This document shows positions 1-64,000 of a DNA stretch of 64,000 nucleotides, piece by piece. A model generated the notes under the pieces. It saw only the letters and a list, made by a program, of their open reading frames with translations, had not been told where the DNA came from and did not search any database. Origin of the DNA: Synechocystis sp. PCC 6714 (GTDB lineage Bacteria > Cyanobacteriota > Cyanobacteriia > Cyanobacteriales > Microcystaceae); assembly GCF_000478825.2 (NCBI RefSeq), contig NZ_CP007542.1, positions 744,001-808,000 of the forward strand, in the 5' to 3' direction. Each line of letters opens with the position of its first letter. Position 1 is the first letter of the stretch. The position numbers were made by a program, and so were the translations under genes.

Positions 1-511
1 CCAAAACCACTAGGTCAATTTGATATTGCTTCAATAGGTCTAATTCCGCCGCTTCTTGAGCCAGCTTGTTTTCTTTGGTAATGGGCAAACAATGGAAATC
101 AATGGCAAATTGGTCAGCAATGGGTTTTAGAGCGGGATGATTGCTAATAATGACTGGAATTTCGCAACGCAACTCCCCCGATCGCCAGCGCCAGAGAATG
201 TCCAGTAGACAATGGTCTTGCTTGGAGACCCAAAGGGCTAAACGGGGTAACTGGTCAGAAAAATGAATTTGCCAAGTGGCTTTGAGTTGCTGGGCCAATT
301 GTGACCAGGCTGCTAATAACTCCGGGCGGGATAACCGAAAATTGTCCAACTGCCACTCCACCCGATTCAAAAATAACCCACTGGAAAAATCCGTATGCTG
401 GTCAGCATGGATAATATTGCCCTGATTTTGATAAATAAATTGGGCAATCTTGGCTACAATCCCCGGTTGGTCAGGACAGGAAACAAGGAGCGTTGCGGTG
501 AGGTTTGGCAT
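1..511 (-). CDS. purU: Formyltetrahydrofolate deformylase, N-terminal part (cut by window edge)
   Basis: Reading the minus strand from the ATG at 511-509 gives an open frame to the window edge (about 170 codons). It begins with an ACT-type domain (VSCPDQPGIVAKIAQF near residues 10-25) and runs into the start of a formyltransferase domain with a segment PVIISNHPALKPIADQF. That order, ACT then formyl-transferase, is the PurU architecture, which releases formate from 10-formyl-tetrahydrofolate for purine synthesis and one-carbon balance. The catalytic part lies outside the window. It is transcribed divergently from ecaB. PurN lacks the ACT domain, so PurU is preferred. Confidence 0.85.
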   Translation of the reverse strand, partial: MPNLTATLLVSCPDQPGIVAKIAQFIYQNQGNIIHADQHTDFSSGLFLNRVEWQLDNFRLSRPELLAAWSQLAQQLKATWQIHFSDQLPRLALWVSKQDHCLLDILWRWRSGELRCEIPVIISNHPALKPIADQFAIDFHCLPITKENKLAQEAAELDLLKQYQIDLVVL

Positions 512-697
512 TAGAAACGACGGAATACAATCCTAAAACAAAGATGTGTTCAACAATCAGCCCACTTTGTCATTTTGCCACTTACTGCCCCCAGGGGATT
601 TTTCTGACTATGATGGGGAAAATTGAAAAATTTGCCCTAGCTCAAAATACCTCAGTTTTCCTTAGTTGTTCTTCCTGATACTCCGCTAAATTACCCC

Positions 698-1402
698 ATG
701 GCTAAAATTCTTCCCATCGATCGCCGTCAGTTAATCCAATACGGCGGAGCTTTCCTCGGCACTAGCTTGATGGCCACCATACTAGGCAATCAAATGGCTG
801 GTAACCCGGCGGCTCAGGCCCAGTCTACTAACCAAACGCCCCAGCAACTATTAACGCAATTGATGGAGGGCAATGGGCGTTTTACCGCACAAAAAAGGGT
901 TAAGGCCAACCAAGACCTCTATCGTCTTGCGCAAGTGGCCCAAGGACAAAATCCCTTTGCCGCTATCCTCAGTTGTGCCGATTCCCGAGTACCACCGGAA
1001 ATTATTTTTGATCAGGGTTTGGGGGATTTGTTCATCTGTCGCATTGCCGGCAACATAGCCACTCCCCAGGAAGTGGGAAGTTTGGAATTTGGCACCCTGG
1101 TTTTGGGGGCAAAGGTGTTGATGGTGTTGGGACACCAAGGCTGCGGGGCCGTTAAAGCGGCTATGGATGGGGGAGAATTACCGGGACAAATTGCCAGTGT
1201 GATCGAAAAAATTGATATTGGTTCCGTTACCGATGACAGCAGTAATGCCGCCAGCGTGGCCATGGCCACCAAAGCCAATGTTGAACATCAAATGGCCGTA
1301 CTTGGGCAGTCCCCGGTACTGGGCCAGTTAATAGCTGAAGAAAAATTAGTATTAGTGGGAGCTTATTATAACCTTGACTCCGGCGCTGTGACCCTGTTGT
1401 AG
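698..1402 (+). CDS. ecaB: Beta-class carbonic anhydrase, exported
   Basis: A 234-residue beta-carbonic anhydrase that interconverts CO2 and bicarbonate. The zinc ligands are visible: Cys93 and Asp95 with Arg97 in CADSRVPPE, and His146 and Cys149 in GHQGCG. The N-terminus has a twin-arginine-like start (DRRQLIQYGGAFLG, residues 8-21), a hydrophobic stretch and an AQA-type cleavage site near residue 42, so the enzyme is probably exported or membrane-associated. It matches 6803 slr0051 (named EcaB or IcfB), reported to act with the NDH-1 CO2-uptake complexes. The exact signal class (Tat or Sec) is inferred. It converges with the protease gene, one base apart. Confidence 0.9.
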   Translation: MAKILPIDRRQLIQYGGAFLGTSLMATILGNQMAGNPAAQAQSTNQTPQQLLTQLMEGNGRFTAQKRVKANQDLYRLAQVAQGQNPFAAILSCADSRVPPEIIFDQGLGDLFICRIAGNIATPQEVGSLEFGTLVLGAKVLMVLGHQGCGAVKAAMDGGELPGQIASVIEKIDIGSVTDDSSNAASVAMATKANVEHQMAVLGQSPVLGQLIAEEKLVLVGAYYNLDSGAVTLL

Positions 1403-1403
1403 T

Positions 1404-2174
1404 TCAGTCGATTAAAAAGTCTTCGCCGGAATCGCTTTGGTTGGCTTCCCATTCCACATTGGGCATGGACTCAAAAGCCTGCCGCACATAGGATTCCCAG
1501 AGGCTACGCATTTTGGCTAAATAGGGGTCTCCCAGGCGTAGTTCCAGGGTATGGCGGATGGAAAAATGATTAGCCTCCACCATGGTCAGATTAATGGGGG
1601 GCCCCACGGAAATGTTCGACTTCATCGTGGAGTCAATGGACAGCAAAGCGCATTTGGCCATAGCTTCCAGGGGGGTATCGTAGGTGATGGTGCGATCCAA
1701 TAAAGGCTTACCGTACTTAGTTTCACCAATTTGTAAAAAGGGTGTTTCCTTGGTGGCTTGGATAAAATTTCCCTGGGGATAAATTAAATACAAAGCCTGT
1801 TCTGGTTCCCCTTTAATTTGTCCCCCCACTAAAAAATTACACTGGAAATCAATGCCATCTTTTTCTAGCCAAGGACGATCTTTTGCTTGGATTTCCCGCA
1901 CCTTTACCCCCACATAGGTGGCGATTTCATGCATGGTGGCAATGTTGTGGAGATGTTCCCCTTCGTCCCGCTGAATATCCCGGTCAATCTGATGGAGCAC
2001 CGCTTGGGTGATGGCTAAATTGCCAGAAGTACAAAGGATTAAAACCCGATCGCCAGGGAGAGAATAGTCAAATAATTTGCGGTAGGCGGAGGTGTAATCT
2101 ACCCCTGCATTGGTACGGGAATCTGCCCCCATGACCAGGCCAAAACGATTAATCAAACCTAAACAGTAGGTCAT
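1404..2174 (-). CDS. Proteasome-type protease (Anbu, peptidase family T1-like)
   Basis: The protein shows the N-terminal nucleophile fold of bacterial proteasome-like Anbu proteins: TYCLGLINRFGLVMGADSRT at the start and a GDRVLILCTSGN segment near residue 40. I chose the ATG at 2174-2172 instead of the TTG two codons upstream, because it gives Met-Thr-Tyr, and removal of Met exposes Thr as the N-terminal nucleophile expected of the family. The predicted length is 256 residues. Anbu proteins form helical, lock-washer or ring assemblies of unsettled physiological role. It lies just downstream of the NACHT gene on the same strand, with a gap of about 25 bases, so the two may be co-transcribed. 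Confidence 0.85.
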   Translation of the reverse strand: MTYCLGLINRFGLVMGADSRTNAGVDYTSAYRKLFDYSLPGDRVLILCTSGNLAITQAVLHQIDRDIQRDEGEHLHNIATMHEIATYVGVKVREIQAKDRPWLEKDGIDFQCNFLVGGQIKGEPEQALYLIYPQGNFIQATKETPFLQIGETKYGKPLLDRTITYDTPLEAMAKCALLSIDSTMKSNISVGPPINLTMVEANHFSIRHTLELRLGDPYLAKMRSLWESYVRQAFESMPNVEWEANQSDSGEDFLID

Positions 2175-2198
2175 AGCCAAAGTGTGATGATTGCGATT

Positions 2199-5100
2199 TC
2201 AGGATGAAGTGAGACAATTTTCCAGCCAAGCGACAATTTCTGCCGCGGTGGTTTGGGATTCCCGTAGTTGAAAATAGGGCAATGCCACAGTTTTCGGTGC
2301 CGGCTCAATGCCTAAAATGGCGATCGGGCCGTGGAAAGTAGCCAAACTCTGCCAAAGCTGTTGTAAATCCGGGGTAGGGGGACTCGATTGCTCAAACAAT
2401 AGCAAAAGAGTATCGTGTTTTTTCCGTTGTAGTTGATGCCAGTAGAACCGCAACTTAGATAAATTATCGGGGATAGTCCCATCAAATTCGGGGCAATTTT
2501 GGTCCAGCATTTGGTCATAGATATCCACACTGGGATTATCTACACTCAAAAACTGACTAGTATCAATCCAAATTACCCGACAGCGATTTGGAAGAGCATT
2601 TTCCTTCTCTAGGGCTTGGGCTAAAGAGTAATGGAAAAAAGACCTTTGCTTAGAACTTTTACCGGGAATAGTGGTGCCGGATGTTGCCAGGGGAGTTTGA
2701 TGCCAGGCTTGGTAAAAATCAGCATAGGTCATTTGTTGGGCACAGTGCCAAAAAATCTGCCAGTGCTCCGCGGAATTTTCTCCCTGGGGCTGGACACACA
2801 GTTGCCGCAACTGATAAACCACCATCGGCAACAATTTGCGGGGCACAATCTGAACCAATGCCTTGGCCACATCTTGGCGCACCCTAGGTTGAGGATTTTT
2901 CAGCAATAACCCCACCAGAGTTTGAGCTACTTCCCGATTGTTTTGGCCAATTTTTGCCAGGGCTTTTACCACCGCCCGGAGGATTTCCCCCTCGGTATTA
3001 GTGGCGGCGACTCGGATTAGCGCGGCCAGCACAGCAGGGTTATTTTTCCCCACTAGACCTAAATTTTCAGCGGCGGCGAGGCGAATATTTTCGTTATCAC
3101 TGTTTTGTAGAAGATTAATTAACACCATTAGGGCAGAAAGATTGCCGGGATCAATGGTGGCTAAACTGGTGGCTGCCTGTTGTTGGCTGTAGGGGTCCTC
3201 TTTTTGGCGGAGGAGGCGGAGCAGGGTGTTGATGGCGGTGGGATTACCCGGGTCAAGGCGGCCCAAAATTTCCGCCCAAATTTGTAGATGTTCACCAGCT
3301 TCGGTATTTTCCAACAGGTACACCAGTGAAGGTAAAACATCAATGTTATGGGCATCAATTTTCAGTAGAGCCTGGATAGTTTCATTAAGCAACCAGTCCC
3401 CCTCTTCACTGCGGGATTCGGCCACGACCTTTTCCACCAAGGTTGTGAGGGCGGCAATCGCCGTGGGGTCGCCCTGGGCTATTTTGGCTAGACTACTGAC
3501 AATTAACCAACGGACAAAAACATCCTCTTCTGCCAGTAACAAATCTGCCAAACTGGCCACCACCATCGCGGATGGAGCCCCCACCTCCCCTAGACTGTAG
3601 ATAGCCTGTTTTCGCAGGGGCAGAGGTTGATCCAGTTGGATATATTGTTGCAGAATCACTAGGGCTGTGGGATTGCCGGGGTCAATTTTTTCCAGACTTT
3701 CCGCCATCTGGCAAACAAAGGCTCCGGGGGGAGAAAGCCGGAGTTTTTGAAGCAAACTGGCAATAACCAGGCCATGATTTTTACCCACAGTTTCCAGGCA
3801 TTGCAACACCTGACGATGGTGCAGGATGGAAAGTTTAGGGGAAAGAAAATCCAACAGTGCCTTAAGTACCATTGGGTTACCCACACCGCAGTGGGCTAAC
3901 GTCTGCAGAGTCAAGCTGTAATCCTTTTGGTTGGGATGCAATTCCACCAGTAGGGTTGATAGGGCCTGGGGGTTAGGAGGGTCAATTAAAGCCAACGACC
4001 CGGCAATGGCAAAGCGTAGGCTAGATTGTCCATGTAGCGCCAATTGTTGTGATAAGAGCTCGATCGCCTGGGGATAACCCTGGCCCCACTGGCCTAACCA
4101 CTGGCAACATTGGCCATAAACCCGGTCATCCTCGGTGCTTTCAAGGGTTTTGAGTAATGCTTCGATTACAGGGGGGCGATGGGTGGCCGCCAACAGTTCC
4201 ATAGCCCATTTTTGCTGGTCGCTATTACTCCCCGCCGTGGCTAAACTCCGGTCTATTAGCCGAGCGACGATCTCATCTGCTTGGGGGAGTTCAGGACATT
4301 CCCGTAGAGCTAGAGCGGCCACTTCCAATGCCCGTAGGCCATAAAAATTCTCCGGGCTGCAGCGGTCGTCAAAGTCTAACAGGGCTTGAACGAAGGCTTC
4401 CTTATCCCTGGGGGCAATATCTTCCCTCCCCCACCAAAAGGTCAACACCCCCTGCCATTCCCGGGCAAAAATACGGTAGTGATGGCTATAAACGTCCAGG
4501 AAAAAGCGCCAATCGGCGATCGCCAGGGCCCCAAAGTAATCCTGAAAAGTATCATCGACAAAGCCATAACCCCCTTCCCAAACTCCTTTGCGGACAACGC
4601 CCTTGGGCATTAACCATCCCAACTGCAACGCTAGCCTCAATATGGGGGAGTCTTTGCCAAAAATCCGTTCCACCTCCGCCTGGGGTAGTGGCCGATGGTC
4701 GTCCTGATTAAGGATTAATATCTGCTGCGCTAATTTGCCCAATAGTCTGGCTAATTCCTCCTGCTGGGTTGCTTTCGTGGGTACCCATTCGCTTTGCCAA
4801 CGGTAAAAAGCTTGGCTTAATTCACGGTACAAAGCCCCGCTACTGAGGGGGAAATCCCTGGGTTGCTCCCGCCAAAAACGACAACATAGCATCAACCGCC
4901 GGGGCCGGGCCAAATAACGACGTAGATGACTCACCGCGGGATCGGCCAGTGCTGCCACTAGCCCTACAGCTAAAGCATTAGGTTTGCCCTGGGTTTCTTT
5001 TTGGGTCGGGCGATCGCCGGTGAAATAATCTTCAATGGCTGTTTCCACGTCGTCAGGATACAACAATTCCCCCATGCGGTAGCAGGTAAAACCAGCTAAG

Positions 5101-5831
5101 CCCCGGGGATCATTGCGCTTGGTATCTGGGTGACAACTCAACAACACCGGAACGGTGGCTAGTTCCGCCAAGCTATCCTTGAGCCAAGTTAGTGGGCCCT
5201 GGGCCGGAGATATTTGGCCTGGATCAGCAAGGGTCTGGTCAATCCCGTCTAACACTAGCCAGAATTGTCCTGCCTGCAGGCCCATATGCAAGCTATCTCT
5301 CCAGATTTCCGGGCTAATTTGGTCATTGAGGGCCATGGCTTCTTTCAACCAAGGGCCAAAAAGATAATCCTTAAGGCTTTTCTGTTTAAACCGGGACGGA
5401 CTAAGCCAGATGGGCAAAAAATCCCCCTGTCCCCCTTGGTAACTTTGCCACAATCCCAGGGCAAAATGTTGTAGAAAAACTGTTTTTCCAGCCCCCCCTT
5501 CCCCCAGGATAGCCGAGTAACTGTTCCTTTCCCCTCCCTGGGCGATCGGAGCCAATAAACTGTCTAGAAATTCTCGAGGGCTGTAGCTAACGGGTCTGTT
5601 ATCCCCAGCAACCCCATTGGCAGTAACCCGGAGGGAACGGGGAATGCGCCCCGGCTGTTTAACGGCAAATTCTGGTTGGGTTTGCACCGAAGTGCAGGGC
5701 AGGGCTCGGTGGAGCAATTGTTGGCAGACGGTGGCCCAGTCGGGGGTGGGAATGGTGCTGGACACGGCCGGGGAATTTCCTTGGCTAGGGGGGTTGTTTG
5801 CTATCCCCGAAAGGCTAGAGGAGTGGACCAT
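2199..5831 (-). CDS. NACHT-type NTPase with HEAT-like repeats
   Basis: A large protein of about 1210 residues from the ATG at 5831; an upstream ATG at 5924 would add 31 residues. Numbering below uses the longer form. It has a P-loop GEGGAGKT (141-148) and a Walker B-like LVLDG (223-227), followed by a helical region. Then come roughly ten repeats of about 35-40 residues with a recurring G-NPxAxxxL pattern (for example DPGNPTAINTLLRLL), which I read as HEAT/armadillo-like. The end is a separate alpha/beta domain of about 150 residues. This is the layout of STAND/NACHT regulators: sensor repeats plus an oligomerising NTPase. Such proteins act in signalling, and some bacterial NACHT proteins defend against phage. 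The specific role here is unknown. Confidence 0.75.
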   Translation of the reverse strand: MVHSSSLSGIANNPPSQGNSPAVSSTIPTPDWATVCQQLLHRALPCTSVQTQPEFAVKQPGRIPRSLRVTANGVAGDNRPVSYSPREFLDSLLAPIAQGGERNSYSAILGEGGAGKTVFLQHFALGLWQSYQGGQGDFLPIWLSPSRFKQKSLKDYLFGPWLKEAMALNDQISPEIWRDSLHMGLQAGQFWLVLDGIDQTLADPGQISPAQGPLTWLKDSLAELATVPVLLSCHPDTKRNDPRGLAGFTCYRMGELLYPDDVETAIEDYFTGDRPTQKETQGKPNALAVGLVAALADPAVSHLRRYLARPRRLMLCCRFWREQPRDFPLSSGALYRELSQAFYRWQSEWVPTKATQQEELARLLGKLAQQILILNQDDHRPLPQAEVERIFGKDSPILRLALQLGWLMPKGVVRKGVWEGGYGFVDDTFQDYFGALAIADWRFFLDVYSHHYRIFAREWQGVLTFWWGREDIAPRDKEAFVQALLDFDDRCSPENFYGLRALEVAALALRECPELPQADEIVARLIDRSLATAGSNSDQQKWAMELLAATHRPPVIEALLKTLESTEDDRVYGQCCQWLGQWGQGYPQAIELLSQQLALHGQSSLRFAIAGSLALIDPPNPQALSTLLVELHPNQKDYSLTLQTLAHCGVGNPMVLKALLDFLSPKLSILHHRQVLQCLETVGKNHGLVIASLLQKLRLSPPGAFVCQMAESLEKIDPGNPTALVILQQYIQLDQPLPLRKQAIYSLGEVGAPSAMVVASLADLLLAEEDVFVRWLIVSSLAKIAQGDPTAIAALTTLVEKVVAESRSEEGDWLLNETIQALLKIDAHNIDVLPSLVYLLENTEAGEHLQIWAEILGRLDPGNPTAINTLLRLLRQKEDPYSQQQAATSLATIDPGNLSALMVLINLLQNSDNENIRLAAAENLGLVGKNNPAVLAALIRVAATNTEGEILRAVVKALAKIGQNNREVAQTLVGLLLKNPQPRVRQDVAKALVQIVPRKLLPMVVYQLRQLCVQPQGENSAEHWQIFWHCAQQMTYADFYQAWHQTPLATSGTTIPGKSSKQRSFFHYSLAQALEKENALPNRCRVIWIDTSQFLSVDNPSVDIYDQMLDQNCPEFDGTIPDNLSKLRFYWHQLQRKKHDTLLLLFEQSSPPTPDLQQLWQSLATFHGPIAILGIEPAPKTVALPYFQLRESQTTAAEIVAWLENCLTSS

Positions 5832-5967
5832 GGTATTTGCCAACAAGGTGGGAAGGAGGCAGGAAGGGGGACGATCACCGGGGATCTTGAGGATCTTAAA
5901 GACAAAGTAAATTCCCTCTGGCATTCACTCTATCAAATCTACCCACCTCCTAACCGGCCAATGCTCC

Positions 5968-6522
5968 CTAGAGGGCACCAATGGAAGCTTGGAAACCTGG
6001 TCGTTGTACCAAACGCTGGACATAGTCCGCCACTGCCGGATAAGCGTCAAAATTTAGTTTGAGCATGATGGGGACATAGGCCAAAATTGATCCCACCGCC
6101 ACATCCACCACGGAAAAATTTTCCCCGAGAATAAATGGGGATCGCCCGAGAATTTCTTCTAAAGATTTTAATAGGCGAGGCATTTCCTTTTCCCTAACCG
6201 CTTCAATGAAAAGACCATTGGCCAAGGTGGAATTGGCGAACAAGATCCACTGGTTAACCCGGGCCCTCACCTGAACGTCGGCGGGAATGGCGCTGGCCTT
6301 TTCCGCTAGATAGAGCAGAATTGCCCCCGATTCCCACAGGTAAAAGTCTCCATCGGCGATCGCCGGCACTTTACCAAAGGGATTAATAGCCAAATAGGCG
6401 GCTTGGCGGTGCTCCCCTTCCTTGAGGTTAACGTTGACAAATTCGTAGGGTAGGGCAAGTTCTTCCAAATACCACTGGATAATAGAAGCCCGACTTTGGG
6501 GCGCACCATAAAGTTTAATCAT
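5968..6522 (-). CDS. Glutathione S-transferase
   Basis: A 184-residue GST. The thioredoxin-like N-terminal domain starts IKLYGAPQSRASIIQWYLEE, with the cis-Pro region NPFGKVPAI and the glutathione-contacting WESGAIL. The all-helical C-terminal domain follows. The frame is open further upstream to 6669, but the ATG at 6522 is preceded by a good ribosome site (GGAGG, 7 bases away) and starts exactly at the GST fold. Length and sequence match 6803 sll0067, a small cyanobacterial (chi-like) GST. It presumably conjugates glutathione to electrophiles. It lies downstream of the membrane protein gene on the same strand. Confidence 0.9.
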   Translation of the reverse strand: MIKLYGAPQSRASIIQWYLEELALPYEFVNVNLKEGEHRQAAYLAINPFGKVPAIADGDFYLWESGAILLYLAEKASAIPADVQVRARVNQWILFANSTLANGLFIEAVREKEMPRLLKSLEEILGRSPFILGENFSVVDVAVGSILAYVPIMLKLNFDAYPAVADYVQRLVQRPGFQASIGAL

Positions 6523-6616
6523 TGTTTTTCCTCCGAATTGCTCCTGTTTAATCCTAGATGTTGTACCGGGGGGGAGAATGAGTTCCCACCAGAGTTTGGC
6601 GAAAAAGTTGATCGCC

Positions 6617-7564
6617 CTAGGGAAGGCTAAAAACCACCATATCCTGTCCCACCACCGGCGATCGGGCAATGAGATTTCCTCCTAGATCGTAGATCCATAA
6701 CCGTTGAAAAGAAAGCTTTTGGGCCCTCTGCCACAGGGCGTCCAGGAGGGTTTGCTGCTGTTTAGGGGACAATTCCTGCCACGGATCCCCCACCGTCAAA
6801 GTCAAACGGCTGGCTGAAAAGTTAGGCTCAATGCGTTGCATCAGTTGGGCAGGGTAAAGGCCTTCCAAATCCACCAATTCTCGCTTAATTACCGCTAACA
6901 AACTCTGTTCTGGGGTCAAGGGAGCTAGGGGCAGGGGGGAAATGGCCACTGGAGCGGGGGGAGATGGGGCCTCTAATACTGTGGGCAGCCCAGTTTCTTC
7001 GGCTAAATTGGTTGTCTTTTCCGGAGCTACATTGACGGTATTCGGCGCGGAATCGGCCAGGGGCACTGGGGGTTGCTCTTTAGTCGGTAAAAGCGTTGCC
7101 ACTTTGCCCCATTGAGTTGCCAATTGATCCCAAAGCGGAGGCAGATTGAGGGGCGGAATACCAATCCAGAGGATAATACCTACCAGAATTCCCAACATAG
7201 CAGTGGCAATGGTAGCTAGAATGCCGAATCTCCCTTTTTTAGGGAGTTTAATTTTATTAACCTGGGGGGAAGCGGTAACATTTGCTGCCACAGATTCAGC
7301 AAAAAAGTCGTCCCATTGTTCCGTTTGAAGATCACCAGAGGTGGAGCCTTGTTGCAAAGGAGGAGGGGCAGAAGTGGAGACACTATTGACCAACACCGCC
7401 AAACGACTGGCCGTAGCTTGGAGACGATCAACCGATGCCCGGGGCAGTTGAAGACTCTGTTGGGGATTAGCCTGTAATTTCTGGATTACTTGTTCGAGTT
7501 GGCCCAGGGTAGCTTCCAGTTGGGATGTGAGGGAGGGATCTGATGGAGGGAGTCGATCAGCCAT
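6617..7564 (-). CDS. Conserved hypothetical single-pass membrane protein
   Basis: A 315-residue protein with three visible parts. Residues 1-75 are a Gln-rich helical segment (QLEQVIQKLQANPQQSLQL). One membrane helix near 120-140 (ILATIATAMLGILVGIILWI) is preceded by a Lys-rich stretch (KIKLPKKGRF), suggesting a cytoplasmic N-terminus. After a Pro/Ala-rich linker (about 165-215), a compact C-terminal domain (about 220-315) contains LTVGDPWQELSPKQQQ and a final beta-rich segment. No catalytic motif is evident. It corresponds in position to an unnamed 6803 protein next to ilvN and the GST. Function unknown. Confidence 0.7.
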   Translation of the reverse strand: MADRLPPSDPSLTSQLEATLGQLEQVIQKLQANPQQSLQLPRASVDRLQATASRLAVLVNSVSTSAPPPLQQGSTSGDLQTEQWDDFFAESVAANVTASPQVNKIKLPKKGRFGILATIATAMLGILVGIILWIGIPPLNLPPLWDQLATQWGKVATLLPTKEQPPVPLADSAPNTVNVAPEKTTNLAEETGLPTVLEAPSPPAPVAISPLPLAPLTPEQSLLAVIKRELVDLEGLYPAQLMQRIEPNFSASRLTLTVGDPWQELSPKQQQTLLDALWQRAQKLSFQRLWIYDLGGNLIARSPVVGQDMVVFSLP

Positions 7565-7661
7565 GGAGGTGTTTGCAAATACTGGGCAAAGAACTCAGGG
7601 CAACCCTGGTGGAGCAATTAGCGATTCTTACTGATTGATACTGGGAATGGCGTAGTCGGCT

Positions 7662-8180
7662 TTAAAACTTGGACTCCAGGGATTTGAGATATTCGGTGTT
7701 AACGCCGGACTCCCGCACCAAAGCAATTTTGCCCGTCCGGGCCACCTCTTTGATGCCAAATTTGGCCAACATTTGGAGGATTGCCACCATTTTACCCGGA
7801 TCCCCCACCACTTCGATGGTCACTGTGTCTTCGGAAATGTCCACAATGCGGGCCCGGAATACTTGGGCCAGTTCAATCACCTCTGCTCGGTTGGGGGCAC
7901 TGGCGCTAACTTTAACCAACATCAGCTCCCGTTCTACACAGGGGGTTTCGGTGATGTCCTGTACTTTGATTACGTTCACCAGCTTGTAGAGTTGCTTGGT
8001 CAACTGTTCAATGGTGTTTTCGTCCCCTGGTACTACCATGGTAATGCGGGAAACGTCCCCTTGTTCTGCTGATCCCACCGCCAAGCTCTCAATGTTAAAA
8101 CCACGGCGGGCAAACAGGCCGGCAATGCGGGTAAGAACTCCGGCTTCATCTTCAACTAAAACAGAGAGGGTGTGTTTCAT
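7662..8180 (-). CDS. ilvN: Acetolactate synthase regulatory (small) subunit
   Basis: A 172-residue ACT-domain protein beginning [33 protein letters not shown], quoted only in part here: the signature is [20 protein letters not shown] (about 12-31). The C-terminal half contains the second alpha/beta domain of acetolactate synthase small subunits ([20 protein letters not shown]). It binds the catalytic subunit and gives feedback inhibition by valine in branched-chain amino acid synthesis. The length is typical for cyanobacterial IlvN/IlvH. The catalytic subunit is not in this window. Confidence 0.95.
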
Positions 8181-8419
8181 GGGGGCAAAGAAGGCGATCG
8201 CCGGTGGAAATTTTGACTGGACACCACCAGCTTAAATTGAGCCAGAAGGGTATGAATTAATGAAGTTTATCGATAAATCCAGCCTCCTATCCTACCATGG
8301 TCGCCGGGGTAGGACGAAGGTTAACTTGCTTTTTGCAAAATTCCTGACTAGAGTTAGGAAAGCTAAAGAGTAGTCCGTCGGATCTTAAGCGATCATTTTT
8401 GACCTTGCCATAGACTTTT

Positions 8420-8608
8420 ATGCGTGATTTACCCACCCCGGAAGCACCGGAAGTGACCAATGCTGCCCCAGCGGAACCACCACCGACCTATGTCAAGTTG
8501 GCCATGCGTAACATGGTGCGGAAAAAGGGCAAATCCCTAACCCACTTTTTCCTCTCCGCCAGTGCTCTCCTTGGTGTGTTGGTGGGTATTTCTTACCTGA
8601 CCCGTTAA
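8420..8608 (+). CDS. Small membrane protein, DUF3285-like
   Basis: A 62-residue protein with a Pro/Ala-rich head, a conserved positively charged centre (YVKLAMRNMVRKKGKSLTHF, about residues 24-43) and a C-terminal membrane helix (FLSASALLGVLVGISYL). It resembles the small cyanobacterial family DUF3285 from memory; function unknown. It ends four bases before the ybeY start, so the two are almost certainly translated from one message. Confidence 0.8.
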   Translation: MRDLPTPEAPEVTNAAPAEPPPTYVKLAMRNMVRKKGKSLTHFFLSASALLGVLVGISYLTR

Positions 8609-8612
8609 GACC

Positions 8613-9149
8613 ATGGCCCCTACCTCCCTAAACCAAATTGCGGTGGAACTCAGCCTACAAACAGAATTGGCTGGTTTGGCTGTGTCTGGTTGGGTAGGGG
8701 AGTTATTGGCCAATCCGTGGCAGGAATGGTGTAGACGCTGGTTGGAATCTCTAGCGGATGATCTGCCCCCCGCCCCCGGCTATGAAGTTACCCTGTTACT
8801 GACCGGCGATCGCCAAATCCAAGAGTTAAATCGGCAATTTCGTCACCAGGATAAGCCCACCGATGTCTTAGCTTTTGCCGCCCTGGAAGGGGATTTTCCC
8901 TTAATAGAATCCGAAGAAATGGGGGAACCCCTTTATTTGGGCGATATAGTGATTTCCCTAGAACGGGCTGGCCACCAGGCCGAAGAAAGGGGCCACAGCG
9001 CTGGGTTAGAGGTAATCTGGCTAACCGCCCATGGACTGCTCCACTTGCTTGGTTGGGATCATCCCGATGAGGCCGCCCTCACCGCTATGCTGTCCCAGCA
9101 ATCCCATTTATTAACCTTAATCGACCAAAATCCTCCCCTATTCACCTAA
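8613..9149 (+). CDS. ybeY: Endoribonuclease YbeY (rRNA maturation)
   Basis: A 178-residue YbeY. The metal-binding motif HGLLHLLGWDH is complete (His140, His144, His150). The preceding DKPTDVLAFA segment (80-89) is the usual YbeY signature. The enzyme acts in 16S rRNA 3'-end processing and ribosome quality control. The ATG at 8613 follows closely on the stop of the small membrane protein. The diacylglycerol kinase gene follows on the same strand, the same order as ybeY-dgkA in many bacteria. Confidence 0.93.
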   Translation: MAPTSLNQIAVELSLQTELAGLAVSGWVGELLANPWQEWCRRWLESLADDLPPAPGYEVTLLLTGDRQIQELNRQFRHQDKPTDVLAFAALEGDFPLIESEEMGEPLYLGDIVISLERAGHQAEERGHSAGLEVIWLTAHGLLHLLGWDHPDEAALTAMLSQQSHLLTLIDQNPPLFT

Positions 9150-9220
9150 AACTTGAAACTTGTAATCCAGGTTACATAGGAGAATTTTTCTGTCGACTAC
9201 ACTGCTCGGAGTCGTAGCTC

Positions 9221-9748
9221 ATGAAATCGGTATATCCCATGTCTTCCCCATCCTCGGCGGTTTTTGCTGATCAGGGTTTATCCGGCAAGGCTAAGCAGAC
9301 CCAATCCTCTCCCCCCTTGGCTCTGGTGGTGGCTGCCCCCAAGCCCGGCCCTAAAAAGCCGTTGAGAAAAAATGCCTGGCAGGTGGCCCCCAATCTGTTG
9401 GTGAGTTTTCGTTACGCTTGGGCTGGGGTTCGTTATGCTTTTGTCACCCAGCGCAATTTTCGTATCCATACATTTATGGGGATGGCGGTTATCACAGCGG
9501 CCTTTCTGTTGCATTTAGCGGCGATCGCCGTAGCGGTGTTGGCCCTGACCTCTTCTTTGGTGATGATTTTGGAGTTGTTAAATACAGCTTTAGAGTCGGT
9601 GGTGGATTTAACGGTGGGGCAGTCCTACCATGAACTTGCCAAGATTGCTAAGGATTGTGCGGCCGGAGCAGTATTATTGGCGGCGATCGCCTCGGTGATA
9701 GTGGGGGGATGTTTATTATTACCACCACTGCTATCCTTGATGGTCTAA
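9221..9748 (+). CDS. dgkA: Diacylglycerol/undecaprenol kinase family membrane protein
   Basis: A 175-residue protein whose C-terminal 120 residues match the prokaryotic DAGK fold: an amphipathic start (FRYAWAGVRYAF), two to three membrane helices and the catalytic pattern LELLNTALESVVDL (Glu118, Asn121, Glu125). It phosphorylates diacylglycerol or, in many non-proteobacteria, undecaprenol. The first 60 residues are a Pro/Lys-rich, probably cytoplasmic extension; an internal ATG seven codons in is an alternative start. It lies between ybeY and trpG on the same strand. Confidence 0.87.
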   Translation: MKSVYPMSSPSSAVFADQGLSGKAKQTQSSPPLALVVAAPKPGPKKPLRKNAWQVAPNLLVSFRYAWAGVRYAFVTQRNFRIHTFMGMAVITAAFLLHLAAIAVAVLALTSSLVMILELLNTALESVVDLTVGQSYHELAKIAKDCAAGAVLLAAIASVIVGGCLLLPPLLSLMV

Positions 9749-9784
9749 TCCCCATCCACATTCGACGGCAAAGGAGCATCCCAG

Positions 9785-10375
9785 TTGATTCTGGTCATAG
9801 ATAACTACGATAGTTTTACCTACAACCTCGTTCAGTATTTAGGCGAATTGGGGCAAAAGTATGCCGTGGCCAAGGATCTGCAGGTCTATCGCAATGATCA
9901 GATCAGCCTTGAAGAAGTAAAATCTCTCCAGCCCGATGCCATTGTCATTTCCCCTGGCCCTGGCCGTCCCGATGATGCGGGCATCTCCTTGCAGTTAATT
10001 GAAAAACTGAGTCCCTCCACGCCCATTCTAGGAGTCTGCCTGGGACACCAGAGCATCGGTCAGGTATTCGGAGGAAAAGTGGTGGCCGCCCCAGAATTGA
10101 TGCATGGCAAAACGTCCCAAATCTACCATCAACAGCAGGGGATTTTCGCTGGTTTAACTAGTCCATTGCAGGCAACCCGTTACCACAGCCTGATTGTTGA
10201 ACGGGAAAGTTTGCCCGACTGCCTAGAAGTTACTGCTTGGTTAGTGGATGGCATGGTGATGGCCTTTCGGCACCGGGATTATCCCCACGTGCAGAGTGTG
10301 CAATTCCATCCCGAAAGTATTCTCACCAAGGAGGGGAAACAAATGCTGGAAAACTTTTTGCAGGGTCTCGGTTAG
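9785..10375 (+). CDS. trpG: Anthranilate synthase glutamine amidotransferase subunit
   Basis: A 196-residue class I glutamine amidotransferase. It has [11 protein letters not shown] (56-66), the nucleophile Cys85 in [10 protein letters not shown], and His175/Glu177 in FHPES. It supplies ammonia to TrpE for tryptophan synthesis, and in some bacteria to PabB for folate. The start codon is TTG at 9785: it is preceded by AGGAG about ten bases upstream and opens directly on the conserved [13 protein letters not shown]. No trpE is nearby. Confidence 0.93.
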
Positions 10376-10517
10376 GAACTTTCCTCGAAATTTTTCCCGA
10401 ATCAGTCAAGGTTTAACCATCAACCAACTCACCCCCATTGCTCCATGGCATTCCTAGCCCCAAGGTGATAGGCTGGGTCAGTGTTTTTGGGTACGCTAGT
10501 CAACCTTTAAATTATCT

Positions 10518-11492
10518 ATGTCTGATACACAAAATACCGGTCAAAGCCAAGCCAAGGCCCGGCAGTTGCTGGGTATGAAGGGGGCTGCCTCGGGAGAAAG
10601 TTCTATTTGGAAAATTCGCCTCCAGTTGATGAAGCCGATCACCTGGATTCCCCTTATCTGGGGGGTGGTCTGTGGGGCCGCTTCTTCCGGGGGATATGTT
10701 TGGTCTGTGGAGGATTTTCTCAAAGCCCTCACCTGTATGTTGTTGTCCGGCCCCTTAATGACGGGTTATACCCAAACTCTGAACGATTTTTACGACCGGG
10801 AAATTGACGCCATTAATGAACCCTACCGCCCTATTCCTTCGGGGGCTATTTCGGTGCCCCAAGTGGTGGCGCAAATTTTAATCCTGTTGGCGATGGGCAT
10901 TGGTGTTGCCTATGGTCTGGATGTGTGGGCCCAGCACGATTTTCCCATTATGACGGTGCTGACTTTAGGGGGAGCTTTTATTGCCTACATTTACTCTGCT
11001 CCACCATTAAAGCTAAAGCAAAATGGTTGGTTGGGTAACTATGCTTTGGGAGCCAGTTACATTGCTCTGCCTTGGTGGGCGGGCCACGCCTTGTTCGGTA
11101 CCCTCAACTCCACCATCATGATCTTGACTTTGATTTATAGCTTGGCCGGTTTGGGCATTGCCGTGGTCAATGATTTCAAAAGTGTGGAAGGAGATCGCCA
11201 GTTGGGGCTAAAATCCTTGCCGGTAATGTTTGGCATTGGGGCAGCAGCTTGGATTTGCGTGATCATGATCGACGTTTTTCAAGCGGGCATTGCCGGTTAT
11301 CTCATCTACGTTCACCAACAGCTTTACGCCACCATTGTTTTGCTGCTGCTTATTCCCCAGATAACGTTCCAGGATATGTACTTTCTCCGCAATCCCCTGG
11401 AAAATGATGTTAAATACCAAGCCAGTGCCCAGCCATTTTTGGTCTTTGGCATGTTGGCCACTGGGTTAGCCCTCGGCCATGCAGGGGTTTGA
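10518..11492 (+). CDS. chlG: Chlorophyll synthase ChlG
   Basis: A 324-residue polytopic UbiA-family prenyltransferase that attaches the geranylgeranyl/phytyl tail to chlorophyllide a at the thylakoid membrane. The first prenyl-diphosphate motif is NDFYDREID (89-97), followed by INEPYRPIPSGAIS. The second Asp-rich motif is NDFKSVEGDRQLGLKSLPV (218-236). About eight to nine membrane helices are visible. The length and the N-terminal TGQSQAKARQLLGMKG agree with 6803 slr0056. A hairpin plus T-run lies about 50 bases downstream. Confidence 0.97.
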   Translation: MSDTQNTGQSQAKARQLLGMKGAASGESSIWKIRLQLMKPITWIPLIWGVVCGAASSGGYVWSVEDFLKALTCMLLSGPLMTGYTQTLNDFYDREIDAINEPYRPIPSGAISVPQVVAQILILLAMGIGVAYGLDVWAQHDFPIMTVLTLGGAFIAYIYSAPPLKLKQNGWLGNYALGASYIALPWWAGHALFGTLNSTIMILTLIYSLAGLGIAVVNDFKSVEGDRQLGLKSLPVMFGIGAAAWICVIMIDVFQAGIAGYLIYVHQQLYATIVLLLLIPQITFQDMYFLRNPLENDVKYQASAQPFLVFGMLATGLALGHAGV

Positions 11493-11537
11493 ATTCTGTA
11501 GCTGAAAGGTTAAATCACGCTCCAAAAGCTGCCAATT

Positions 11538-11582
11538 CCAGGCCCAGGAAGCCAGTAAACAAGCAGGCCAGGCCTGGTTTTT
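11538..11582 (+). terminator. Probable intrinsic terminator of chlG
   Basis: CCAGGCC (11538-11544) can pair with GGCCTGG (11571-11577), followed at once by five T residues. The inner sequence can also fold on itself (CCAGGCCTGG is a palindrome). It sits between chlG and the convergent solute-binding protein gene. The loop is long, so this is a moderate call. Confidence 0.5.
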
Positions 11583-11638
11583 CTATCCAACGGGGGAAAT
11601 GATTTGGTAAATTCCCCCGGGCGATCGCCGTCCTAAAC

Positions 11639-12466
11639 CTAAAGGGGATTAACCCGCACCACATTGCTCTGGTCAATATTGAACCATTCTTGCAATAGAT
11701 CGTGGTTTTCTGTGCTAGAGATTACCTCATCCACAAAGCGCTTCCAGTCCCGATCGCCCCTGGGCAGAATACAAGCATAAAGTTCCGTGGTGATCGGTTG
11801 ATAGGGTCCCAAAGCATATTCTGAAGGGGTCTTTCCTTGCTTCAGCAGTTCCCCCACCAACAAAATGCCATCACTGACCACGGCGGTTACCTGGCCTGCG
11901 TCCAATTGGGCAATACCCTCCTGACGGTCTTTCACCGGTACCCATTTAGCCAGGGGATAAATCTGGGGAATAATGTCAAACGTAGTGGTGTTTTCAATGT
12001 AGGCAATGGGAATATCTTCTAGGGTGCCATTGATATTAAAATCGTCCGCGTTTACTTGCTTCATAAGAAACTTGGCCCCAGAAATGAAAAATGGAGCCGA
12101 AAAGTCCACTAGCTCCAACCGCTCCTGGGTAATGGTGGTGGCTTCACAAACTATATCCAATTCGCCGCTGGCGATCGCCTGAAAACGATTCTCAAGGGTG
12201 ACTGTATTTAAATCAACGCTAATGGTCTGGCCCGTTTCTTCCGCCAATTTCAAGCCAATTAAAGCCATTAAATCTACTCCATAGCCCTCTAGCTCCCCAT
12301 TAGGCAGTTCAAAACCAAAGGGCACTGCATCGGAACGGGTCCCAACCCTTAATTCCCCTGTGCGGGCCACCTTCTCCAACACCGTTTCCGCTTGGACCGG
12401 GGCGATCGCCATTAAGCCAGTGGTAAAAGTCAAAGCTAGCAAAGCAAAAGCACTTTTGAGCAACAT
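11639..12466 (-). CDS. Periplasmic amino-acid-binding protein (ABC transporter, family 3)
   Basis: A 275-residue extracellular solute-binding protein. The signal peptide spans about 1-26 (SAFALLALTFTTGLMAIAPVQA). It is followed by the family 3 opening GELRVGTRSDAVPFGF, the LEGYGVDLMALIGLKLAEE signature (family PROSITE region) and LEIVDFSAPF-like residues (LELVDFSAPFFISGA). It should capture polar or basic amino acids for an ABC permease that is not in the window, so it is an orphan binding protein here. It matches the 6803 gene next to chlG (sll0064). Confidence 0.88.
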   Translation of the reverse strand: MLLKSAFALLALTFTTGLMAIAPVQAETVLEKVARTGELRVGTRSDAVPFGFELPNGELEGYGVDLMALIGLKLAEETGQTISVDLNTVTLENRFQAIASGELDIVCEATTITQERLELVDFSAPFFISGAKFLMKQVNADDFNINGTLEDIPIAYIENTTTFDIIPQIYPLAKWVPVKDRQEGIAQLDAGQVTAVVSDGILLVGELLKQGKTPSEYALGPYQPITTELYACILPRGDRDWKRFVDEVISSTENHDLLQEWFNIDQSNVVRVNPL

Positions 12467-12601
12467 AAATTTTAATCCTTAAATCCGCTTCAATTGACCA
12501 AGGGTCGGTCAAGGCTCAGGGTAGCGCAATTAGTTTGCTTCGGCCCAGAAAAATTTTACAGTCCAGAATAATATCCAGACGCGTTGCTAGAGAACCAGAC
12601 C

Positions 12602-12868
12602 TCAGAAAGTGCTCTTATGCAACTTTGCTAACACATCATAGGCCCTGAAATCCCCTGCCCGTCGCAGAAATCTAAGGCGATTTTCAATTAATAATTTGGC
12701 ATCCGCCCTAGTGATGGGTTCAAACTGAGTATTGTTGGGGGTAGTTTTTACCAAAAAAAACAACCTTTGGGCGTAAAGGGTAGTGAAAATTTCCTGATTA
12801 TCATCCAAAAAACAGATCTGATACAAAAGCCCGAAGGTCGGATGGTTAAGGTAAATTTCGTTACTCAT
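12602..12868 (-). CDS. pipX: PipX, coactivator of NtcA and PII partner
   Basis: An 88-residue protein recognised as PipX: NEIYLNHPTFGLLYQICF at the start, then LYAQRLFFLV, then ENRLRFLRRAGDFRAYD, the Tudor-like domain and helical tail of this family. PipX switches between the PII protein GlnB and the nitrogen regulator NtcA according to 2-oxoglutarate and energy state. I start at the ATG at 12868; an upstream ATG at 12904 adds 12 residues that are not part of the family. It corresponds to 6803 ssl0105. Confidence 0.93.
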   Translation of the reverse strand: MSNEIYLNHPTFGLLYQICFLDDNQEIFTTLYAQRLFFLVKTTPNNTQFEPITRADAKLLIENRLRFLRRAGDFRAYDVLAKLHKSTF

Positions 12869-13023
12869 TGAGATCGGAGAGTTAGGGCAGGGATGAATTG
12901 CCAACTAGGGATAGCTATCACTGGCTAGAGAGTAATCTTACCCCGTCCTGTCTCTCCTTAAGCCTCTGGGGTCAATCAATCTAAAATTTGCTGTAGTTTT
13001 TGATACGACACAAACTATGGGAT

Positions 13024-14211
13024 TTAGGAACGAGGGGGAAGGGGATGTACCTCATCTTGATTTTTGAAGTACATAGATTCTTGCGGAGAATCTGATATCG
13101 GCACCAACGGTTTCATACTGCGGATAGCGCCTAGGGCTTCCTTGATCATCACCGCAGAAGGAACGGCCACAATTACCCCCAGTAGTCCACCGATTCTTGC
13201 TCCGGTCAACAGGGAAATTAGTACCCAAAAAGGATTTAGTCCGGTCACACTCCCCAAAACCCTGGGGGCAATACCATTTTCGACAATTTGTTGGATCACC
13301 AACGCCACCGCCAGAAGTTGTAATGCCATGCCAATGTCCCGTAGAGCTACGAGAAAGGTAACCAGCACAATGCCCACCGACCCACCAAAGGGAATCAGGG
13401 CCATCACCCCCACCGTTAGGCCAAATAGTAGACCAAAGGGGACTTTGAGTAGTAAGAATCCAGAAATTAGCCCCAGGGCCATGCAAGTGGCAGAAACTAA
13501 TTGGCCAAGAAAATAATTTTGGAAACTGCGGCGCAGGGTATCGGAAAAAGGCTTTTGAAAACGCTCCGGCAACCAACCAATGATACTTTGCCAAACATCG
13601 TCCGTGTGTAGGAGCAAATAAAAGGTCAAAATTATTGTTAGCAGTACGTCGAGCAAACGTACCACAGTGAACACGGTGAGGCTCAAAGCTAGGTTTAAGG
13701 TACTACCGGCAAGATTCTGCAACTCAGCGGCTAGGCGGCTATTAATTTGGGGAATTAGTCCGTCAAAGTTAACTGGCCAACCGAGAATTTCGGCTTTTTG
13801 ATCCAGCAACACCAACTGTTTTTGCCCTGAATCTAGCCAATCTGGCAAACGGGCTACCAACTGTTGAGCCTGGGAAAGGGCTAGGGGAATGAGGGTCACC
13901 CCCAGGGCGGTGAAAATAATTAGGGCAGTGAGAAAAACGAAGCTGGCGGCCACAAATCTTTTAGCCCCCTGTTTTTCTAGCCAAGCCACTGGGTAGTTAA
14001 GCAAAAAAGCAATAACGGAGGCTATTAAGCTAATGACAAAGAGAGATTCAAAATAGCCAAAAATGGAGGATAGGGCCCGGGCATTGAGCACCATCAGGGG
14101 TGCCCCCAGTACTAACACCAATAGGCGGGTGAGGGCATTGAGGGAATTCCACCATTTGAACAACCAATTTTGGGACGGGGGATTGGGATGATTGTTGGCT
14201 GGTTCTGTCAT
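13024..14211 (-). CDS. AI-2E family transporter / permease
   Basis: About 395 residues from the ATG at 14211; ATG codons at 14226 and 14241 are alternatives. The pattern of paired N-terminal helices, a soluble loop, then LLTIILTFYLLLHTDDVW, a conserved PFGLLFGLTVGVMALIPFGG and a final helix pair with IGGLLGVIVAVPSAV is that of the AI-2E/YdgG exporter family. The substrate is unknown; members have been linked to autoinducer, sodium or metabolite export. It matches 6803 sll0063 in position. The small membrane protein gene lies immediately upstream on the same strand. Confidence 0.85.
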   Translation of the reverse strand: MTEPANNHPNPPSQNWLFKWWNSLNALTRLLVLVLGAPLMVLNARALSSIFGYFESLFVISLIASVIAFLLNYPVAWLEKQGAKRFVAASFVFLTALIIFTALGVTLIPLALSQAQQLVARLPDWLDSGQKQLVLLDQKAEILGWPVNFDGLIPQINSRLAAELQNLAGSTLNLALSLTVFTVVRLLDVLLTIILTFYLLLHTDDVWQSIIGWLPERFQKPFSDTLRRSFQNYFLGQLVSATCMALGLISGFLLLKVPFGLLFGLTVGVMALIPFGGSVGIVLVTFLVALRDIGMALQLLAVALVIQQIVENGIAPRVLGSVTGLNPFWVLISLLTGARIGGLLGVIVAVPSAVMIKEALGAIRSMKPLVPISDSPQESMYFKNQDEVHPLPPRS

Positions 14212-14259
14212 AGTGGGCGGTCCCATGGTGAGCCTCGACACATTGGGTCGTGGGGAATG

Positions 14260-14631
14260 TCAAATCTTGGAGGTCAGGGGCCATTTAGCCTTCATCATCT
14301 GCCTCAGTCCAGAGTTGTAAAACCATTGCCATTGGGGGGAAAATCGCCAGAGGAGAGTGGTAAACACCCCACAGGTGAGGGAAAGCCCTAGCAAGATGAA
14401 GGTAACTGGGGTGACGACTCCTATGGTGAACCAGGAGGCAACGTGGAGCCCCATCACTCCGCAGGACGCTAAGGTAGCAATGTAGGCAGTATTAACTGAC
14501 CAGCGGGGTTGACCTAGGGAAATTAAGCCTGCACAGATTGTAGTGCAAAGCAAAATTGAAGGTACGAGAAAGGCGCAAATACCAACGCAGTTGCCCCGAG
14601 AAAAATCAGCTAACCAGTTAATCAAATTCAT
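14260..14631 (-). CDS. Small polytopic membrane protein, unknown
   Basis: A 123-residue protein from the ATG at 14631 (an ATG six codons upstream is possible). Three to four membrane helices are visible: ICAFLVPSILLCTTICAGLI, TAYIATLASCGVMGLHVASW and VVTPVTFILLGLSLTCGVFT. The tail is basic. I recognise no family. It lies 48 bases upstream of the AI-2E transporter on the same strand, so the two may form an operon. Confidence 0.65.
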   Translation of the reverse strand: MNLINWLADFSRGNCVGICAFLVPSILLCTTICAGLISLGQPRWSVNTAYIATLASCGVMGLHVASWFTIGVVTPVTFILLGLSLTCGVFTTLLWRFSPQWQWFYNSGLRQMMKAKWPLTSKI

Positions 14632-14867
14632 ACTCTCAAAAAAACACATTTAGTGGCGATCGCCCACAAGCCCGTGCCGCCCATTATATAGCAACAGCCC
14701 AAGGAGGGCATGGCCACCATCGGGGGGAAAGTGGCGCTGAGGAAATGAAAAATTGAGATGCTTAAGGTGGTTTTTGCTATGGTTGTCAGAAAGGACAAGC
14801 CGGGATTGAGAACCAATTCTTCGGCCAACTTCGGTAAAGTTTCAACTTCATCCCCCCCTAACTCCCC

Positions 14868-15191
14868 ATGGATACAAACGACTGGCTAAAACAACTCTTG
14901 ATGATTGGCGTTGGCACCACCACCCTAGTGGCAGAGAAACTTAGTGACGTGAGTGAACAATGGGTGAAAGAAGGAAAAATCAATGCAGACCAAGCCACCG
15001 CCTTTGTGGATGATTTGATGAGCCAAATCAAAAGCGAGCAGGGACAAATTGAGGCCAACTTGGAAAGGCAATTGCGTAACATGCTGCAGGATTTGGGTTT
15101 ACCCCGTCAGTCAGAGATGGACGAGCTCCGCGGCAGAATCGATCGCCTAGAACGGCAAATCCGGGACCTGGAAAACCAACGTTGGCGCTAA
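14868..15191 (+). CDS. Phasin-like PHB granule regulatory protein
   Basis: A 107-residue, highly helical protein. The first half (LKQLLMIGVGTTTLVAEKLS) is a phasin-like amphipathic segment. The second half is a heptad-patterned coiled coil (SEMDELRGRIDRLERQIRDL). It resembles PhaF/PhaI-type phasins and corresponds to 6803 Slr0058, reported to influence the number of polyhydroxybutyrate granules. No PHB synthase genes are in the window. Confidence 0.75.
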   Translation: MDTNDWLKQLLMIGVGTTTLVAEKLSDVSEQWVKEGKINADQATAFVDDLMSQIKSEQGQIEANLERQLRNMLQDLGLPRQSEMDELRGRIDRLERQIRDLENQRWR

Positions 15192-15248
15192 GCTTGGGCA
15201 GTAACCGCATTGTCACCCCCCAACCTAGGAATACGATGATAGAGCCTA

Positions 15249-15321
15249 TGGAGAATAGGGAACTCGAATCCCTGACCTCTGCGGTGCGATCGCAGCGCTC
15301 TACCAACTGAGCTAATTCCCC
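15249..15321 (-). tRNA. tRNA-Ala (anticodon CGC)
   Basis: The minus strand folds into a complete 73-nt cloverleaf. Acceptor arm GGGGAAT/ATTCTCC carries the alanine identity wobble G3-U70. D-loop is AGTTGGTA, anticodon stem CTGCG/CGCAG, loop ATCGCAC with anticodon CGC (reads GCG), and T-loop TTCGAAT. The discriminator is A and the CCA end is not encoded. The anticodon arm includes the sequence GCGATCGC, identical to the genome's HIP1 octamer. Confidence 0.95.
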
Positions 15322-15347
15322 GAACTGACCCTCCATTCTAACATTCG

Positions 15348-15653
15348 ATGCTGTTGTTCGTCATCTGCTTCAATTTTGGTCTAGCCCTAGGCAATATATT
15401 CCTAGCAGTTAAGCTTTACTCGGTTTACCGACAATTGCAACGATTAACTAAACGGTTAGATCATTGGGAACACTGTTGTCACAACCTTTTTGCCCCTGCC
15501 CCGGCAATGTTGTCCGATTTTACCGCAAAGAATCGACAGATACGTCAAAAGTACCATCTTTTCTTAAAGCGCTGGTCTATGGTCAAGGGAATTTTACAAA
15601 TTTGGCAATGGAACAATGGAAGTCTTTGGTGGGTTAATTTGGCCAATGAGTAG
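15348..15653 (+). CDS. Hypothetical small membrane-anchored protein
   Basis: A 101-residue protein with one N-terminal membrane helix (LLFVICFNFGLALGNIFLAV) followed by a basic, helical cytoplasmic part (YRQLQRLTKRLDHWEHCCHN). Two adjacent Cys residues sit near position 43. No family is recognised. The start ATG lies 26 bases beyond the 5' end of the oppositely oriented tRNA gene. Codon use looks like its neighbours. Confidence 0.65.
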   Translation: MLLFVICFNFGLALGNIFLAVKLYSVYRQLQRLTKRLDHWEHCCHNLFAPAPAMLSDFTAKNRQIRQKYHLFLKRWSMVKGILQIWQWNNGSLWWVNLANE

Positions 15654-15760
15654 GGAAAAATACCATGGCCGTAGACCCAATTTTGGGTCAATCAGCTGAG
15701 TGCCAGTAATTTCTGATTATCGTCGCAGTAACCCTAAAACAATCAACCCATCAAGAAACT

Positions 15761-16870
15761 ATGAAACCCAAAGTGGCGATCGCCTGTCAAGGTGGGGGCA
15801 GTCAAACTGCTTTCACCGCTGGTGTGATGAAGGCTCTGTTCGAAAACAACGTCCAAGACCACTTCAATATTGTTAGTTTAAGCGGTACTTCCGGAGGGGC
15901 AATTTGTGCCTTACTGATTTGGTACGCCCTCAAGAAAAAAGAAAATCCTGTTTGGCAAAGATTGCTAGACTTCTGGCAGGATAACACTGCCCAAACCTAT
16001 CAAGAAAGATTTTTCAATGATTTTGTCATTAGATCCCTAGAATTGACTAGCAAAGGCATAATGCCCCAGTATAGCGTCACGCCCTACTCTCCCCTAGCTC
16101 AAACTTGGTTAACCTCTGCCACCCAGGGATTAAGAAGTCGTTTTACTAATCTAGAAGAACTTTTACAAGCCCATGTTGATTTCCCAGAATTGACAAGTTG
16201 GGGCCAGCAATTGGAACCGCCTATTCTGTTAATTGGAGCCTGCAATATCCTCACCGGGAAGTTACATAAATTTAATTCCCGTCAAGAGGCAATTAAAATA
16301 GAGCACTTGCTTGCTTCCGCCTGTGTTCCTAACATTTTTCCCACCGTTGTGATTGAAGAAAAAGGAGAGAAAAAAGCCTACTGGGACGGACTATTTTCTG
16401 ACAATCCCCCCATTCGCTCTTTATATCGCAGAGATTTTGTTGGCATTGAGAATATTCCCCAGGAAATTTGGGTAATTAAGATTAATCCTACCCAAACCGA
16501 CAAAATTCCCACGGAAGCTGACGACATTGCCGATCGCCGTAACGAGTTGGAGGGAAACGTATCTCTATTTCAAAGCCTGGATCAGATTGAGTTTCTCAAT
16601 TACCTATTTTTAAAAGGAGCTTTTAAAGAAGAATTTTTACAGGAAACTGGCATTAAAGAACCATTTAAAATTCCCAAATCATTCCCCGAAGATTGCGATC
16701 AACCTTACCATATCCCTGCCATCGAAATGTCATCAGAATTAGCTAAAAGTTTAAACTACGAAAGCAAGTTAGACCGCTGTCCTGAAAACATCAATCGATT
16801 AATTGCTGATGGAGAAAAGCAAGGAAAGCAATTCATCGACGCTAGATTTAAACAAATGGGTATTGATTAG
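15761..16870 (+). CDS. Patatin-like phospholipase
   Basis: A 369-residue patatin-family acyl hydrolase. It has the oxyanion loop QGGGSQTAF (10-18), the nucleophile elbow GTSGG (Ser44) and the catalytic Asp209 in YWDGLFSDNPP (DG dyad). It should cleave acyl chains from phospho- or galactolipids; no signal peptide is seen, so it is cytoplasmic or peripheral. The C-terminal 100 residues (after about 260) are a family-specific helical tail. It stands alone, followed by a degraded secreted-protein gene. Confidence 0.88.
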   Translation: MKPKVAIACQGGGSQTAFTAGVMKALFENNVQDHFNIVSLSGTSGGAICALLIWYALKKKENPVWQRLLDFWQDNTAQTYQERFFNDFVIRSLELTSKGIMPQYSVTPYSPLAQTWLTSATQGLRSRFTNLEELLQAHVDFPELTSWGQQLEPPILLIGACNILTGKLHKFNSRQEAIKIEHLLASACVPNIFPTVVIEEKGEKKAYWDGLFSDNPPIRSLYRRDFVGIENIPQEIWVIKINPTQTDKIPTEADDIADRRNELEGNVSLFQSLDQIEFLNYLFLKGAFKEEFLQETGIKEPFKIPKSFPEDCDQPYHIPAIEMSSELAKSLNYESKLDRCPENINRLIADGEKQGKQFIDARFKQMGID

Positions 16871-16882
16871 GTCTGAATAGAC

Positions 16883-17170
16883 ATGAACAGAAAAGTGAAA
16901 GTCTTAATTCTAGGGTTGATAACGACATTTTGCTTGATTTTCATTACCCCTATTGTGGCGTCCCCAAATATTGCTTCCCCCCAAATCAGTTCTTCTCCTG
17001 ACCTTTTATAGTCGTTTCTAGTAAGACTGAGGCAGTCAAATTCACCGAAAAGCTTGTCAATAAAGACTTGAGCAGTCTCGAAATTATTTGAAATGACTAT
17101 AGTCGGGAATCGCACAAGCCCTACACTATCCTCCCTGTGGTGTATCTAGATTGTCCCTGCGAAAATTGAA
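16883..17170 (+). pseudogene. Remnant of a small secreted protein gene
   Basis: An ATG at 16883 opens a typical signal peptide (VKVLILGLITTFCLIFITP, then VASP) but stops after 42 codons at 17011. In a different frame, reading continues as IVVSSKTEAVKFTEKLVNKD, and after a further stop as SRESHKPYTILPVVYLDC. This looks like one secreted protein broken by a frameshift and a stop. An opposite-strand frame (16867-17115) is also open, but has no recognisable features. The call is tentative. Confidence 0.35.
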
Positions 17171-17192
17171 TCTTATTGCCCACTTAGCCACC

Positions 17193-17738
17193 CTATAATT
17201 GTGCCAAAATCAAGGCAGTCACCTGGTCTACCATCGGATTTCCATCTACCGTCAGTAATTTTTGTTTGCCGGCATAATATTCCAAAAGATGGATCGTATA
17301 CTCACGGAATCTACCAATGCGGGTGGTAACAGCTTCTGGATGATCATCAAAAAGGGAGCGGTTCAGGGAACGTTCTAGCATGGCCTCTTCGCTGATTTTC
17401 AGGTATAAAGCCCAGTCTAGGGGTTGGGCCAAATCTTCCAGTAAGAAATCTAATTCCTCTGCTTGGAAAGCAGTGCGGGGATAGCCCTCCAAAATCCAGC
17501 CCTGGCTAACATCTTCCTGGACTAATCGTTGTTGGACAAATTCGATCATCATTGGATCGGGTAATAATTCCCCTTTTTCCATATAGGGTTTGGCCTTAAC
17601 TCCCAGGGGAGTGGCACCGGCAATGGCCTCGCGCAGAATCCCGCCCATGGAGATCAATGGCAAATTCAACTGTTGGCTAAGGTTGTGGGACTGGGTACTT
17701 TTCCCCGCCCCTGGGCCGCCGAGCATGACTAATCGCAT
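17193..17738 (-). CDS. adk: Adenylate kinase
   Basis: A 181-residue nucleoside monophosphate kinase. The P-loop is GGPGAGKST (7-15). PLISMGGILREAI and GWILEGYPRTAFQAEEL give the AMP-binding region; the latter matches the family signature (EGYPRT in place of DGFPRT). It interconverts ATP plus AMP and two ADP. The short lid and absence of zinc-binding cysteines place it with short-form cyanobacterial Adk. A second adenylate kinase gene is known in 6803. Confidence 0.9.
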   Translation of the reverse strand: MRLVMLGGPGAGKSTQSHNLSQQLNLPLISMGGILREAIAGATPLGVKAKPYMEKGELLPDPMMIEFVQQRLVQEDVSQGWILEGYPRTAFQAEELDFLLEDLAQPLDWALYLKISEEAMLERSLNRSLFDDHPEAVTTRIGRFREYTIHLLEYYAGKQKLLTVDGNPMVDQVTALILAQL

Positions 17739-17851
17739 AATTATGGGTCTGGTTTTTGGTGAATTTGATAGGTTTGATTAATGGTTTTATGCACACTCTG
17801 TCCGGTTACTTAGGTTGGGGCTAGAATTTGTTGAGCAAAGTTTTTAATTGG

Positions 17852-18679
17852 CTAAAGTAATTTTTCTAGACCGTAAACCAGACCTTTGAGTTCTACTACT
17901 TTTCGGATGCCCAGGAGTACCCCCGGCATATAGCAGCCCCGGTCGGTGGTGTCGTGGCGAATGGTGTAGAGTTGCCCCGGTGAACCGAATAATACTTCTT
18001 GATGGGCGATTAATCCCGGTAAACGAATGCTGTGGATGGGAATTTGCCCTGGCCCCAATCCCCCTTTGGCTCCAGCAATAGTTTCCTTTTCTTCCACGGC
18101 CGCTGGGTTAAAGGTTTTTCCCATTTCCGCTAACATCTGGGCGGTTTTAATGGCGGTGCCGCTGGGAGCATCGGCTTTCTGATTATGGTGTAATTCAATA
18201 ATTTCCACATGGTCAAAGTACTGGCAGGCCTGGACGGCGGCCTGTTGCATTAACAGCACTCCAATGGCAAAGTTGGGGGCAATCAGACACCCCGTACTAG
18301 CTTTTTCGGCAAAGTCTCCCAGGTCTTTGATTTGTTGCTCACTCAATCCGGTGGTACCCACCACGGGCCGCACCCCATAGGCGATCGCCGAACGGACATT
18401 GTCATAAACACCACTGGGATGGGTAAAATCCACCATTACCCCTTGAATTTTTTCTTGGGTGGCCAACACCAACACACTCTGGAGATCGGCAAGAACTGGC
18501 ACCTCCAAAGGGCCAATGCCCACCACTTCACCAATGTCTTGACCTTGAAGACTGGGATTATGATCCACTGCTCCCACTAACTGAAGATCTGGAGCCTGGG
18601 CTACGGCTTTAATTACTTCCCGGCCCATTTTTCCGGCCGCACCGTTTACTACTACAGGAATTAAATCATTGCTAGCCAT
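17852..18679 (-). CDS. dapB: 4-hydroxy-tetrahydrodipicolinate reductase
   Basis: A 275-residue DapB of the diaminopimelate/lysine pathway. It has the NAD(P) loop [13 protein letters not shown] near the N-terminus, and the substrate-binding [19 protein letters not shown] containing the catalytic His-His and the Lys-x4-GT element. The ATG at 18679 gives the length I recall for 6803 sll1058; an ATG seven codons upstream is less likely. It lies between trxC and adk on the same strand. Confidence 0.95.
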
Positions 18680-18766
18680 AATTGCCCCAGCTTTACCCAA
18701 TTACTCAATTAATTAACCTTCTCTATTGTTGGGCAACGGTTAACCCAGGGCAAGCATCGGATGGTT

Positions 18767-19099
18767 TCAGGAAGAGAAAAGGGAAACCGCTATTTGCTCC
18801 CGGATGCGATGGAGATCTTCCCTAACCCGGAAATCCTCCAGTCGTTGGATTACCTGGCCACGGTTAAAGAGAATCAGAGTGGGAAGATTTTTCAAGCGGT
18901 AGGCGTTGGCTAAATGCAGATTGACATCGGCATTAACTTCCACACAAACGAGTTGTTCTCCCCATTCCCCGTGGAGGCGGTTGAGCAAAGGTTTAACAAA
19001 GTGACACAGCCCACACCAGGGAGCCCCAAAGTAAACCAAAATCGGCTTTGGGCATTGAAGAACGAGATTATCAAAGTTGTCTTCGTTAACGGCTAGCAT
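18767..19099 (-). CDS. trxC: Thioredoxin with atypical WCGLC active site (TrxC type)
   Basis: A 110-residue thioredoxin domain from the ATG at 19099; a longer frame to 19177 adds a non-conserved head. The redox site is WCGLC (28-32) rather than the usual WCGPC, and the cis-Pro segment is LKNLPTLILF. The LC variant is the hallmark of TrxC, a thioredoxin restricted to cyanobacteria (6803 sll1057). Replacing Pro by Leu normally makes the disulfide more reducing. It sits directly after purL on the same strand. Confidence 0.9.
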   Translation of the reverse strand: MLAVNEDNFDNLVLQCPKPILVYFGAPWCGLCHFVKPLLNRLHGEWGEQLVCVEVNADVNLHLANAYRLKNLPTLILFNRGQVIQRLEDFRVREDLHRIREQIAVSLFSS

Positions 19100-19192
19100 G
19101 GGCTTATTTCTAGCGGACTGATCCCTTATTCCCCATGCTACAACCATTTTTGCCCCCAAAGGGAGGAATGATCCCAACTGATCCCCCTTGGT

Positions 19193-21502
19193 TCAATGGC
19201 TCAGACGACGGGCGATCGCCGTTTGCCAGGTTTCTGCCATGGCGGCTAAATCAGAGTCAATTAAAACTGTATTATCGGAGGTTAAAACAGTTAGGTTAGT
19301 GCAAGAGGAACCCACAACGCCCAGCTTTTGCCAGTGATCATTTAAAACCCCTTGTAGATAGTTTTCCCACACTGATTGGTATTGGGCATCAATGGAAACA
19401 ATAATCCGACTGGCTGATTCCCCAAACAGTAATTGATCTAAGCGTTGCTCATTGGCATTAATCATCACTTCCGCCCCTAAATTGGCGCTGATACAAGACT
19501 CGGCCAAGGCCACCGCCAATCCCCCTTCGGCACAATCGTGGGCCGAATTTAACCAACCTTGGCCAATGCCATGGCGACAGGCTTTTTGCACTGCTTTTTC
19601 CAGATCAAAATCCAAGCTAGGGGGTTGGCCCGCCACTGTTTGATGGATAACGGCTAAATATTCTGAACCTCCCAAAACATTCTGGGCATTGCTACCTAAT
19701 AAGTAAATTAAATCCCCTGTTACTTGCCAACCTTGACCAACGGTTTTAGTTAAATCAGGAATTAACCCCACCATGCCGATTACCGGGGTGGGATAAATAG
19801 GCTGGGGTTTCCCCTCCCCATCCAAGGTCTCGTTGTAAAGACTGACATTACCACCCGTAACAGGTGTACTTAAGTTTTCACAGGCTTCGGCAATGCCTTG
19901 GCAGGCGGTGGCCAATTGCCAATAACCGACGGGATTTTCTGGGCTGCCAAAGTTTAAATTGTCGGTCACGGCTAGGGGTTCTGCCCCCACACAACTAAGG
20001 TTACGGGCCGCCTCTGCTACGGCCAGCTTTGCTCCTGCATAGGGATGAAGATAAACGTAGCGGGGGTTACAGTCGGTGGTGGCGGCCACGCCAATGGTAC
20101 AGTCCGCCGGATTTGCATTGATGGGGCGAACACGGATAACAGCGGCATCGGCTCCCCCAGGCAAAAGAACCGTATTATTCTGGACTTGATGGTCGTATTG
20201 GCGATAAACCCATTGTTTGGAGGCAATATTAGGGGTATCCAAGAGTTGTTTTAAAACATCGTTCCAACTCAGTAATTGACCATTAATTTCAATGCCCTGT
20301 TGCTGTGCCATGGGTAATTGATCCGCTTGCCATTGCCATGCCTGTTGGGCGTAATCCGGAGCATTTTCCGGTAACTGTCGATGGTAAACAGGGGTATTAT
20401 CAGCCAGGGCCGTAGCGGGAATTTCCGCCGCAATTTCTCCCTGGAAAAAGATCCGCACAATGGGGTCCGCAATTACTTGCCCCGCCACCACCGCTTGCAA
20501 GCCCCAACGATGGAAGATGTCGATTAATTCCTGTTCCCGTCCCGGTTGGGCCACAAATAACATCCGTTCCTGGGACTCAGACAGTAAATATTCGTAGGGC
20601 ACCATCCCCGTTTCCCGCACCGGAATTTTATCTAAATCCAATTCGATGCCTACCCCACCCTTGGCTGCCATTTCCGAAGTGGAACAGGTAATTCCCGCCG
20701 CTCCCATGTCCTGGGCCGCCACCACTGCACCACTTTTAAAGGCTTCTAAACAGGCCTCTATTAAAGATTTCTCCAAAAATGGATCCCCCACCTGCACCGC
20801 TGGGCGATCGTCCATGGATTGATCCGTTAGCTCGGCACTGGCAAAACTGGCTCCCCCCATGCCATCCCGCCCTGTGGTGGAACCGACATATAAAACTGGA
20901 TTGCCTATCCCAGAAGCCCCGGCTTTAACAATTTCTTCCGTTTCCATTAGACCCAAAGCCATGGCATTGACTAGGGGATTACCGGAGTAGGCAGGGTCAA
21001 AGTAAATTTCTCCCCCCACGGTGGGTACTCCAACTGCATTTCCGTAATGACTAATGCCATCCACAACCCCCATGAAAATGCGTCGATTCCTGGCATCGTC
21101 CAAATTGCCAAACCGCAAAGAGTTCAAAATGGCGATCGGCCGGGCTCCCATGGTGAAAATATCCCGCAGAATGCCCCCCACTCCGGTGGCCGCTCCTTGG
21201 AATGGCTCCACTGCGGAAGGATGGTTATGGGACTCGATCTTGAACGCCAGCCTCAGGCCATCCCCCAAATCCACTACCCCAGCATTTTCTCCGGGGCCGA
21301 CCAAAATTCTTTCTCCAGTGGTGGGAAATTTGCCGAGCAAAGGCCGGGAGTTTTTGTAACAGCAATGTTCTGACCACATCACCCCAAACATCCCCAACTC
21401 GGCTTTATTGGGATGGCGGCCGAGCCGTTGCACAATATCTTCGTATTCTTCGGGCTTAATACCTTCAGCGGCAATTTCAGCGGGGGTAAAAGGGGCAGTC
21501 AT
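19193..21502 (-). CDS. purL: Phosphoribosylformylglycinamidine synthase subunit PurL
   Basis: A 769-residue small-type PurL, which needs separate PurS and PurQ, and converts FGAR to FGAM in purine synthesis. It has [15 protein letters not shown] near the N-terminus, two AIRS-like halves with [20 protein letters not shown] and later [12 protein letters not shown], and [10 protein letters not shown] start at ATG 21502 ([14 protein letters not shown]); the frame extends to a GTG at 21529. It leads a minus-strand run purL-trxC-dapB-adk. Confidence 0.96.
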
Positions 21503-21666
21503 AAAAATAGGAACGAAGGGGTTGGGCACTCCAGGCTCATTTTATCTGACATTGCCGAAAAACAACCCGGCTAGATGGTTCGAGGTAGAATGTGCCTAGT
21601 GTCCAAAGGGTTTGAAATCCGAGCCCCAACCCGGACTACCCTTTTAAAAACTGACTTTGATGATCC

Positions 21667-22413
21667 ATGGCCGATTCCGAGCTACAGCCCCGTCAGCATC
21701 CCATTTCTCCCCCCAGTCACCCCAAACAATTCCGGGCGATCGGGGTGGTATATGGGCGCTACTATGCCAGCGAGGAATCTACCCAAAGGGGAGTATTGGT
21801 GACAGAAACCGGCGACATTGTTGAGGCGGTACTATTAGGAAAAACTTTTAGCTTGTTTAAACGCCACGCCAATCTAGAAGATCCTCATTTTTGGGTGGTG
21901 TACCCCCGACTACGGGACAAGGATGATCATCTTCATTTTCAATTGGCAGGACTATGGGAGCCGGAAAATCTTGGCCCCGGTTTGACCTCCGCTTCCAGTC
22001 CCAGCCCTTTAGCTAGTCCCGAAAAAGAGCGTCCTTACTTTTCCATCCGGGGAGAAGTGGTGTTTGTTTCCCAGGCAAGGGAAAATATTGTTGTTAAAGT
22101 CCGTCAATCTCCTAAACCTCCTAGCAAACGTCCCCTATTTTTTAAGGTAAAAATTAGTGGAGTTTTAAAGGATGCGGAAGGAGAGATTTGCCGCCGCCCC
22201 CTCAGGCGCTTTTGGGACATTGAAGCTACATTACAGAACAACGAATTGGTGTTGGAAAATGCCACCGATCTTGGCCCTCTGCAACGACGCTCTAGCCCTG
22301 CCAAGCCCACAGCAAAAACCCTACCTAAGACTAAAACCAACGGGTCAAAGCCGGTTAAAAAATCCGCCATCAGCTCCCCAAAGTCGGCCCCGGTTAAACG
22401 TCGCTTATTTTAG
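21667..22413 (+). CDS. Conserved cyanobacterial hypothetical
   Basis: A 248-residue protein. The first 180 residues form a compact beta-rich domain (FRAIGVVYGRYYASEESTQR, then GVLVTETGDIVEAVLLGKTF, then HFWVVYPRLRDKDDHLHFQL). The last 60 are a disordered Lys/Ser/Pro-rich basic tail ending VKRRLF, typical of nucleic-acid- or membrane-binding tails. No catalytic motif is evident. In 6803 the gene before gmk (slr1122) has this position. It is divergent from purL and convergent with the NUDIX gene (six bases apart). Confidence 0.75.
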   Translation: MADSELQPRQHPISPPSHPKQFRAIGVVYGRYYASEESTQRGVLVTETGDIVEAVLLGKTFSLFKRHANLEDPHFWVVYPRLRDKDDHLHFQLAGLWEPENLGPGLTSASSPSPLASPEKERPYFSIRGEVVFVSQARENIVVKVRQSPKPPSKRPLFFKVKISGVLKDAEGEICRRPLRRFWDIEATLQNNELVLENATDLGPLQRRSSPAKPTAKTLPKTKTNGSKPVKKSAISSPKSAPVKRRLF

Positions 22414-22418
22414 TTTTG

Positions 22419-22982
22419 TCAAAGTAAATGGCGCATCCAAAAGTAACTGGCAATGGATTTAGCGTCGATCATTTCTCCTTCGGCGATCGCCATTTCGAAT
22501 TGGTCAAATTCCATTAACACCACTTCAATGTCTTCGTCTTCATCCTGAGCGGGGGGATTGGGTAATTTTTCGAGATCCGTGGCGAGATAGGCGTAAATAA
22601 TTTCATCGGAATAGCCCGGAGCCAGGGGAAACTGGCCAATGGTTTGCCATGTGTGGCCACGATAACCCGCTTCTTCTTCCAATTCCCGTTTAACGGTTTC
22701 TGCTGGATTTTCTCCCACTTCCACAGTGCCAGCCGGAAATTCCAACAACCGCCCCGCTAGGGCAAAACGATACTGGCGCACCAATACCAATTGTCCTTCC
22801 TGAGTAATGGGGACCACTAGGGCTCCCCCTGGGTGTTGAATTAATTCCCAGTCCCCCACCACCCCATTGGGCAATTGCCTGCGACTAACTTCAAAGTTGA
22901 ATTTGCGCCCCCGATAAAAAAGTTTTTGCTGGAGTACCGGGGCAATTTCCAAGGAACGGGCAGATTTTTCTGGGGCAATCAT
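22419..22982 (-). CDS. NUDIX hydrolase, ADP-ribose pyrophosphatase type
   Basis: A 187-residue protein from the ATG at 22982 (an upstream ATG adds 13 residues). The Nudix box G-x5-E-x7-REUxEExGU is complete in GTVEVGENPAETVKRELEEE plus AGY (about 85-107), and the strand before it (RLLEFPAG) is typical of ADP-ribose or NDP-sugar hydrolases. It should cleave ADP-ribose to AMP and ribose-5-phosphate. It is downstream of the RND adaptor gene on the same strand, 61 bases away. Confidence 0.88.
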   Translation of the reverse strand: MIAPEKSARSLEIAPVLQQKLFYRGRKFNFEVSRRQLPNGVVGDWELIQHPGGALVVPITQEGQLVLVRQYRFALAGRLLEFPAGTVEVGENPAETVKRELEEEAGYRGHTWQTIGQFPLAPGYSDEIIYAYLATDLEKLPNPPAQDEDEDIEVVLMEFDQFEMAIAEGEMIDAKSIASYFWMRHLL

Positions 22983-23043
22983 TATCGGTTGGTTAGACAA
23001 ACAATAGTTCTGAATCGACAATTGGCTATCAACTTAGTCTTGA

Positions 23044-24588
23044 TCAGCTTTCCTCCGGTACCGGTTGGATGGGGGCTCCGTCCTGCACCCTCAATAGACC
23101 GGCGATGATAACCCGATCGCCCGGTTCTAACCCCGTCAACACTTGATAGTTACTACCCTGGATACTGCCCAGGCTAACGGCTTTTTGTTGGGCAATTAGC
23201 GATGGGTCCCCCGTTTGCTCATTTTCCTTTTCCTGAACAACATAGACAAAGGATTCCCCCCCAATGCGGGTGACGGCAACGGTGGGCACCACTAGTCCTG
23301 TGCTTTCATCCCAAATGATACGGGCTTGCACCAATTGACGATTGAGCAATGCTTGGTCTTGGTTGTTAAAGGTGGCCCGGGCCAAAACGCTCTGACCATC
23401 GTTGTCTACGTCGGGGGAAATGAAGCTGATTTGTCCCCTGGCGATCGCCTTTTCCTGGCCATCAAGAATTTCCACCGTCAAACCGGATTGTAATCGAGAT
23501 GCTTGGGCCAGGGGCACGGCCAAATTTAGATCTAACTGTTGATTTTCGGTCAAATTGGTCAAATCATCGTTGGCCTGAACGTAATCCCCCAATTTCACGG
23601 GAATATACCCCACTACTCCGGCAAAGGGAGCGGTAATTTCCGACTTATCTAGGCGGGCCTGGAGGGTTTTGACGCTGGCCAGGGCCTGCCCTACCCGAGC
23701 CCGAGCTTGGGCAATGCTTTCCGGCCGCTCCCCGGCTTGTAAACGATTTAAATTTTGCCGTTGGGCATCCACTTCCGCCGTTAACCTTTCCACATCGGAG
23801 CTACGGGCCTGCTTGAGCTGTTGTAACCTCCGTTGGGCCGCTTCCACATCGGCGATCGCCTGCCGTTCTTCCTTTAACTGTTGATCATAGGCATCGAGGG
23901 AAATCACCCCTTGATCCCGCAGATTACGAAACCGGCGCACCCGTTCACTGGCCAACTCCGCCGCTGCTTTAGTAGAATCCAATTGGGCTTGGGCCTGGGC
24001 AATTTCCTCAGGACTTGCTCCCCCTTTAGCATTGGCCAAACGGGTTTGGGCCTGGCGTAATTGGGCTTCCGCCGCCGCAATATCTTCCCGACGACTGCCT
24101 GCTTCCAACTCCGCCAATTGGGCCCTTTCCGCCGCTAGATTAGCCTGGGCTTCTAGTAACTGGGTTTGTAGAATATCGTTGTCAATGCGGAATAAAACCT
24201 GTCCCTTCTGTACCCGTTGGCCTTCCCTGACCAAAATTTCTTGAACTCGCCCATCAATTTCCGAATCAATTTCTGTGCCTTTGGGGGCTTCCAAAGTTCC
24301 CATTAGGGTGGTGAAATCTCTCACATTAGTGGGTTCTAGCACTTCCCATTTCACCGGGGCTGGGGGCATTTGTCCCATCATTGCTCCGGCTGGCGGCCCG
24401 GCTGGACGGGATTGGAACCACCAATAACCTCCGCCCCCTAGCAACAGTAATCCCCCCACCGCAACCCATAGCCATTTTTTTGCCCTGGAAGCTTGGGGAA
24501 TGGGCTGAAAGGAAAGACTCTGTTTGCCAGTATTTTGCTCCTTTTCTGGCTCAGCGAACGTTTCAGGAAGTAAGGGGGGCTTAGTCAT
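23044..24588 (-). CDS. RND/HlyD-family periplasmic adaptor (membrane fusion protein)
   Basis: A 514-residue adaptor. A membrane anchor lies at about 38-58 (WLWVAVGGLLLLGGGGYWWF). A lipoyl-like half motif follows (SEIDGRVQEILVREGQRVQK). A long alpha-hairpin covers about 155-310, with Ala/Gln/Arg heptads (AEAQLRQAQTRLANAKGG). Then come the second lipoyl half (APFAGVVGYIPVKLGDYVQA), the beta barrel and the membrane-proximal domain. It should couple an inner-membrane RND or ABC pump to an outer-membrane channel, but no pump gene adjoins it here. Matches 6803 sll1053 in position. Confidence 0.9.
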   Translation of the reverse strand: MTKPPLLPETFAEPEKEQNTGKQSLSFQPIPQASRAKKWLWVAVGGLLLLGGGGYWWFQSRPAGPPAGAMMGQMPPAPVKWEVLEPTNVRDFTTLMGTLEAPKGTEIDSEIDGRVQEILVREGQRVQKGQVLFRIDNDILQTQLLEAQANLAAERAQLAELEAGSRREDIAAAEAQLRQAQTRLANAKGGASPEEIAQAQAQLDSTKAAAELASERVRRFRNLRDQGVISLDAYDQQLKEERQAIADVEAAQRRLQQLKQARSSDVERLTAEVDAQRQNLNRLQAGERPESIAQARARVGQALASVKTLQARLDKSEITAPFAGVVGYIPVKLGDYVQANDDLTNLTENQQLDLNLAVPLAQASRLQSGLTVEILDGQEKAIARGQISFISPDVDNDGQSVLARATFNNQDQALLNRQLVQARIIWDESTGLVVPTVAVTRIGGESFVYVVQEKENEQTGDPSLIAQQKAVSLGSIQGSNYQVLTGLEPGDRVIIAGLLRVQDGAPIQPVPEES

Positions 24589-24877
24589 GGGGAAGAGGGG
24601 ACTAAATGGGCTAATCTTTAAAAAAAGTTTACATGGAGACCAAGCCCTAGGGTAGCCGATTTTTCCCTTGGTACGCTTCGTTCCTAGGGAGTATTTGGAG
24701 ATTTTGGGGTTTATTTATACCCAAAAGCTGGGGAAAACGGTCTGACTGGGAACTATTGCCATTCTGTGGTTGCCCGGCCCAGAATCTTTGCACTGACAAT
24801 CTCTATCCCTACATCCAAAAGGCGATCGCCTAGTTTTTCAGATTATCCACCCTAAGTTTTAACCAGTTTTTCGTGCA

Positions 24878-25465
24878 ATGACCGCAGATAGAACCCAAGC
24901 AAAAGGACAATTGATTGTGCTGACCGGCCCCAGTGGGGTTGGCAAAGGTACCTTAGTGCAAATGCTGTTGGAACACCAGCCCCGTTGGTTTTTATCCATT
25001 TCCGCCACCACCCGATCGCCGAGGGCGGGGGAAGAAGACGGTAAATCCTACTATTTCTTGGGTAAGGAAGAGTTTCAAACTTGGATTGCCGAAGAAAAAT
25101 TACTGGAATGGGCTGAGTATGCGGGCAACTATTACGGCACTCCCCGACAACCAGTGGAAGAACAGATCGCCCAGGGCAAAACCGTGTTGCTGGAAATTGA
25201 AGTGCTGGGGGCCCGGCAAATTAAGCAGACTTTTCCCTCCGCCCGGCGGATTTTTATTTTGCCCCCCTCTGTGGAGGTGTTGGAGGCAAGGTTAAGGGGC
25301 CGTGGTTCCGACAGTGAAACGGCGATCGCCAAACGTTTGGCCCAGGCCCACCAGGAATTGCAAGCAGCGGGGGAATTTGACTACCAACTGGTGAACGATG
25401 ACCTAGACCAGGCATTGCATCGCTTAATGGAGCTAATTGATGGGGGAAACCAGCCCCAGGATTAA
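24878..25465 (+). CDS. gmk: Guanylate kinase
   Basis: A 195-residue guanylate kinase that phosphorylates GMP to GDP. The P-loop is GPSGVGKGT (about 16-24). The GMP-binding signature is ISATTRSPRAGEEDGKSYYF, and LEWAEYAGNYYGTP is also conserved. Length is typical. It starts a plus-strand group with the phosphatase and glycosyltransferase genes. The 289 bases upstream hold the promoter region, shared divergently with the adaptor gene, but I could not fix promoter boxes. Confidence 0.96.
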   Translation: MTADRTQAKGQLIVLTGPSGVGKGTLVQMLLEHQPRWFLSISATTRSPRAGEEDGKSYYFLGKEEFQTWIAEEKLLEWAEYAGNYYGTPRQPVEEQIAQGKTVLLEIEVLGARQIKQTFPSARRIFILPPSVEVLEARLRGRGSDSETAIAKRLAQAHQELQAAGEFDYQLVNDDLDQALHRLMELIDGGNQPQD

Positions 25466-25531
25466 AATAAGGCCACTGCCGCCCCAACCCTGTAAAATTG
25501 GTCTGATTTTATTGTTCAGGAGGCAGAGGGA

Positions 25532-26863
25532 TTGGCTACTCGCGTCATCATTGTTCGCCACGGGCAGAGCACCTATAACGCAGAAAAACGCATTCAGGGT
25601 CGCAGTGATCTATCGGTGCTCACTGACAAAGGCAAGGCCGATGCCCAAAAGGTGGGGCAAACCCTTAGCTCCCTGGCGATCAATAAAATCTATTGCAGTC
25701 CCCTGCGCCGGGCCAAGGAAACAGCCCAAATTATCCAGGCCAGTTTTGCCCAACCACCGGAGTTGATTCCCAGCGAAAATTTGTTGGAGGTCAATCTACC
25801 CCTGTGGGAAAAAATGACCAAAGACGATGTGGCCCGCCAATATCCCGAAGAATACCGCCTTTGGCACGAAGCTCCGGATCAATTGGCCATGACAGTGGAT
25901 GGGGTGGAGCATTACCCTGTTGCTTCCCTTTACGCCCAGGCCCAAAGGTTTTGGCAAGATGCCTTGGCCGGAGCAGAAGGACAAACCCTACTGATTGTGG
26001 CCCACAATGGCATTAACCGTTGCTTGTTAATGAGTGCCATTGGCATGCCAGCTTCCCATTACCAAGGCCTGCAACAGTCCAACTGCAACATCAACGTGTT
26101 GAACTTTAGCGGCGGCTGGGGCGATCCGGTACAACTGGAATCCTTGAATCAAACGGCCCACATGGGACTACCTCTGCCCCCTCCGCGCAAACATGATAAT
26201 CGCCTCCGTTTGCTCCTCATTCGCCATGGGGAAACCCAGTGGAACCGCGAAGGACGTTTCCAGGGCATTCGCGATATTCCCTTGAACGAAAACGGTAAAA
26301 ACCAAGCTCAAAAGGCGGCGGAATTTCTTAAGGATGTCCCTATCAATCTAGGCATCAGTAGTCCCATGGCCCGGCCTAAGGAAACGGCGGAAATCATTCT
26401 GCAATATCACCCCGATGTGGAGTTGGATTTACAACCGGAATTAACGGAAATTTGCCATGGCTTGTGGGAAGGCAAGCTAGAAACGGAAATTGAAGCGGAA
26501 TACCCCGGATTATTACAACAGTGGAAAGATGCCCCCGCTACGGTGCAAATGCCGGAAGGGGAAAATCTGCAACAGGTCTGGGACCGGGCAATCGCCTGTT
26601 GGCAGGATCGGGTCAAATTCTATAGCCAAGGAGATGGCTCCACGGTGGGGATTGTGGTAGCCCACGATGCCATCAACAAAGTTATTTTGGCTTATTTATT
26701 GGGGTTATCCCCAGCCCATTTTTGGCAGATTAAACAGGGTAATGGTGGGGTGAGTGTGATTGACTATCCCCAGGGTCTGGATAAACCCCCGGTGATTCAG
26801 GCTATTAACCTAATGGGCCATTTGGGCACAGTGTTGGATAAAACCGCTGCCGGGGCTCTCTAG
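25532..26863 (+). CDS. Two-domain histidine phosphatase; probable phosphoserine phosphatase
   Basis: A 443-residue tandem of two phosphoglycerate-mutase-like domains. Domain 1 has RHGQSTYN (9-16) and AHNGIN (about 158). Domain 2 has RHGETQWN (231-238), LCHGLWEG-like CHGLWEGK, and AHDAIN. The 6803 orthologue Slr1124 was identified biochemically as the metal-independent phosphoserine phosphatase of the light-independent serine pathway, although it is often annotated as phosphoglycerate mutase. Start is TTG at 25532, preceded by AGGAGG about nine bases upstream. Domain 1 has LPLWEKMT in place of the usual xGxWEG, so domain 2 may be the more typical site. Confidence 0.88.
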   Translation: MATRVIIVRHGQSTYNAEKRIQGRSDLSVLTDKGKADAQKVGQTLSSLAINKIYCSPLRRAKETAQIIQASFAQPPELIPSENLLEVNLPLWEKMTKDDVARQYPEEYRLWHEAPDQLAMTVDGVEHYPVASLYAQAQRFWQDALAGAEGQTLLIVAHNGINRCLLMSAIGMPASHYQGLQQSNCNINVLNFSGGWGDPVQLESLNQTAHMGLPLPPPRKHDNRLRLLLIRHGETQWNREGRFQGIRDIPLNENGKNQAQKAAEFLKDVPINLGISSPMARPKETAEIILQYHPDVELDLQPELTEICHGLWEGKLETEIEAEYPGLLQQWKDAPATVQMPEGENLQQVWDRAIACWQDRVKFYSQGDGSTVGIVVAHDAINKVILAYLLGLSPAHFWQIKQGNGGVSVIDYPQGLDKPPVIQAINLMGHLGTVLDKTAAGAL

Positions 26864-26923
26864 GCCTGGTAAATTGGCAACTAGCGCTCCCATTAGTTCT
26901 AGTTCCGTAACTGCCTTTTTGCC

Positions 26924-28189
26924 ATGACTCACTTTGGTTTACTCTGTCCAGCCACCACGGGACATCTCAACACCATGTTGCCCCTGGGTAGGGAACTGCA
27001 ACAACGGGGTCATACCGTAACTCTGTTTGGGGTGCTGGATGCCCAGGCTAAAACCCTGGCCGCCAGTCTGAATTTTCAGGCGATCGCCGAGGTGGAATTT
27101 CCCTTGGGGGCCCAGGCAGAATTTATAGCCCAGTTGGGAAAACTCAGTGGGCTTAAGGCGTTGCAATACACTGTGGCCACGATTACAAAAAAAGCGGAAT
27201 CCTTCTTGGCGGAAGCCCCGGGGGTGATGACCCGGGCCGGTGTAGAAGTTTTATTGGTCGATCAAGTTTCCCAAGAAGGGAGCACCATTGCCGATCGCCT
27301 GGGCATTCCCTTTATAAGTATATGTAGTGCTGTAGTTCTTAATCGTGAGCCCACCATACCGCCCTATTCCACCCCTTGGCAATATGATCCCCGTTGGTCG
27401 GGGCAACTGCGGAATCGCCTTGGCTATGCAGTCTTAAATTGGGTCACCAAACCGATTACAGAATTGATCAATGATTATCGTCGTCGCTGGAATTTACCCC
27501 CCCAATTTAGCCCCAATGACCGCTACTCCCAATTGGCGCAAATTAGTCAGCAACCGGCGGCCCTGGAATTTCCACGACAATGTTTACCGTCATGCTTTCA
27601 CTTCACTGGCCCTTTTCACAGTACAGTCGGCCGGGATGTTTCTGATTTTCCTTGGGAGAAATTGACCAATCAACCTCTCATCTACGCCTCCCTTGGTACC
27701 ATTCAAAATCAGTTAGTGGGCACGTTTGAAACCATTGCCAAAGCCTGTCTAGGTTTAGATGTTCAATTAGTCATTTCCTTGGGGGGAGCCAAGCTGGAAT
27801 CTTTTCCTGTACTACCGGGCAATCCCCTCGTTGTCCATTACGCTCCCCAACTGGAACTGCTACAAAGAACCGCCCTCACCATTACCCATGCCGGTCTCAA
27901 TACCACATTAGAATGTCTCAATAATGCAGTGCCAATGGTGGCCATTCCCATTGCCAATGATCAGCCAGGGGTGGCGGCCAGAATTACTTGGGCCGGAGTG
28001 GGGGAATTTATCCCATTAAGTAAACTCAATGAGACAAATCTACGGTCGATCCTCAACAAGGTTCTAACGGAGGATTCCTATAAAAAGAATGCTCTCCGGC
28101 TTCAGCAAGCAATTAGGACTTCTGGGGGAGTTGCTAAGGCAGCGGATATTATTGAACGGGGGACAATGGGGGCAGGAAGTCGATCTTAG
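26924..28189 (+). CDS. UGT/MGT-family glycosyltransferase (zeaxanthin glucosyltransferase-like)
   Basis: A 421-residue GT-B enzyme. The N-terminus has the membrane-glycosyltransferase pattern TTGHLNTMLPLGRELQQRGH. The C-terminal nucleotide-sugar motif contains THAGLNTTLECLNNAVPMVA followed by IPIANDQPGVAARI, with the conserved His and the DQ pair. It is most like CrtX-type zeaxanthin or other lipophilic-acceptor glucosyltransferases and corresponds to 6803 slr1125. The acceptor is unproven. It is the third gene of the gmk group. Confidence 0.85.
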   Translation: MTHFGLLCPATTGHLNTMLPLGRELQQRGHTVTLFGVLDAQAKTLAASLNFQAIAEVEFPLGAQAEFIAQLGKLSGLKALQYTVATITKKAESFLAEAPGVMTRAGVEVLLVDQVSQEGSTIADRLGIPFISICSAVVLNREPTIPPYSTPWQYDPRWSGQLRNRLGYAVLNWVTKPITELINDYRRRWNLPPQFSPNDRYSQLAQISQQPAALEFPRQCLPSCFHFTGPFHSTVGRDVSDFPWEKLTNQPLIYASLGTIQNQLVGTFETIAKACLGLDVQLVISLGGAKLESFPVLPGNPLVVHYAPQLELLQRTALTITHAGLNTTLECLNNAVPMVAIPIANDQPGVAARITWAGVGEFIPLSKLNETNLRSILNKVLTEDSYKKNALRLQQAIRTSGGVAKAADIIERGTMGAGSRS

Positions 28190-28269
28190 GTTAGTAAACT
28201 TTGAGCTTTGCCAAGATGGAAAATCACGATAACCTTAAGGAACTATTCTGGCGATCGCCCTGAGATTTT

Positions 28270-28533
28270 ATGGTTTTCCCTTCCCCTAATGGTGGTGGCT
28301 CCGACCACGGTAAATCTAATTTTGACGAATACGATGACATCACAGGAGCTCGTCGGGAAGAGGCTCTGAAAAAAGCCCGCAACTGGTTTGTCATTTTGGT
28401 GGTGGGAGGACTGGTGCTGGGGATAGTGGTGGCTTTTGGCGTGGTGCAGGTTCTTAATAGCTTGGGATTAACGCAAAAACCCGATGCCCCCCTCCGTATT
28501 GAGATGGAGCGGGAAAGTCCACCGCAGCAATAG
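28270..28533 (+). CDS. Small single-pass membrane protein, unknown
   Basis: An 87-residue protein: acidic/Gly-rich head, a helix EEALKKARNW, one membrane span (FVILVVGGLVLGIVVAFGVV, about 45-64) and a short polar tail. It looks like a cyanobacterial conserved small protein, but I do not recognise it. It lies between the glycosyltransferase and the convergent rfbB. Confidence 0.65.
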   Translation: MVFPSPNGGGSDHGKSNFDEYDDITGARREEALKKARNWFVILVVGGLVLGIVVAFGVVQVLNSLGLTQKPDAPLRIEMERESPPQQ

Positions 28534-28590
28534 AATATTGCCAATCTCCGTTGCCGAATTTGCTGGGCGATCGCCCTTGGTTGAGGTCCA

Positions 28591-29619
28591 TTAGCCCAGC
28601 AGAGGCCTCCACCAGGCTTCATTGTCCAAATACCATTGCACTGTCTGCTTTAACCCCTGTTCCACGGTCACTTTGGGCTCCCAGCCTAATTCCTGTTTAA
28701 TTTTGCTGGCATCAATGGCATAACGGCGATCATGCCCTGGGCGATCGGTTACATAGGTGATTAATTTTTCGGCCGGCTGCACAGGCAAATGGGGCACTAA
28801 TTCATTCATTAATTGACATAAAAGTTTAACTAATTCAATATTTTTGACTTCATTATTGCCGCCAATGTTGTAGGTTTCCCCTGGTAAAGCTTGGTTCAAA
28901 ACCAAGTCCAGAGCTTGACAGTGATCTGTGACATAGAGCCAATCCCGTACGTTCTCGCCGTCGCCGTACACTGGTAAGTTTTTCCCCTGTAAAATATGCA
29001 GACACATCAGAGGAATTAACTTTTCAGGGAATTGATAGGGGCCGTAATTGTTGGAACAATTGGTAATTAAAGTAGGCAGACCATAGGTGTGAAAATAGGC
29101 CCGCACCAAATGATCACTGCCAGCTTTGGAAGCGGAATAGGGACTATTGGGGGCGTAGGAAGTTGTTTCTCGAAAACCCGGTTCATCGGGGGCTAAACTA
29201 CCGTAAACTTCATCGGTGGAAACATGGAGAAAACGAAACTGGGCTGGTCTTCCCTGCCTCTGCCAATGTTCTCGAAAAGCTTCTAATAGGGTGAAAGTGC
29301 CCACCACATTGGTTTGCACAAAGGTCCCAGGGCCAAGGATGGAACGATCAACATGGGATTCCGCCGCAAAATGGGCGATGGTTTCAATCTTTTCTTCCTT
29401 CAACAATTTATCCAACAAATGGCGATCGCCAATATCCCCCTGAACAAAACGGAAATTAGCTAATTTTTCCAAAGGGGCCAGGGTTGCTCGGTTACCAGCA
29501 TAGGTAAGGGCGTCTAAAACAACAATGGGGCGATGGTCATAGGCTTGAACGCAATGGTAAACAAAATTAGCACCAATAAAACCGGCCCCACCGGTAATCA
29601 GAACGGGAGTGTTGGCCAT
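28591..29619 (-). CDS. rfbB: dTDP-glucose 4,6-dehydratase
   Basis: A 342-residue extended SDR. It has the Rossmann loop GGAGFIGANF (about 9-18), HFAAESHVDRSI, HVSTDEVYGSL and the catalytic YSASKAGSDH. The conserved NCSNNYGPYQFPEKLIPLM identifies RmlB/RfbB rather than a generic epimerase. It makes dTDP-4-keto-6-deoxyglucose for rhamnose and other deoxysugars of surface glycans. It is transcribed with moxR and dnaB upstream on the same strand, 27 bases after moxR. Confidence 0.95.
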   Translation of the reverse strand: MANTPVLITGGAGFIGANFVYHCVQAYDHRPIVVLDALTYAGNRATLAPLEKLANFRFVQGDIGDRHLLDKLLKEEKIETIAHFAAESHVDRSILGPGTFVQTNVVGTFTLLEAFREHWQRQGRPAQFRFLHVSTDEVYGSLAPDEPGFRETTSYAPNSPYSASKAGSDHLVRAYFHTYGLPTLITNCSNNYGPYQFPEKLIPLMCLHILQGKNLPVYGDGENVRDWLYVTDHCQALDLVLNQALPGETYNIGGNNEVKNIELVKLLCQLMNELVPHLPVQPAEKLITYVTDRPGHDRRYAIDASKIKQELGWEPKVTVEQGLKQTVQWYLDNEAWWRPLLG

Positions 29620-29646
29620 AGGAAAGAACGATTAAAAACGCTTAAA

Positions 29647-30558
29647 TCAAATGGGGACGCTGTCCAAAAGTCTTTGCAAAATTGCCTTGGGATCTTTGCC
29701 GCTCGCAGGAATTAAACGGTGGGCCAAAACATGGGGAGCAACAAATTTCACATCATCATCAATGGCATAATCCCGTTCTTCCAAAAAGGCAAAAGCTTGG
29801 GTCGCCCGTTGCAGAGCTGTAGTACCCCGCGGACTAACCCCCAAAGTAACATCCTCATCAGTCCGGGATGCCCGCACCAATCGCAAAAGATACTGTTGCA
29901 AGTCTTCCGTCAATTTCACCTGCCGCACCGCTTTTTGTAATGCCTCCACTTCTTCCAGGGAAATGCAGGATTCCAAATCCCCCACGGCGATCGCCTCTGG
30001 ATTTTGTTGCCGCTGGAGCATTTTTAGTTCTTCTGCTTCCGAGGGGTAACCCAAACTCAGGGAAAGGGCAAAACGATCCAACTGGGCTTCCGGTAGGGGA
30101 AAAGTGCCCTGGTACTCAATGGGATTTTGTGTGGCAATGACAAAGAAGGGATGGGGCACCAATCGGGTCTCACCATCAACTGTTACCTGCCTTTCCTCCA
30201 TTACCTCCAACAAAGCGGCCTGGGTGCGGGGGGTAGCCCGGTTAATTTCATCGGCTAGCAGAATATTTGCAAACGCTGGGCCAGGCAAAAATTCAAACTC
30301 ACGACTACTGGGGTTCCAAATGTTAGTGCCAGTAATATCGGTCGGCAATAAATCGGGGGTGCACTGTACCCGTTGAAACTTGCCATTAATGGACCGGGCC
30401 AGGGACTTGGCCAGGAGGGTTTTGCCCACACCGGGTACATCTTCCAACAGAGCATGGCCCCCGCTCAGTAGGGCCACTAGCACCAAACGAATGGCCTCAT
30501 CCTTGCCCACAATGGTTTGACTAAGATTTTGGGTCAGGACGGAAATCTGTTCTCGCAT
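29647..30558 (-). CDS. MoxR-type AAA+ ATPase
   Basis: A 303-residue MoxR ATPase from the ATG at 30558. Walker A is GVGKTLLAKS. Walker B and the following segment are LLADEINRATPRTQAALLEV, then MEERQVTVDG. Sensor-1 is FFVIATQNP. MoxR proteins act as chaperones maturing partner complexes, usually with a vWA-domain protein encoded next door; no such partner is visible in this window. The position next to rfbB and dnaB matches 6803 slr0835. Confidence 0.92.
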   Translation of the reverse strand: MREQISVLTQNLSQTIVGKDEAIRLVLVALLSGGHALLEDVPGVGKTLLAKSLARSINGKFQRVQCTPDLLPTDITGTNIWNPSSREFEFLPGPAFANILLADEINRATPRTQAALLEVMEERQVTVDGETRLVPHPFFVIATQNPIEYQGTFPLPEAQLDRFALSLSLGYPSEAEELKMLQRQQNPEAIAVGDLESCISLEEVEALQKAVRQVKLTEDLQQYLLRLVRASRTDEDVTLGVSPRGTTALQRATQAFAFLEERDYAIDDDVKFVAPHVLAHRLIPASGKDPKAILQRLLDSVPI

Positions 30559-30753
30559 AGGGGAAGTATCGCGCCGAGGGCTAAGGTGGTTTGGATAACA
30601 AATCAACAGCTTTCACTGTACCTTACCCGATGTGCCCAAGGTAACTGTGTATTTGCAGAGTCCACTGGTTTAGTATTGACGGGCAAAAGGTTGAAAAAAT
30701 TCCTTGACAGTCAACTAAACAGCAACTTTATGGACAAAATTTACTTTTTTAAT

Positions 30754-33700
30754 CTAGTAGTCATTAGTTCGTTGTAGGTTTAAAAACTGGGTAAATTCCG
30801 GTTTAAAAAGCAATTTAACTACGCCCGTAGGTCCATTTCTATGTTTAACAATTAACAGTTCTGCTACCCCTGGATCCGGCGTGTCAGGATTATAATATTC
30901 ATCTCGATAAATCATCATAATCAAATCTGCATCTTGCTCAATGCTGTTATGAACGATGATGTCATTCGCAACAAAATTATGTAGACTTGGCACAGTTAAA
31001 TCAAAAACTTCTTCGATTCCAGCTTCGGTGACAGAGGTAATGGTATCCCAATAAATATCACTCTGAGACAATTTGTTTACCTCAGCTAATTCTATTTTAT
31101 TACTTGTATATTGAATTGCATGGCGAGGCAAAGTACAGCCATCACCAATCAAGTGCCCCAGTAGTCCCAGTTCCTCATCACTCATTAACTGTAAAGCATG
31201 ACTTTCTAGTTTACGGGGCAGGGCAATATACTCCTGTAAAGATAACTCATCTAATCTCTTCCAACCATCAATAGTTAAAAATTTATGATTTGCCGTTGCT
31301 TTAATAGTTCTACCTAGCCGAGTTTTCAAAATGTAAACCAGCTTTTTTCCAGTGCAAAATACACGACTAACTTTAGCTGATTCTAGTTTCATTGTCTGTT
31401 CATTAATTGCCCATACTTCAAAATCTTTTTGATCTACTAGATCTCTAATAGAGGCTCTTTTACTTGTAACTAAGTTAACTAAACTATCTCCACTAATACA
31501 ACCACTTTCTCTCAAATCTGACATCATTGGTCGCTTATTAGTTCTCGATTCCACCGCTCGACTCAGCTGAGATAACGCAATTACCGGCGCATTAATTTCC
31601 CTAGCTAAACCTTTGAGGGAACGGGTAATTTTTGATAACTCCTGCACCCGATTATCACTGCCGCCCTCCATTAGTTGTAAATAATCAATTAAAACCATGC
31701 CCAAGGGACCTTTTTGCTCACTTTGCAGACGTCGAACTTGGGAACGCATTTGGGTCACGGAAATACTTGCCGTATCATCAATGTAGATAGGCAAACTAGA
31801 AAGGGTGCCCATGGCTGCCGTTAAAGGCTCAAATTCTGCTTGGCTAAAATGCCCCGTCCGCAGACGATTACTATCAATTAAAGATTCACTGGCCAAAAGT
31901 CTTAATGCTAACTGTTCCTTAGACATTTCTAGGCTAAAAATAGCCACTGGCAAATTTTGATTTTTGGCAATATTTGCGGCAATTCCTAAGCCAAAAGCTG
32001 TATTATGCACACAGATATCATTGGCAATGAAGTTATGGGTTTCTGGCACTGTCAAATCATAGACTTGTTTTAAGCCAACGGATTCAATGGAAACAATTTC
32101 ATCCCAATAAATATCACTAGTCGCCAATTGCTGAAAGGGAACATTTGCCAAGGAGTTTGATAGCTTTAGTAAGCGAGCTCTTGTCAAAGCTCTTTTGCCT
32201 ACATGAAGATTACTGCAATTAATAATGCCGGAACGCTTAGCTAAAGAAGACCAAGATTCATTTTCTTTAGATAATTTTAATTGTTCCCAAAGCTCGATAG
32301 GAATAAGATCACAGTTAGTCTGATAGTTTCTATTGATTAGTAAAGATTGAATAGCGATAAGTTGCTCTTCCTTACCAAAAATGCCAATTTGCTCAATAAA
32401 ATTTTTAATTGAATAAGCATCAGTAATATCCAATTGCCAAGCATTTCTTAATTGATCATTATATTTAACTGCTTTTCTTTTGAGTTTTGCAATAATACTA
32501 AATCTCAAAAGAAGATGCTGAACTTGTCGAGCTAATTTTTCACTGACACTGCAATAACCTAGCTGAATTTGCTGACTTTTAAGAATGCTAGCCCAACCGT
32601 CCGTGGCAAACAAGCGATTTAGAAAGAGAGCCAGTAAAGATTTCTCCAATTGAAAAACTAGATCAGGAATAGTTTTGGTATGGGCGGTTTTACCATCTAC
32701 CCCCAGTTCTTCTAGCCAAATTTTTATACTACTAGCTCCATTTTTTATCAGTTCCGTTTCCTGGGCTTCTGGAGGCAACAATAGACTGGGCTCAACTCCT
32801 AAAGCCTGGCAAAGTAATTTGAACTTATTTTTCTCTGGAAAACAATAACCTTTTTTCCAATTATCAATGCTGGCAATGCTGACTTTTACTTTACTAGCTA
32901 ATTCTTTGGTTTTTAAAGATCTAGTTTTAATTATGTTATTAAGATTCTCACTAAAAATTTCTCTTTTCCGAGCGATTACTTTTACATTCTTAGAAATTCT
33001 TAAGGTCGGAGTGCGGGTGTTGTTAGAAGTTTCAACAGTAAGTTTAATACCTGGAAAATCCCTAGTTGCCTCCTCAAAATCTGCCCTAATTCTAGGGTTA
33101 ATATTAGTAAATCGAGGACAGGATCCGGTAACATCTCCATCACCAATCAAATATGCCAATAATTTGACCTTACCAGAATTTAAAATTTTGTTGCCAAAAC
33201 AAGGTATGTGACGGGGCACAGCAATTTTATCCCCTACTTTTAAATTGGCAAGGGTCTGCCAACCCATTATTGTGAGATAGGGATGGGTCAATGTAGTTTC
33301 CAGAGAACGCCCCAATCTTGTGGTGACACGAAAAACTGGTTTAATGCCATCGTCAATGAAGTCTGAAGGCTTGGTCCAATCGAGTTTCCAATCTTGGTTA
33401 AGGGTTAATAACTCTGCTTTCTTTTGCTTATAAATTTCGGCGATTGTACAAATACGTCCATTTGCTAAAACAATTTCTGCATTGGCCGCACAGCACTTAC
33501 CCATTGATGGCCGACCAGCCAAGATAATTAAATCTGCCCGCTGTAATCCCCCTGTCATCGCATCGAGGTCATAGAACTGAGTTTCTACCCCTGGACTGGA
33601 AAGTTTTTCGTGTAATTTATCTAGTTCAATGAAAGTGTTAACTAAGGTTTCCGATAGGGGGACTAGTCCTGCCTGGGGACGGGATTGGGTCAAGCGAAAG

Positions 33701-34134
33701 ATTTTCTGTTCCGATTCGTCAAAAATTACTTCTAATTCTTTGCTGGTTTCATAACCTAAATCAACGATGTCATACCCCGCTGCAATCAATTGGCGGCGCA
33801 AATATTTATCCATTACTAGGACAGCAAAACGGTCAATGTTCGCCGCTGAAATGGTGCGATCTAACAATTGGGTTAATTTGATCATGCCCCCGATCGCCTC
33901 GAAATGATGGTGATCTTGGAGCCAACTGCTGACGGACATCAAATCTGTGGGCTGACTTTGGCCATGGAGACTGAGCATGGCCTCATAGATCAAACGATGG
34001 GCTTTGACGTAAAAAGCGTCCACCACTAAGAGGTCAATGATGCGACCTATGGCCTCTGGATCGAGGAGAATACCCCCCAGGATGCACTCTTCAGCTTCAA
34101 TGTTTTGGGGCGGTAGGGCGGGGTTAGCAACCAT
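30754..34134 (-). CDS. dnaB: Replicative DNA helicase DnaB precursor with two inteins
   Basis: An 1126-residue precursor. Extein 1 (residues 1-213) contains the DnaB N-terminal helical domain and ends in GRPSMGK. Intein 1 (498 residues) interrupts the P-loop. Extein 2 starts TAFGLGIAAN and includes the DnaB core VALRLL-type helix, LIDYLQLM (Walker B) and the SDLRESG segment. Intein 2 (185 residues) follows. Extein 3 starts SIEQDADLIMMIYRDEYY and ends near RTNDY. Removing both inteins restores GRPSMGKTAFGLG and RESGSIEQDADL and gives a 443-residue helicase, the same size as spliced 6803 DnaB (872 minus 429). It unwinds DNA at the replication fork as a hexamer. Confidence 0.96.
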   Translation of the reverse strand: MVANPALPPQNIEAEECILGGILLDPEAIGRIIDLLVVDAFYVKAHRLIYEAMLSLHGQSQPTDLMSVSSWLQDHHHFEAIGGMIKLTQLLDRTISAANIDRFAVLVMDKYLRRQLIAAGYDIVDLGYETSKELEVIFDESEQKIFRLTQSRPQAGLVPLSETLVNTFIELDKLHEKLSSPGVETQFYDLDAMTGGLQRADLIILAGRPSMGKCCAANAEIVLANGRICTIAEIYKQKKAELLTLNQDWKLDWTKPSDFIDDGIKPVFRVTTRLGRSLETTLTHPYLTIMGWQTLANLKVGDKIAVPRHIPCFGNKILNSGKVKLLAYLIGDGDVTGSCPRFTNINPRIRADFEEATRDFPGIKLTVETSNNTRTPTLRISKNVKVIARKREIFSENLNNIIKTRSLKTKELASKVKVSIASIDNWKKGYCFPEKNKFKLLCQALGVEPSLLLPPEAQETELIKNGASSIKIWLEELGVDGKTAHTKTIPDLVFQLEKSLLALFLNRLFATDGWASILKSQQIQLGYCSVSEKLARQVQHLLLRFSIIAKLKRKAVKYNDQLRNAWQLDITDAYSIKNFIEQIGIFGKEEQLIAIQSLLINRNYQTNCDLIPIELWEQLKLSKENESWSSLAKRSGIINCSNLHVGKRALTRARLLKLSNSLANVPFQQLATSDIYWDEIVSIESVGLKQVYDLTVPETHNFIANDICVHNTAFGLGIAANIAKNQNLPVAIFSLEMSKEQLALRLLASESLIDSNRLRTGHFSQAEFEPLTAAMGTLSSLPIYIDDTASISVTQMRSQVRRLQSEQKGPLGMVLIDYLQLMEGGSDNRVQELSKITRSLKGLAREINAPVIALSQLSRAVESRTNKRPMMSDLRESGCISGDSLVNLVTSKRASIRDLVDQKDFEVWAINEQTMKLESAKVSRVFCTGKKLVYILKTRLGRTIKATANHKFLTIDGWKRLDELSLQEYIALPRKLESHALQLMSDEELGLLGHLIGDGCTLPRHAIQYTSNKIELAEVNKLSQSDIYWDTITSVTEAGIEEVFDLTVPSLHNFVANDIIVHNSIEQDADLIMMIYRDEYYNPDTPDPGVAELLIVKHRNGPTGVVKLLFKPEFTQFLNLQRTNDY
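30946..31500 (-). other. DnaB intein 2, natural mini-intein with endonuclease remnant
   Basis: 185 residues inserted after RESG and before SIEQDAD, the site of the well-known Synechocystis 6803 DnaB intein. Ends are CISGDSLVNL and NFVANDIIVHN, with +1 Ser. Block B is TIKATANHKF. Where the 6803 intein (429 residues) has a full endonuclease, this copy keeps only about 30 residues around the first LAGLIDADG motif (LGLLGHLIGDG, 111-121) and joins directly to the C-terminal splicing domain (LSQSDIYWD). It should be splicing-competent but unable to home. Confidence 0.93.
32002..33495 (-). other. DnaB intein 1 (P-loop site), full-length with homing endonuclease
   Basis: 498 residues inserted between Lys and Thr of the Walker A motif. 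Splicing residues are present: Cys1 (CCAANAEIVLANG), block B TLTHPYLT (69-76), C-terminal block F/G ending NFIANDICVHN, and +1 Thr in the extein. The endonuclease has two LAGLIDADG-type motifs: LLAYLIGDG (112-120) and LFATDGWAS-type (295-303). Between them is a helix-turn-helix resembling phage repressors (SLKTKELASKVKVSIASIDN, 193-212). The DNA is visibly more AT-rich than the flanking extein. It probably still splices and homes; both are predictions. Confidence 0.93.
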
Positions 34135-34186
34135 TAAGTTGGAATGATTCGAGACAGTCTAATTCTCAGCTAATGGAGAAAATATT

Positions 34187-34528
34187 TTAAGCGGTGTAGG
34201 AAGAAACCATGGCGGGCTGTCGCTCTGGAGTCCCGTATCGGTTGGCATAGAAGGCTAGAATTTCCTCGATTATCTGGCGATCGCCGGGGGCAAAATCATC
34301 ATTAAAGCTTAATTCGATCCCTCCGACCTGACTGTTGTAATAGTCAAACTCAGTAAAAGTGGGGGCGAAGAGGGTGGCTGTTACTCCGGCAATCTGTTGC
34401 ACGTGGGCTGCTATTTCTCGGTAAACGGCGAGGGGCAGTTGAGGAAAACAAATAATTTCGCTATGCAAGGCAGTGGTGACCAACAAAAACTTCTCATATG
34501 CCCATGATATAGCGAATACCCCGCCCAT
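34187..34528 (-). CDS. Conserved hypothetical, 113 residues
   Basis: A small soluble protein with hydrophobic-core strands (SEIICFPQLPLAVYREIAAH) and an acidic segment (IELSFNDDFAPGDRQIIEEI). No motif or family is recognised; it has no membrane span or signal. It lies upstream of dnaB on the same strand (53 bases) and downstream of the PspA-like gene (24 bases), so it may be co-transcribed with both. Confidence 0.65.
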   Translation of the reverse strand: MGGVFAISWAYEKFLLVTTALHSEIICFPQLPLAVYREIAAHVQQIAGVTATLFAPTFTEFDYYNSQVGGIELSFNDDFAPGDRQIIEEILAFYANRYGTPERQPAMVSSYTA

Positions 34529-34551
34529 GATGCTTTGGGGCTATAAAGCCT

Positions 34552-35163
34552 TTAATCGTAGGATGCACTGCGGTTTTGCTCAAACTTTTTTTCGAGCGGT
34601 GAAGAACTGAGTAATTCTCGCTCAGCCTCTAATTCCAGGATTTTGGTCTCAATTCTTGCAAACAAACTGCTGGCACTGGCGTTGTTAAAATTGCCGGTAA
34701 TCTCTTCGATTTTTTGGGCGGCGATCGCCGATTTCAGGCGGGCTAAGTAAAGACTCTTTTGACTTTTGAGTTCCAGATATTTGCGCTCCAACTTTTGTAG
34801 GTCCCCCCGCACCCGTTCAATGATGGCCCGTTGTTCTGTGAGGGATTCTCCCAGAGCTTCCGTATGACTTTGGTAGGAACGCTTCTGGGTTAACGCTTCC
34901 CTTGCCAATTGTTCATTACCTCCATCCAAAGCTGCCTGGGCCTTTTCGTACCACCGTTGGGTAATCAGTTTCTGGGCTTCCCTCTGACGTTCCGTGCTTT
35001 TAAACGTGGCAATGGCTTGGGCCAAGGCTCGTCGTAACTCAATTAACTCCAGCTCCATTTCCCCCAATAAACGTTCAAGCAGTTCCTCTGGGGCTTCCTG
35101 TTGCCGTTGCCAATGGCTCAACTGGGACTTCAACGCCCGTCCAACCCGATTTAAAAGTTCCAT
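34552..35163 (-). CDS. PspA/IM30 (ESCRT-III-like) family protein
   Basis: A 203-residue almost wholly helical protein starting MELLNRVGRALKSQLS, the amphipathic membrane-binding helix of PspA/Vipp1 relatives, followed by a long charged coiled coil (EAQKLITQRWYEKAQAALDG, then NEQLAREALTQKRSYQ, the conserved hairpin turn region). It lacks the Vipp1-specific C-terminal extension. Such proteins form rods or rings that remodel or protect membranes. It follows the proline-rich membrane protein gene by 17 bases, suggesting a two-gene membrane unit. Confidence 0.85.
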   Translation of the reverse strand: MELLNRVGRALKSQLSHWQRQQEAPEELLERLLGEMELELIELRRALAQAIATFKSTERQREAQKLITQRWYEKAQAALDGGNEQLAREALTQKRSYQSHTEALGESLTEQRAIIERVRGDLQKLERKYLELKSQKSLYLARLKSAIAAQKIEEITGNFNNASASSLFARIETKILELEAERELLSSSPLEKKFEQNRSASYD

Positions 35164-35180
35164 AGCAAAGGGGTCAAACC

Positions 35181-36227
35181 CTAGTAGGGTGCTTGGTTAA
35201 GGCTTTCTAGTTCTTGCACTAGCTGTTGAGTGGCCGGGCTTGTGCCAGCATCAGCGGTACTTCCCCCCTGATTATAAATTCTGGTTAACTGTTGGCGGGT
35301 TTTCTGATTAAAAGATTGACCTTCACCACCACCAGTGGCGGGTCCTGGGGCAGTTGCGTTGGGCAACTGTTGGTAGATTTGCGATTGCACATCGCCACCG
35401 GCCGGAGTTGCAGAACCGGAAACATTAGCATTTTGGGTGGCGTAATTAGCCTGGGCCACCGGGGGTGGGGGGGCAATGGCACTGCCCATACCGGCACTAA
35501 TGGGCGGAGGAGGGGGAGGAGGAAGAGGAGGAGTCGGGGCTTGACGAATGGGTTGAATAGCAATGGTGGGCAATGGTGAGCCTGACTGACTAGGCCGGGG
35601 GGAGATAATAGGGCCGGAGCCGGCTGCTACATAACGGGGATCATTCAAATAGGGGCTATAACCGGCCATGGGCACTGGCTGGGCTGGGGGGATCATTGCC
35701 GGAGGTGAAGAAACAGAAGGATTTTGATGGGCGATCGCCTGGGGGGAACGGGGAATAGATTGTTCCGGCTCCCGCACCACCACTACCTCACTGAGCTTTT
35801 GTAAGTTAAGGCGAGGGGAAACTTCCGCCACTGGAGGCAAGCTGGGGGGAATGGGGGGTAAACCGTCAAAGTTAGCCACTGTCATCGCTGGCCCCGGCAC
35901 CCTCGCGGTCAAACCGTAGATGGTCAATAGGCCATTGGCCGCCACCAACATCAGCAGTCCCACCAAACTCCAGGGGGTGAACAGGCGGGCGAAAAGTTCC
36001 TCTGTGGAAGTGGGGGATTCTTTACTCTGGGGAACTGGGCGATCAATGAAGCTGAAGGCAAAACTCTCCGTTGCCTCTAGGGGAGAATCCAAAGCCGCCA
36101 AGCTTGACTCCCCCGGTTCATAGGTTACCCCAGGGTTAGTTTCCTCCTCGGCCATCAATTCTGCCTGAATGCAGTCGGACTCGTTGGAAATAGAGGAAGA
36201 TTTATCAACGGCGGAGTAGTCGGTCAT
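35181..36227 (-). CDS. Proline-rich single-pass membrane protein
   Basis: 348 residues from the ATG at 36227; a TTG at 36266 would add 13. An acidic cytoplasmic head (about 1-85) precedes one membrane helix (SLVGLLMLVAANGLLTIYGL). A long Pro/Gln/Ser-rich periplasmic region includes a run of prolines (PPLPPPPPPPPISAG). The C-terminus, TRIYNQGGSTADAG to LVQELESLNQAPY, is short and polar. No family is recognised. It is immediately upstream of the PspA-like gene, so it could be a membrane partner or scaffold; that is inference. Confidence 0.7.
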   Translation of the reverse strand: MTDYSAVDKSSSISNESDCIQAELMAEEETNPGVTYEPGESSLAALDSPLEATESFAFSFIDRPVPQSKESPTSTEELFARLFTPWSLVGLLMLVAANGLLTIYGLTARVPGPAMTVANFDGLPPIPPSLPPVAEVSPRLNLQKLSEVVVVREPEQSIPRSPQAIAHQNPSVSSPPAMIPPAQPVPMAGYSPYLNDPRYVAAGSGPIISPRPSQSGSPLPTIAIQPIRQAPTPPLPPPPPPPISAGMGSAIAPPPPVAQANYATQNANVSGSATPAGGDVQSQIYQQLPNATAPGPATGGGEGQSFNQKTRQQLTRIYNQGGSTADAGTSPATQQLVQELESLNQAPY

Positions 36228-36765
36228 GGCAGGGGCACCAATCAACGGCGGTTTATTCGGGGCCAAGTAAGCTTAGGCAAACCGATGGATGTAAAGCAGC
36301 ATTTCTGGAGGTGGGAGTCTGAGCGACATTCTAGCCCAGGCATGGTCCTAATTGACATCCCCACCAAAGACCCAGTTTGCATCAAGGGGGTTCCTACAAC
36401 GAAACCTCCTAACCCCAATAACTCTCAAAACTCTCCGCATCATGCATAGGCAGATTGCTATCTCAAAAGTGGTGAGTTTCCATCATTATGCGTCTGAAGT
36501 GTTACAGGACAGGAATGGTAAAATTGGAGTAGAACATGGCCCGGTAAAGGAATTTTTCCAGTCCCTCACCAGCCATAACCATTCTCACAAATCCTGTGAA
36601 TCGAGCTGAACAAGTGTCTGAGTTTCCCCTTCTACTGATGGGCCCATGATCTTTGTTTTTTAATCAGTTTGTTCCTTTGATTTAACTGGAGAGCAGTCCT
36701 TTTTGCCTTGGGGCAGCCGATTTTTGCTGCTCAAAAATTCTTCATTAGATTTGGGCTTTGAGTCT
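36228..36765. other. Divergent intergenic region, 538 bp, no gene recognised
   Basis: This lies between the divergent starts of the proline-rich protein gene and the histidine kinase gene. It must hold both promoters, but I could not fix boxes with confidence. One plus-strand frame (36352-36609) is open for 85 codons, but its product is Ser/His-rich with no domain, signal or ribosome site, so I do not call it a gene. No repeat or tRNA was seen. Confidence 0.6.
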
Positions 36766-38748
36766 ATGTCTGTTTCTTTACCTGGTTGTGGGCCAGAGGA
36801 ATTTTTGCAGAAAGTGGCAGACGCAATGCCAGGGGTATCATACTGCCTTGTTCAACACAGTGATGATTCTGTTGCCTTTACCTATGTAAGCTCCAAAATT
36901 GAACTTGTTTACGAAGTCAGTGCCGCCGCCGCGCTGGCCGATGCGGAAACACTTATAAAGCAAATTCATCCCGACGACCAAATTCGCCAAAGCCAAGCCC
37001 TAGCCCATAGTCGGGCTACCCTTGAACCGTTATCTTCAGAATGGCGCATCATCACCCCGTCAGGAAAACTCAAGTGGTTACGCACCAACTCCCAACCCGA
37101 AAGATTGGTCAATAATGACACTGTCTGGTTCGGCGTAGTGTTGGATATTACGGCGGAAAAGCAAACCCAACAGGAATTAATTCGATTAAAGAACTTCCTT
37201 CAACAAAGTGAGCAAAAATTTCGCCTGGTTTTTGAAAATGCCAACATTGGTGTTTGTTTAGTAGATCTCCAGGGCAACTTGATTAGGGTGAACCGGAAGA
37301 TGGCCGATATATTCGGCTATACCCCAGAGGAAATGCAATCTATGGGGGTCAATGATTTAGCCATGCCGGAAGATAAGCAAATTAGCACTCAAGCAATGAA
37401 AGAAGCGATCAATAATCATACAGACTTTGCTACCTTTGAAAAAAGATATATTCACCGTGAAGGTTATGTTATTTATGGTGAAGTTTCCACATCTTTGGTA
37501 CGGACTATTAACGGAGAGCCACTATATTTTATTTCCCATGTTAAGGATATTACTAGGCGAGTCAAATATGAACAAGAAATCACCAAATCCAGAGATGATG
37601 TTAGCAAAATCAATCAGCAGTTAGAACAGAGGGTCAAACTTCGAGCTGCAGAAATATGTGAACAACAGCAGTTACTACAACTTTATTTTGATCAATCTAT
37701 CATTGGCATGGCCATAGTTTCCGTCGATAAATTTTGGCGCAACGTCAACCGCAAATTCTGCGAAATGGTAGGTTATTCCCCCGGGGAACTGCGAATAAAA
37801 ACCTGGGCAGAAATTACCCATCCCGATGATATTCAGCAAGATTTGGAAAATTATCAGCGCCTATTGAACGGAGAAATAGATGGCTACCAAATTGATAAAC
37901 GTTACATTCACAAGAATGGTCATTTTGTCTATGTCAACCTTGGGGTACAAGCTAACCGCCATCCCGATGGCAGTTTAAATTTTTGTGTGGTTATGATCCA
38001 AGATATCGGTGACCGAAAAGCCATGGAAAATAGTATTTCTTTGGCTTTACAACGGGAAAAGGAATTAAATGAACTGCGTTCCCAATTTATTACCGCCATC
38101 TCCCACCAATTTCGGACTCCTTTAACGACTATTTCCTGTGCCGCCTCAATTATGGAAAAGTTTCAGGAAAAAATCACAAGGGAAAAACAAGCACAGTATC
38201 TAGAATCAATTCTCAGAGGAGTTAAGCATATTGATGAGTTGATTAATGATATTACCACCATTAATCTCAACAATGAAGAAATTGAGCCCATGGTGGTTGA
38301 TGGTGATCTGCTGGCTTTTTGTGAGAGTTTAGTTCGTAAAAATGAATATCTCCATGCACCTTATCAAATCTATTTTTCTGCCCATTTAATTTCTAAATGT
38401 GAACAACCATCAATTAAATTTGATCCAGTTTTGTTGGCACCAATTTTAAATCATTTACTTACCAATGGCATTAAGTATTCCCTGACTGATTTTACAATTA
38501 ATTTTCGTCTCCGGGAATCTGCTGACACGATCATTTTTGAAATTGAAGACCATGGCATTGGCATTCCCCCGGGGGAGCTAGATAAAATTTTTGAGCCGTT
38601 TGAGCGGGGTTCCAATGTGGGACATATTGCGGGTATTGGCATTGGTTTGACGATCGCCAGAAAATTGGTAACCTTCTATGGGGGCAAAATCGAGATTAAA
38701 AGTGAGCTGGGGCTGGGCACAACGGTGCGTTTATCCATTCCTAAATAG
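36766..38748 (+). CDS. PAS-domain sensor histidine kinase
   Basis: 660 residues from ATG 36766; a TTG at 36703 would add 21. Three PAS domains precede the kinase; the last two carry clear PAC-type tails (KRYIHREGYVIYGEV and KRYIHKNGHFVYVNLG). The dimerisation domain has the H-box AISHQFRTPL with phospho-acceptor His. The ATPase domain has an N-box (LNHLLTNGIKYS), G1 (EDHGIGIPPGELD), F-box (KIFEPFERG) and G2 (GIGIGLTIARKL). There is no membrane span, so it is a cytoplasmic sensor. No response regulator is adjacent: an orphan kinase with unknown signal. Confidence 0.92.
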   Translation: MSVSLPGCGPEEFLQKVADAMPGVSYCLVQHSDDSVAFTYVSSKIELVYEVSAAAALADAETLIKQIHPDDQIRQSQALAHSRATLEPLSSEWRIITPSGKLKWLRTNSQPERLVNNDTVWFGVVLDITAEKQTQQELIRLKNFLQQSEQKFRLVFENANIGVCLVDLQGNLIRVNRKMADIFGYTPEEMQSMGVNDLAMPEDKQISTQAMKEAINNHTDFATFEKRYIHREGYVIYGEVSTSLVRTINGEPLYFISHVKDITRRVKYEQEITKSRDDVSKINQQLEQRVKLRAAEICEQQQLLQLYFDQSIIGMAIVSVDKFWRNVNRKFCEMVGYSPGELRIKTWAEITHPDDIQQDLENYQRLLNGEIDGYQIDKRYIHKNGHFVYVNLGVQANRHPDGSLNFCVVMIQDIGDRKAMENSISLALQREKELNELRSQFITAISHQFRTPLTTISCAASIMEKFQEKITREKQAQYLESILRGVKHIDELINDITTINLNNEEIEPMVVDGDLLAFCESLVRKNEYLHAPYQIYFSAHLISKCEQPSIKFDPVLLAPILNHLLTNGIKYSLTDFTINFRLRESADTIIFEIEDHGIGIPPGELDKIFEPFERGSNVGHIAGIGIGLTIARKLVTFYGGKIEIKSELGLGTTVRLSIPK

Positions 38749-38823
38749 CCATCCACTGGTCCAGATCTCGTCCTCTTTTCCGGCCTGCTAGTTGGGAAAA
38801 GTTTATTCATCCTTTTGGAAATA

Positions 38824-39996
38824 ATGCTGATTATTGCCATGCTTTGCCTGGGGTTATTGCTGTCCCAGGGGGTAGCTAGTTTGATTTTGCTTAGTCGTTT
38901 GGTTAAGGGAGCCCAACGGCGATCGCCATTGAAACCAATATTTTTGCCGAAAGATGGTGCCCGAAATGTGTCGGTGGTGGTGCCTACGTTGAATGAAGCG
39001 GCCCGGTTAACGCCCTGTCTGGTGGGTTTGGCACAACAGGGGCCACCGTTGCGAGAGGTTTTGGTGGTGGATAGTCGTTCTACCGATGGCACCCAGAGCT
39101 TAGTTCAAACCCTGGCGAAAGATAATCCCCGTTTGCGACTGTTGACCGATGATCCCTTGCCGGATAATTGGGTGGGTCGACCCTGGGCCCTCAACTACGG
39201 TTTCAACCAAAGCGATGGCGCTAGTGAGTGGATTTTGGGCATTGATGCGGACACCCAACCCCAACCGGGGCTAGTGGCCAGTGTGGTACAAGCGGCGGAG
39301 GAAGAAGGCTACGACATACTTTCCCTTTCACCCCAATTTATTTTGCAATCGGCCGGGGAATGGTGGCTCCAACCGGCACTGCTGATGACTTTGCTTTACC
39401 GCTTTGAATCCGCAGGAGTGAGGCAACAGGCTCCGGAAACAGTTATGGCCAACGGCCAATGTTTTCTCTGTCGGCGATCGGTGTTGGAGGCTTTGCAGGG
39501 CTATAAGCTGGCGGCTCGCTCCTTTTGTGATGATGTGACTTTGGCCAGGGCGGCGGCCCAACGGGGCTATCGGGTGGGTTTTCTCGATGGAGCTAACCTG
39601 ATCCGGGTAAGAATGTATGAAGGTATTGGCGAGACTTGGCGGGAATGGGGGCGGTCTTTGGATTTAAAGGATGCGACGGTGCCGACCCGGCTATGGGCAG
39701 AGGTTATTTTTTTGGTACTGGTGCAGGGCTTGCCCATTTTGCTTTTTTCCCTATTGTTGATGCTCTGGGGGGAAGATTTTGATTTTTTGACCCTCCGCTT
39801 GGCGATCGCCCTCAATGGATTGCTACTTTTAATCCGTTGGGCCATGTTGATTGCCATTTATCCTTCCTATTACCGACCTTCGGGGCAGGGAGCTTGGAGT
39901 TATTGGCTTTCTCCGTTGGCTGATCCTTTGGCGGTGACCAGGATTATTCTTTCCGCTTCCCAAACCCCAAAACAGTGGCGGGGTAGAGTTTACTAA
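38824..39996 (+). CDS. Membrane glycosyltransferase, family 2
   Basis: 390 residues from the ATG at 38824 (a TTG three codons earlier is possible). A membrane helix at the N-terminus precedes a GT-A domain: VSVVVPTLNEAARLTPCLVG, VVDSRSTDGT, the metal-binding DADTQP, and later FCDDVTLARAAAQRGYRVGF with an RxxEW-like REWGRSLDLKD. Three C-terminal membrane helices follow. It resembles processive or lipid/carotenoid glycosyltransferases such as CruG, which glycosylates myxol in cyanobacteria. The carotenoid assignment is a possibility, not shown. Confidence 0.8.
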   Translation: MLIIAMLCLGLLLSQGVASLILLSRLVKGAQRRSPLKPIFLPKDGARNVSVVVPTLNEAARLTPCLVGLAQQGPPLREVLVVDSRSTDGTQSLVQTLAKDNPRLRLLTDDPLPDNWVGRPWALNYGFNQSDGASEWILGIDADTQPQPGLVASVVQAAEEEGYDILSLSPQFILQSAGEWWLQPALLMTLLYRFESAGVRQQAPETVMANGQCFLCRRSVLEALQGYKLAARSFCDDVTLARAAAQRGYRVGFLDGANLIRVRMYEGIGETWREWGRSLDLKDATVPTRLWAEVIFLVLVQGLPILLFSLLLMLWGEDFDFLTLRLAIALNGLLLLIRWAMLIAIYPSYYRPSGQGAWSYWLSPLADPLAVTRIILSASQTPKQWRGRVY

Positions 39997-40551
39997 GGTT
40001 TACCTCAGGCAAAGTTGACATCATCTCTTCCATAAAAGGAAAGGGATTCCTAAACCTCACGATTTAGGTTGCTGCTTCGTAGTAACGGCCTCTACTCCCT
40101 AGGAGTTTTATGGCCTTACGTTTACGACCCAGACTATCCCCCCAAGCCCTGGGGTTCTTCGGTGTCGATTTTCGACGGAAAGATGTTATGGGTTGACTCA
40201 AGGGATGGACTGCCCATTGCCCTATCCTCTTTTCTCTGTTTATCGATGTCTATCGATTTGTCTGCGCCGCCAGTTTTAGTGGACTTCGCTCGTTAGGCTT
40301 TCTTAATCCATTGTCTCGGGGGGGTCAGTGACCACTTCCACTCTATCTTGTCAAGTCGTTCTAAAGCACGGGCTTTTAGACCCATTGTTTTGATAATATC
40401 TGTTTACGATGTGCCCAGGCCATGGGAGCGATCCGTCTGCCCTGAATATGGAAACTAAAAAGGACCTAATAGTCTCTTTATAATCTAAGTGAATCCTTAC
40501 TTTACTTTGGGCTTTTCTCCTTTGGTGAATGATATGCTCCCTTTGAATGCG
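39997..40551. other. Intergenic region, 555 bp, with a possible transposon-end remnant
   Basis: Two things are visible. A hairpin CCTAAA (40048-40053) / TTTAGG (40062-40067) lies next to GGGATTCC. A minus-strand frame without a start runs from 40292 to a TAG at 40134, with a polar product (KQRKEDRAMGSPSLESTHN). The combination recalls the right end and OrfB tail of IS200/IS605-type elements, from memory only. The rest, including the Wza promoter, shows nothing I can name. Confidence 0.3.
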
Positions 40552-42048
40552 ATGAATCCCCGTCAATCCTTTAGCTCTAAGTTTAGTGGTGCGCTATTGG
40601 TAAGCACCATGGCCTGTTTGGGTCTGTGGACACAGGAAGCATTAGCTCAAATTGGTAGTCCATCCCCCGGTCAATTACAACAAGTTAGCCCTCAAAACGC
40701 TCCTTCGGTTCTCCCCCCGGAGAGTGAATATACCCTCGGTCCTGGCGATCGCCTCCGGGTTGATGTGCTGCAGGTGGAAGGGTTATCTGGGGAATATCAG
40801 GTCTTGGTTGATGGCACCATCGGTTTTCCCCTCATTGGCACTGTTAGAGTTGTCGACCTAACCATCCCGGAGCTAAACCAACTTTTGGTTAATCAGTACG
40901 CAAAATATATCCGCCGTCCCTTGGTCACCGCCATTCTGACTGTTCCCCGGCCCCTAAGTATTACCCTTGCCGGTGAGGTAAATTCCCCGGGCGCCTATGC
41001 CCTGGCGATCGAAGGTGGTCAGAAGTTTCCCACCCTGACCCAAGTTATCCAGCAGGCCGGTGGTCTCACCCCGGTATCTGATATTAGTCGAGTGCAACTG
41101 CGGCGGCAAAAAGGTAACTACGAAGAAAACTACAGCATCAACCTGTGGGAACTACTGCGGGAAGGAAACTCCCGTCAAAACGTAACCTTACGGGACGGGG
41201 ACATCGTCATTATCCCTAGTAAAACAGCTACAGATCCGAGGGAAGTTCGACAATTAGCCGACGCAAATTTTGGCATCCGCTTTGAGCAAGAAATCAACGT
41301 AGCGGTGATTGGAGAAATTTTTCGCCCTGGTTCTTACAAACTTTCCCCTGCCATTCGAGCTTCTAGCATTGGTGAAGTTGGTGGCGGCGGTGGCGGTGGT
41401 GGCTCAAGTCTGAACGTAGAAAATACCCAACCTGTGCGTTTAACCCAAGCTATTCAGGAAGCAGGGGGCATTAAATCCCAGGCGGATATTCGCAATGTCG
41501 AAGTGCGGCGGGAAAATCGGGATGGCAACTTCGAGTTAATTGTGGTGAATCTTTGGGAACTTTTGGACGAAGGGAATTTAGATAAGGACGTTATTCTCCA
41601 AAACGGCGATGTCATCACGGTTCCCCAAGCTAAACAACTTTCACCAGATGAATTTGAAGCCATTGCCACTGCCAACTTTTCCCCTCGCTCCATCACTGTT
41701 AACGTTGTCGGAGAAGTGCGACGGGGAGGTGCGATTCAGCTCCAGCCGAATTCAACCTTGAACCAAGCAATTTTAGCAGCTGGTTCTTTTGATCCTATTC
41801 GAGCAGATAAAGCTAGTGTTGATCTGATTCGTTTAAACCCCGATGGTACAGTCACGAGGCTTAATATTGCCCCAGATTTTGGTCTTAACATTAGTTCCGA
41901 CAGAAACCCGACTCTGAGAAATAATGACGTAGTCTTGGTTAACACCAGCGGTTTAACCCAGGCTACCGACACCCTAAGGGAACTATTTAGCCCCATTGGA
42001 GCACTATTGGGAGGAGGAGGTCTTAGTTTAATCAACCTAATTAATTAA
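40552..42048 (+). CDS. Polysaccharide export outer-membrane protein (Wza/GumB family)
   Basis: About 498 residues from the ATG at 40552, which places the signal peptide (SGALLVSTMACLGLWTQEAL) correctly; upstream ATG (40534) and GTG (40489) starts exist. A poly-export domain (YTLGPGDRLRVDVLQVEGLS) is followed by three SLBB-type domains, each with a pattern like LTQVIQQAGGLTPVSDIS and QNGDVITVP. A run of eight glycines links two SLBB domains. It should form the outer-membrane channel for exopolysaccharide. It matches 6803 sll1581, whose loss reduces exopolysaccharide. Confidence 0.92.
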   Translation: MNPRQSFSSKFSGALLVSTMACLGLWTQEALAQIGSPSPGQLQQVSPQNAPSVLPPESEYTLGPGDRLRVDVLQVEGLSGEYQVLVDGTIGFPLIGTVRVVDLTIPELNQLLVNQYAKYIRRPLVTAILTVPRPLSITLAGEVNSPGAYALAIEGGQKFPTLTQVIQQAGGLTPVSDISRVQLRRQKGNYEENYSINLWELLREGNSRQNVTLRDGDIVIIPSKTATDPREVRQLADANFGIRFEQEINVAVIGEIFRPGSYKLSPAIRASSIGEVGGGGGGGGSSLNVENTQPVRLTQAIQEAGGIKSQADIRNVEVRRENRDGNFELIVVNLWELLDEGNLDKDVILQNGDVITVPQAKQLSPDEFEAIATANFSPRSITVNVVGEVRRGGAIQLQPNSTLNQAILAAGSFDPIRADKASVDLIRLNPDGTVTRLNIAPDFGLNISSDRNPTLRNNDVVLVNTSGLTQATDTLRELFSPIGALLGGGGLSLINLIN

Positions 42049-42233
42049 TAACTAGCAGTCAAGATTGATTGATAATAGTGTCTATATTTTCTAGATAATT
42101 GGTGCTATCAGAATCTCCCTATTTGAACATAACTTTTAACTTTGATAACCAGTTTACTCAACTTCTAATAAAAATTGAATATTGAGCGATATTTTGATAA
42201 TAATCATTAGTAAACTACTTGTGGATATGATTG

Positions 42234-45200
42234 ATGAATCATAGCAAAAAGATTACAGAAATCTATCAGGACTTGGTATTGCTAAGTCGATCTAAATCTA
42301 GTCTAAGAGATGATTTTTCTACACTCTCGACATTATTTTATCAATTTATTAAAGCTTTTGCAAAGTCAAAAAATATAGTTTTTAAGAATTTTTATGCACA
42401 ATTTAGATATTGTGTTGGTAAAATAAATCTAGATGAGCAAGATATAAGCAATTTTGAGGCTTTTCGTAAATTTATCCGTAGAGGTTTTTCGGAAAAGGTA
42501 AATAAAGTTGCAATTGAACAGGGGATTTTGTTACTCCAGAAACTGTGTCTGCAAACAGTTCAAAGTTCTAATTTAATAGAGTTTACTTTTGACAATAACA
42601 AGTATAACAATCAATATTTTACCGCGCTTTTTCAGACAAGGCGATCGCCGTCTACCAAGTACCTAAAGCTTTTATATACAGGGCATCATAGGAGTCAATC
42701 AAAGCGGGCATTTCGTATTTATGGTTTTGATTTAGAAAACTTACAAACTAATATTACGATAGATTGTGATTGGTTTAATACTCCCCATTTATTTTATCTG
42801 ACTGATTTATTAAAAACTGATTCTTTGATCGCTTGCCATAATTTGATTTCAACAAATGAAAACAGATATAAAGCCAACTCTCAATCATTGATAGTAATAG
42901 AGCCGGATTTTCTGGTGGATGCCAGTGCTATCAGTGAGTGTTTTGGCAACAAAAATACAAGCAGTAATATTTTTTGGTTGACTAGACTAGTAGGAGAATT
43001 AGCTGGTAGTGCAGCTTTTAAGGGAACTATTGTGGGTTATTACCTAGATGAATTAGTCAGAAATAAGCAAATTAACATTGCTCAGATTTTTACAGATTAC
43101 AAAAAATCAGACGCTCTGAGATCCGCTTACCTTGGGGAGCAGGAAATGACAAATATCCAAACATCAATCTCCCAAGAACATATGCCCAACATCAGTCAAT
43201 TGGTAGAAAGGCTACAGGAAGAAAACTTGAGAATATGGATTGAACCCACATTTTTTTCACAACATTATGGCTTACAAGGAAGATTAGATTTATTAACTAT
43301 TAACTCAAATGGATTTAAAGATATTATTGAACTAAAAAGTGGTGGTCCTCCCCGTCCAGGTAGAGAATGGAAAAATCATAAAATGCAGGTGGTAGCTTAT
43401 AACATGATGTTGGAAAGCACCTATGAGAATTATGTCGGTAGCAAAGAGATATTTTATTCCAAATCAGATCAGCCCCGCAGAAATATTGTTAGCGAATCTC
43501 AAGAAAAGAATGAGTTAATTAAAATTAGAAATGAAATTGTTTGCCAAATTTATCAGTTAGCTACGGGGGATTTTAGCAACTTAGATCAGCTTAAAGCTGA
43601 TGGTGCTGGAGAATTACCAGAATATAATCAACGACGTTTAAAACGTTTTCAACAAAATTACCAGCCAGAAAAGTTGACAACAAACTATTATCAACAGCTA
43701 CTCTCGTTCATCCTAAGGGAATTAATTAATAGTAAAACATCAGATCATCAGCAAGCAAACTTAGAAGATAAGCATCAAAAATCCATAGGCTTTGCTAGTT
43801 TGTGGTTAGATGATTTCAATGTTAAACAGAATAATTATCGCTTAATTTATGATCTTCAACTAACCAAGATTGATAAACAAAAAAGTTATCTTTCATTGGC
43901 GTTGACTCAAGCTGATGTGCCCCATTCATTCCGTTCCGGTGACATGGTAATTATTTACCCCAAAATAGATGGGGTGTATGAACCGTTAAAACAACATATT
44001 TTTAAAGGTTCGATCAAGGTAATTAATCAAGGGCAAATAATAGTTTCTTTATTCAATAAGCAAAATGATTATTCATTTATTGAGCAATATGCCTTTTGGG
44101 CTTTAGAGCCAGATATTTTCGAGCGCAACTACTGGAGTAGTATTGCATGTTTGCTGGAAATATTGTCTTGTTCCATGGAGAGAAAACAAATACTTTTAGG
44201 ATATTTGGAACCAAAAAAGATACCAATAGATTATCAGGTAAATACTTACTTAACTAATGATCAAAATCAAATTATTTGCGAAGCTCTACAAGCTCAGCAT
44301 TATTACTTACTCCAGGGACCACCAGGTACAGGAAAAACTAGTATCTTTTTGGTTAATTATGTAACAGAACTACTCAAATCAAATAAAAAAAACATTTTTA
44401 TCCTTGCTTTTACCAATAAGGCAGTGGAACAAATTTGTAAAGCTCTTAAGTTCCCACGGTATGGAGAGCCAATAGATTACCTGCGTTTAGGCAACAAAAC
44501 TGTAGTTGATGAAAATTTGCTGGCTGAAAAATTAACTGGGGATAATGCGGATCTTTGGCGCAAGTGCTTACAAGAAAATCAAGTATTTGTCACCACCGTT
44601 TCTACCTTTAAAGATAAGTATTTATTACTCAGGGAGTTTGTTGGTGAATTTGATCAGCTAATCATTGATGAGGCTTCCCAATTAACGGAGGCGGATGTGG
44701 CTGGAATCGTGGTTTTATTCAACAAGTTTGTCTTGATTGGTGATCAAAAGCAATTGCCGGCAGTAATTACTCAGAATGAAGAAGAATGTCGGGTTGAAGT
44801 GGAGCCATTCCGCCGCTATGCCATTAACATTACTGATTGGAAAATGTCCTTGTTTGAAAGATTAATTACCAATGCTAAAAATAAGGGTTGGAGTCATTGT
44901 TATGGGCAACTAACTGAGCATTATCGTATGCACAGAAATATTGCTTCATTGATAGCCCCTCATTACGATCGCCCGTTGATGGAACAGAGAGAGGAACAGA
45001 GAAAAATTGAGCTAGGTTACGAAAATAATGATAATTACTTGTTAAGGGAATTGAGTAAGAGCAGAACTATTTTTATTGAGACTCCGTCGGAAACTGGTAT
45101 TCAGCGAAAGAATACTAATGAGGCTATCATTGCGGCTAGAATAGTCAAAACTTACTGGGAGAATAAACTTTTGCCAATGGCAGAAATTGGCATTATTGCT

Positions 45201-45602
45201 CCTTTTCGGGCCCAGGTAGCGGAAATTAATCAACAGTTGGAAAAAACTTTTGCCGGTGCTGACTTTTTAATGGATTCCATCGTTGTTGATACAGTGGAAA
45301 GATTCCAGGGAGATGAGCGAGAATTAATTATTTTTTCTACTACCATTTCTTGGTCTAAGCAAGTTAAAAATATCCAAAGCATCGCTGACTACGATCGCCA
45401 AAGTACGGACCGGAAATTGCTGGTCAGTATTTCCAGAGCAAAAAATAAGCTGATTATTTTGGGCAATTCATCCCAGTTACAGTTTGCCTTGGCCTATAGG
45501 GAATTAATTCAACGCATTGAACAAGACAATGGATTAATCAACTTAGAAATAGGACAAAAAATAGTAGATTCCTGTGGCGAGAGGTTATGGAGAATGGGCT
45601 GA
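42234..45602 (+). CDS. Dna2-like nuclease-helicase (PD-(D/E)XK plus superfamily 1 helicase)
   Basis: About 1122 residues. The N-terminal 330 residues are unlike any family I know. A PD-(D/E)XK nuclease follows at about 345-395: GRLDLL, then IELKSGG, then QVVAYNMML. The helicase half has Walker A GPPGTGKT (about 696-703), FVTTVSTF, Walker B IIDEASQLTEADVAG (about 810), GDQKQLPAV, EHYRMH, VDTVERFQGDERELI and LLVSISRAKNKLIILG, the Upf1/Dna2 pattern. The DNA is markedly AT-rich against its neighbours. It resembles the gene after wza in 6803 (sll1582). Role unknown: DNA repair, RNA work or defence are all possible. A TTG one codon upstream is an alternative start. Confidence 0.85.
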   Translation: MNHSKKITEIYQDLVLLSRSKSSLRDDFSTLSTLFYQFIKAFAKSKNIVFKNFYAQFRYCVGKINLDEQDISNFEAFRKFIRRGFSEKVNKVAIEQGILLLQKLCLQTVQSSNLIEFTFDNNKYNNQYFTALFQTRRSPSTKYLKLLYTGHHRSQSKRAFRIYGFDLENLQTNITIDCDWFNTPHLFYLTDLLKTDSLIACHNLISTNENRYKANSQSLIVIEPDFLVDASAISECFGNKNTSSNIFWLTRLVGELAGSAAFKGTIVGYYLDELVRNKQINIAQIFTDYKKSDALRSAYLGEQEMTNIQTSISQEHMPNISQLVERLQEENLRIWIEPTFFSQHYGLQGRLDLLTINSNGFKDIIELKSGGPPRPGREWKNHKMQVVAYNMMLESTYENYVGSKEIFYSKSDQPRRNIVSESQEKNELIKIRNEIVCQIYQLATGDFSNLDQLKADGAGELPEYNQRRLKRFQQNYQPEKLTTNYYQQLLSFILRELINSKTSDHQQANLEDKHQKSIGFASLWLDDFNVKQNNYRLIYDLQLTKIDKQKSYLSLALTQADVPHSFRSGDMVIIYPKIDGVYEPLKQHIFKGSIKVINQGQIIVSLFNKQNDYSFIEQYAFWALEPDIFERNYWSSIACLLEILSCSMERKQILLGYLEPKKIPIDYQVNTYLTNDQNQIICEALQAQHYYLLQGPPGTGKTSIFLVNYVTELLKSNKKNIFILAFTNKAVEQICKALKFPRYGEPIDYLRLGNKTVVDENLLAEKLTGDNADLWRKCLQENQVFVTTVSTFKDKYLLLREFVGEFDQLIIDEASQLTEADVAGIVVLFNKFVLIGDQKQLPAVITQNEEECRVEVEPFRRYAINITDWKMSLFERLITNAKNKGWSHCYGQLTEHYRMHRNIASLIAPHYDRPLMEQREEQRKIELGYENNDNYLLRELSKSRTIFIETPSETGIQRKNTNEAIIAARIVKTYWENKLLPMAEIGIIAPFRAQVAEINQQLEKTFAGADFLMDSIVVDTVERFQGDERELIIFSTTISWSKQVKNIQSIADYDRQSTDRKLLVSISRAKNKLIILGNSSQLQFALAYRELIQRIEQDNGLINLEIGQKIVDSCGERLWRMG

Positions 45603-45746
45603 GGTTCCTGGCCCGGCTGTCTCGATTAAGTTTTGCGACTATTTCGCCCTATCCGTCCATAAAAGGTTCCCAAACTTGCTATAAGAGGATCTAGAGTCCA
45701 GTCCAGTGGCGATTGGCATTGATGTTCTTGATCGAGGAGACGGTGG

Positions 45747-47465
45747 ATGACCCCATTGGAATTGAGTTACCCCTTAATTGGATTGGTTTTGGCCCTAGGC
45801 AGTGGCATATATGTCTGGAATAGTCGTCGTGCCCTAGAAAAAAAACTCGCCCAATCCCAACCCTCCGAGGAGTCATTAACTTCAATCCCTGCTCCTCAAA
45901 CTCCGGCGATCGCCAAGGAAGTTGTCCCCAACGATGGTGGGGAGTCACCGGAGGAAATTATCCATGCCAAGGGGAAATTACGCCGCTTGGAGAAAGAATT
46001 GCAATCCCTCCAGAGCAGTTTAGAGAAAGCTTTGGCTGAGCGGGATCAATTGACAGAAAACTACCAAGCCCAGGAAAAAATGGTGGCCGCCCTGCAACAT
46101 CAGTTGGCCCACTATGACGACATCCAAAGCGAAAAATTTGTCGGCTTGCAAAAGCTCAATCAAGAATTGCTCCAGGAAAATACCAACTTGTCCGATCGCC
46201 TCAAACAGGCGGTGAATGAAGTGGCGGAAACCCGGCCCAAGTTAGTTCATTTGAATTCATTGATTGCCCGTAATCAACAGTTGAGTGACCAACTCGGCTA
46301 CGTAGAACAAAATCAAGCCAAGGCGATCGACCAACGTTTGGCTTCCCAGGAAAAACTCTGGCAACAACAACGCCGGGAAGAGCAGGAAAGCTTGAAGAAT
46401 CAGCTTGTCCAAGCAGAGCAAAAGGTACAAACATTAACCACGGAGCGGGATCAAGCCCAGCAAGAATCACACACTTTAAAAGAAAAAACCCAGTCAGTCC
46501 AGGCAGAGGTGACAAATTTACAAACCGCCCTCGATCGCCTAGTGCAACAGGAAGAACAGTGGCAAGGGGAACGGGAGCAACTCACCGCTAAACTAAACCA
46601 ACTGGAGGAAGCGCAAAAAGAATTGGCCCTAGCCAACGCCGAATTAAAACTGAAGCTGGAAACAACCCAGGCCGAAGGCGATCGCCTCAAAGCGGAAAAA
46701 AAAGAACAGTCCACAGCCCTACAATCCGCTGAGGAAGAAGTAACTCAACTGCAAAAGGAATTGGCGGCCCTACAGGAAACCCTAGCTAAGGCTAAAACCG
46801 CTTCTCCCTCTGAAGTTCCAACTAAACTTAAAGCCGTTGAAACTAAGCCGCCGCAGGAAACCCCCCCCGTGTCTGCTGCCCCCGCCCCGGCGACCGTTGA
46901 AGCTCAACCGGAATCGCCCAAATCTGCTACCGCAGAAAAAGTTGAACCGGAATCAGCCCCAGTCGAACCAGTTGCCCAGGCCGCCAAAGCACCTGCATCT
47001 CCAGCGAAAAAATCTCCCCCTAAGGCTGTTGCGCCTGTTGATGTTGCACCCGTTCCAGATGAGACAAAACAGAAAGTTCAAGGGGGGGAGCAAACCGAGC
47101 CGTCTGAGGAAATTAAAAATGTTGTCCCAGTGGCATCTAGCGAACCCGTTACCTCCAAGGTAGAAAGGGCAGAAATAGCCGCTGACGCTGTCACCAAGTC
47201 GGTAGCAACCACCCCCAGTGAGCAGGAGGGCGTCCATCCCCTAGCGGAGAAAAAAATCGTTATCCTTGGCACCCTCAACGCCATGAACCGGGAAGAGGCC
47301 AAAACTAGGCTCCAGAACATCGGCGCAGAATGTACCAGTGCCCCCAGCAGTAAAACCGATTACATTGTGGTGGGTAAAGCTCCAGGGGCAAAACTGAAAA
47401 AAGCTCAGAAGCTTGGCATTGCCCAATTGTCAGAAGCACAATTCTTGGAATTGTTGGGCGACTAG
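45747..47465 (+). CDS. Membrane-anchored coiled-coil protein with C-terminal BRCT domain
   Basis: 572 residues in four parts. A membrane helix lies at about 5-25 (YPLIGLVLALGSGIYVW). A long Glu/Gln/Lys coiled coil spans about 65-350. A Pro/Ala/Glu-rich, low-complexity linker covers about 350-495. The C-terminal domain (LAEKKIVILGTLNAMNREEA, then RLQNIGAECTSAPSSKTDYI, then GAKLKKAQKLGIAQLSE) is the BRCT fold as in NAD-dependent DNA ligase. BRCT domains bind DNA ends or phosphoproteins; here it would be tethered to a membrane. It follows the nuclease-helicase gene on the same strand (144 bases). Confidence 0.85.
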   Translation: MTPLELSYPLIGLVLALGSGIYVWNSRRALEKKLAQSQPSEESLTSIPAPQTPAIAKEVVPNDGGESPEEIIHAKGKLRRLEKELQSLQSSLEKALAERDQLTENYQAQEKMVAALQHQLAHYDDIQSEKFVGLQKLNQELLQENTNLSDRLKQAVNEVAETRPKLVHLNSLIARNQQLSDQLGYVEQNQAKAIDQRLASQEKLWQQQRREEQESLKNQLVQAEQKVQTLTTERDQAQQESHTLKEKTQSVQAEVTNLQTALDRLVQQEEQWQGEREQLTAKLNQLEEAQKELALANAELKLKLETTQAEGDRLKAEKKEQSTALQSAEEEVTQLQKELAALQETLAKAKTASPSEVPTKLKAVETKPPQETPPVSAAPAPATVEAQPESPKSATAEKVEPESAPVEPVAQAAKAPASPAKKSPPKAVAPVDVAPVPDETKQKVQGGEQTEPSEEIKNVVPVASSEPVTSKVERAEIAADAVTKSVATTPSEQEGVHPLAEKKIVILGTLNAMNREEAKTRLQNIGAECTSAPSSKTDYIVVGKAPGAKLKKAQKLGIAQLSEAQFLELLGD

Positions 47466-47590
47466 GGCGAAATCCATAGGTGGAGTTAGACTACCCACTA
47501 AATTTCCAAAACATGGTCGATTAAACCTACTACCTCCCATGGTTGTTCCGATGGATCCTTGGTAAGCATGGGGAGATGTAACAAAAAATC

Positions 47591-47683
47591 TCAGACCACA
47601 AACCAAATGATGGCTAAACCCAATAGGGTCAATACCATCATCAAATGGTTCATCCAGTCATCAAAGTTCCAATCTTTAAACAT
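47591..47683 (-). CDS. Possible 30-residue membrane microprotein
   Basis: The minus strand has an ATG at 47683 and a TGA at 47591. The predicted peptide has a polar amphipathic head, FKDWNFDDWMNHLMM, and one hydrophobic span, VLTLLGLAIIWFVV. This charge and hydrophobicity layout is that of small membrane subunits or regulators in cyanobacteria. No strong ribosome site is visible, and it lies in an otherwise empty gap. A chance frame is possible. Confidence 0.4.
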   Translation of the reverse strand: MFKDWNFDDWMNHLMMVLTLLGLAIIWFVV

Positions 47684-47763
47684 AATGGTTTTGGTGGGGA
47701 AAGGCCACAGGGCTTTATTCTCTCCAACTATACGGCGATTATTCGGTTTCCGCGCACATTTCC

Positions 47764-48168
47764 ATGGAAAACTCTGTCCCCATAATTCCCCCTGAAACTA
47801 TTGTTGATAGTTGCCAACGTTTAGGCCTTGGGCGCATTCAAAGGCATCTGTTTCTCTGTTGTGACCAAACCAAATCAAAATGCTGTAGCAAAGAAGATGG
47901 CTTAGCCACCTGGGATTATCTGAAAAAACGTTTGCCGGAGTTGGGGCTTGATTGCACCCAGGCCAGTCGGGAGGGGAACATTTTCCGCACTAAGGCTAAC
48001 TGCTTGCGGGTTTGTCAGCAGGGGCCTATTTTACTGGTGTATCCAGAGGGCATTTGGTATCGTAACGTCACCCCCACAGTAATGGAAAAAATTCTCCAAG
48101 AGCATATTTTGCGGAACCATCCGGTGGAGGAGTATCGCTTTTTTACCCATGCTCTTCCCCCTTTATAA
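47764..48168 (+). CDS. Thioredoxin-like [2Fe-2S] ferredoxin
   Basis: A 134-residue protein. Cys32/33, Cys40/41, Cys80 and Cys84 fit the C-x8-C ... C-x3-C spacing of thioredoxin-fold 2Fe-2S ferredoxins (NuoE-like), in HLFLCCDQTKSKCCSKEDG and NCLRVCQQGPILLVYPEG. It would carry electrons to an unknown partner. It corresponds to the ferredoxin-like gene that follows the wza-helicase-BRCT genes in 6803. It is convergent with the DUF1350 gene, with six bases of overlap. Confidence 0.87.
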   Translation: MENSVPIIPPETIVDSCQRLGLGRIQRHLFLCCDQTKSKCCSKEDGLATWDYLKKRLPELGLDCTQASREGNIFRTKANCLRVCQQGPILLVYPEGIWYRNVTPTVMEKILQEHILRNHPVEEYRFFTHALPPL

Positions 48169-49011
48169 GTTATCAAAATGGCTATAAAAACGAGACGGTT
48201 CTAACCAGCGTAAAATTTCTTTTTGTAACCGTCTTAAATCCTGGGAAAACGAGTTTTTCAACCATTGCCCCACCGCATCTAAGGGGGAAAATTCCTGGCC
48301 TGTTTCCCATTGAATATCTTGACCCAAGGGAGTCAGGTGATTGCCGGGGAGAGGACAGTAGGCCACCAGGTCAGCGGTGTTTTGATTTAAGATTGGCCTT
48401 AAGCCTAGGGTTTGATCAATGTCATCGTTGGAAAATTTGATTAATAAATTACGGCGCACCCGATAATTTTCGGCAATTAAAAGGTTAGTTTCCTCCGGCG
48501 ATGGGGTGAATTCAAAATTTAAATCCACCTGGAGATTGAACTGGCTGAGTTGTTTTTGCACTCCCATCAGTAGCTTGTCCAGTTGTAGTTGGGCTAGTTG
48601 TTCCCCAAAGGGAATGGCCTGTTTAACTGGATAATTGTTAAAGGCAATGAGGATATTGCCGTCCCGCTCCACTTCGTACAGGCTGCCAATGAGCAAATGC
48701 AACTTGCAACCGAGGCTGTGGCCCAAACCGTACACCGGCAATAGGCCATTGGTAATTTCTCCCTGTTTTTGCAGTCGTTCCAGGATAATTTCAAATCGAT
48801 TCAACACACTGCGGGCGATCGCCCGATGGTCGAAGGTATTGAGAAAAGGGGTGGCCACCACCACATAGCCAGCTTTGCCTAGTTCCGTTAGCAGCCAACG
48901 ATAGGCCACATTGGGAGCAGTACCCACAAAGGCTCCCCCGAGAAAATGCACCACGGCGATCGGTTGGGGCGGCACCAGAACCCAACTACCGGAAATTTCA
49001 CGCCATTCCAT
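48163..49011 (-). CDS. DUF1350 family alpha/beta-hydrolase-like protein
   Basis: A 282-residue protein starting with GSWVLVPPQPIAVVHFLGGA and PNVAYRWLLTELGKAGYVVV, the DUF1350 signature found in cyanobacteria and plastids. A nucleophile-elbow-like GLGHSLGCKLH near residue 115 fits an alpha/beta hydrolase fold. The catalytic activity is not known. The gene is convergent with the ferredoxin gene and divergent from the SpoIID-like gene. Confidence 0.82.
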   Translation of the reverse strand: MEWREISGSWVLVPPQPIAVVHFLGGAFVGTAPNVAYRWLLTELGKAGYVVVATPFLNTFDHRAIARSVLNRFEIILERLQKQGEITNGLLPVYGLGHSLGCKLHLLIGSLYEVERDGNILIAFNNYPVKQAIPFGEQLAQLQLDKLLMGVQKQLSQFNLQVDLNFEFTPSPEETNLLIAENYRVRRNLLIKFSNDDIDQTLGLRPILNQNTADLVAYCPLPGNHLTPLGQDIQWETGQEFSPLDAVGQWLKNSFSQDLRRLQKEILRWLEPSRFYSHFDNL

Positions 49012-49174
49012 CGAAGTCCATTACCTCTGTGAGAAACTTACCCATGCAATAACCACCGCTATTTTAACGATCTTTCCTCCTTTGGTCGGCGCTGTAACTG
49101 GCTTGGCAAAATTCCCCCCAACGGCTACCTTGGTTAGGATTGACCGGTAGATTGTGCTGTGAGGAAAATTTGTC

Positions 49175-50335
49175 ATGGAATTTACTACAAAAAAAGGGGG
49201 TTCCCTGCCAACAAACTTACGGGTTCTCCTCCCCTGGTTACAAGTGATTGGCAAATCCGGTTTTTTGGCTTTAATTATTTCCCTGGCTTGGACTTTATCC
49301 GCCCAGGCGATGGAATTACGGGTTGCTATCAGTAAGGGCGTTAGTAATGTCAGAGTGGGCAGTTCCACCCCAGCCCTAGTCAAAAATGCTGGTGGGGCTA
49401 CCATTGGCCGCTTAGATTCCCTGGTGCCCGCCAGTGCCACTGCCTCCGGTCGCAACATTAACCTCGGTGGCATGCAGGCTTCCCAAATTACCATTGAACC
49501 CAGCGGCGATGGCCGTGTTTGGATCGGCGATCGTTGGTATCGGGGTAAAGTGCGTTTAATCCGCCAGGGCAATGGGGTAAGCGCTGTTAACTTGGTGGAT
49601 ATTGAAGAGTATTTATACAGTGTGGTGGGTTCGGAAGCCATTCCATCCTGGCCCCTGGAAGCTTTAAAAGCCCAGGCCGTGGCCGCCCGCACCTATGCCA
49701 TTTACCAAACCAGCAAAGATAGTAATCGTTATTATGACCTGGACACCACCACCGCCACCCAGGTTTATAAAGGGATGAATAATGAATATGTCAGCACGGT
49801 GGAGGCCGTAGAAGCCACAGCGGGCCAGGTGATGACCTACAACGGCAAGGTGATTTTGGCTGCGTTCCATGCCGCCTCTGGGGGCCATACGGAAAATGTT
49901 GAGGATGTGTGGATGTCGCCTTTGCCCTATCTACGGGGGGTGGTGGACTATGACCAAGGTTCACCGGTGTTTAGCTGGAACCAAACCTTCAGCAACCGTG
50001 ATTTGAGCCGACATATTGGCGGCATCGGCACTGTTACCGGTTTAACCCCCCTAAAAGTTACCCCCAGGGGTCGCGTTGCTTCCATCCAAGTCAATGGCAC
50101 TGGGGGGCGAAAAACTCTGACTGGTAATGCCATCCGTCAAGCATTGAAGCTCCGCAGTACTCTGTTCACCGTGTCAAAAAACGGTGATAATTTCACTGTT
50201 ACAGGCCGTGGTTCTGGCCATGGCATTGGCCTAAGTCAGTGGGGAGCCTACGGTCTAGCCCAAAAAGGTACTCCCTACCAACAAATTTTGTCCCATTATT
50301 ACCAGTCCGCTAGTTTGACCCAATTAAATCGCTAG
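49175..50335 (+). CDS. SpoIID/LytB-domain protein (amidase enhancer family)
   Basis: A 386-residue exported protein. A signal or anchor helix (FLALIISLAWTLSAQA) spans about 29-45. The SpoIID domain follows: VDIEEYLYSVVGSEAIPSWP, then LEALKAQAVAARTYAIY, and the C-terminal GRGSGHGIGLSQWGAYGLAQ. SpoIID proteins are peptidoglycan lytic transglycosylases in sporulating Firmicutes; cyanobacterial members presumably act in wall remodelling. The conserved Glu of SEAIPSWP is present. It is followed 12 bases later by the esterase gene. Confidence 0.9.
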   Translation: MEFTTKKGGSLPTNLRVLLPWLQVIGKSGFLALIISLAWTLSAQAMELRVAISKGVSNVRVGSSTPALVKNAGGATIGRLDSLVPASATASGRNINLGGMQASQITIEPSGDGRVWIGDRWYRGKVRLIRQGNGVSAVNLVDIEEYLYSVVGSEAIPSWPLEALKAQAVAARTYAIYQTSKDSNRYYDLDTTTATQVYKGMNNEYVSTVEAVEATAGQVMTYNGKVILAAFHAASGGHTENVEDVWMSPLPYLRGVVDYDQGSPVFSWNQTFSNRDLSRHIGGIGTVTGLTPLKVTPRGRVASIQVNGTGGRKTLTGNAIRQALKLRSTLFTVSKNGDNFTVTGRGSGHGIGLSQWGAYGLAQKGTPYQQILSHYYQSASLTQLNR

Positions 50336-50347
50336 GACTGTCCTGCC

Positions 50348-50986
50348 ATGGCTTTAGATTTTTCGGCCCATCCCGGAGTGGCTCTCTCGGCGATCGCCTA
50401 TCCTGACCGAGTAGTTGCATCGCCGGAATCTAGTCATTTGTTGGTCATGCTCCACGGTTGGGGGGCCGATGCCAGGGATTTGCTAGATTTAGCCCCTTTA
50501 TTGGATTTACCTAATCATCAATGGCGGTTTGTTAATGCGCCTTTCGCCCATCCCCAAATTTCCGGAGGGCGGGCTTGGTACGATCTAGAAAGTCAGAATT
50601 TCGGAGGATTACCCCAAGCACGACAGGCTTTACGGCATTATTTATTAAATTTGGCAGAGGAAACGGGCATTCCTTTGGCCAGGACCATATTAGGCGGTTT
50701 TTCCCAGGGGGGAGCCATGGCCCTGGATGTGGGTCTCACATTGCCCCTGGCTAAGATTTTTTCCCTCAGTGGTTACCTCCATTTTCAGCCGGAATCTCAA
50801 CCCCAGGCGATCGCCCCTATTTTGTTGATCCATGGCACGGAAGACCCGGTAGTCCCAGTGCAAATGGCCCAGCAAGCCAAGGTTGAACTAGAACGCATTG
50901 GGGCCTCCGTGGAATACCATGAGTTCCCTATGGGCCATGCCATTCCTCCCATGGCGTTGGCTCGGTTGAGGTCTTTTTTAAGTTGA
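50348..50986 (+). CDS. Carboxylesterase/phospholipase (alpha/beta hydrolase, COG0400-like)
   Basis: A 212-residue serine esterase. The oxyanion motif is MLHGWGADARDL. The nucleophile Ser119 sits in LGGFSQGGAMAL, the acid in HGTEDPVVP and the His in MGHAIPP. Family members hydrolyse short acyl esters or lysophospholipids. It lies between the SpoIID-like gene and cofG on the same strand with gaps of 12 and 3 bases, a tight three-gene unit. Confidence 0.9.
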   Translation: MALDFSAHPGVALSAIAYPDRVVASPESSHLLVMLHGWGADARDLLDLAPLLDLPNHQWRFVNAPFAHPQISGGRAWYDLESQNFGGLPQARQALRHYLLNLAEETGIPLARTILGGFSQGGAMALDVGLTLPLAKIFSLSGYLHFQPESQPQAIAPILLIHGTEDPVVPVQMAQQAKVELERIGASVEYHEFPMGHAIPPMALARLRSFLS

Positions 50987-50989
50987 AGC

Positions 50990-51976
50990 GTGTTGCCTAT
51001 CACCTACAGTCCCGCTTATACCCTGGTTCCCACCTACGAATGCTTTAATCGTTGTAGTTACTGTAATTTTCGCCAGGATCCAGGGCAGGATAAATGGTTA
51101 ACGGAAAGTGTTGCTAAACAGCGATTGGAAGGTTTGGCAGAGCAGGGGGTAAGGGAGATTTTAATTCTGGCCGGAGAAGTGCATCCCCAATCATCCCTTA
51201 GAAAAGCTTGGTTTGAACTTCTTTACAATCTGGCTAAAATCGCTCTTGATTTGGGCTTTTATCCCCACACCAATGCGGGACCCTTAAATCGGCAAGAAAT
51301 GGCTAGTTTAAAGGAAGTGAATTTTTCCCTGGGATTAATGCTGGAACAGGTATCTCCCCGGTTATTCACCACGGTTCATCGCCATGCCCCCAGCAAAGAG
51401 CCCCAACTCAGGCTAAAACAGTTACAGCTAGCAGGGGAATTGGCCATTCCTTTCACCACTGGCTTGCTATTGGGCATTGGGGAAACTGATCAGGAGGTGG
51501 AAGATAGCTTAATGGCGATCGCCAACATCCAGCAACAATACGGTCATATTCAGGAAGTAATTTTGCAACCCCACAGCCCCGGGAAAAAACAAACGGATGA
51601 CATTCCAATCTATAGCCCTCAAAAACTGGTGCAAGTTGTTGCCCTAGCGAAGGAAATATTACCCCAAGGCATTACCTTACAAATACCGCCTAATTTAGTG
51701 GGCAATTTTTCTGATTTACTAGCATGTTTAGCTGCCGGTGTGAGAGACTTGGGGGGCATTGTTCCCATCGATGAAGTAAATCCAAATTATCATCACCAAT
51801 CGGTCAATCAACTGAGTCAATTGCTAGAAGAAAATGGTTATTTACTACAACCGAGGCTTCCCGTCTATCCAACCTATTTTACTTGGCTAATTCCCCCTTT
51901 ACAGGATCGTTTGGCCGATTATACAATGGGTAATTTATTAAGTTACCCCATTGGTGGAATCCCGGAGTTTAGTTAG
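50990..51976 (+). CDS. cofG: FO synthase subunit CofG (radical SAM)
   Basis: A 328-residue radical SAM enzyme with the cluster motif C-x3-C-x2-C (Cys18, 22, 25 in ECFNRCSYCNF). LTESVAKQRLEGLAEQGVRE, AGEVHPQSS and GLLLGIGETDQEVEDSL are CofG features. With CofH it makes the 7,8-didemethyl-8-hydroxy-5-deazariboflavin (FO) chromophore used by deazaflavin photolyases in cyanobacteria. cofH is not in the window. The start is GTG at 50990, three bases after the esterase stop. Confidence 0.9.
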   Translation: MLPITYSPAYTLVPTYECFNRCSYCNFRQDPGQDKWLTESVAKQRLEGLAEQGVREILILAGEVHPQSSLRKAWFELLYNLAKIALDLGFYPHTNAGPLNRQEMASLKEVNFSLGLMLEQVSPRLFTTVHRHAPSKEPQLRLKQLQLAGELAIPFTTGLLLGIGETDQEVEDSLMAIANIQQQYGHIQEVILQPHSPGKKQTDDIPIYSPQKLVQVVALAKEILPQGITLQIPPNLVGNFSDLLACLAAGVRDLGGIVPIDEVNPNYHHQSVNQLSQLLEENGYLLQPRLPVYPTYFTWLIPPLQDRLADYTMGNLLSYPIGGIPEFS

Positions 51977-51981
51977 TAAGC

Positions 51982-53766
51982 TTAATGATTTTCAAAATAA
52001 ACAGCAGGCTTCGTACCACAATAGTCACAATTGGATGACATGAGCCGGTCAAATATAATTGTGGTCTCAAAATTTGGTTGTGAAATAAATTTTGGCTTCA
52101 TTTTAAGGGCAATTCTTTGCCCAGAGTTTCCGATAATATAGTCTCTACGAACCAAACTATCCTCTTCCTCAACTAGCAAAATTACGTTTTTAGCATCAAC
52201 GATTCTCTCTGGTTCCCAAGGTAGATAAAAGTATAAGCCTAAGTTGTTTTGAGATAAAATAAATTGGTTATTTTTCAATATATGTTCTTGCCAATAATCA
52301 GGAAAATTTGCCTCAGAATATAACCTGTAAATCTTCGGAGAAAATTGCCAATCCGAGGGAAAAAGATAAATTGACTCTAGTACTAAAGGTAGACTCCAAT
52401 CGAAGGGATTGATCTGTTTACCTGTTGCTAAGCTCGGAGCTTGTACTAAAATCACTGTATTTTCTTGTAAGTCAGATGACAAAGTAATGACATCTTTTAT
52501 AAAGGCCTGTTGTAATTGCCAACTCAGACGATATTGATACTGAATATCTAGACAAAAAGTGAACAATAGTCCCAACTGTAGTGATAATAGTGATAACGCT
52601 AAGTATCTCTTAAATTTTTCTGTACGTGTGGCAAGCAAAAGTAAAATCCAAAAGCAAGCAAATATAAAAGTTGTGCCCAAAGAAGCAGAAAAATGTACTC
52701 TCGATGCGCGGCCGTCAATTACTGTTACCGATAGCAATAGAGCTGAAGGATATGCCAGAAATGTCATCAGCAATCCCACCATTAGCCAGCGCCTCCAAAA
52801 TGTTAGAACACAAGTATTATCTTGTCTCCAAGTTAAATTGAACAAGTTTATTAAGATCACAAAAAATAGTATTGAGCTAATAACTAAAGCCGGCCAATAA
52901 TGACCAAGGAGTTGATTTAAAACCTGTATGGGGCGCAGAACAAATGAGCCGAGAGAAACCAAGGGACCTAATGCCACTTGTTGAGTGATTTTCTTGAGTG
53001 CAATAATACCTCCCATTTCACTAACCCTTGATTCCCCTGCTAACCGACGAATTAAGAGATAAATAATAGCGATGACAAAAACAGCTATGTAATGGACTAT
53101 TTTCTGGCGTCGGCTACTGTGTTGAGGACGAAATAGCGGTGCACTAAAAAAAATCAGGAATAGACTTTCATAATTTAACAAAGATAAAATTGCGAATAGA
53201 TAACTTGTTCCTTTTAAACCAAAATTTAATATTTCTGAGCTAGAAATGGTAATATACAAATGGAGTGCTAATAATATGCATAATAAGGCTGTTTGAAGAC
53301 CAAAAAGATGCTGAAGTAAACTAAAAGTAGTGTCCGCTGGGTAGAGACAAAAAAACAAGCTTGCTATCAGCGCACCATAGGTACTGTGGGTCACTCGACG
53401 CACAAAAGAAAACCATAGACAAGCATTAAGACTAATGAGAATAAAACCAATTACATATAATGCTTGAATACCTCCTAATTTAGCCCCCCAGAAGGGAATA
53501 AAAGTTAGAAAGGCCATGTGAAGGGGCCTACCCTGCCAAAAAGTTTGCAGTGCAGAAGTGAGGCGCCACCAATTTTGCTCTAGGCTATTGTTAATGGCAG
53601 TACTAGTAAAAGCCCAGTCATCTTCATAAAGACCAAAATCTTTGACTAATAAAAAACGAGCAAACCAAGTAACAACTATTAAAAGCAAATAAATCCAAAT
53701 ATTCTTCGAAAATGAAAGCAAAAAAGATAATAGAAACTGTCTTTGATTTGCGGTGATATGACGCAT
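51982..53766 (-). CDS. Polytopic membrane protein, probable glycosyltransferase-like (GT-C)
   Basis: A 594-residue protein. A basic N-terminus is followed by about eleven membrane helices (IWIYLLLIVVTWFARFLLV; FYVIGF-type segments such as ALYVIGFILISLNACLWF; ALLCILLALHLYITI). Asp/Glu residues follow the first helix in DFGLYEDDWAF, as in GT-C enzymes. A soluble C-terminal part of about 190 residues ends with a Cys-rich CDYCGTKP. The overall form is that of dolichyl/polyprenyl-phosphate-sugar glycosyltransferases, but I recognise no exact family. It is the last gene of the glycan island. Confidence 0.6.
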   Translation of the reverse strand: MRHITANQRQFLLSFLLSFSKNIWIYLLLIVVTWFARFLLVKDFGLYEDDWAFTSTAINNSLEQNWWRLTSALQTFWQGRPLHMAFLTFIPFWGAKLGGIQALYVIGFILISLNACLWFSFVRRVTHSTYGALIASLFFCLYPADTTFSLLQHLFGLQTALLCILLALHLYITISSSEILNFGLKGTSYLFAILSLLNYESLFLIFFSAPLFRPQHSSRRQKIVHYIAVFVIAIIYLLIRRLAGESRVSEMGGIIALKKITQQVALGPLVSLGSFVLRPIQVLNQLLGHYWPALVISSILFFVILINLFNLTWRQDNTCVLTFWRRWLMVGLLMTFLAYPSALLLSVTVIDGRASRVHFSASLGTTFIFACFWILLLLATRTEKFKRYLALSLLSLQLGLLFTFCLDIQYQYRLSWQLQQAFIKDVITLSSDLQENTVILVQAPSLATGKQINPFDWSLPLVLESIYLFPSDWQFSPKIYRLYSEANFPDYWQEHILKNNQFILSQNNLGLYFYLPWEPERIVDAKNVILLVEEEDSLVRRDYIIGNSGQRIALKMKPKFISQPNFETTIIFDRLMSSNCDYCGTKPAVYFENH

Positions 53767-53790
53767 ATTATTAAATATAAATTATTGAGT

Positions 53791-54579
53791 TTATTTAACT
53801 GCCACATAGTTATGGGAAACTGCTAAAAGTTCCTTTTTTGTAAAGCCCTTACTTATTAGCTCAATTAAAACATCTGGAGTCAGTAATGTTTCTCCGTCTT
53901 GCCAAAGTTCATTACGAATCAGTTTGTTAACCGGTAACTGGCTAGCCCCATTGATATAACAACTAGCCGGTAAGCGATTAAAATAATCAGAGGATAAGAA
54001 ATTGACTAGATTTTCTGCATAGGAAACTAAATCACCATCAACCAAAGGCACTGATAATAGCTGTTCTTGTTGCAGAATATCTATCCAATCCTGAAGGTCA
54101 ACAGCAGTTTTATTGGCGTAGATATAATTTTTTATTTCAGTGGGAGAAAGACGGAGATGAATCCAAGGAAATTCACTAAATAGCCCTAAATATTTGAGAT
54201 GATGTCCTTCTGCTGAATTCCATAGAGGGGCCGCTACCGTATAAATCAAGCCACCGGACTTAGTGACCCTGTAAATTTCTCTAAAGGCCGATAATAAATC
54301 GTGAATGTGTTCCAATGTTGCTACGGAAAAGACCAGATCGTAGCAATCTGACTGCCGTTCCATTGCCTCAGCGGACTCCCTAAAATAAGTCACCTTAGGA
54401 TGGGAGAAATCTCTTCCCAAATCTCGGCACACATCTACCCCATGGACCCAACCAAAATCAGTGAATTCAGCGCAGTCTAAACCCTTGCCACATCCTACTA
54501 TCAGTACACCACGCTGGCTAATTTTCTGCCATGGTAATTGCTGTAGGCAGTCTTTAGCAAAATAGTTAACGTAACCCAT
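53791..54579 (-). CDS. SAM-dependent methyltransferase (type 11)
   Basis: A 262-residue class I methyltransferase: SAM loop VLIVGCGKGLDCAEF, acidic tip WVHGVDVCRDLG, motif IV DLVFSVATLEHIHD and post-motif REIYRVTKSGGL. The last 80 residues are a helical extension. The substrate is likely a sugar or glycolipid given the neighbours (FkbM and glycosyltransferase genes). It lies 24 bases upstream of the polytopic protein gene and 49 bases after the FkbM gene, all on the minus strand. Confidence 0.85.
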   Translation of the reverse strand: MGYVNYFAKDCLQQLPWQKISQRGVLIVGCGKGLDCAEFTDFGWVHGVDVCRDLGRDFSHPKVTYFRESAEAMERQSDCYDLVFSVATLEHIHDLLSAFREIYRVTKSGGLIYTVAAPLWNSAEGHHLKYLGLFSEFPWIHLRLSPTEIKNYIYANKTAVDLQDWIDILQQEQLLSVPLVDGDLVSYAENLVNFLSSDYFNRLPASCYINGASQLPVNKLIRNELWQDGETLLTPDVLIELISKGFTKKELLAVSHNYVAVK

Positions 54580-54628
54580 AGCTTATGGTCATGGTTTTGC
54601 CAGTCATGTCAGCATATCCAGGAACAAT

Positions 54629-55981
54629 TTATACCGCAAAATAAGTGGCAGGCATAATTGCATTGCACCATTTTAAAGCTTGATTAAAGATTTCGTAATC
54701 CTGGAAGAAGAAAACATTGCCCCAGGAATTTTCCAAAGAATAGTCTGAGTTGCAATAAAAACTGATCTCATGTTGACCCCAAATGCGATAAATGACGATA
54801 TGCCAGCGATAGTCCCTTTGGCGCATAGCTGGTACTAGGTCTTTTAGGTAATTCATTGCCCCCGTTTGTCCAAAGGGGAAAGTGGGATCCCAAAACTCCG
54901 CCAACACCACTGGGTAACGGAAATTTCCCATACCCTTGATAACTTCCAGGTCAAAACCCTCTGCGTCAATTTTGACTAAACCAATGTCATCAGGTAGAAT
55001 CCCAGCTTCATGCAGACTAGCTAAGGTTTTGACTTCCACCGCAATACTATCCTGAAAGGCTAAGCCTTCAGTGAGGGAATGGCGAGTCAAACTGCTGTAA
55101 AAACTGGCATCATCAAATATTTTCTCTTCTGTTTGATCCACGACTAAATGTAAATCCCTAGTCTCATTGGCAGATCCTAGGGCATAGCCGAGGGCATGGA
55201 AATTGTTATTTTGTCCTAATCTTTCCTGTAACTGGGCTAATACTGGTGGAAAAGGTTCAAAGGCATAAACTTCGTAGCCTGTTTGCAACAATCTAGCGGA
55301 GACATCACCCCGATTAGCTCCTACATCGATCGCCCGTTGGTGGGGTAGATAGGAGTAGAGATAGACCATCAACTCAATGTCGATCGCCTGGAAATAGCTG
55401 GGGTCGGTGACTACTTTAAATTTTTGATCATGGACATCGGCGGCAATTTGGGCTAGGGTTTCCCGCAGAAACACACTTTGTTGCTGAGTCCCTTCCTGTA
55501 AAGCTAAAAATTTATCAATTAGAATTTCTTGGTGGTGCTGTAGGTTGCTGAGGACAGGCTGAAACTCCTGGTGTAATAGTTGATATCTCTGCTGGGATTC
55601 ATCCCTAATATTTTTAAATTCTTGGTGTATGTAACCGTTGCTTCTCTCTGATTCTTCCCTGATTCGTTGAAATTCTTGGTGGATGGCATTAATCATTTGT
55701 TCGATAATAATTTGCCGTTGTTGCCCACTTTCAATCAAGTATTGGATAGTTTTAACCGTATCTAGGGCGGATTTAATTAGAAAGACTTGATTTTCCAAAA
55801 TTCGATCAATATTTCTATTTTTCTCCTCTAGGTCTAATCTTATTTCTTCTTGGTTTTGTTGGGTCGTTATTTTAACTTGGTCAACGGTTTCTTGAAGATT
55901 ATCTAATTTTTGCAGAAACAGATCTTTTAATATTTTGACTTTTTGGACAAGACGATTATTTTTTAATAACTGTTTGATCAT
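54629..55981 (-). CDS. Coiled-coil protein with C-terminal FkbM methyltransferase domain
   Basis: A 450-residue fusion. Residues 10-180 are a Gln/Glu-rich coiled coil with an internal repeat (IHQEFQRIREESERSNGY, then IHQEFKNIRDESQQRYQL). Residues 195-430 are an FkbM-type methyltransferase (RAIDVGANRGDVSARLLQTG, AFEPFPPVLAQLQERLG, LVKIDAEGFDLEVIKGMGNF, VVLAEFWDP). The coiled coil probably oligomerises or docks the enzyme on glycosyltransferase complexes. FkbM enzymes methylate sugar or polyketide hydroxyls. Part of the minus-strand glycan island. Confidence 0.85.
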   Translation of the reverse strand: MIKQLLKNNRLVQKVKILKDLFLQKLDNLQETVDQVKITTQQNQEEIRLDLEEKNRNIDRILENQVFLIKSALDTVKTIQYLIESGQQRQIIIEQMINAIHQEFQRIREESERSNGYIHQEFKNIRDESQQRYQLLHQEFQPVLSNLQHHQEILIDKFLALQEGTQQQSVFLRETLAQIAADVHDQKFKVVTDPSYFQAIDIELMVYLYSYLPHQRAIDVGANRGDVSARLLQTGYEVYAFEPFPPVLAQLQERLGQNNNFHALGYALGSANETRDLHLVVDQTEEKIFDDASFYSSLTRHSLTEGLAFQDSIAVEVKTLASLHEAGILPDDIGLVKIDAEGFDLEVIKGMGNFRYPVVLAEFWDPTFPFGQTGAMNYLKDLVPAMRQRDYRWHIVIYRIWGQHEISFYCNSDYSLENSWGNVFFFQDYEIFNQALKWCNAIMPATYFAV

Positions 55982-56030
55982 TATGCTTGGAAGAGAAGGG
56001 AACTTGATTAAGATGCGGCAAAAAATAAAG

Positions 56031-57866
56031 CTAAATTTTACGGCTAGTTTCGGGTACTAACAAATCCTGACGGATGAATACCACTTCTTTCTGCAATAGG
56101 GTACCATCAATGGGCGATCGCCATTCGCCGGTTTCGTCGTAATAACGGAAACCCAATTGATCCAAGAGGTTGAGCATCTCCAAAAAAACCAGGGCATTTT
56201 CGTCGTAGCGGACATAGGAAAGTTCTGCTATCACTAAATCCACCTGATCGAGGAAACTTTTTGCCCCGGCGAGGACAATGTGTTCAGCACATTGCACATC
56301 TAGTTTAAGGATGCCCCGGCCCTGTAGATTTTCTTCTTCCGCTACCTGGTCTAGGGTTTTAACTTCCACTGTCACCGTTTCATAGTCCCGAAAGTCTGCT
56401 GGAGTGAGCAGAGAACTGCCATAGAGATCCGGAGAAACCTGGAAACTAAGTTGACCCGATTGATCGGAAACAGCAATTTCGAGGAATTTAGCTTGGGGAA
56501 TATTTTTCAGATAATAATTGCGGGCGTTTTGCTCATAACGGTTAATCAAAGGATCAATCAAAACAAACCGAGCTTTGGGAAACAGTTGACTAGCAGTGTG
56601 GGACCAAATGCCATGGGAAGCTCCCACATCCATCACAAAATCAGGATGGTAATCATTGACCTTTAGGCGCCGCATTACTTGGTATACCTGGGCATAATCC
56701 TTGTAGATTAGGCTAGGCACTGGGGGTTCAATGAAATGTACCAAATCAATGGGCGATCGCCGAAAGAGAGACTCAAAACGCCCATCGGCGGCCTGCCCCT
56801 GGGCCAGGGAATCCCAAATCCAGGTGTCAATATTGTAGTCACCAAATTTTTCTGCTACGGCCACTGCATTTTGCCGCAAAGCCCGTTGACGTTGGGGGTC
56901 TAACAGCTCCGCCACGGCAGAGCCAAAACTTTCTGGAGTATAGTCACAAACCACACCGACTTGAAAACGATTGATGAAACTAGCGGCGGAGGTTTTTTCA
57001 CTCCCCATCAGAATTATCGGTGTATTGGCGGTGGCCAGAGCAAATAGAATTCGTCCCGGTAGACTAAGTTGGGAAAGTTGGGGCTGATCATCCCGTTCAT
57101 CCATGGTGCCGGTGGGAACCACCACAAAGGGATATTCCTTGAGTTTTTCCACCAATTTATCTTCGGGAAAAAGTCCTTGGGGATAAATACCCTTAGCGTG
57201 CAAATCCTCGTCCGATTCTGTGAGCCAATAATATTGAGAATTACCATACCAATCCAATTGAATGCCCGCTTCTTTCGTGCTGTGGCAGAGGTCAGCAAAC
57301 CACTGTTGGCTCCAGATACTGCCTAGGAGGGCACCCCGCTGTTGTTGGCAATTTTCTTCTAGGGGCTGAAATACTTCCGTTTTAATTAAACCGTGGGGCA
57401 CCACCGCCGGTAGAATCCAAAACTTTAAGCCAAATTTATTTTCGTAGGCATCCCTTAGTTCGGGGTGGGTGGCAAAACGCACATCGGCTTTTTGTAAAAA
57501 CTCCTCCATCAAGACGTCGGGAATATTATTGACCCGAATATTTTGGTCGTCCATAATCCAGATGGCCAGGGGCACCCCAAACAATTCTTTAATGGCGATC
57601 GCCGTTAACACATCCTCCCTATAATAGGGCACGCAAAAAATCCGACTAACTTCATGGTCAGCGAAAATATGGCCGATATTGGTGAAAACTTCTTTCCGGC
57701 TCCAGCCCCGTTGGGGTAGATAGTAGGATTCCAAGCCAAAACTATGCTCTCCGCCATAGTGATTATCAGAGCGAACAGAGATAATTTGGGCATCATTGGG
57801 AAACACCCGTTTGATCAAAGCTCCTGTGCCGTGGCGATAGGTAACTTCATTGGGGGTAATGATCAC
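56031..57866 (-). CDS. Glycosyltransferase-FkbM methyltransferase fusion
   Basis: A 611-residue protein from GTG 57866. Residues 1-370 are a GT-B-like module (IISVRSDNHYGGEHSFG, IFCVPYYREDVLTAIAIKEL, IWIMDDQNI, GSIWSQQWFADLC, then the C-terminal TWIWDSLAQGQAADGRFE). Residues 395-600 are an FkbM methyltransferase (FVMDVGASHGIWSHTASQLF, FVLIDPL, ILKLDVQCAEHIVLAGAKSF). The frame stays open upstream of the GTG back to about 58046 and encodes the tail of another GT module, so the true product was probably part of a longer tandem-GT protein (see the finding on the broken gene). Confidence 0.75.
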   Translation of the reverse strand: MIITPNEVTYRHGTGALIKRVFPNDAQIISVRSDNHYGGEHSFGLESYYLPQRGWSRKEVFTNIGHIFADHEVSRIFCVPYYREDVLTAIAIKELFGVPLAIWIMDDQNIRVNNIPDVLMEEFLQKADVRFATHPELRDAYENKFGLKFWILPAVVPHGLIKTEVFQPLEENCQQQRGALLGSIWSQQWFADLCHSTKEAGIQLDWYGNSQYYWLTESDEDLHAKGIYPQGLFPEDKLVEKLKEYPFVVVPTGTMDERDDQPQLSQLSLPGRILFALATANTPIILMGSEKTSAASFINRFQVGVVCDYTPESFGSAVAELLDPQRQRALRQNAVAVAEKFGDYNIDTWIWDSLAQGQAADGRFESLFRRSPIDLVHFIEPPVPSLIYKDYAQVYQVMRRLKVNDYHPDFVMDVGASHGIWSHTASQLFPKARFVLIDPLINRYEQNARNYYLKNIPQAKFLEIAVSDQSGQLSFQVSPDLYGSSLLTPADFRDYETVTVEVKTLDQVAEEENLQGRGILKLDVQCAEHIVLAGAKSFLDQVDLVIAELSYVRYDENALVFLEMLNLLDQLGFRYYDETGEWRSPIDGTLLQKEVVFIRQDLLVPETSRKI

Positions 57867-58046
57867 ACTGGCATCGGTGATCTTGGCTGGCTTTTGCTGG
57901 GCTTCAAAACGGGCATCGGCAGCCTGGCCTTGGGCGAGGGAATCCCAAATCCATTGGGCAATGCCATCGGCGTTGAGGTTTTGGCCTAACCTAAAAGCCC
58001 GTTGGCGAATAGTTTGTTGACGTTCTAATAGATAATCAATCTTCCG
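57867..58046 (-). pseudogene. Orphaned C-terminal end of the upstream glycosyltransferase module
   Basis: In the frame of the 56031-57866 gene, codons from about 58046 down to 57867 encode IDYLLERQQTIRQRAFRLGQ, then GIAQWIWDSLAQGQAADARF, before reaching the GTG. The WIWDSLAQGQAAD segment also occurs at the end of the downstream GT module, so this is the end of a second, related module. There is no start codon; a TAG at 58049-58047 closes the frame upstream. Confidence 0.7.
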
Positions 58047-58803
58047 CTAACTCAGCCTCGCTAAAATTAAGCCAATCCCGGTTAGGATTGCCATACCAGT
58101 GGATTTTTACCCCCGTCGCCCGGCATAAAGATCGTAGTTGTTCCAACCATTGTTGACTCCAGACATTGCCAATCATTACCCCTTGGGGACCTTCCGGCGA
58201 TCGTCGCTCAGGTAAATACGGTTCTGTGGCAATCAAATGACCCTGTACCACCGGAGGCACAAACCAAAACTTGCGCTTAAACTTAGCCTCATAGGCATCA
58301 CAGAGGGGACGGGAAATACCTAAACAGAGGTCAGCCCGATACAATAATTCGTCCACTAAAGCATCTGACACCCCAGCGGAGTAAATGTTTTGATCGTCCA
58401 TGATGAAAACACACAATGGACAGTTATACATTCGCTTGAGGGCAATGGAAATTTGATAATCTTCCGGGAAATAAGGTACTGATAAAAGTCTGCGGGGAGC
58501 ATAATAGTGCAATAGCCACTGCACCTGTTGGGCAATGGTGGTGAAATTATTGCCCTCTACTAAAAAATGGCGATCGCCAAACTCCTGTTGCCCGCCGTAA
58601 AGATCATGGGAGCGAATTGTCAATAGCTCGGCGGAATTGGGAAAAAGCCTCTGTAACAAAACCCCCACCCCATGGTCGGCATTAACTTCACAATGGCTGA
58701 CAACTATGTCTCTTTCCAGAGAATGAATACTACGGCCGAGGGATTGGAGAGCATCGGCCAATTCCTGTTGCAGGGCATAAGAATTCTCAGTTAATTCGAC
58801 CAT
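58036..58803 (-). CDS. N-terminal half of a glycosyltransferase (truncated paralogue)
   Basis: 255 residues. After an N-terminal helical segment, residues 35-255 are colinear with the first 215 residues of the downstream GT module: LLTIRSHDLYGGQQEFG, LLSVPYFPEDYQISIALKRM, VFIMDDQNIY, IGNVWSQQWLEQL and HWYGNPNRDWL. It stops at ELAED where the paralogue continues into its second Rossmann domain. About 130 codons equivalent to the paralogue's middle are missing. The gene lies downstream of psbB on the same strand but beyond its terminator. Confidence 0.75.
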   Translation of the reverse strand: MVELTENSYALQQELADALQSLGRSIHSLERDIVVSHCEVNADHGVGVLLQRLFPNSAELLTIRSHDLYGGQQEFGDRHFLVEGNNFTTIAQQVQWLLHYYAPRRLLSVPYFPEDYQISIALKRMYNCPLCVFIMDDQNIYSAGVSDALVDELLYRADLCLGISRPLCDAYEAKFKRKFWFVPPVVQGHLIATEPYLPERRSPEGPQGVMIGNVWSQQWLEQLRSLCRATGVKIHWYGNPNRDWLNFSEAELAED

Positions 58804-59054
58804 AGTGATAATTAAGGACGGTTAAGAATCAGTAAAAGCAATCAATTTCAATTGCCTACCACGGGCTTTGACCCTGGCATCATAGCACACTGGTAAGATT
58901 GTCAATAACCGAAAAAAAGCAACAAAAAGCGACTTCCCCTATAGAAGAAATCGCTTTAAAAATAGTTTCTGTAATTTTAAGTTTTGATTGAGTTAGCTCA
59001 ACAAAGATAGATAACTCGCAAAACTTAAGCTGTGGTTAAAAGCCGTGCAAGCAC
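58804..59054. other. Intergenic region downstream of psbB
   Basis: 251 bases between the psbB stop and the ATG of the truncated glycosyltransferase. It holds the psbB terminator and must hold the promoter of the glycan island, for which I see no convincing boxes. No open frame of note. Confidence 0.6.
58925..58957 (-). terminator. Intrinsic terminator of psbB
   Basis: On the minus strand, AAAGCGA (from 58957) pairs with TCGCTTT (to 58926), with an inner CTTC/GAAG pairing and a small loop, followed by TTTTG and a further T-run. It lies about 100 bases after the psbB stop, the expected place and form of a rho-independent terminator. Confidence 0.75.
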
Positions 59055-60578
59055 CTAAGCTTCTTTTCGGGTAGAAAGGTCACCAACCTTAGCAAACACA
59101 CCAAATTCCACCTGCTCTTCCAAACCAGGATCAACCCCAGCAAATACGTCACGGAACAGAGTCCGGGAACCATGCCAGATGTGGCCAAAGAAGAACAGCA
59201 ATGCAAACACAGCATGGCCAAAGGTAAACCAACCCCGGGGACTGGTGCGGAATACACCATCCGAGTTGAAGGTTTCAGTGTCGAAGTTGAAGGACTCACC
59301 CAATTGGGCTTTCCGGGCAAATTTCTTCACATCACTGGGATTGGTGAAGGTTTGGCCGTCCAGGGAACCACCGTAGAAGCTGACCGTAACACCGGTTTGT
59401 TCCACACTGAATTTAGACTCAGAGCGACGGAAGGGAATGTCCGCCCGAACAACGCCATCTTCATCGGTCATGATCACAGGGAAGGTTTCAAAGAAGTTGG
59501 GCATACGACGCACTTCCAACACCCGACCATCTTTATCTTTAAAGACGGGATGACCAATCCATTCCTGGGCAATGCCATCACCACTGTTCATGGCACCAGT
59601 ACGGAACAAACCACCTTTAGCGGGGCTGTTACCAACGTAATCGTAGAACGCCAACTTTTCAGGGATGGTAGACCATGCTTCAGACAAAGAAGCCCCTTCT
59701 GCTAACTGGCTATCAACTCGCCGTTGGATTTCTTCTTGGAAATAACCTTTATCCCACTGGTAACGGGTAGGACCAAAAAGTTCAATGGGAGTGGTGGCGT
59801 TACCGTACCACATGGTACCGGCCACAACGAAAGCAGCGAAAAATACCGCGGCAATACTACTGGACAATACGGTTTCAATGTTCCCCATGCGGAGAGCTTT
59901 ATACAAGCGTTCGGGGGGGCGTACCGTGAGGTGGAAAAGACCAGCAATAATACCAACAATACCAGCGGCAATGTGGTGAGCCACTACACCACCGGGGTTG
60001 AAGGGGTTAAAACCTGCCGGTCCCCATTCCGGTGCCACTGGTTGTACATGGCCTGTCAGACCATAGGGGTCGGAAACCCACATGCCAGGGCCCCAAACTC
60101 CGGTTAGGTGGAAGGCACCAAAGCCAAAGCAAAGCAAACCGGAGAGGAAAAGGTGAATACCAAACATTTTGGGCAAATCCAAAGCGGATTCACCGGTACG
60201 GGGGTCGACGAATAATTCCAAGTCCCAGAAAACCCAGTGCCATACGGCGGCCAGGAACAGCAGACCAGAGAGGACGATGTGGGCGGCGGCTACTCCTTCG
60301 AAGGACCAGAAACCGGGATCCAAACCAGTTTCTCCGGTGACGCTCCAGCCATTCCAGGAACTGGTGACACCGAGGCGGGCCATGAAGGGCAGAACGAACA
60401 TGCCTTGCCGCCACATGGGGTTGAGCACAGCATCGCTGGAGTCAAAAATGGCCAACTCATAGAGAGCCATGGACCCAGCCCAGCCGGCCACAAGGGCGGT
60501 GTGCATTAAATGGACAGAGATGAGTCGCCCTGGATCATTCAGGACAACTGTATGAACGCGATACCAAGGTAGTCCCAT
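59055..60578 (-). CDS. psbB: Photosystem II CP47 chlorophyll-binding protein
   Basis: A 507-residue inner antenna protein of photosystem II in the thylakoid membrane, starting [20 protein letters not shown]. Six membrane helices carry chlorophyll-ligating His residues (for example [67 protein letters not shown]). The large lumenal loop lies between helices 5 and 6 (about 260-445). Length and sequence are those of cyanobacterial CP47 (6803 slr0906). A strong ribosome site precedes it, and a terminator follows. Confidence 0.99.
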
Positions 60579-60583
60579 TGACG

Positions 60584-60589
60584 CTCCTT
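60584..60589 (-). promoter_or_regulatory. psbB ribosome-binding site
   Basis: The minus strand reads AAGGAG ending six bases before the psbB ATG (60578), within AGAAGGAGCGTCA. It supports the chosen start. Upstream the leader is AT-rich (ATAAAAATTAAAAC around 60620-60635), where the -10 region may lie, but I cannot fix it. Confidence 0.7.
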
Positions 60590-60848
60590 CTAGTAACGAA
60601 TAGTGTTTTGGGTCTTAAAAGACGTTTTAATTTTTATTCTGCGTTGGGTAAATAAAACCCTTGTCTATAGGTTGTGTTAACCGAACAAGACGGACAGAGT
60701 CAAGTTTTATCCATTATCCCTTACAAAGTGAGAATATTTTGAAGGATTGTAACGAGCGGCCAGGATTTCTGCAAGATGCCCAGGGGGTGAGCAAAGGGAT
60801 TAAAAAGCCTAAGGATAGTGTGGTTAGCCCTACCTTAGGCTCTGTTGC

Positions 60849-61001
60849 CAATTGGCGATCGCCTATGGACTATGGCGTAGCTACGATGAGCTCGCCAGCG
60901 ACGACATTTTTGTGACTGACCCTATGGCGGGTGTGAACGAAGCTGGAGTCATAGAAGACTATCCCGATCATCGAACAGTAGCCTCTATCTTGGTTTTATA
61001 G
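60849..61001 (+). pseudogene. Remnant of a DUF4258-like (toxin-family) gene
   Basis: A plus-strand frame ending TAG at 61001 encodes YDELASDDIFVTDPMAGVNE, then AGVIEDYPDHRTVASILVL. The ending, Val-Ile-Glu-Asp-Tyr-Pro-Asp with a hydrophobic strand after it, is the pattern I associate with DUF4258 proteins, a family often in toxin-antitoxin pairs. No start codon or N-terminal part is visible. A HIP1 octamer lies just upstream. It precedes the dead antitoxin-like copy. Confidence 0.4.
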
Positions 61002-61121
61002 AGAAATTTACAGAATCAGCCTATCCATACGGTTTGGGGAATACTCCAAAACGCAAATTCCACCGCCGTTTTGATTACTGCTTACCGGCCCAGTGACAAC
61101 AAAAGGGAAAACAACTACAAA

Positions 61122-61440
61122 ACAAGAAAATCAGAAACACCAGAATCCGAACAAAAATTATTTACGAAGGGGAATATATGGCAGAAACTCAAGTTGAGCT
61201 AACCTACACTGAACCATGATTGGCCACCCTACTCGTCTCTCACAGAAGCTCAAAAAGTTGATCAACTAAGGCTGGCCTTCGGCCAACATGATTTAAAACC
61301 GCTTCTGGTTTTGCTCGTATTTACCATCCGACCCTGGTTGTGGTCGCTTAATAACAAGCCGATTTAAACAGAGAAAAGTGATGAACTGCATGGCACCAAT
61401 GGGTTACAACAAAAAGGCCAAATGGCGATCGCCTTGGGGG
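61122..61440 (+). repeat. Direct repeat copy 1 (degraded cassette)
   Basis: About 320 bases colinear with 63094-63420 on the same strand. Matching blocks include ACAAGAAAAT, ACAAAAATTATT, GTTGAGCTAAC, TGCTCGTATTTACCAT, GTTGTGGTCGCTTAA and GAGAAAAG. It contains the dead copy of the small gene and the start of a second dead frame (ATG at 61381). It is oriented as copy 2 and flanks the bchE-like gene. Confidence 0.8.
61133..61351 (+). pseudogene. Dead copy of the 72-residue antitoxin-like gene
   Basis: Aligned to the intact gene at 63105, the start codon ATG has become AGA. The inner frame KIIYEGEYMAETQVELTYTE is conserved. One extra base after ACTGAA shifts the frame into TGA at 61217-61219. 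Further indels follow (about TTAAAACCGCTTCTGG). The decay is clear from the pair comparison. No protein is expected. Confidence 0.75.
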
Positions 61441-61502
61441 TTTTCATTTTACCGATGGCAGAAGTGATAGAGTTAAGCAAAAAATATTCTGATCGTTTTT
61501 AG

Positions 61503-63002
61503 CTATTTATGAGTAGTACTTAAGGGAACTTCTTGATGTTCTTGTGGTATCCCCCAAAATTCCTGTAGTGTGGGCCCATTTTTCACTCGGCGATCGCCAA
61601 AGAGAAAATTAACCAGCTCATGTACTAAAACACGACGACCCATCAAGGTAAACCAATACATTCCATGTCGCGAAGCCCCATTTGGTTGAAAAAATGACCG
61701 CCATAACGCTTTGGGTCGAGTTTGTAGCAAAATTTCAATCAACTTTACCCACAGGAAAATTCGCCATGGAGGCATATGCGGAGTTGCTAAAACTTGGTGC
61801 TTATAGTCCCATTTGGTTTGATCAAGCTGGATAACACGCCTTTCCGATGCAATGCGATAGAAACCAGTCCAACGATGGGGCGTAACGTACAATGACATAA
61901 TTTGATCGGGATCGTAATACAGTAACTGTTTTAAAGCCCGAATAAAATCACCGTCTCTAACCTCTTCAAAATCGGTTACCCAAGTAGCAAGAGAGAGAAT
62001 ATTATGCTGTCTTAGTAATCGAATTGCTTCACGATCAGTACTTGTTTTACTTCCTTTTCGTATATGCTTGAGGGTAGCTTCATCGGTATTTTCCATACCC
62101 AACAAAAATCGCTCGACTCCGGCTTTATGATAAAGGTGCAAAATATCAGCATCCCGTACAATATCATCTGCTCGGGTTGAACCGATAATCGTTATGGATA
62201 TATTTTCAGCAATGATTGCTTCGCAAAATTCTCGCCAAATAGTTTTATTTACCGTTGGATTTTCATCAGCCAAATTGAATAATTGCACACCATGAGTTCG
62301 ATGGAGCCAAGCAATTTCTTGGGCAAATTTTTTAGGATCACGATGTCGCCAACGGGCCCAAAATCCCCTTTGTCCGCAATAGTTACACAAATGGGGGCAA
62401 CCTCGGGAAAATTGGATAACTACGGCCTGTTTGCCGCCATAATAACTATATTTTTTCAAATCTACGAGTTCCCAGCCGACACGATAGGCATCAAGGTCTT
62501 GAATCATGGGAGCAGGAGGCGTTTCAATGATCTGTTCGCCGCGACGGAAGGCGATACCTTCTACTCTACCTAAATCATTCTGGTTCTCAAGGGCGGCTAT
62601 CAGTTTTGGCACAGTAGCTTCACCTTCGCCCCGAATAATAAAATCAATTTGGGATTCTTTGGTTAGGATGTCATGAAAATGATAAGTTGGAAAAACGCCA
62701 CCATAAACAATTATCAAGCTTGGCAATCGTTTACGTAAAAGCAACGTTAGGCGGCAAACGATGGGGTGGGCGGAAGTTGACCCAGAATGCCCAATTAAAA
62801 GTAATTGCGGGCAATGAGCATAAACTCGTTCTAAGATTTCATGATCCTTAAGCGGACCAAATTCAGCATCGAGGAGAGTAACATCATGACCAGCATCCAA
62901 CAATGGGCCACCAATACTTAAAAGCCCCAGAGGTGGCAGTTGTTCCTTTGGGATTCGGCTACCAATGGCCGGGTGGGGTGGGTTTAAAATGAGAATCCGC
63001 AT
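61503..63002 (-). CDS. B12-binding radical SAM protein, BchE-like
   Basis: A 499-residue protein with an N-terminal cobalamin-binding Rossmann domain (about 1-140: ILILNPPHPAIG, LPPLGLLSIGGPLLDAGHDV, GEGEATVPKL). The radical SAM domain carries Cys202, Cys206 and Cys209 (SRGCPHLCNYCGQ). The C-terminal region is helical. This is the layout of BchE, the oxygen-independent Mg-protoporphyrin monomethyl ester cyclase of chlorophyll synthesis. 6803 slr0905, also next to psbB, is the equivalent; its cyclase activity in cyanobacteria is not well established. Here the gene is convergent with nothing and flanked by a direct repeat. Confidence 0.85.
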   Translation of the reverse strand: MRILILNPPHPAIGSRIPKEQLPPLGLLSIGGPLLDAGHDVTLLDAEFGPLKDHEILERVYAHCPQLLLIGHSGSTSAHPIVCRLTLLLRKRLPSLIIVYGGVFPTYHFHDILTKESQIDFIIRGEGEATVPKLIAALENQNDLGRVEGIAFRRGEQIIETPPAPMIQDLDAYRVGWELVDLKKYSYYGGKQAVVIQFSRGCPHLCNYCGQRGFWARWRHRDPKKFAQEIAWLHRTHGVQLFNLADENPTVNKTIWREFCEAIIAENISITIIGSTRADDIVRDADILHLYHKAGVERFLLGMENTDEATLKHIRKGSKTSTDREAIRLLRQHNILSLATWVTDFEEVRDGDFIRALKQLLYYDPDQIMSLYVTPHRWTGFYRIASERRVIQLDQTKWDYKHQVLATPHMPPWRIFLWVKLIEILLQTRPKALWRSFFQPNGASRHGMYWFTLMGRRVLVHELVNFLFGDRRVKNGPTLQEFWGIPQEHQEVPLSTTHK

Positions 63003-63093
63003 TATTTATTTTATTCACTTTTGTCAGTCAGGATTCAGAATAGAGGCGATCGCAAAAAAAAACAGGTATGAGCCATACTTTTCAGCAGATTTT

Positions 63094-63420
63094 ACAAGAA
63101 AATTATGAACACCAGAACCCAAACAAAAATTATTCACGAAGGGAACCATATGGCAGAAATCGAAGTTGAGCTAACTTACACCGATCATGATTGGTCTCCC
63201 TACTTATCTCTTATAGAAGCGCAAAAACTTGATCAACTCAGGCTGACCCTGCGTAAAAATAATATTAAAACTGCTTCTCGTCTTGCTCGTATTTACCATT
63301 TGACCCCCGTTGTGGTCGCTTAACAAAAGGTCAATTCAAATAGAGAAAAGCGATGAACTACCATGGCAACAGTGAATTACAACGAAAAGGTAGGATGACG
63401 ATCGCCTTAGCGGGGTTGCA
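63094..63420 (+). repeat. Direct repeat copy 2 (intact cassette)
   Basis: The counterpart of 61122-61440, lying just upstream of the bchE-like gene start (opposite strand). It spans the intact small gene and the first part of the 57-codon frame. Similarity fades just after CGATCGCCTTAGCGGGG, the same place it ends in copy 1 (CGATCGCCTTGGGGG). Confidence 0.8.
63105..63323 (+). CDS. Small antitoxin-like protein, 72 residues
   Basis: A soluble protein with a beta-rich head (QTKIIHEGNHMAEIEVELTY), a conserved WSPYLSLIEAQKLDQLR and a C-terminal helix ending SRLARIYHLTPVVVA. This pattern is common in cyanobacteria and other bacteria next to small toxin-like (DUF4258, RelE-type) genes, from memory. 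An internal ATG at 63150, preceded by GAAGGGA, could be the start; the codons before it are conserved in the dead copy, which favours the longer form. The upstream partner gene seen near copy 1 is absent here. Confidence 0.6.
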   Translation: MNTRTQTKIIHEGNHMAEIEVELTYTDHDWSPYLSLIEAQKLDQLRLTLRKNNIKTASRLARIYHLTPVVVA

Positions 63421-63526
63421 ACGGAGATTATCTCAACTGATCAAAGATTTGCGCCATAGCTGTTTAAATATTCTGGCAGAAGTGGAGGCCCGCATCGATA
63501 AAATCATCTCCAAATATGAAAGCTAG
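63353..63526 (+). CDS. Hypothetical small protein, 57 residues
   Basis: A frame from ATG 63353 to TAG 63526, preceded by GAGAAAAG. The peptide is basic and helical: MNYHGNSELQRKGRMTIALA, then QRRLSQLIKDLRHSCLNILA, then EARIDKIISKY. A degraded equivalent follows copy 1. It lies 29 bases after the antitoxin-like gene and probably shares its message. Function unknown; it could be a second half of a small addiction-type module. Confidence 0.4.
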   Translation: MNYHGNSELQRKGRMTIALAGLQRRLSQLIKDLRHSCLNILAEVEARIDKIISKYES

Positions 63527-63581
63527 CTGAGCTAGGATTAATAAGCTAACTTTAGAGTGGCGTGATTAAGGGGTGCCGAGA

Positions 63582-64000
63582 ATGAGTTCAATGGCTGATA
63601 AAGTCGCAATTGTGACGGGGGCAAGTTCTGGTATTGGTCGTGCAACTGCGATCGCCTTCGGCAAGGCTGGGGCAAGCGTAGTAGTAGTGGCTCGCCGCGT
63701 AGACAAGGGAGAAGAAACCGTTAGACTCATCACAGAAGCAGGTGGCAAAGCCGTATTTGTTCAGGCAGATGTTACAAAAGCCTCTGACATTGAAGCAATG
63801 GTTCAAAAGACAGTTGAAACCTACGATCGGCTTGACTATGCATTTAATAATGCTGGTTCTGGAAGCTCTAGGAAAATTGTTGACTTATCGGAAGCAGATT
63901 GGGATTTTGAAATTAATGCCAATCTTAAATCCGTTTGGTTGTCAATGAAGTATGAAATTCCTGTGATGCAGAAATCAGGGGGAGGGGCAATCGTAAATAC
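63582..64000 (+). CDS. Short-chain dehydrogenase/reductase, N-terminal part (cut by window edge)
   Basis: 139 codons visible of a classical SDR. The cofactor loop is VTGASSGIGRATAIAFGKAG (TGxxxGxG) followed by VVVVARRVDKGEE, with Arg-Arg suggesting NADP(H). LDYAFNNAGSGSSRK is the NNAG motif. The catalytic YxxxK lies beyond the window. The ATG at 63582 is preceded by AGGGG; a second ATG at 63591 is possible. The substrate cannot be told. Confidence 0.9.
   Translation, partial: MSSMADKVAIVTGASSGIGRATAIAFGKAGASVVVVARRVDKGEETVRLITEAGGKAVFVQADVTKASDIEAMVQKTVETYDRLDYAFNNAGSGSSRKIVDLSEADWDFEINANLKSVWLSMKYEIPVMQKSGGGAIVN

Follow-up and report, generated by a model that had tools for sequence, protein, structure and literature searches.

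A P-loop intein and its endonuclease-less H4 neighbour may have entered the dnaB gene of a Synechocystis lineage together in one 3-kb tract

Among the closest described counterparts of the locus studied here are replicative helicases that carry inteins in pairs. The DnaB helicase of M. smegmatis has an intein, DnaBi1, in its P-loop (site b) and a partner intein in motif H4, and the available part of PMC6195587 describes DnaBi1 as a class 3 intein (WCT triplet, DxxH, Ala1) that is endonuclease-less and has a catalytic +1 Ser. Class 3 inteins are characterized there by a non-nucleophile at position 1 and DxxH in block B, and loss of ATPase function in the presence of a P-loop intein is treated as a reasonable assumption. 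For haloarchaea, the accessible text of PMC10643990 (2023) reports that two inteins home inefficiently into alleles that lack both, with the two-break problem as the probable cause; that co-homing is without support in these organisms, though a model with co-homing could not be significantly rejected; and that co-homing is the route on which a mini-intein beside a full intein must rely 'if it homes at all'. A mini-intein without its own endonuclease cannot spread by its own means, and a natural case of co-homing was not seen in our literature search, which covered few subscription papers.

Here we describe a dnaB gene in which both the P-loop and the H4 site are occupied. The window, i.e. the whole stretch of DNA that was analysed, comprises 64,000 nucleotides of Synechocystis sp. 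PCC 6714 (G000), and contains the following features:

30754..34134, minus strand: dnaB, replicative helicase, 1126-aa precursor with TIGR00665 DnaB and Pfam DnaB_C matches
32002..33495, minus strand: P-loop (Walker A, GK|T) intein with putative LAGLIDADG endonuclease, 498 aa, class-1 motifs
31501..32001, minus strand: extein segment separating both inteins, 167 aa, 501 bp
30946..31500, minus strand: H4-site mini-intein, 185 aa, flanked by RESG and SIEQD

The initial annotation had reported an intein inside the Walker A motif, and this was borne out to the residue: ILAGRPSMGK precedes the intein and TAFGLG follows it, so that the insertion lies between GK and S/T of Walker A (GRPSMGK|T), as is characteristic of the DnaB P-loop (site b). 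The length of 443 residues that it gave for DnaB without inteins likewise matches the computed length of the joined exteins. Judging from the insertion site, it may fairly be inferred that the unspliced precursor would be unable to bind ATP. Three things had been overlooked: the loss of the endonuclease from the H4 mini-intein, a helix-turn-helix (HTH) module in the P-loop intein, and the tract that joins the two inteins.

By the definition used here, part of which is general knowledge, a class 1 intein has Cys or Ser at position 1, TxxH in block B, a terminal His-Asn and a Cys, Ser or Thr at position +1. For another part, this definition is drawn from what is available of PMC6195587. The P-loop intein has C1, T68-x-x-H71, the Asp of the F block, H497-N498 and a +1 Thr, which extends the earlier remark on its splicing termini to a full motif set, and class 3 features were looked for and not found in it, since Cys1 and TxxH are present. 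By its motifs, the P-loop intein is thus of class 1 and is predicted to splice; class-1 signatures are found in the sequence of the H4 intein as well. The Pfam check that had been proposed gave matches to Intein_splicing (E 1.3e-25) and LAGLIDADG_3 (E 1.3e-17), and intein_Nterm and intein_Cterm of NCBIfam both match. The splicing domain is detected by Pfam in both dnaB inteins, and the LAGLIDADG domain and HTH_19 in the P-loop intein only. The two LAGLIDADG motifs noticed previously are present (LAYLIGDGD and LNRLFATDG), with the catalytic residues Asp119 and Asp299 retained; sequence together with AlphaFold2 and Foldseek gives two helices with catalytic acids in a two-repeat fold, as in LAGLIDADG homing endonucleases, and the predicted endonuclease is therefore apparently intact. 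The AlphaFold2 model (mean pLDDT 93.9, pTM 0.91) was made from a 54-sequence alignment of the window intein and 53 of the best 80 loci in named genomes, and the splicing part of the intein matches Ssp DnaB inteins in Foldseek. A cysteine three residues ahead of the terminal Asn, C495 (codon 32011-32013), is invariant in the same alignment and missing from the H4 inteins compared, and may be a candidate redox or structural residue.

An additional module lies inside the first LAGLIDADG repeat:

32761..32970, minus strand: Cro/C1-like HTH module, intein residues 176-245

The HTH_19 match (E 1.5e-6) scores 28.5 bits, which is below the curated cut-off of 30.2, and the module also resembles the LexA-annotated HTH 2kpj (E 2.3e-4). 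In the model, the HTH helices (171-239) come after a strand (164-169) and before helices 246-249 and 256-264. The P-loop intein of genome G388 (389 aa, locus L236) is without an HTH, keeps both catalytic acids and is 84% identical to the HTH-bearing intein of G399, so that the module has apparently been lost or gained between the two; as judged from such sequences, the HTH comes and goes among the P-loop inteins of the family. It is also the least constrained part of the intein, with an omega of 0.05-0.79 versus 0.07-0.30 for the endonuclease in the 11 pairs of genomes taken as free-living, a set chosen by us. The module may serve target binding, and a literature search for HTH modules in LAGLIDADG inteins returned nothing beyond WhiA.

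The second intein, of 185 aa, has a splicing domain and no endonuclease apart from a stub of the first motif (GLLGHLIGDGCTLPRHAIQYT); Intein_splicing is its sole Pfam match at E <= 0.1, and phmmer places it close to the Ssp DnaB intein 1mi8 (E 7.2e-72). Full-length homologues of 429-430 aa occupy the same site in G004, G425 and G345. By its sequence, the H4 intein is a natural mini-intein without an endonuclease. We considered whether H4 mini-inteins are favoured in double-intein genes, which was not supported by counts in a non-random set of 59 genomes with dnaB read (39 with open frames over 560 aa and 20 family genomes; the P-loop genomes at L010-L036 are left out of these counts). When the P-loop intein is present, the H4 site holds a mini-intein in 6 genomes, a full intein in 7, is empty in 18 and could not be resolved in 2; the corresponding numbers for genomes without it are 8, 9, 3 and 6. 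This lack of enrichment of H4 mini-inteins beside the P-loop intein speaks against the explanation that we favour below. The P-loop intein is carried by 33 of these 59 genomes, never with fewer than 300 aa, and both catalytic acids are retained in 26 of the 33, the other seven including two (G112 and G327) that could not be aligned at these residues.

The initial annotation had held that the P-loop intein distinguishes this strain, and this view has to be given up: with 96% identity, the intein is also present in G003, one of four further genomes compared from the genus, and it is widespread in cyanobacteria. The assignment of this genus to Synechocystis agrees with the closeness of the H4 intein to 1mi8. 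A match spanning intein residues 1 (or 2) to 498 was found in 41 of the 388 genomes of the class, and 161 of them match the intein query at E <= 0.001, a count that includes H4 inteins through their common splicing domain. At least 80 loci were found in named genomes, and GK|T is readable on both sides of the intein in 78 of the best 80, the remaining two being readable on one side only (L098, with a misparsed far border, and L114, with the near border cut off). Outside the cyanobacteria, these 80 include loci of Rubrobacter marinus and Desulfonema magnum, whose titles indicate complete chromosomes, and of Phycisphaerales and Arenimonas; a number of further hosts are metagenome bins, in which contamination is possible. 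In viral contigs (best 80 of 101 relatives listed), the best near-full-length intein matches are 34-36% identical. The intein tree that had been suggested, built by a quick method from 47 rows with L091 left out, groups the window intein with that of G003 and then with those of G425 and G345, all of its own family. Judged by sequence, the window intein is a member of a widely distributed family of DnaB P-loop inteins whose endonuclease carries an HTH. The earlier argument that its AT-rich composition supports transfer fails too. The G+C content of the P-loop intein is indeed 36.5% versus 44.2% for the dnaB extein, but the intein is more AT-rich than the host gene in 12 of 12 carriers among the 20 family genomes with dnaB read, including two named endosymbiont genomes in which intein and extein have diverged alike, and AT-richness is therefore no sign of recent transfer here.

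Within the genus, G000 and G003 have both inteins with an identical mini-intein deletion, and the P-loop intein is missing from G001, G002 and G004. Both sites are empty in G001, whose DnaB extein protein is 97.5% identical to that of G000 and 99.1% identical to that of G003. G004 has a single, full-length intein at H4, by eye dissimilar to the H4 intein of 6803 (1mi8). The dnaB of G002 (L229, a 587-aa frame) has a small intein whose insertion point, RE|SG, is displaced upstream from the H4 site by two residues; by eye this intein is dissimilar to other H4 inteins, and RE|SG is possibly another insertion site in DnaB. The idea of a recent acquisition, which the initial annotation had raised, is backed by a tract common to G000 and G003 that a two-state model, whose parameters we chose, delimits as follows:

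30810..33882, minus strand: donor-like tract common to G000 and G003, 3,073 bp

The tract lies inside dnaB and contains both inteins and the intervening extein. Its upstream edge is sharp (between 33901 and 33882, 387-406 bp before the insertion point), its pattern is patchy just beyond the mini-intein, between 30944 and about 30799, and its extein-only length is 1,024 bp, of which the last 136 bp are patchy. In 150-bp windows of the tract, the identity of G000 and G003 is 95-99% (about 97% overall). Outside the dnaB block their mean identity is 84.1% (578 windows); 40 of the 578 reach at least 95%, and the longest run of such windows is five (750 bp, at L290, compared there between G000 and G003 alone). 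Informative sites change accordingly: the donor-like and sister-like ones number 107 and 12 in the tract, 10 and 86 just upstream of it, and 10 and 59 just downstream. Between G000 and G003, the P-loop intein has a dS of 0.068, the intervening extein one of 0.092 and the mini-intein one of 0.102, compared with 0.26 and 0.68 for the whole N-extein and the whole C-extein, respectively. Because the identity of the tract and the low dS cover all three segments, both inteins would have moved along with the intervening extein, and the deletion in the mini-intein, being common to G000 and G003, would be older than the transfer.

It could be argued that both inteins were inherited vertically in the genus and then lost precisely from G001. 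Their presence in both G000 and G003, and the fact that the nearest other P-loop inteins (G425/G345) belong to the same family, would fit such a history. It gives, however, no account of a bounded tract of about 97% identity between genomes that average 84%, and the precise loss of two inteins would itself require recombination. Vertical inheritance is thus contradicted for G000 and G003, loss in G001 being possible as an extra event, and we consider this explanation very improbable.

The direction of the transfer can be approached through G001. Outside the dnaB block, G001 is 82.2% identical to G000 (334 windows) and 90.3% identical to G003 (248 windows). Upstream of the tract (34600-34001) G003 is 95-97% identical to G001 and 79-90% to G000, and downstream (30850-30101) 87-99% and 81-92%, respectively. 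Inside the tract, G003 is 84-95% identical to G001 in the extein windows up to the end of the mini-intein, the identity of G000 to G001 stays at its ordinary level (85-94% in the extein windows), and the extein between the inteins is 97-99% identical to that of G003 and about 90% to that of G001. Because G003 departs from G001 inside the tract and G000 does not, the G003 lineage is the likely recipient, and since G001 is doubly empty and, outside the tract, has G003 as the nearer of its two relatives, we read the tract as a conversion of the G003 lineage. Polarised with G004, G425 and G345, outgroups so distant that most sites are unusable, the N-extein part has seven sites shared-derived in G000 and G003 and none in G003 and G001; the middle extein part has none of either kind and four derived in G001 alone; and after the mini-intein there are two of each. 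The direction and the state of the recipient are therefore moderately, not strongly, backed, and a doubly empty recipient allele is the parsimonious reading, not a proven one. It should be noted that the identity between G003 and G001 is itself uneven around its mean, which counts against our preferred explanation. An overlapping variant of this explanation assumes an H4 intein already in the recipient and has it overwritten in the course of P-loop intein homing, so that the invaded allele was not doubly empty. The Haloferax experiments in the available part of PMC10643990 favour two-intein donors that invade singly occupied alleles, which agrees with such a course; G001, the nearest compared relative of G003, is nevertheless empty at both sites, and we regard the variant as quite unlikely.

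Ordinary homologous recombination through natural transformation could also have transferred both inteins, with the endonuclease uninvolved. Ordinary exchange does link these lineages, and this weighs against our preferred explanation, as does the 750-bp run at L290. A donor-like tract of 505 bp at 29326-29830 (78 donor-like and 5 sister-like sites), about 1 kb downstream of dnaB, extends across the boundary between ORFs 29647-30606 and 28591-29619 (by eye a MoxR-like ATPase and a dTDP-glucose dehydratase), and is near enough to belong to the same incoming DNA. Others are found at 46301-46650 (350 bp, 79 versus 4 sites, with G003 97-99% identical to G000 and G001 far off) and at 50804-51169 (366 bp). 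The 505-bp tract and the other short ones therefore point to general recombination between the lineages. In 38,368 three-way bases elsewhere, 36 donor-like tracts were called, the longest of 1,461 bp (L290) and the next of 366 bp; the one at L290 was inspected individually and the other 35 were taken as called by the two-state model. As a competitor of the dnaB tract, the L290 call was rejected because it is paralogue-like, with G001 matching there at 67-69%. With this call set aside, the other donor-like tracts have at most 505 bp comparable in all three genomes, and the dnaB tract, with its 3,073 bp, is the longest in the three-way comparison. This, and the movement of the P-loop intein in other pairs of genomes with little or no flanking extein, speaks against ordinary recombination as the sole cause, which we hold to be unlikely.

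Movement of the P-loop intein alone was sought in 238 pairs with an intein DNA identity of at least 72%, drawn from 89 records in which some genomes appear twice under two handles. In five of the pairs the identity of the intein exceeds that of the extein by at least 8 points. In G425/G345, the P-loop intein is 93% and the extein 81% identical; by windows, the intein is at 90-97%, the distant extein at 71-82% and the H4 inteins mostly at 52-65%, and high identity extends about 45-90 bp into the extein. The other four pairs join Trichormus (L041) with four Anabaena/Dolichospermum genomes (intein 92-93%, extein 82-84%), and no flanking tract around the L041 intein is visible. By these sequence comparisons, both cases look like the P-loop intein moving alone, and these two further transfers back active homing.

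Judged by substitution rates, the endonuclease of the P-loop intein is under purifying selection. Its omega was given above for the free-living pairs, and is 0.40-0.86 in four endosymbiont-type pairs, in which the omega of the splicing domain is 0.10-0.23; for G000/G003, selection on the endonuclease is estimated from 12 synonymous and 13 replacement changes. The endosymbiont-type set consists of G384 (L100, Rhopalodia gibberula) and G354 (L104, Epithemia turgida), both named by way of identical loci, with G423 and G424 included by assumption on the grounds of relationship and genome size, and a catalytic Asp is lost in three of these four genomes (L237-L240: G424, G423, G384 and G354), with the splicing motifs kept. 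The dS of intein (0.28-0.29) and extein (0.23) are alike in the named endosymbiont pair, as vertical descent predicts, but in the three pairs that involve G423 or G424 that of the intein (0.16-0.54, splicing and endonuclease parts) is mostly below that of the extein (0.29-0.61), which makes the endosymbiont contrast imperfect. The difference in omega therefore suggests that the endonuclease is maintained where transfer is possible and decays where it is not; G405 and G406, which are outside the endosymbiont-type group and have each lost one catalytic Asp, run counter to this view.

Taken together, we consider it likely that endonuclease-driven homing of the P-loop intein co-converted the H4 mini-intein in one event. 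A class-1 intein with a putative HTH-augmented LAGLIDADG endonuclease would sit at GK|T of DnaB, and its removal by splicing would rebuild the Walker A loop. The endonuclease would cut an intein-less dnaB near GK|T, a site at which G000 and G001 agree in protein and for the most part in DNA sequence, and repair would copy the intein and flanking DNA from a donor fragment. Synechocystis is naturally transformable, and natural competence could have supplied the donor DNA. In one event between a relative of G000 and the G003 lineage, the repair tract would have run on through the 501-bp extein and taken in the downstream H4 mini-intein, carried as a passenger (co-homing). Splicing, cleavage, the cause of the tract and the doubly empty recipient are what we infer from comparison. 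The fuller claim, i.e. a natural case of intein co-homing in which the P-loop endonuclease mobilised the mini-intein into a doubly empty dnaB within one 3-kb tract, seems to us somewhat on the probable side. A single cut may sidestep the two-break problem of double homing, and related genomes offer dnaB alleles with both inteins, one with neither, and a common tract with definite ends, which makes co-homing testable by strain crosses.

With respect to known systems, the TliVMA (7qss) and PI-PfuI (1dq3) inteins combine a splicing domain with LAGLIDADG, as the P-loop intein does (Foldseek TMq 0.63 and 0.54, respectively), at 15% identity each. The DnaB intein of PCC 6803 has 429 aa and an endonuclease. 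This Ssp intein (1mi8) is a close relative of the H4 intein described here, which is a natural form with a motif stub, and whose natural loss of the endonuclease resembles the engineered Ssp DnaB mini-intein. The P-loop position is the same as in M. smegmatis DnaBi1 and M. leprae DnaB; according to the available part of PMC6195587, however, DnaBi1 is of class 3, whereas the intein here has class-1 motifs (Cys1, TxxH, +1 Thr) with a predicted endonuclease and an HTH, and in M. smegmatis it is the H4 intein that carries the endonuclease, so that the division of labour is reversed. The haloarchaeal MCM-a and MCM-d inteins are also neighbours in a replicative helicase with frequent transfer, but in the accessible text of PMC10643990 both of their endonucleases are working, while here one intein is without an endonuclease and the pair lies in one tract. 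Since the P-loop intein family itself is widespread, what would set this locus apart is that a neighbour without an endonuclease moved together with the P-loop intein.
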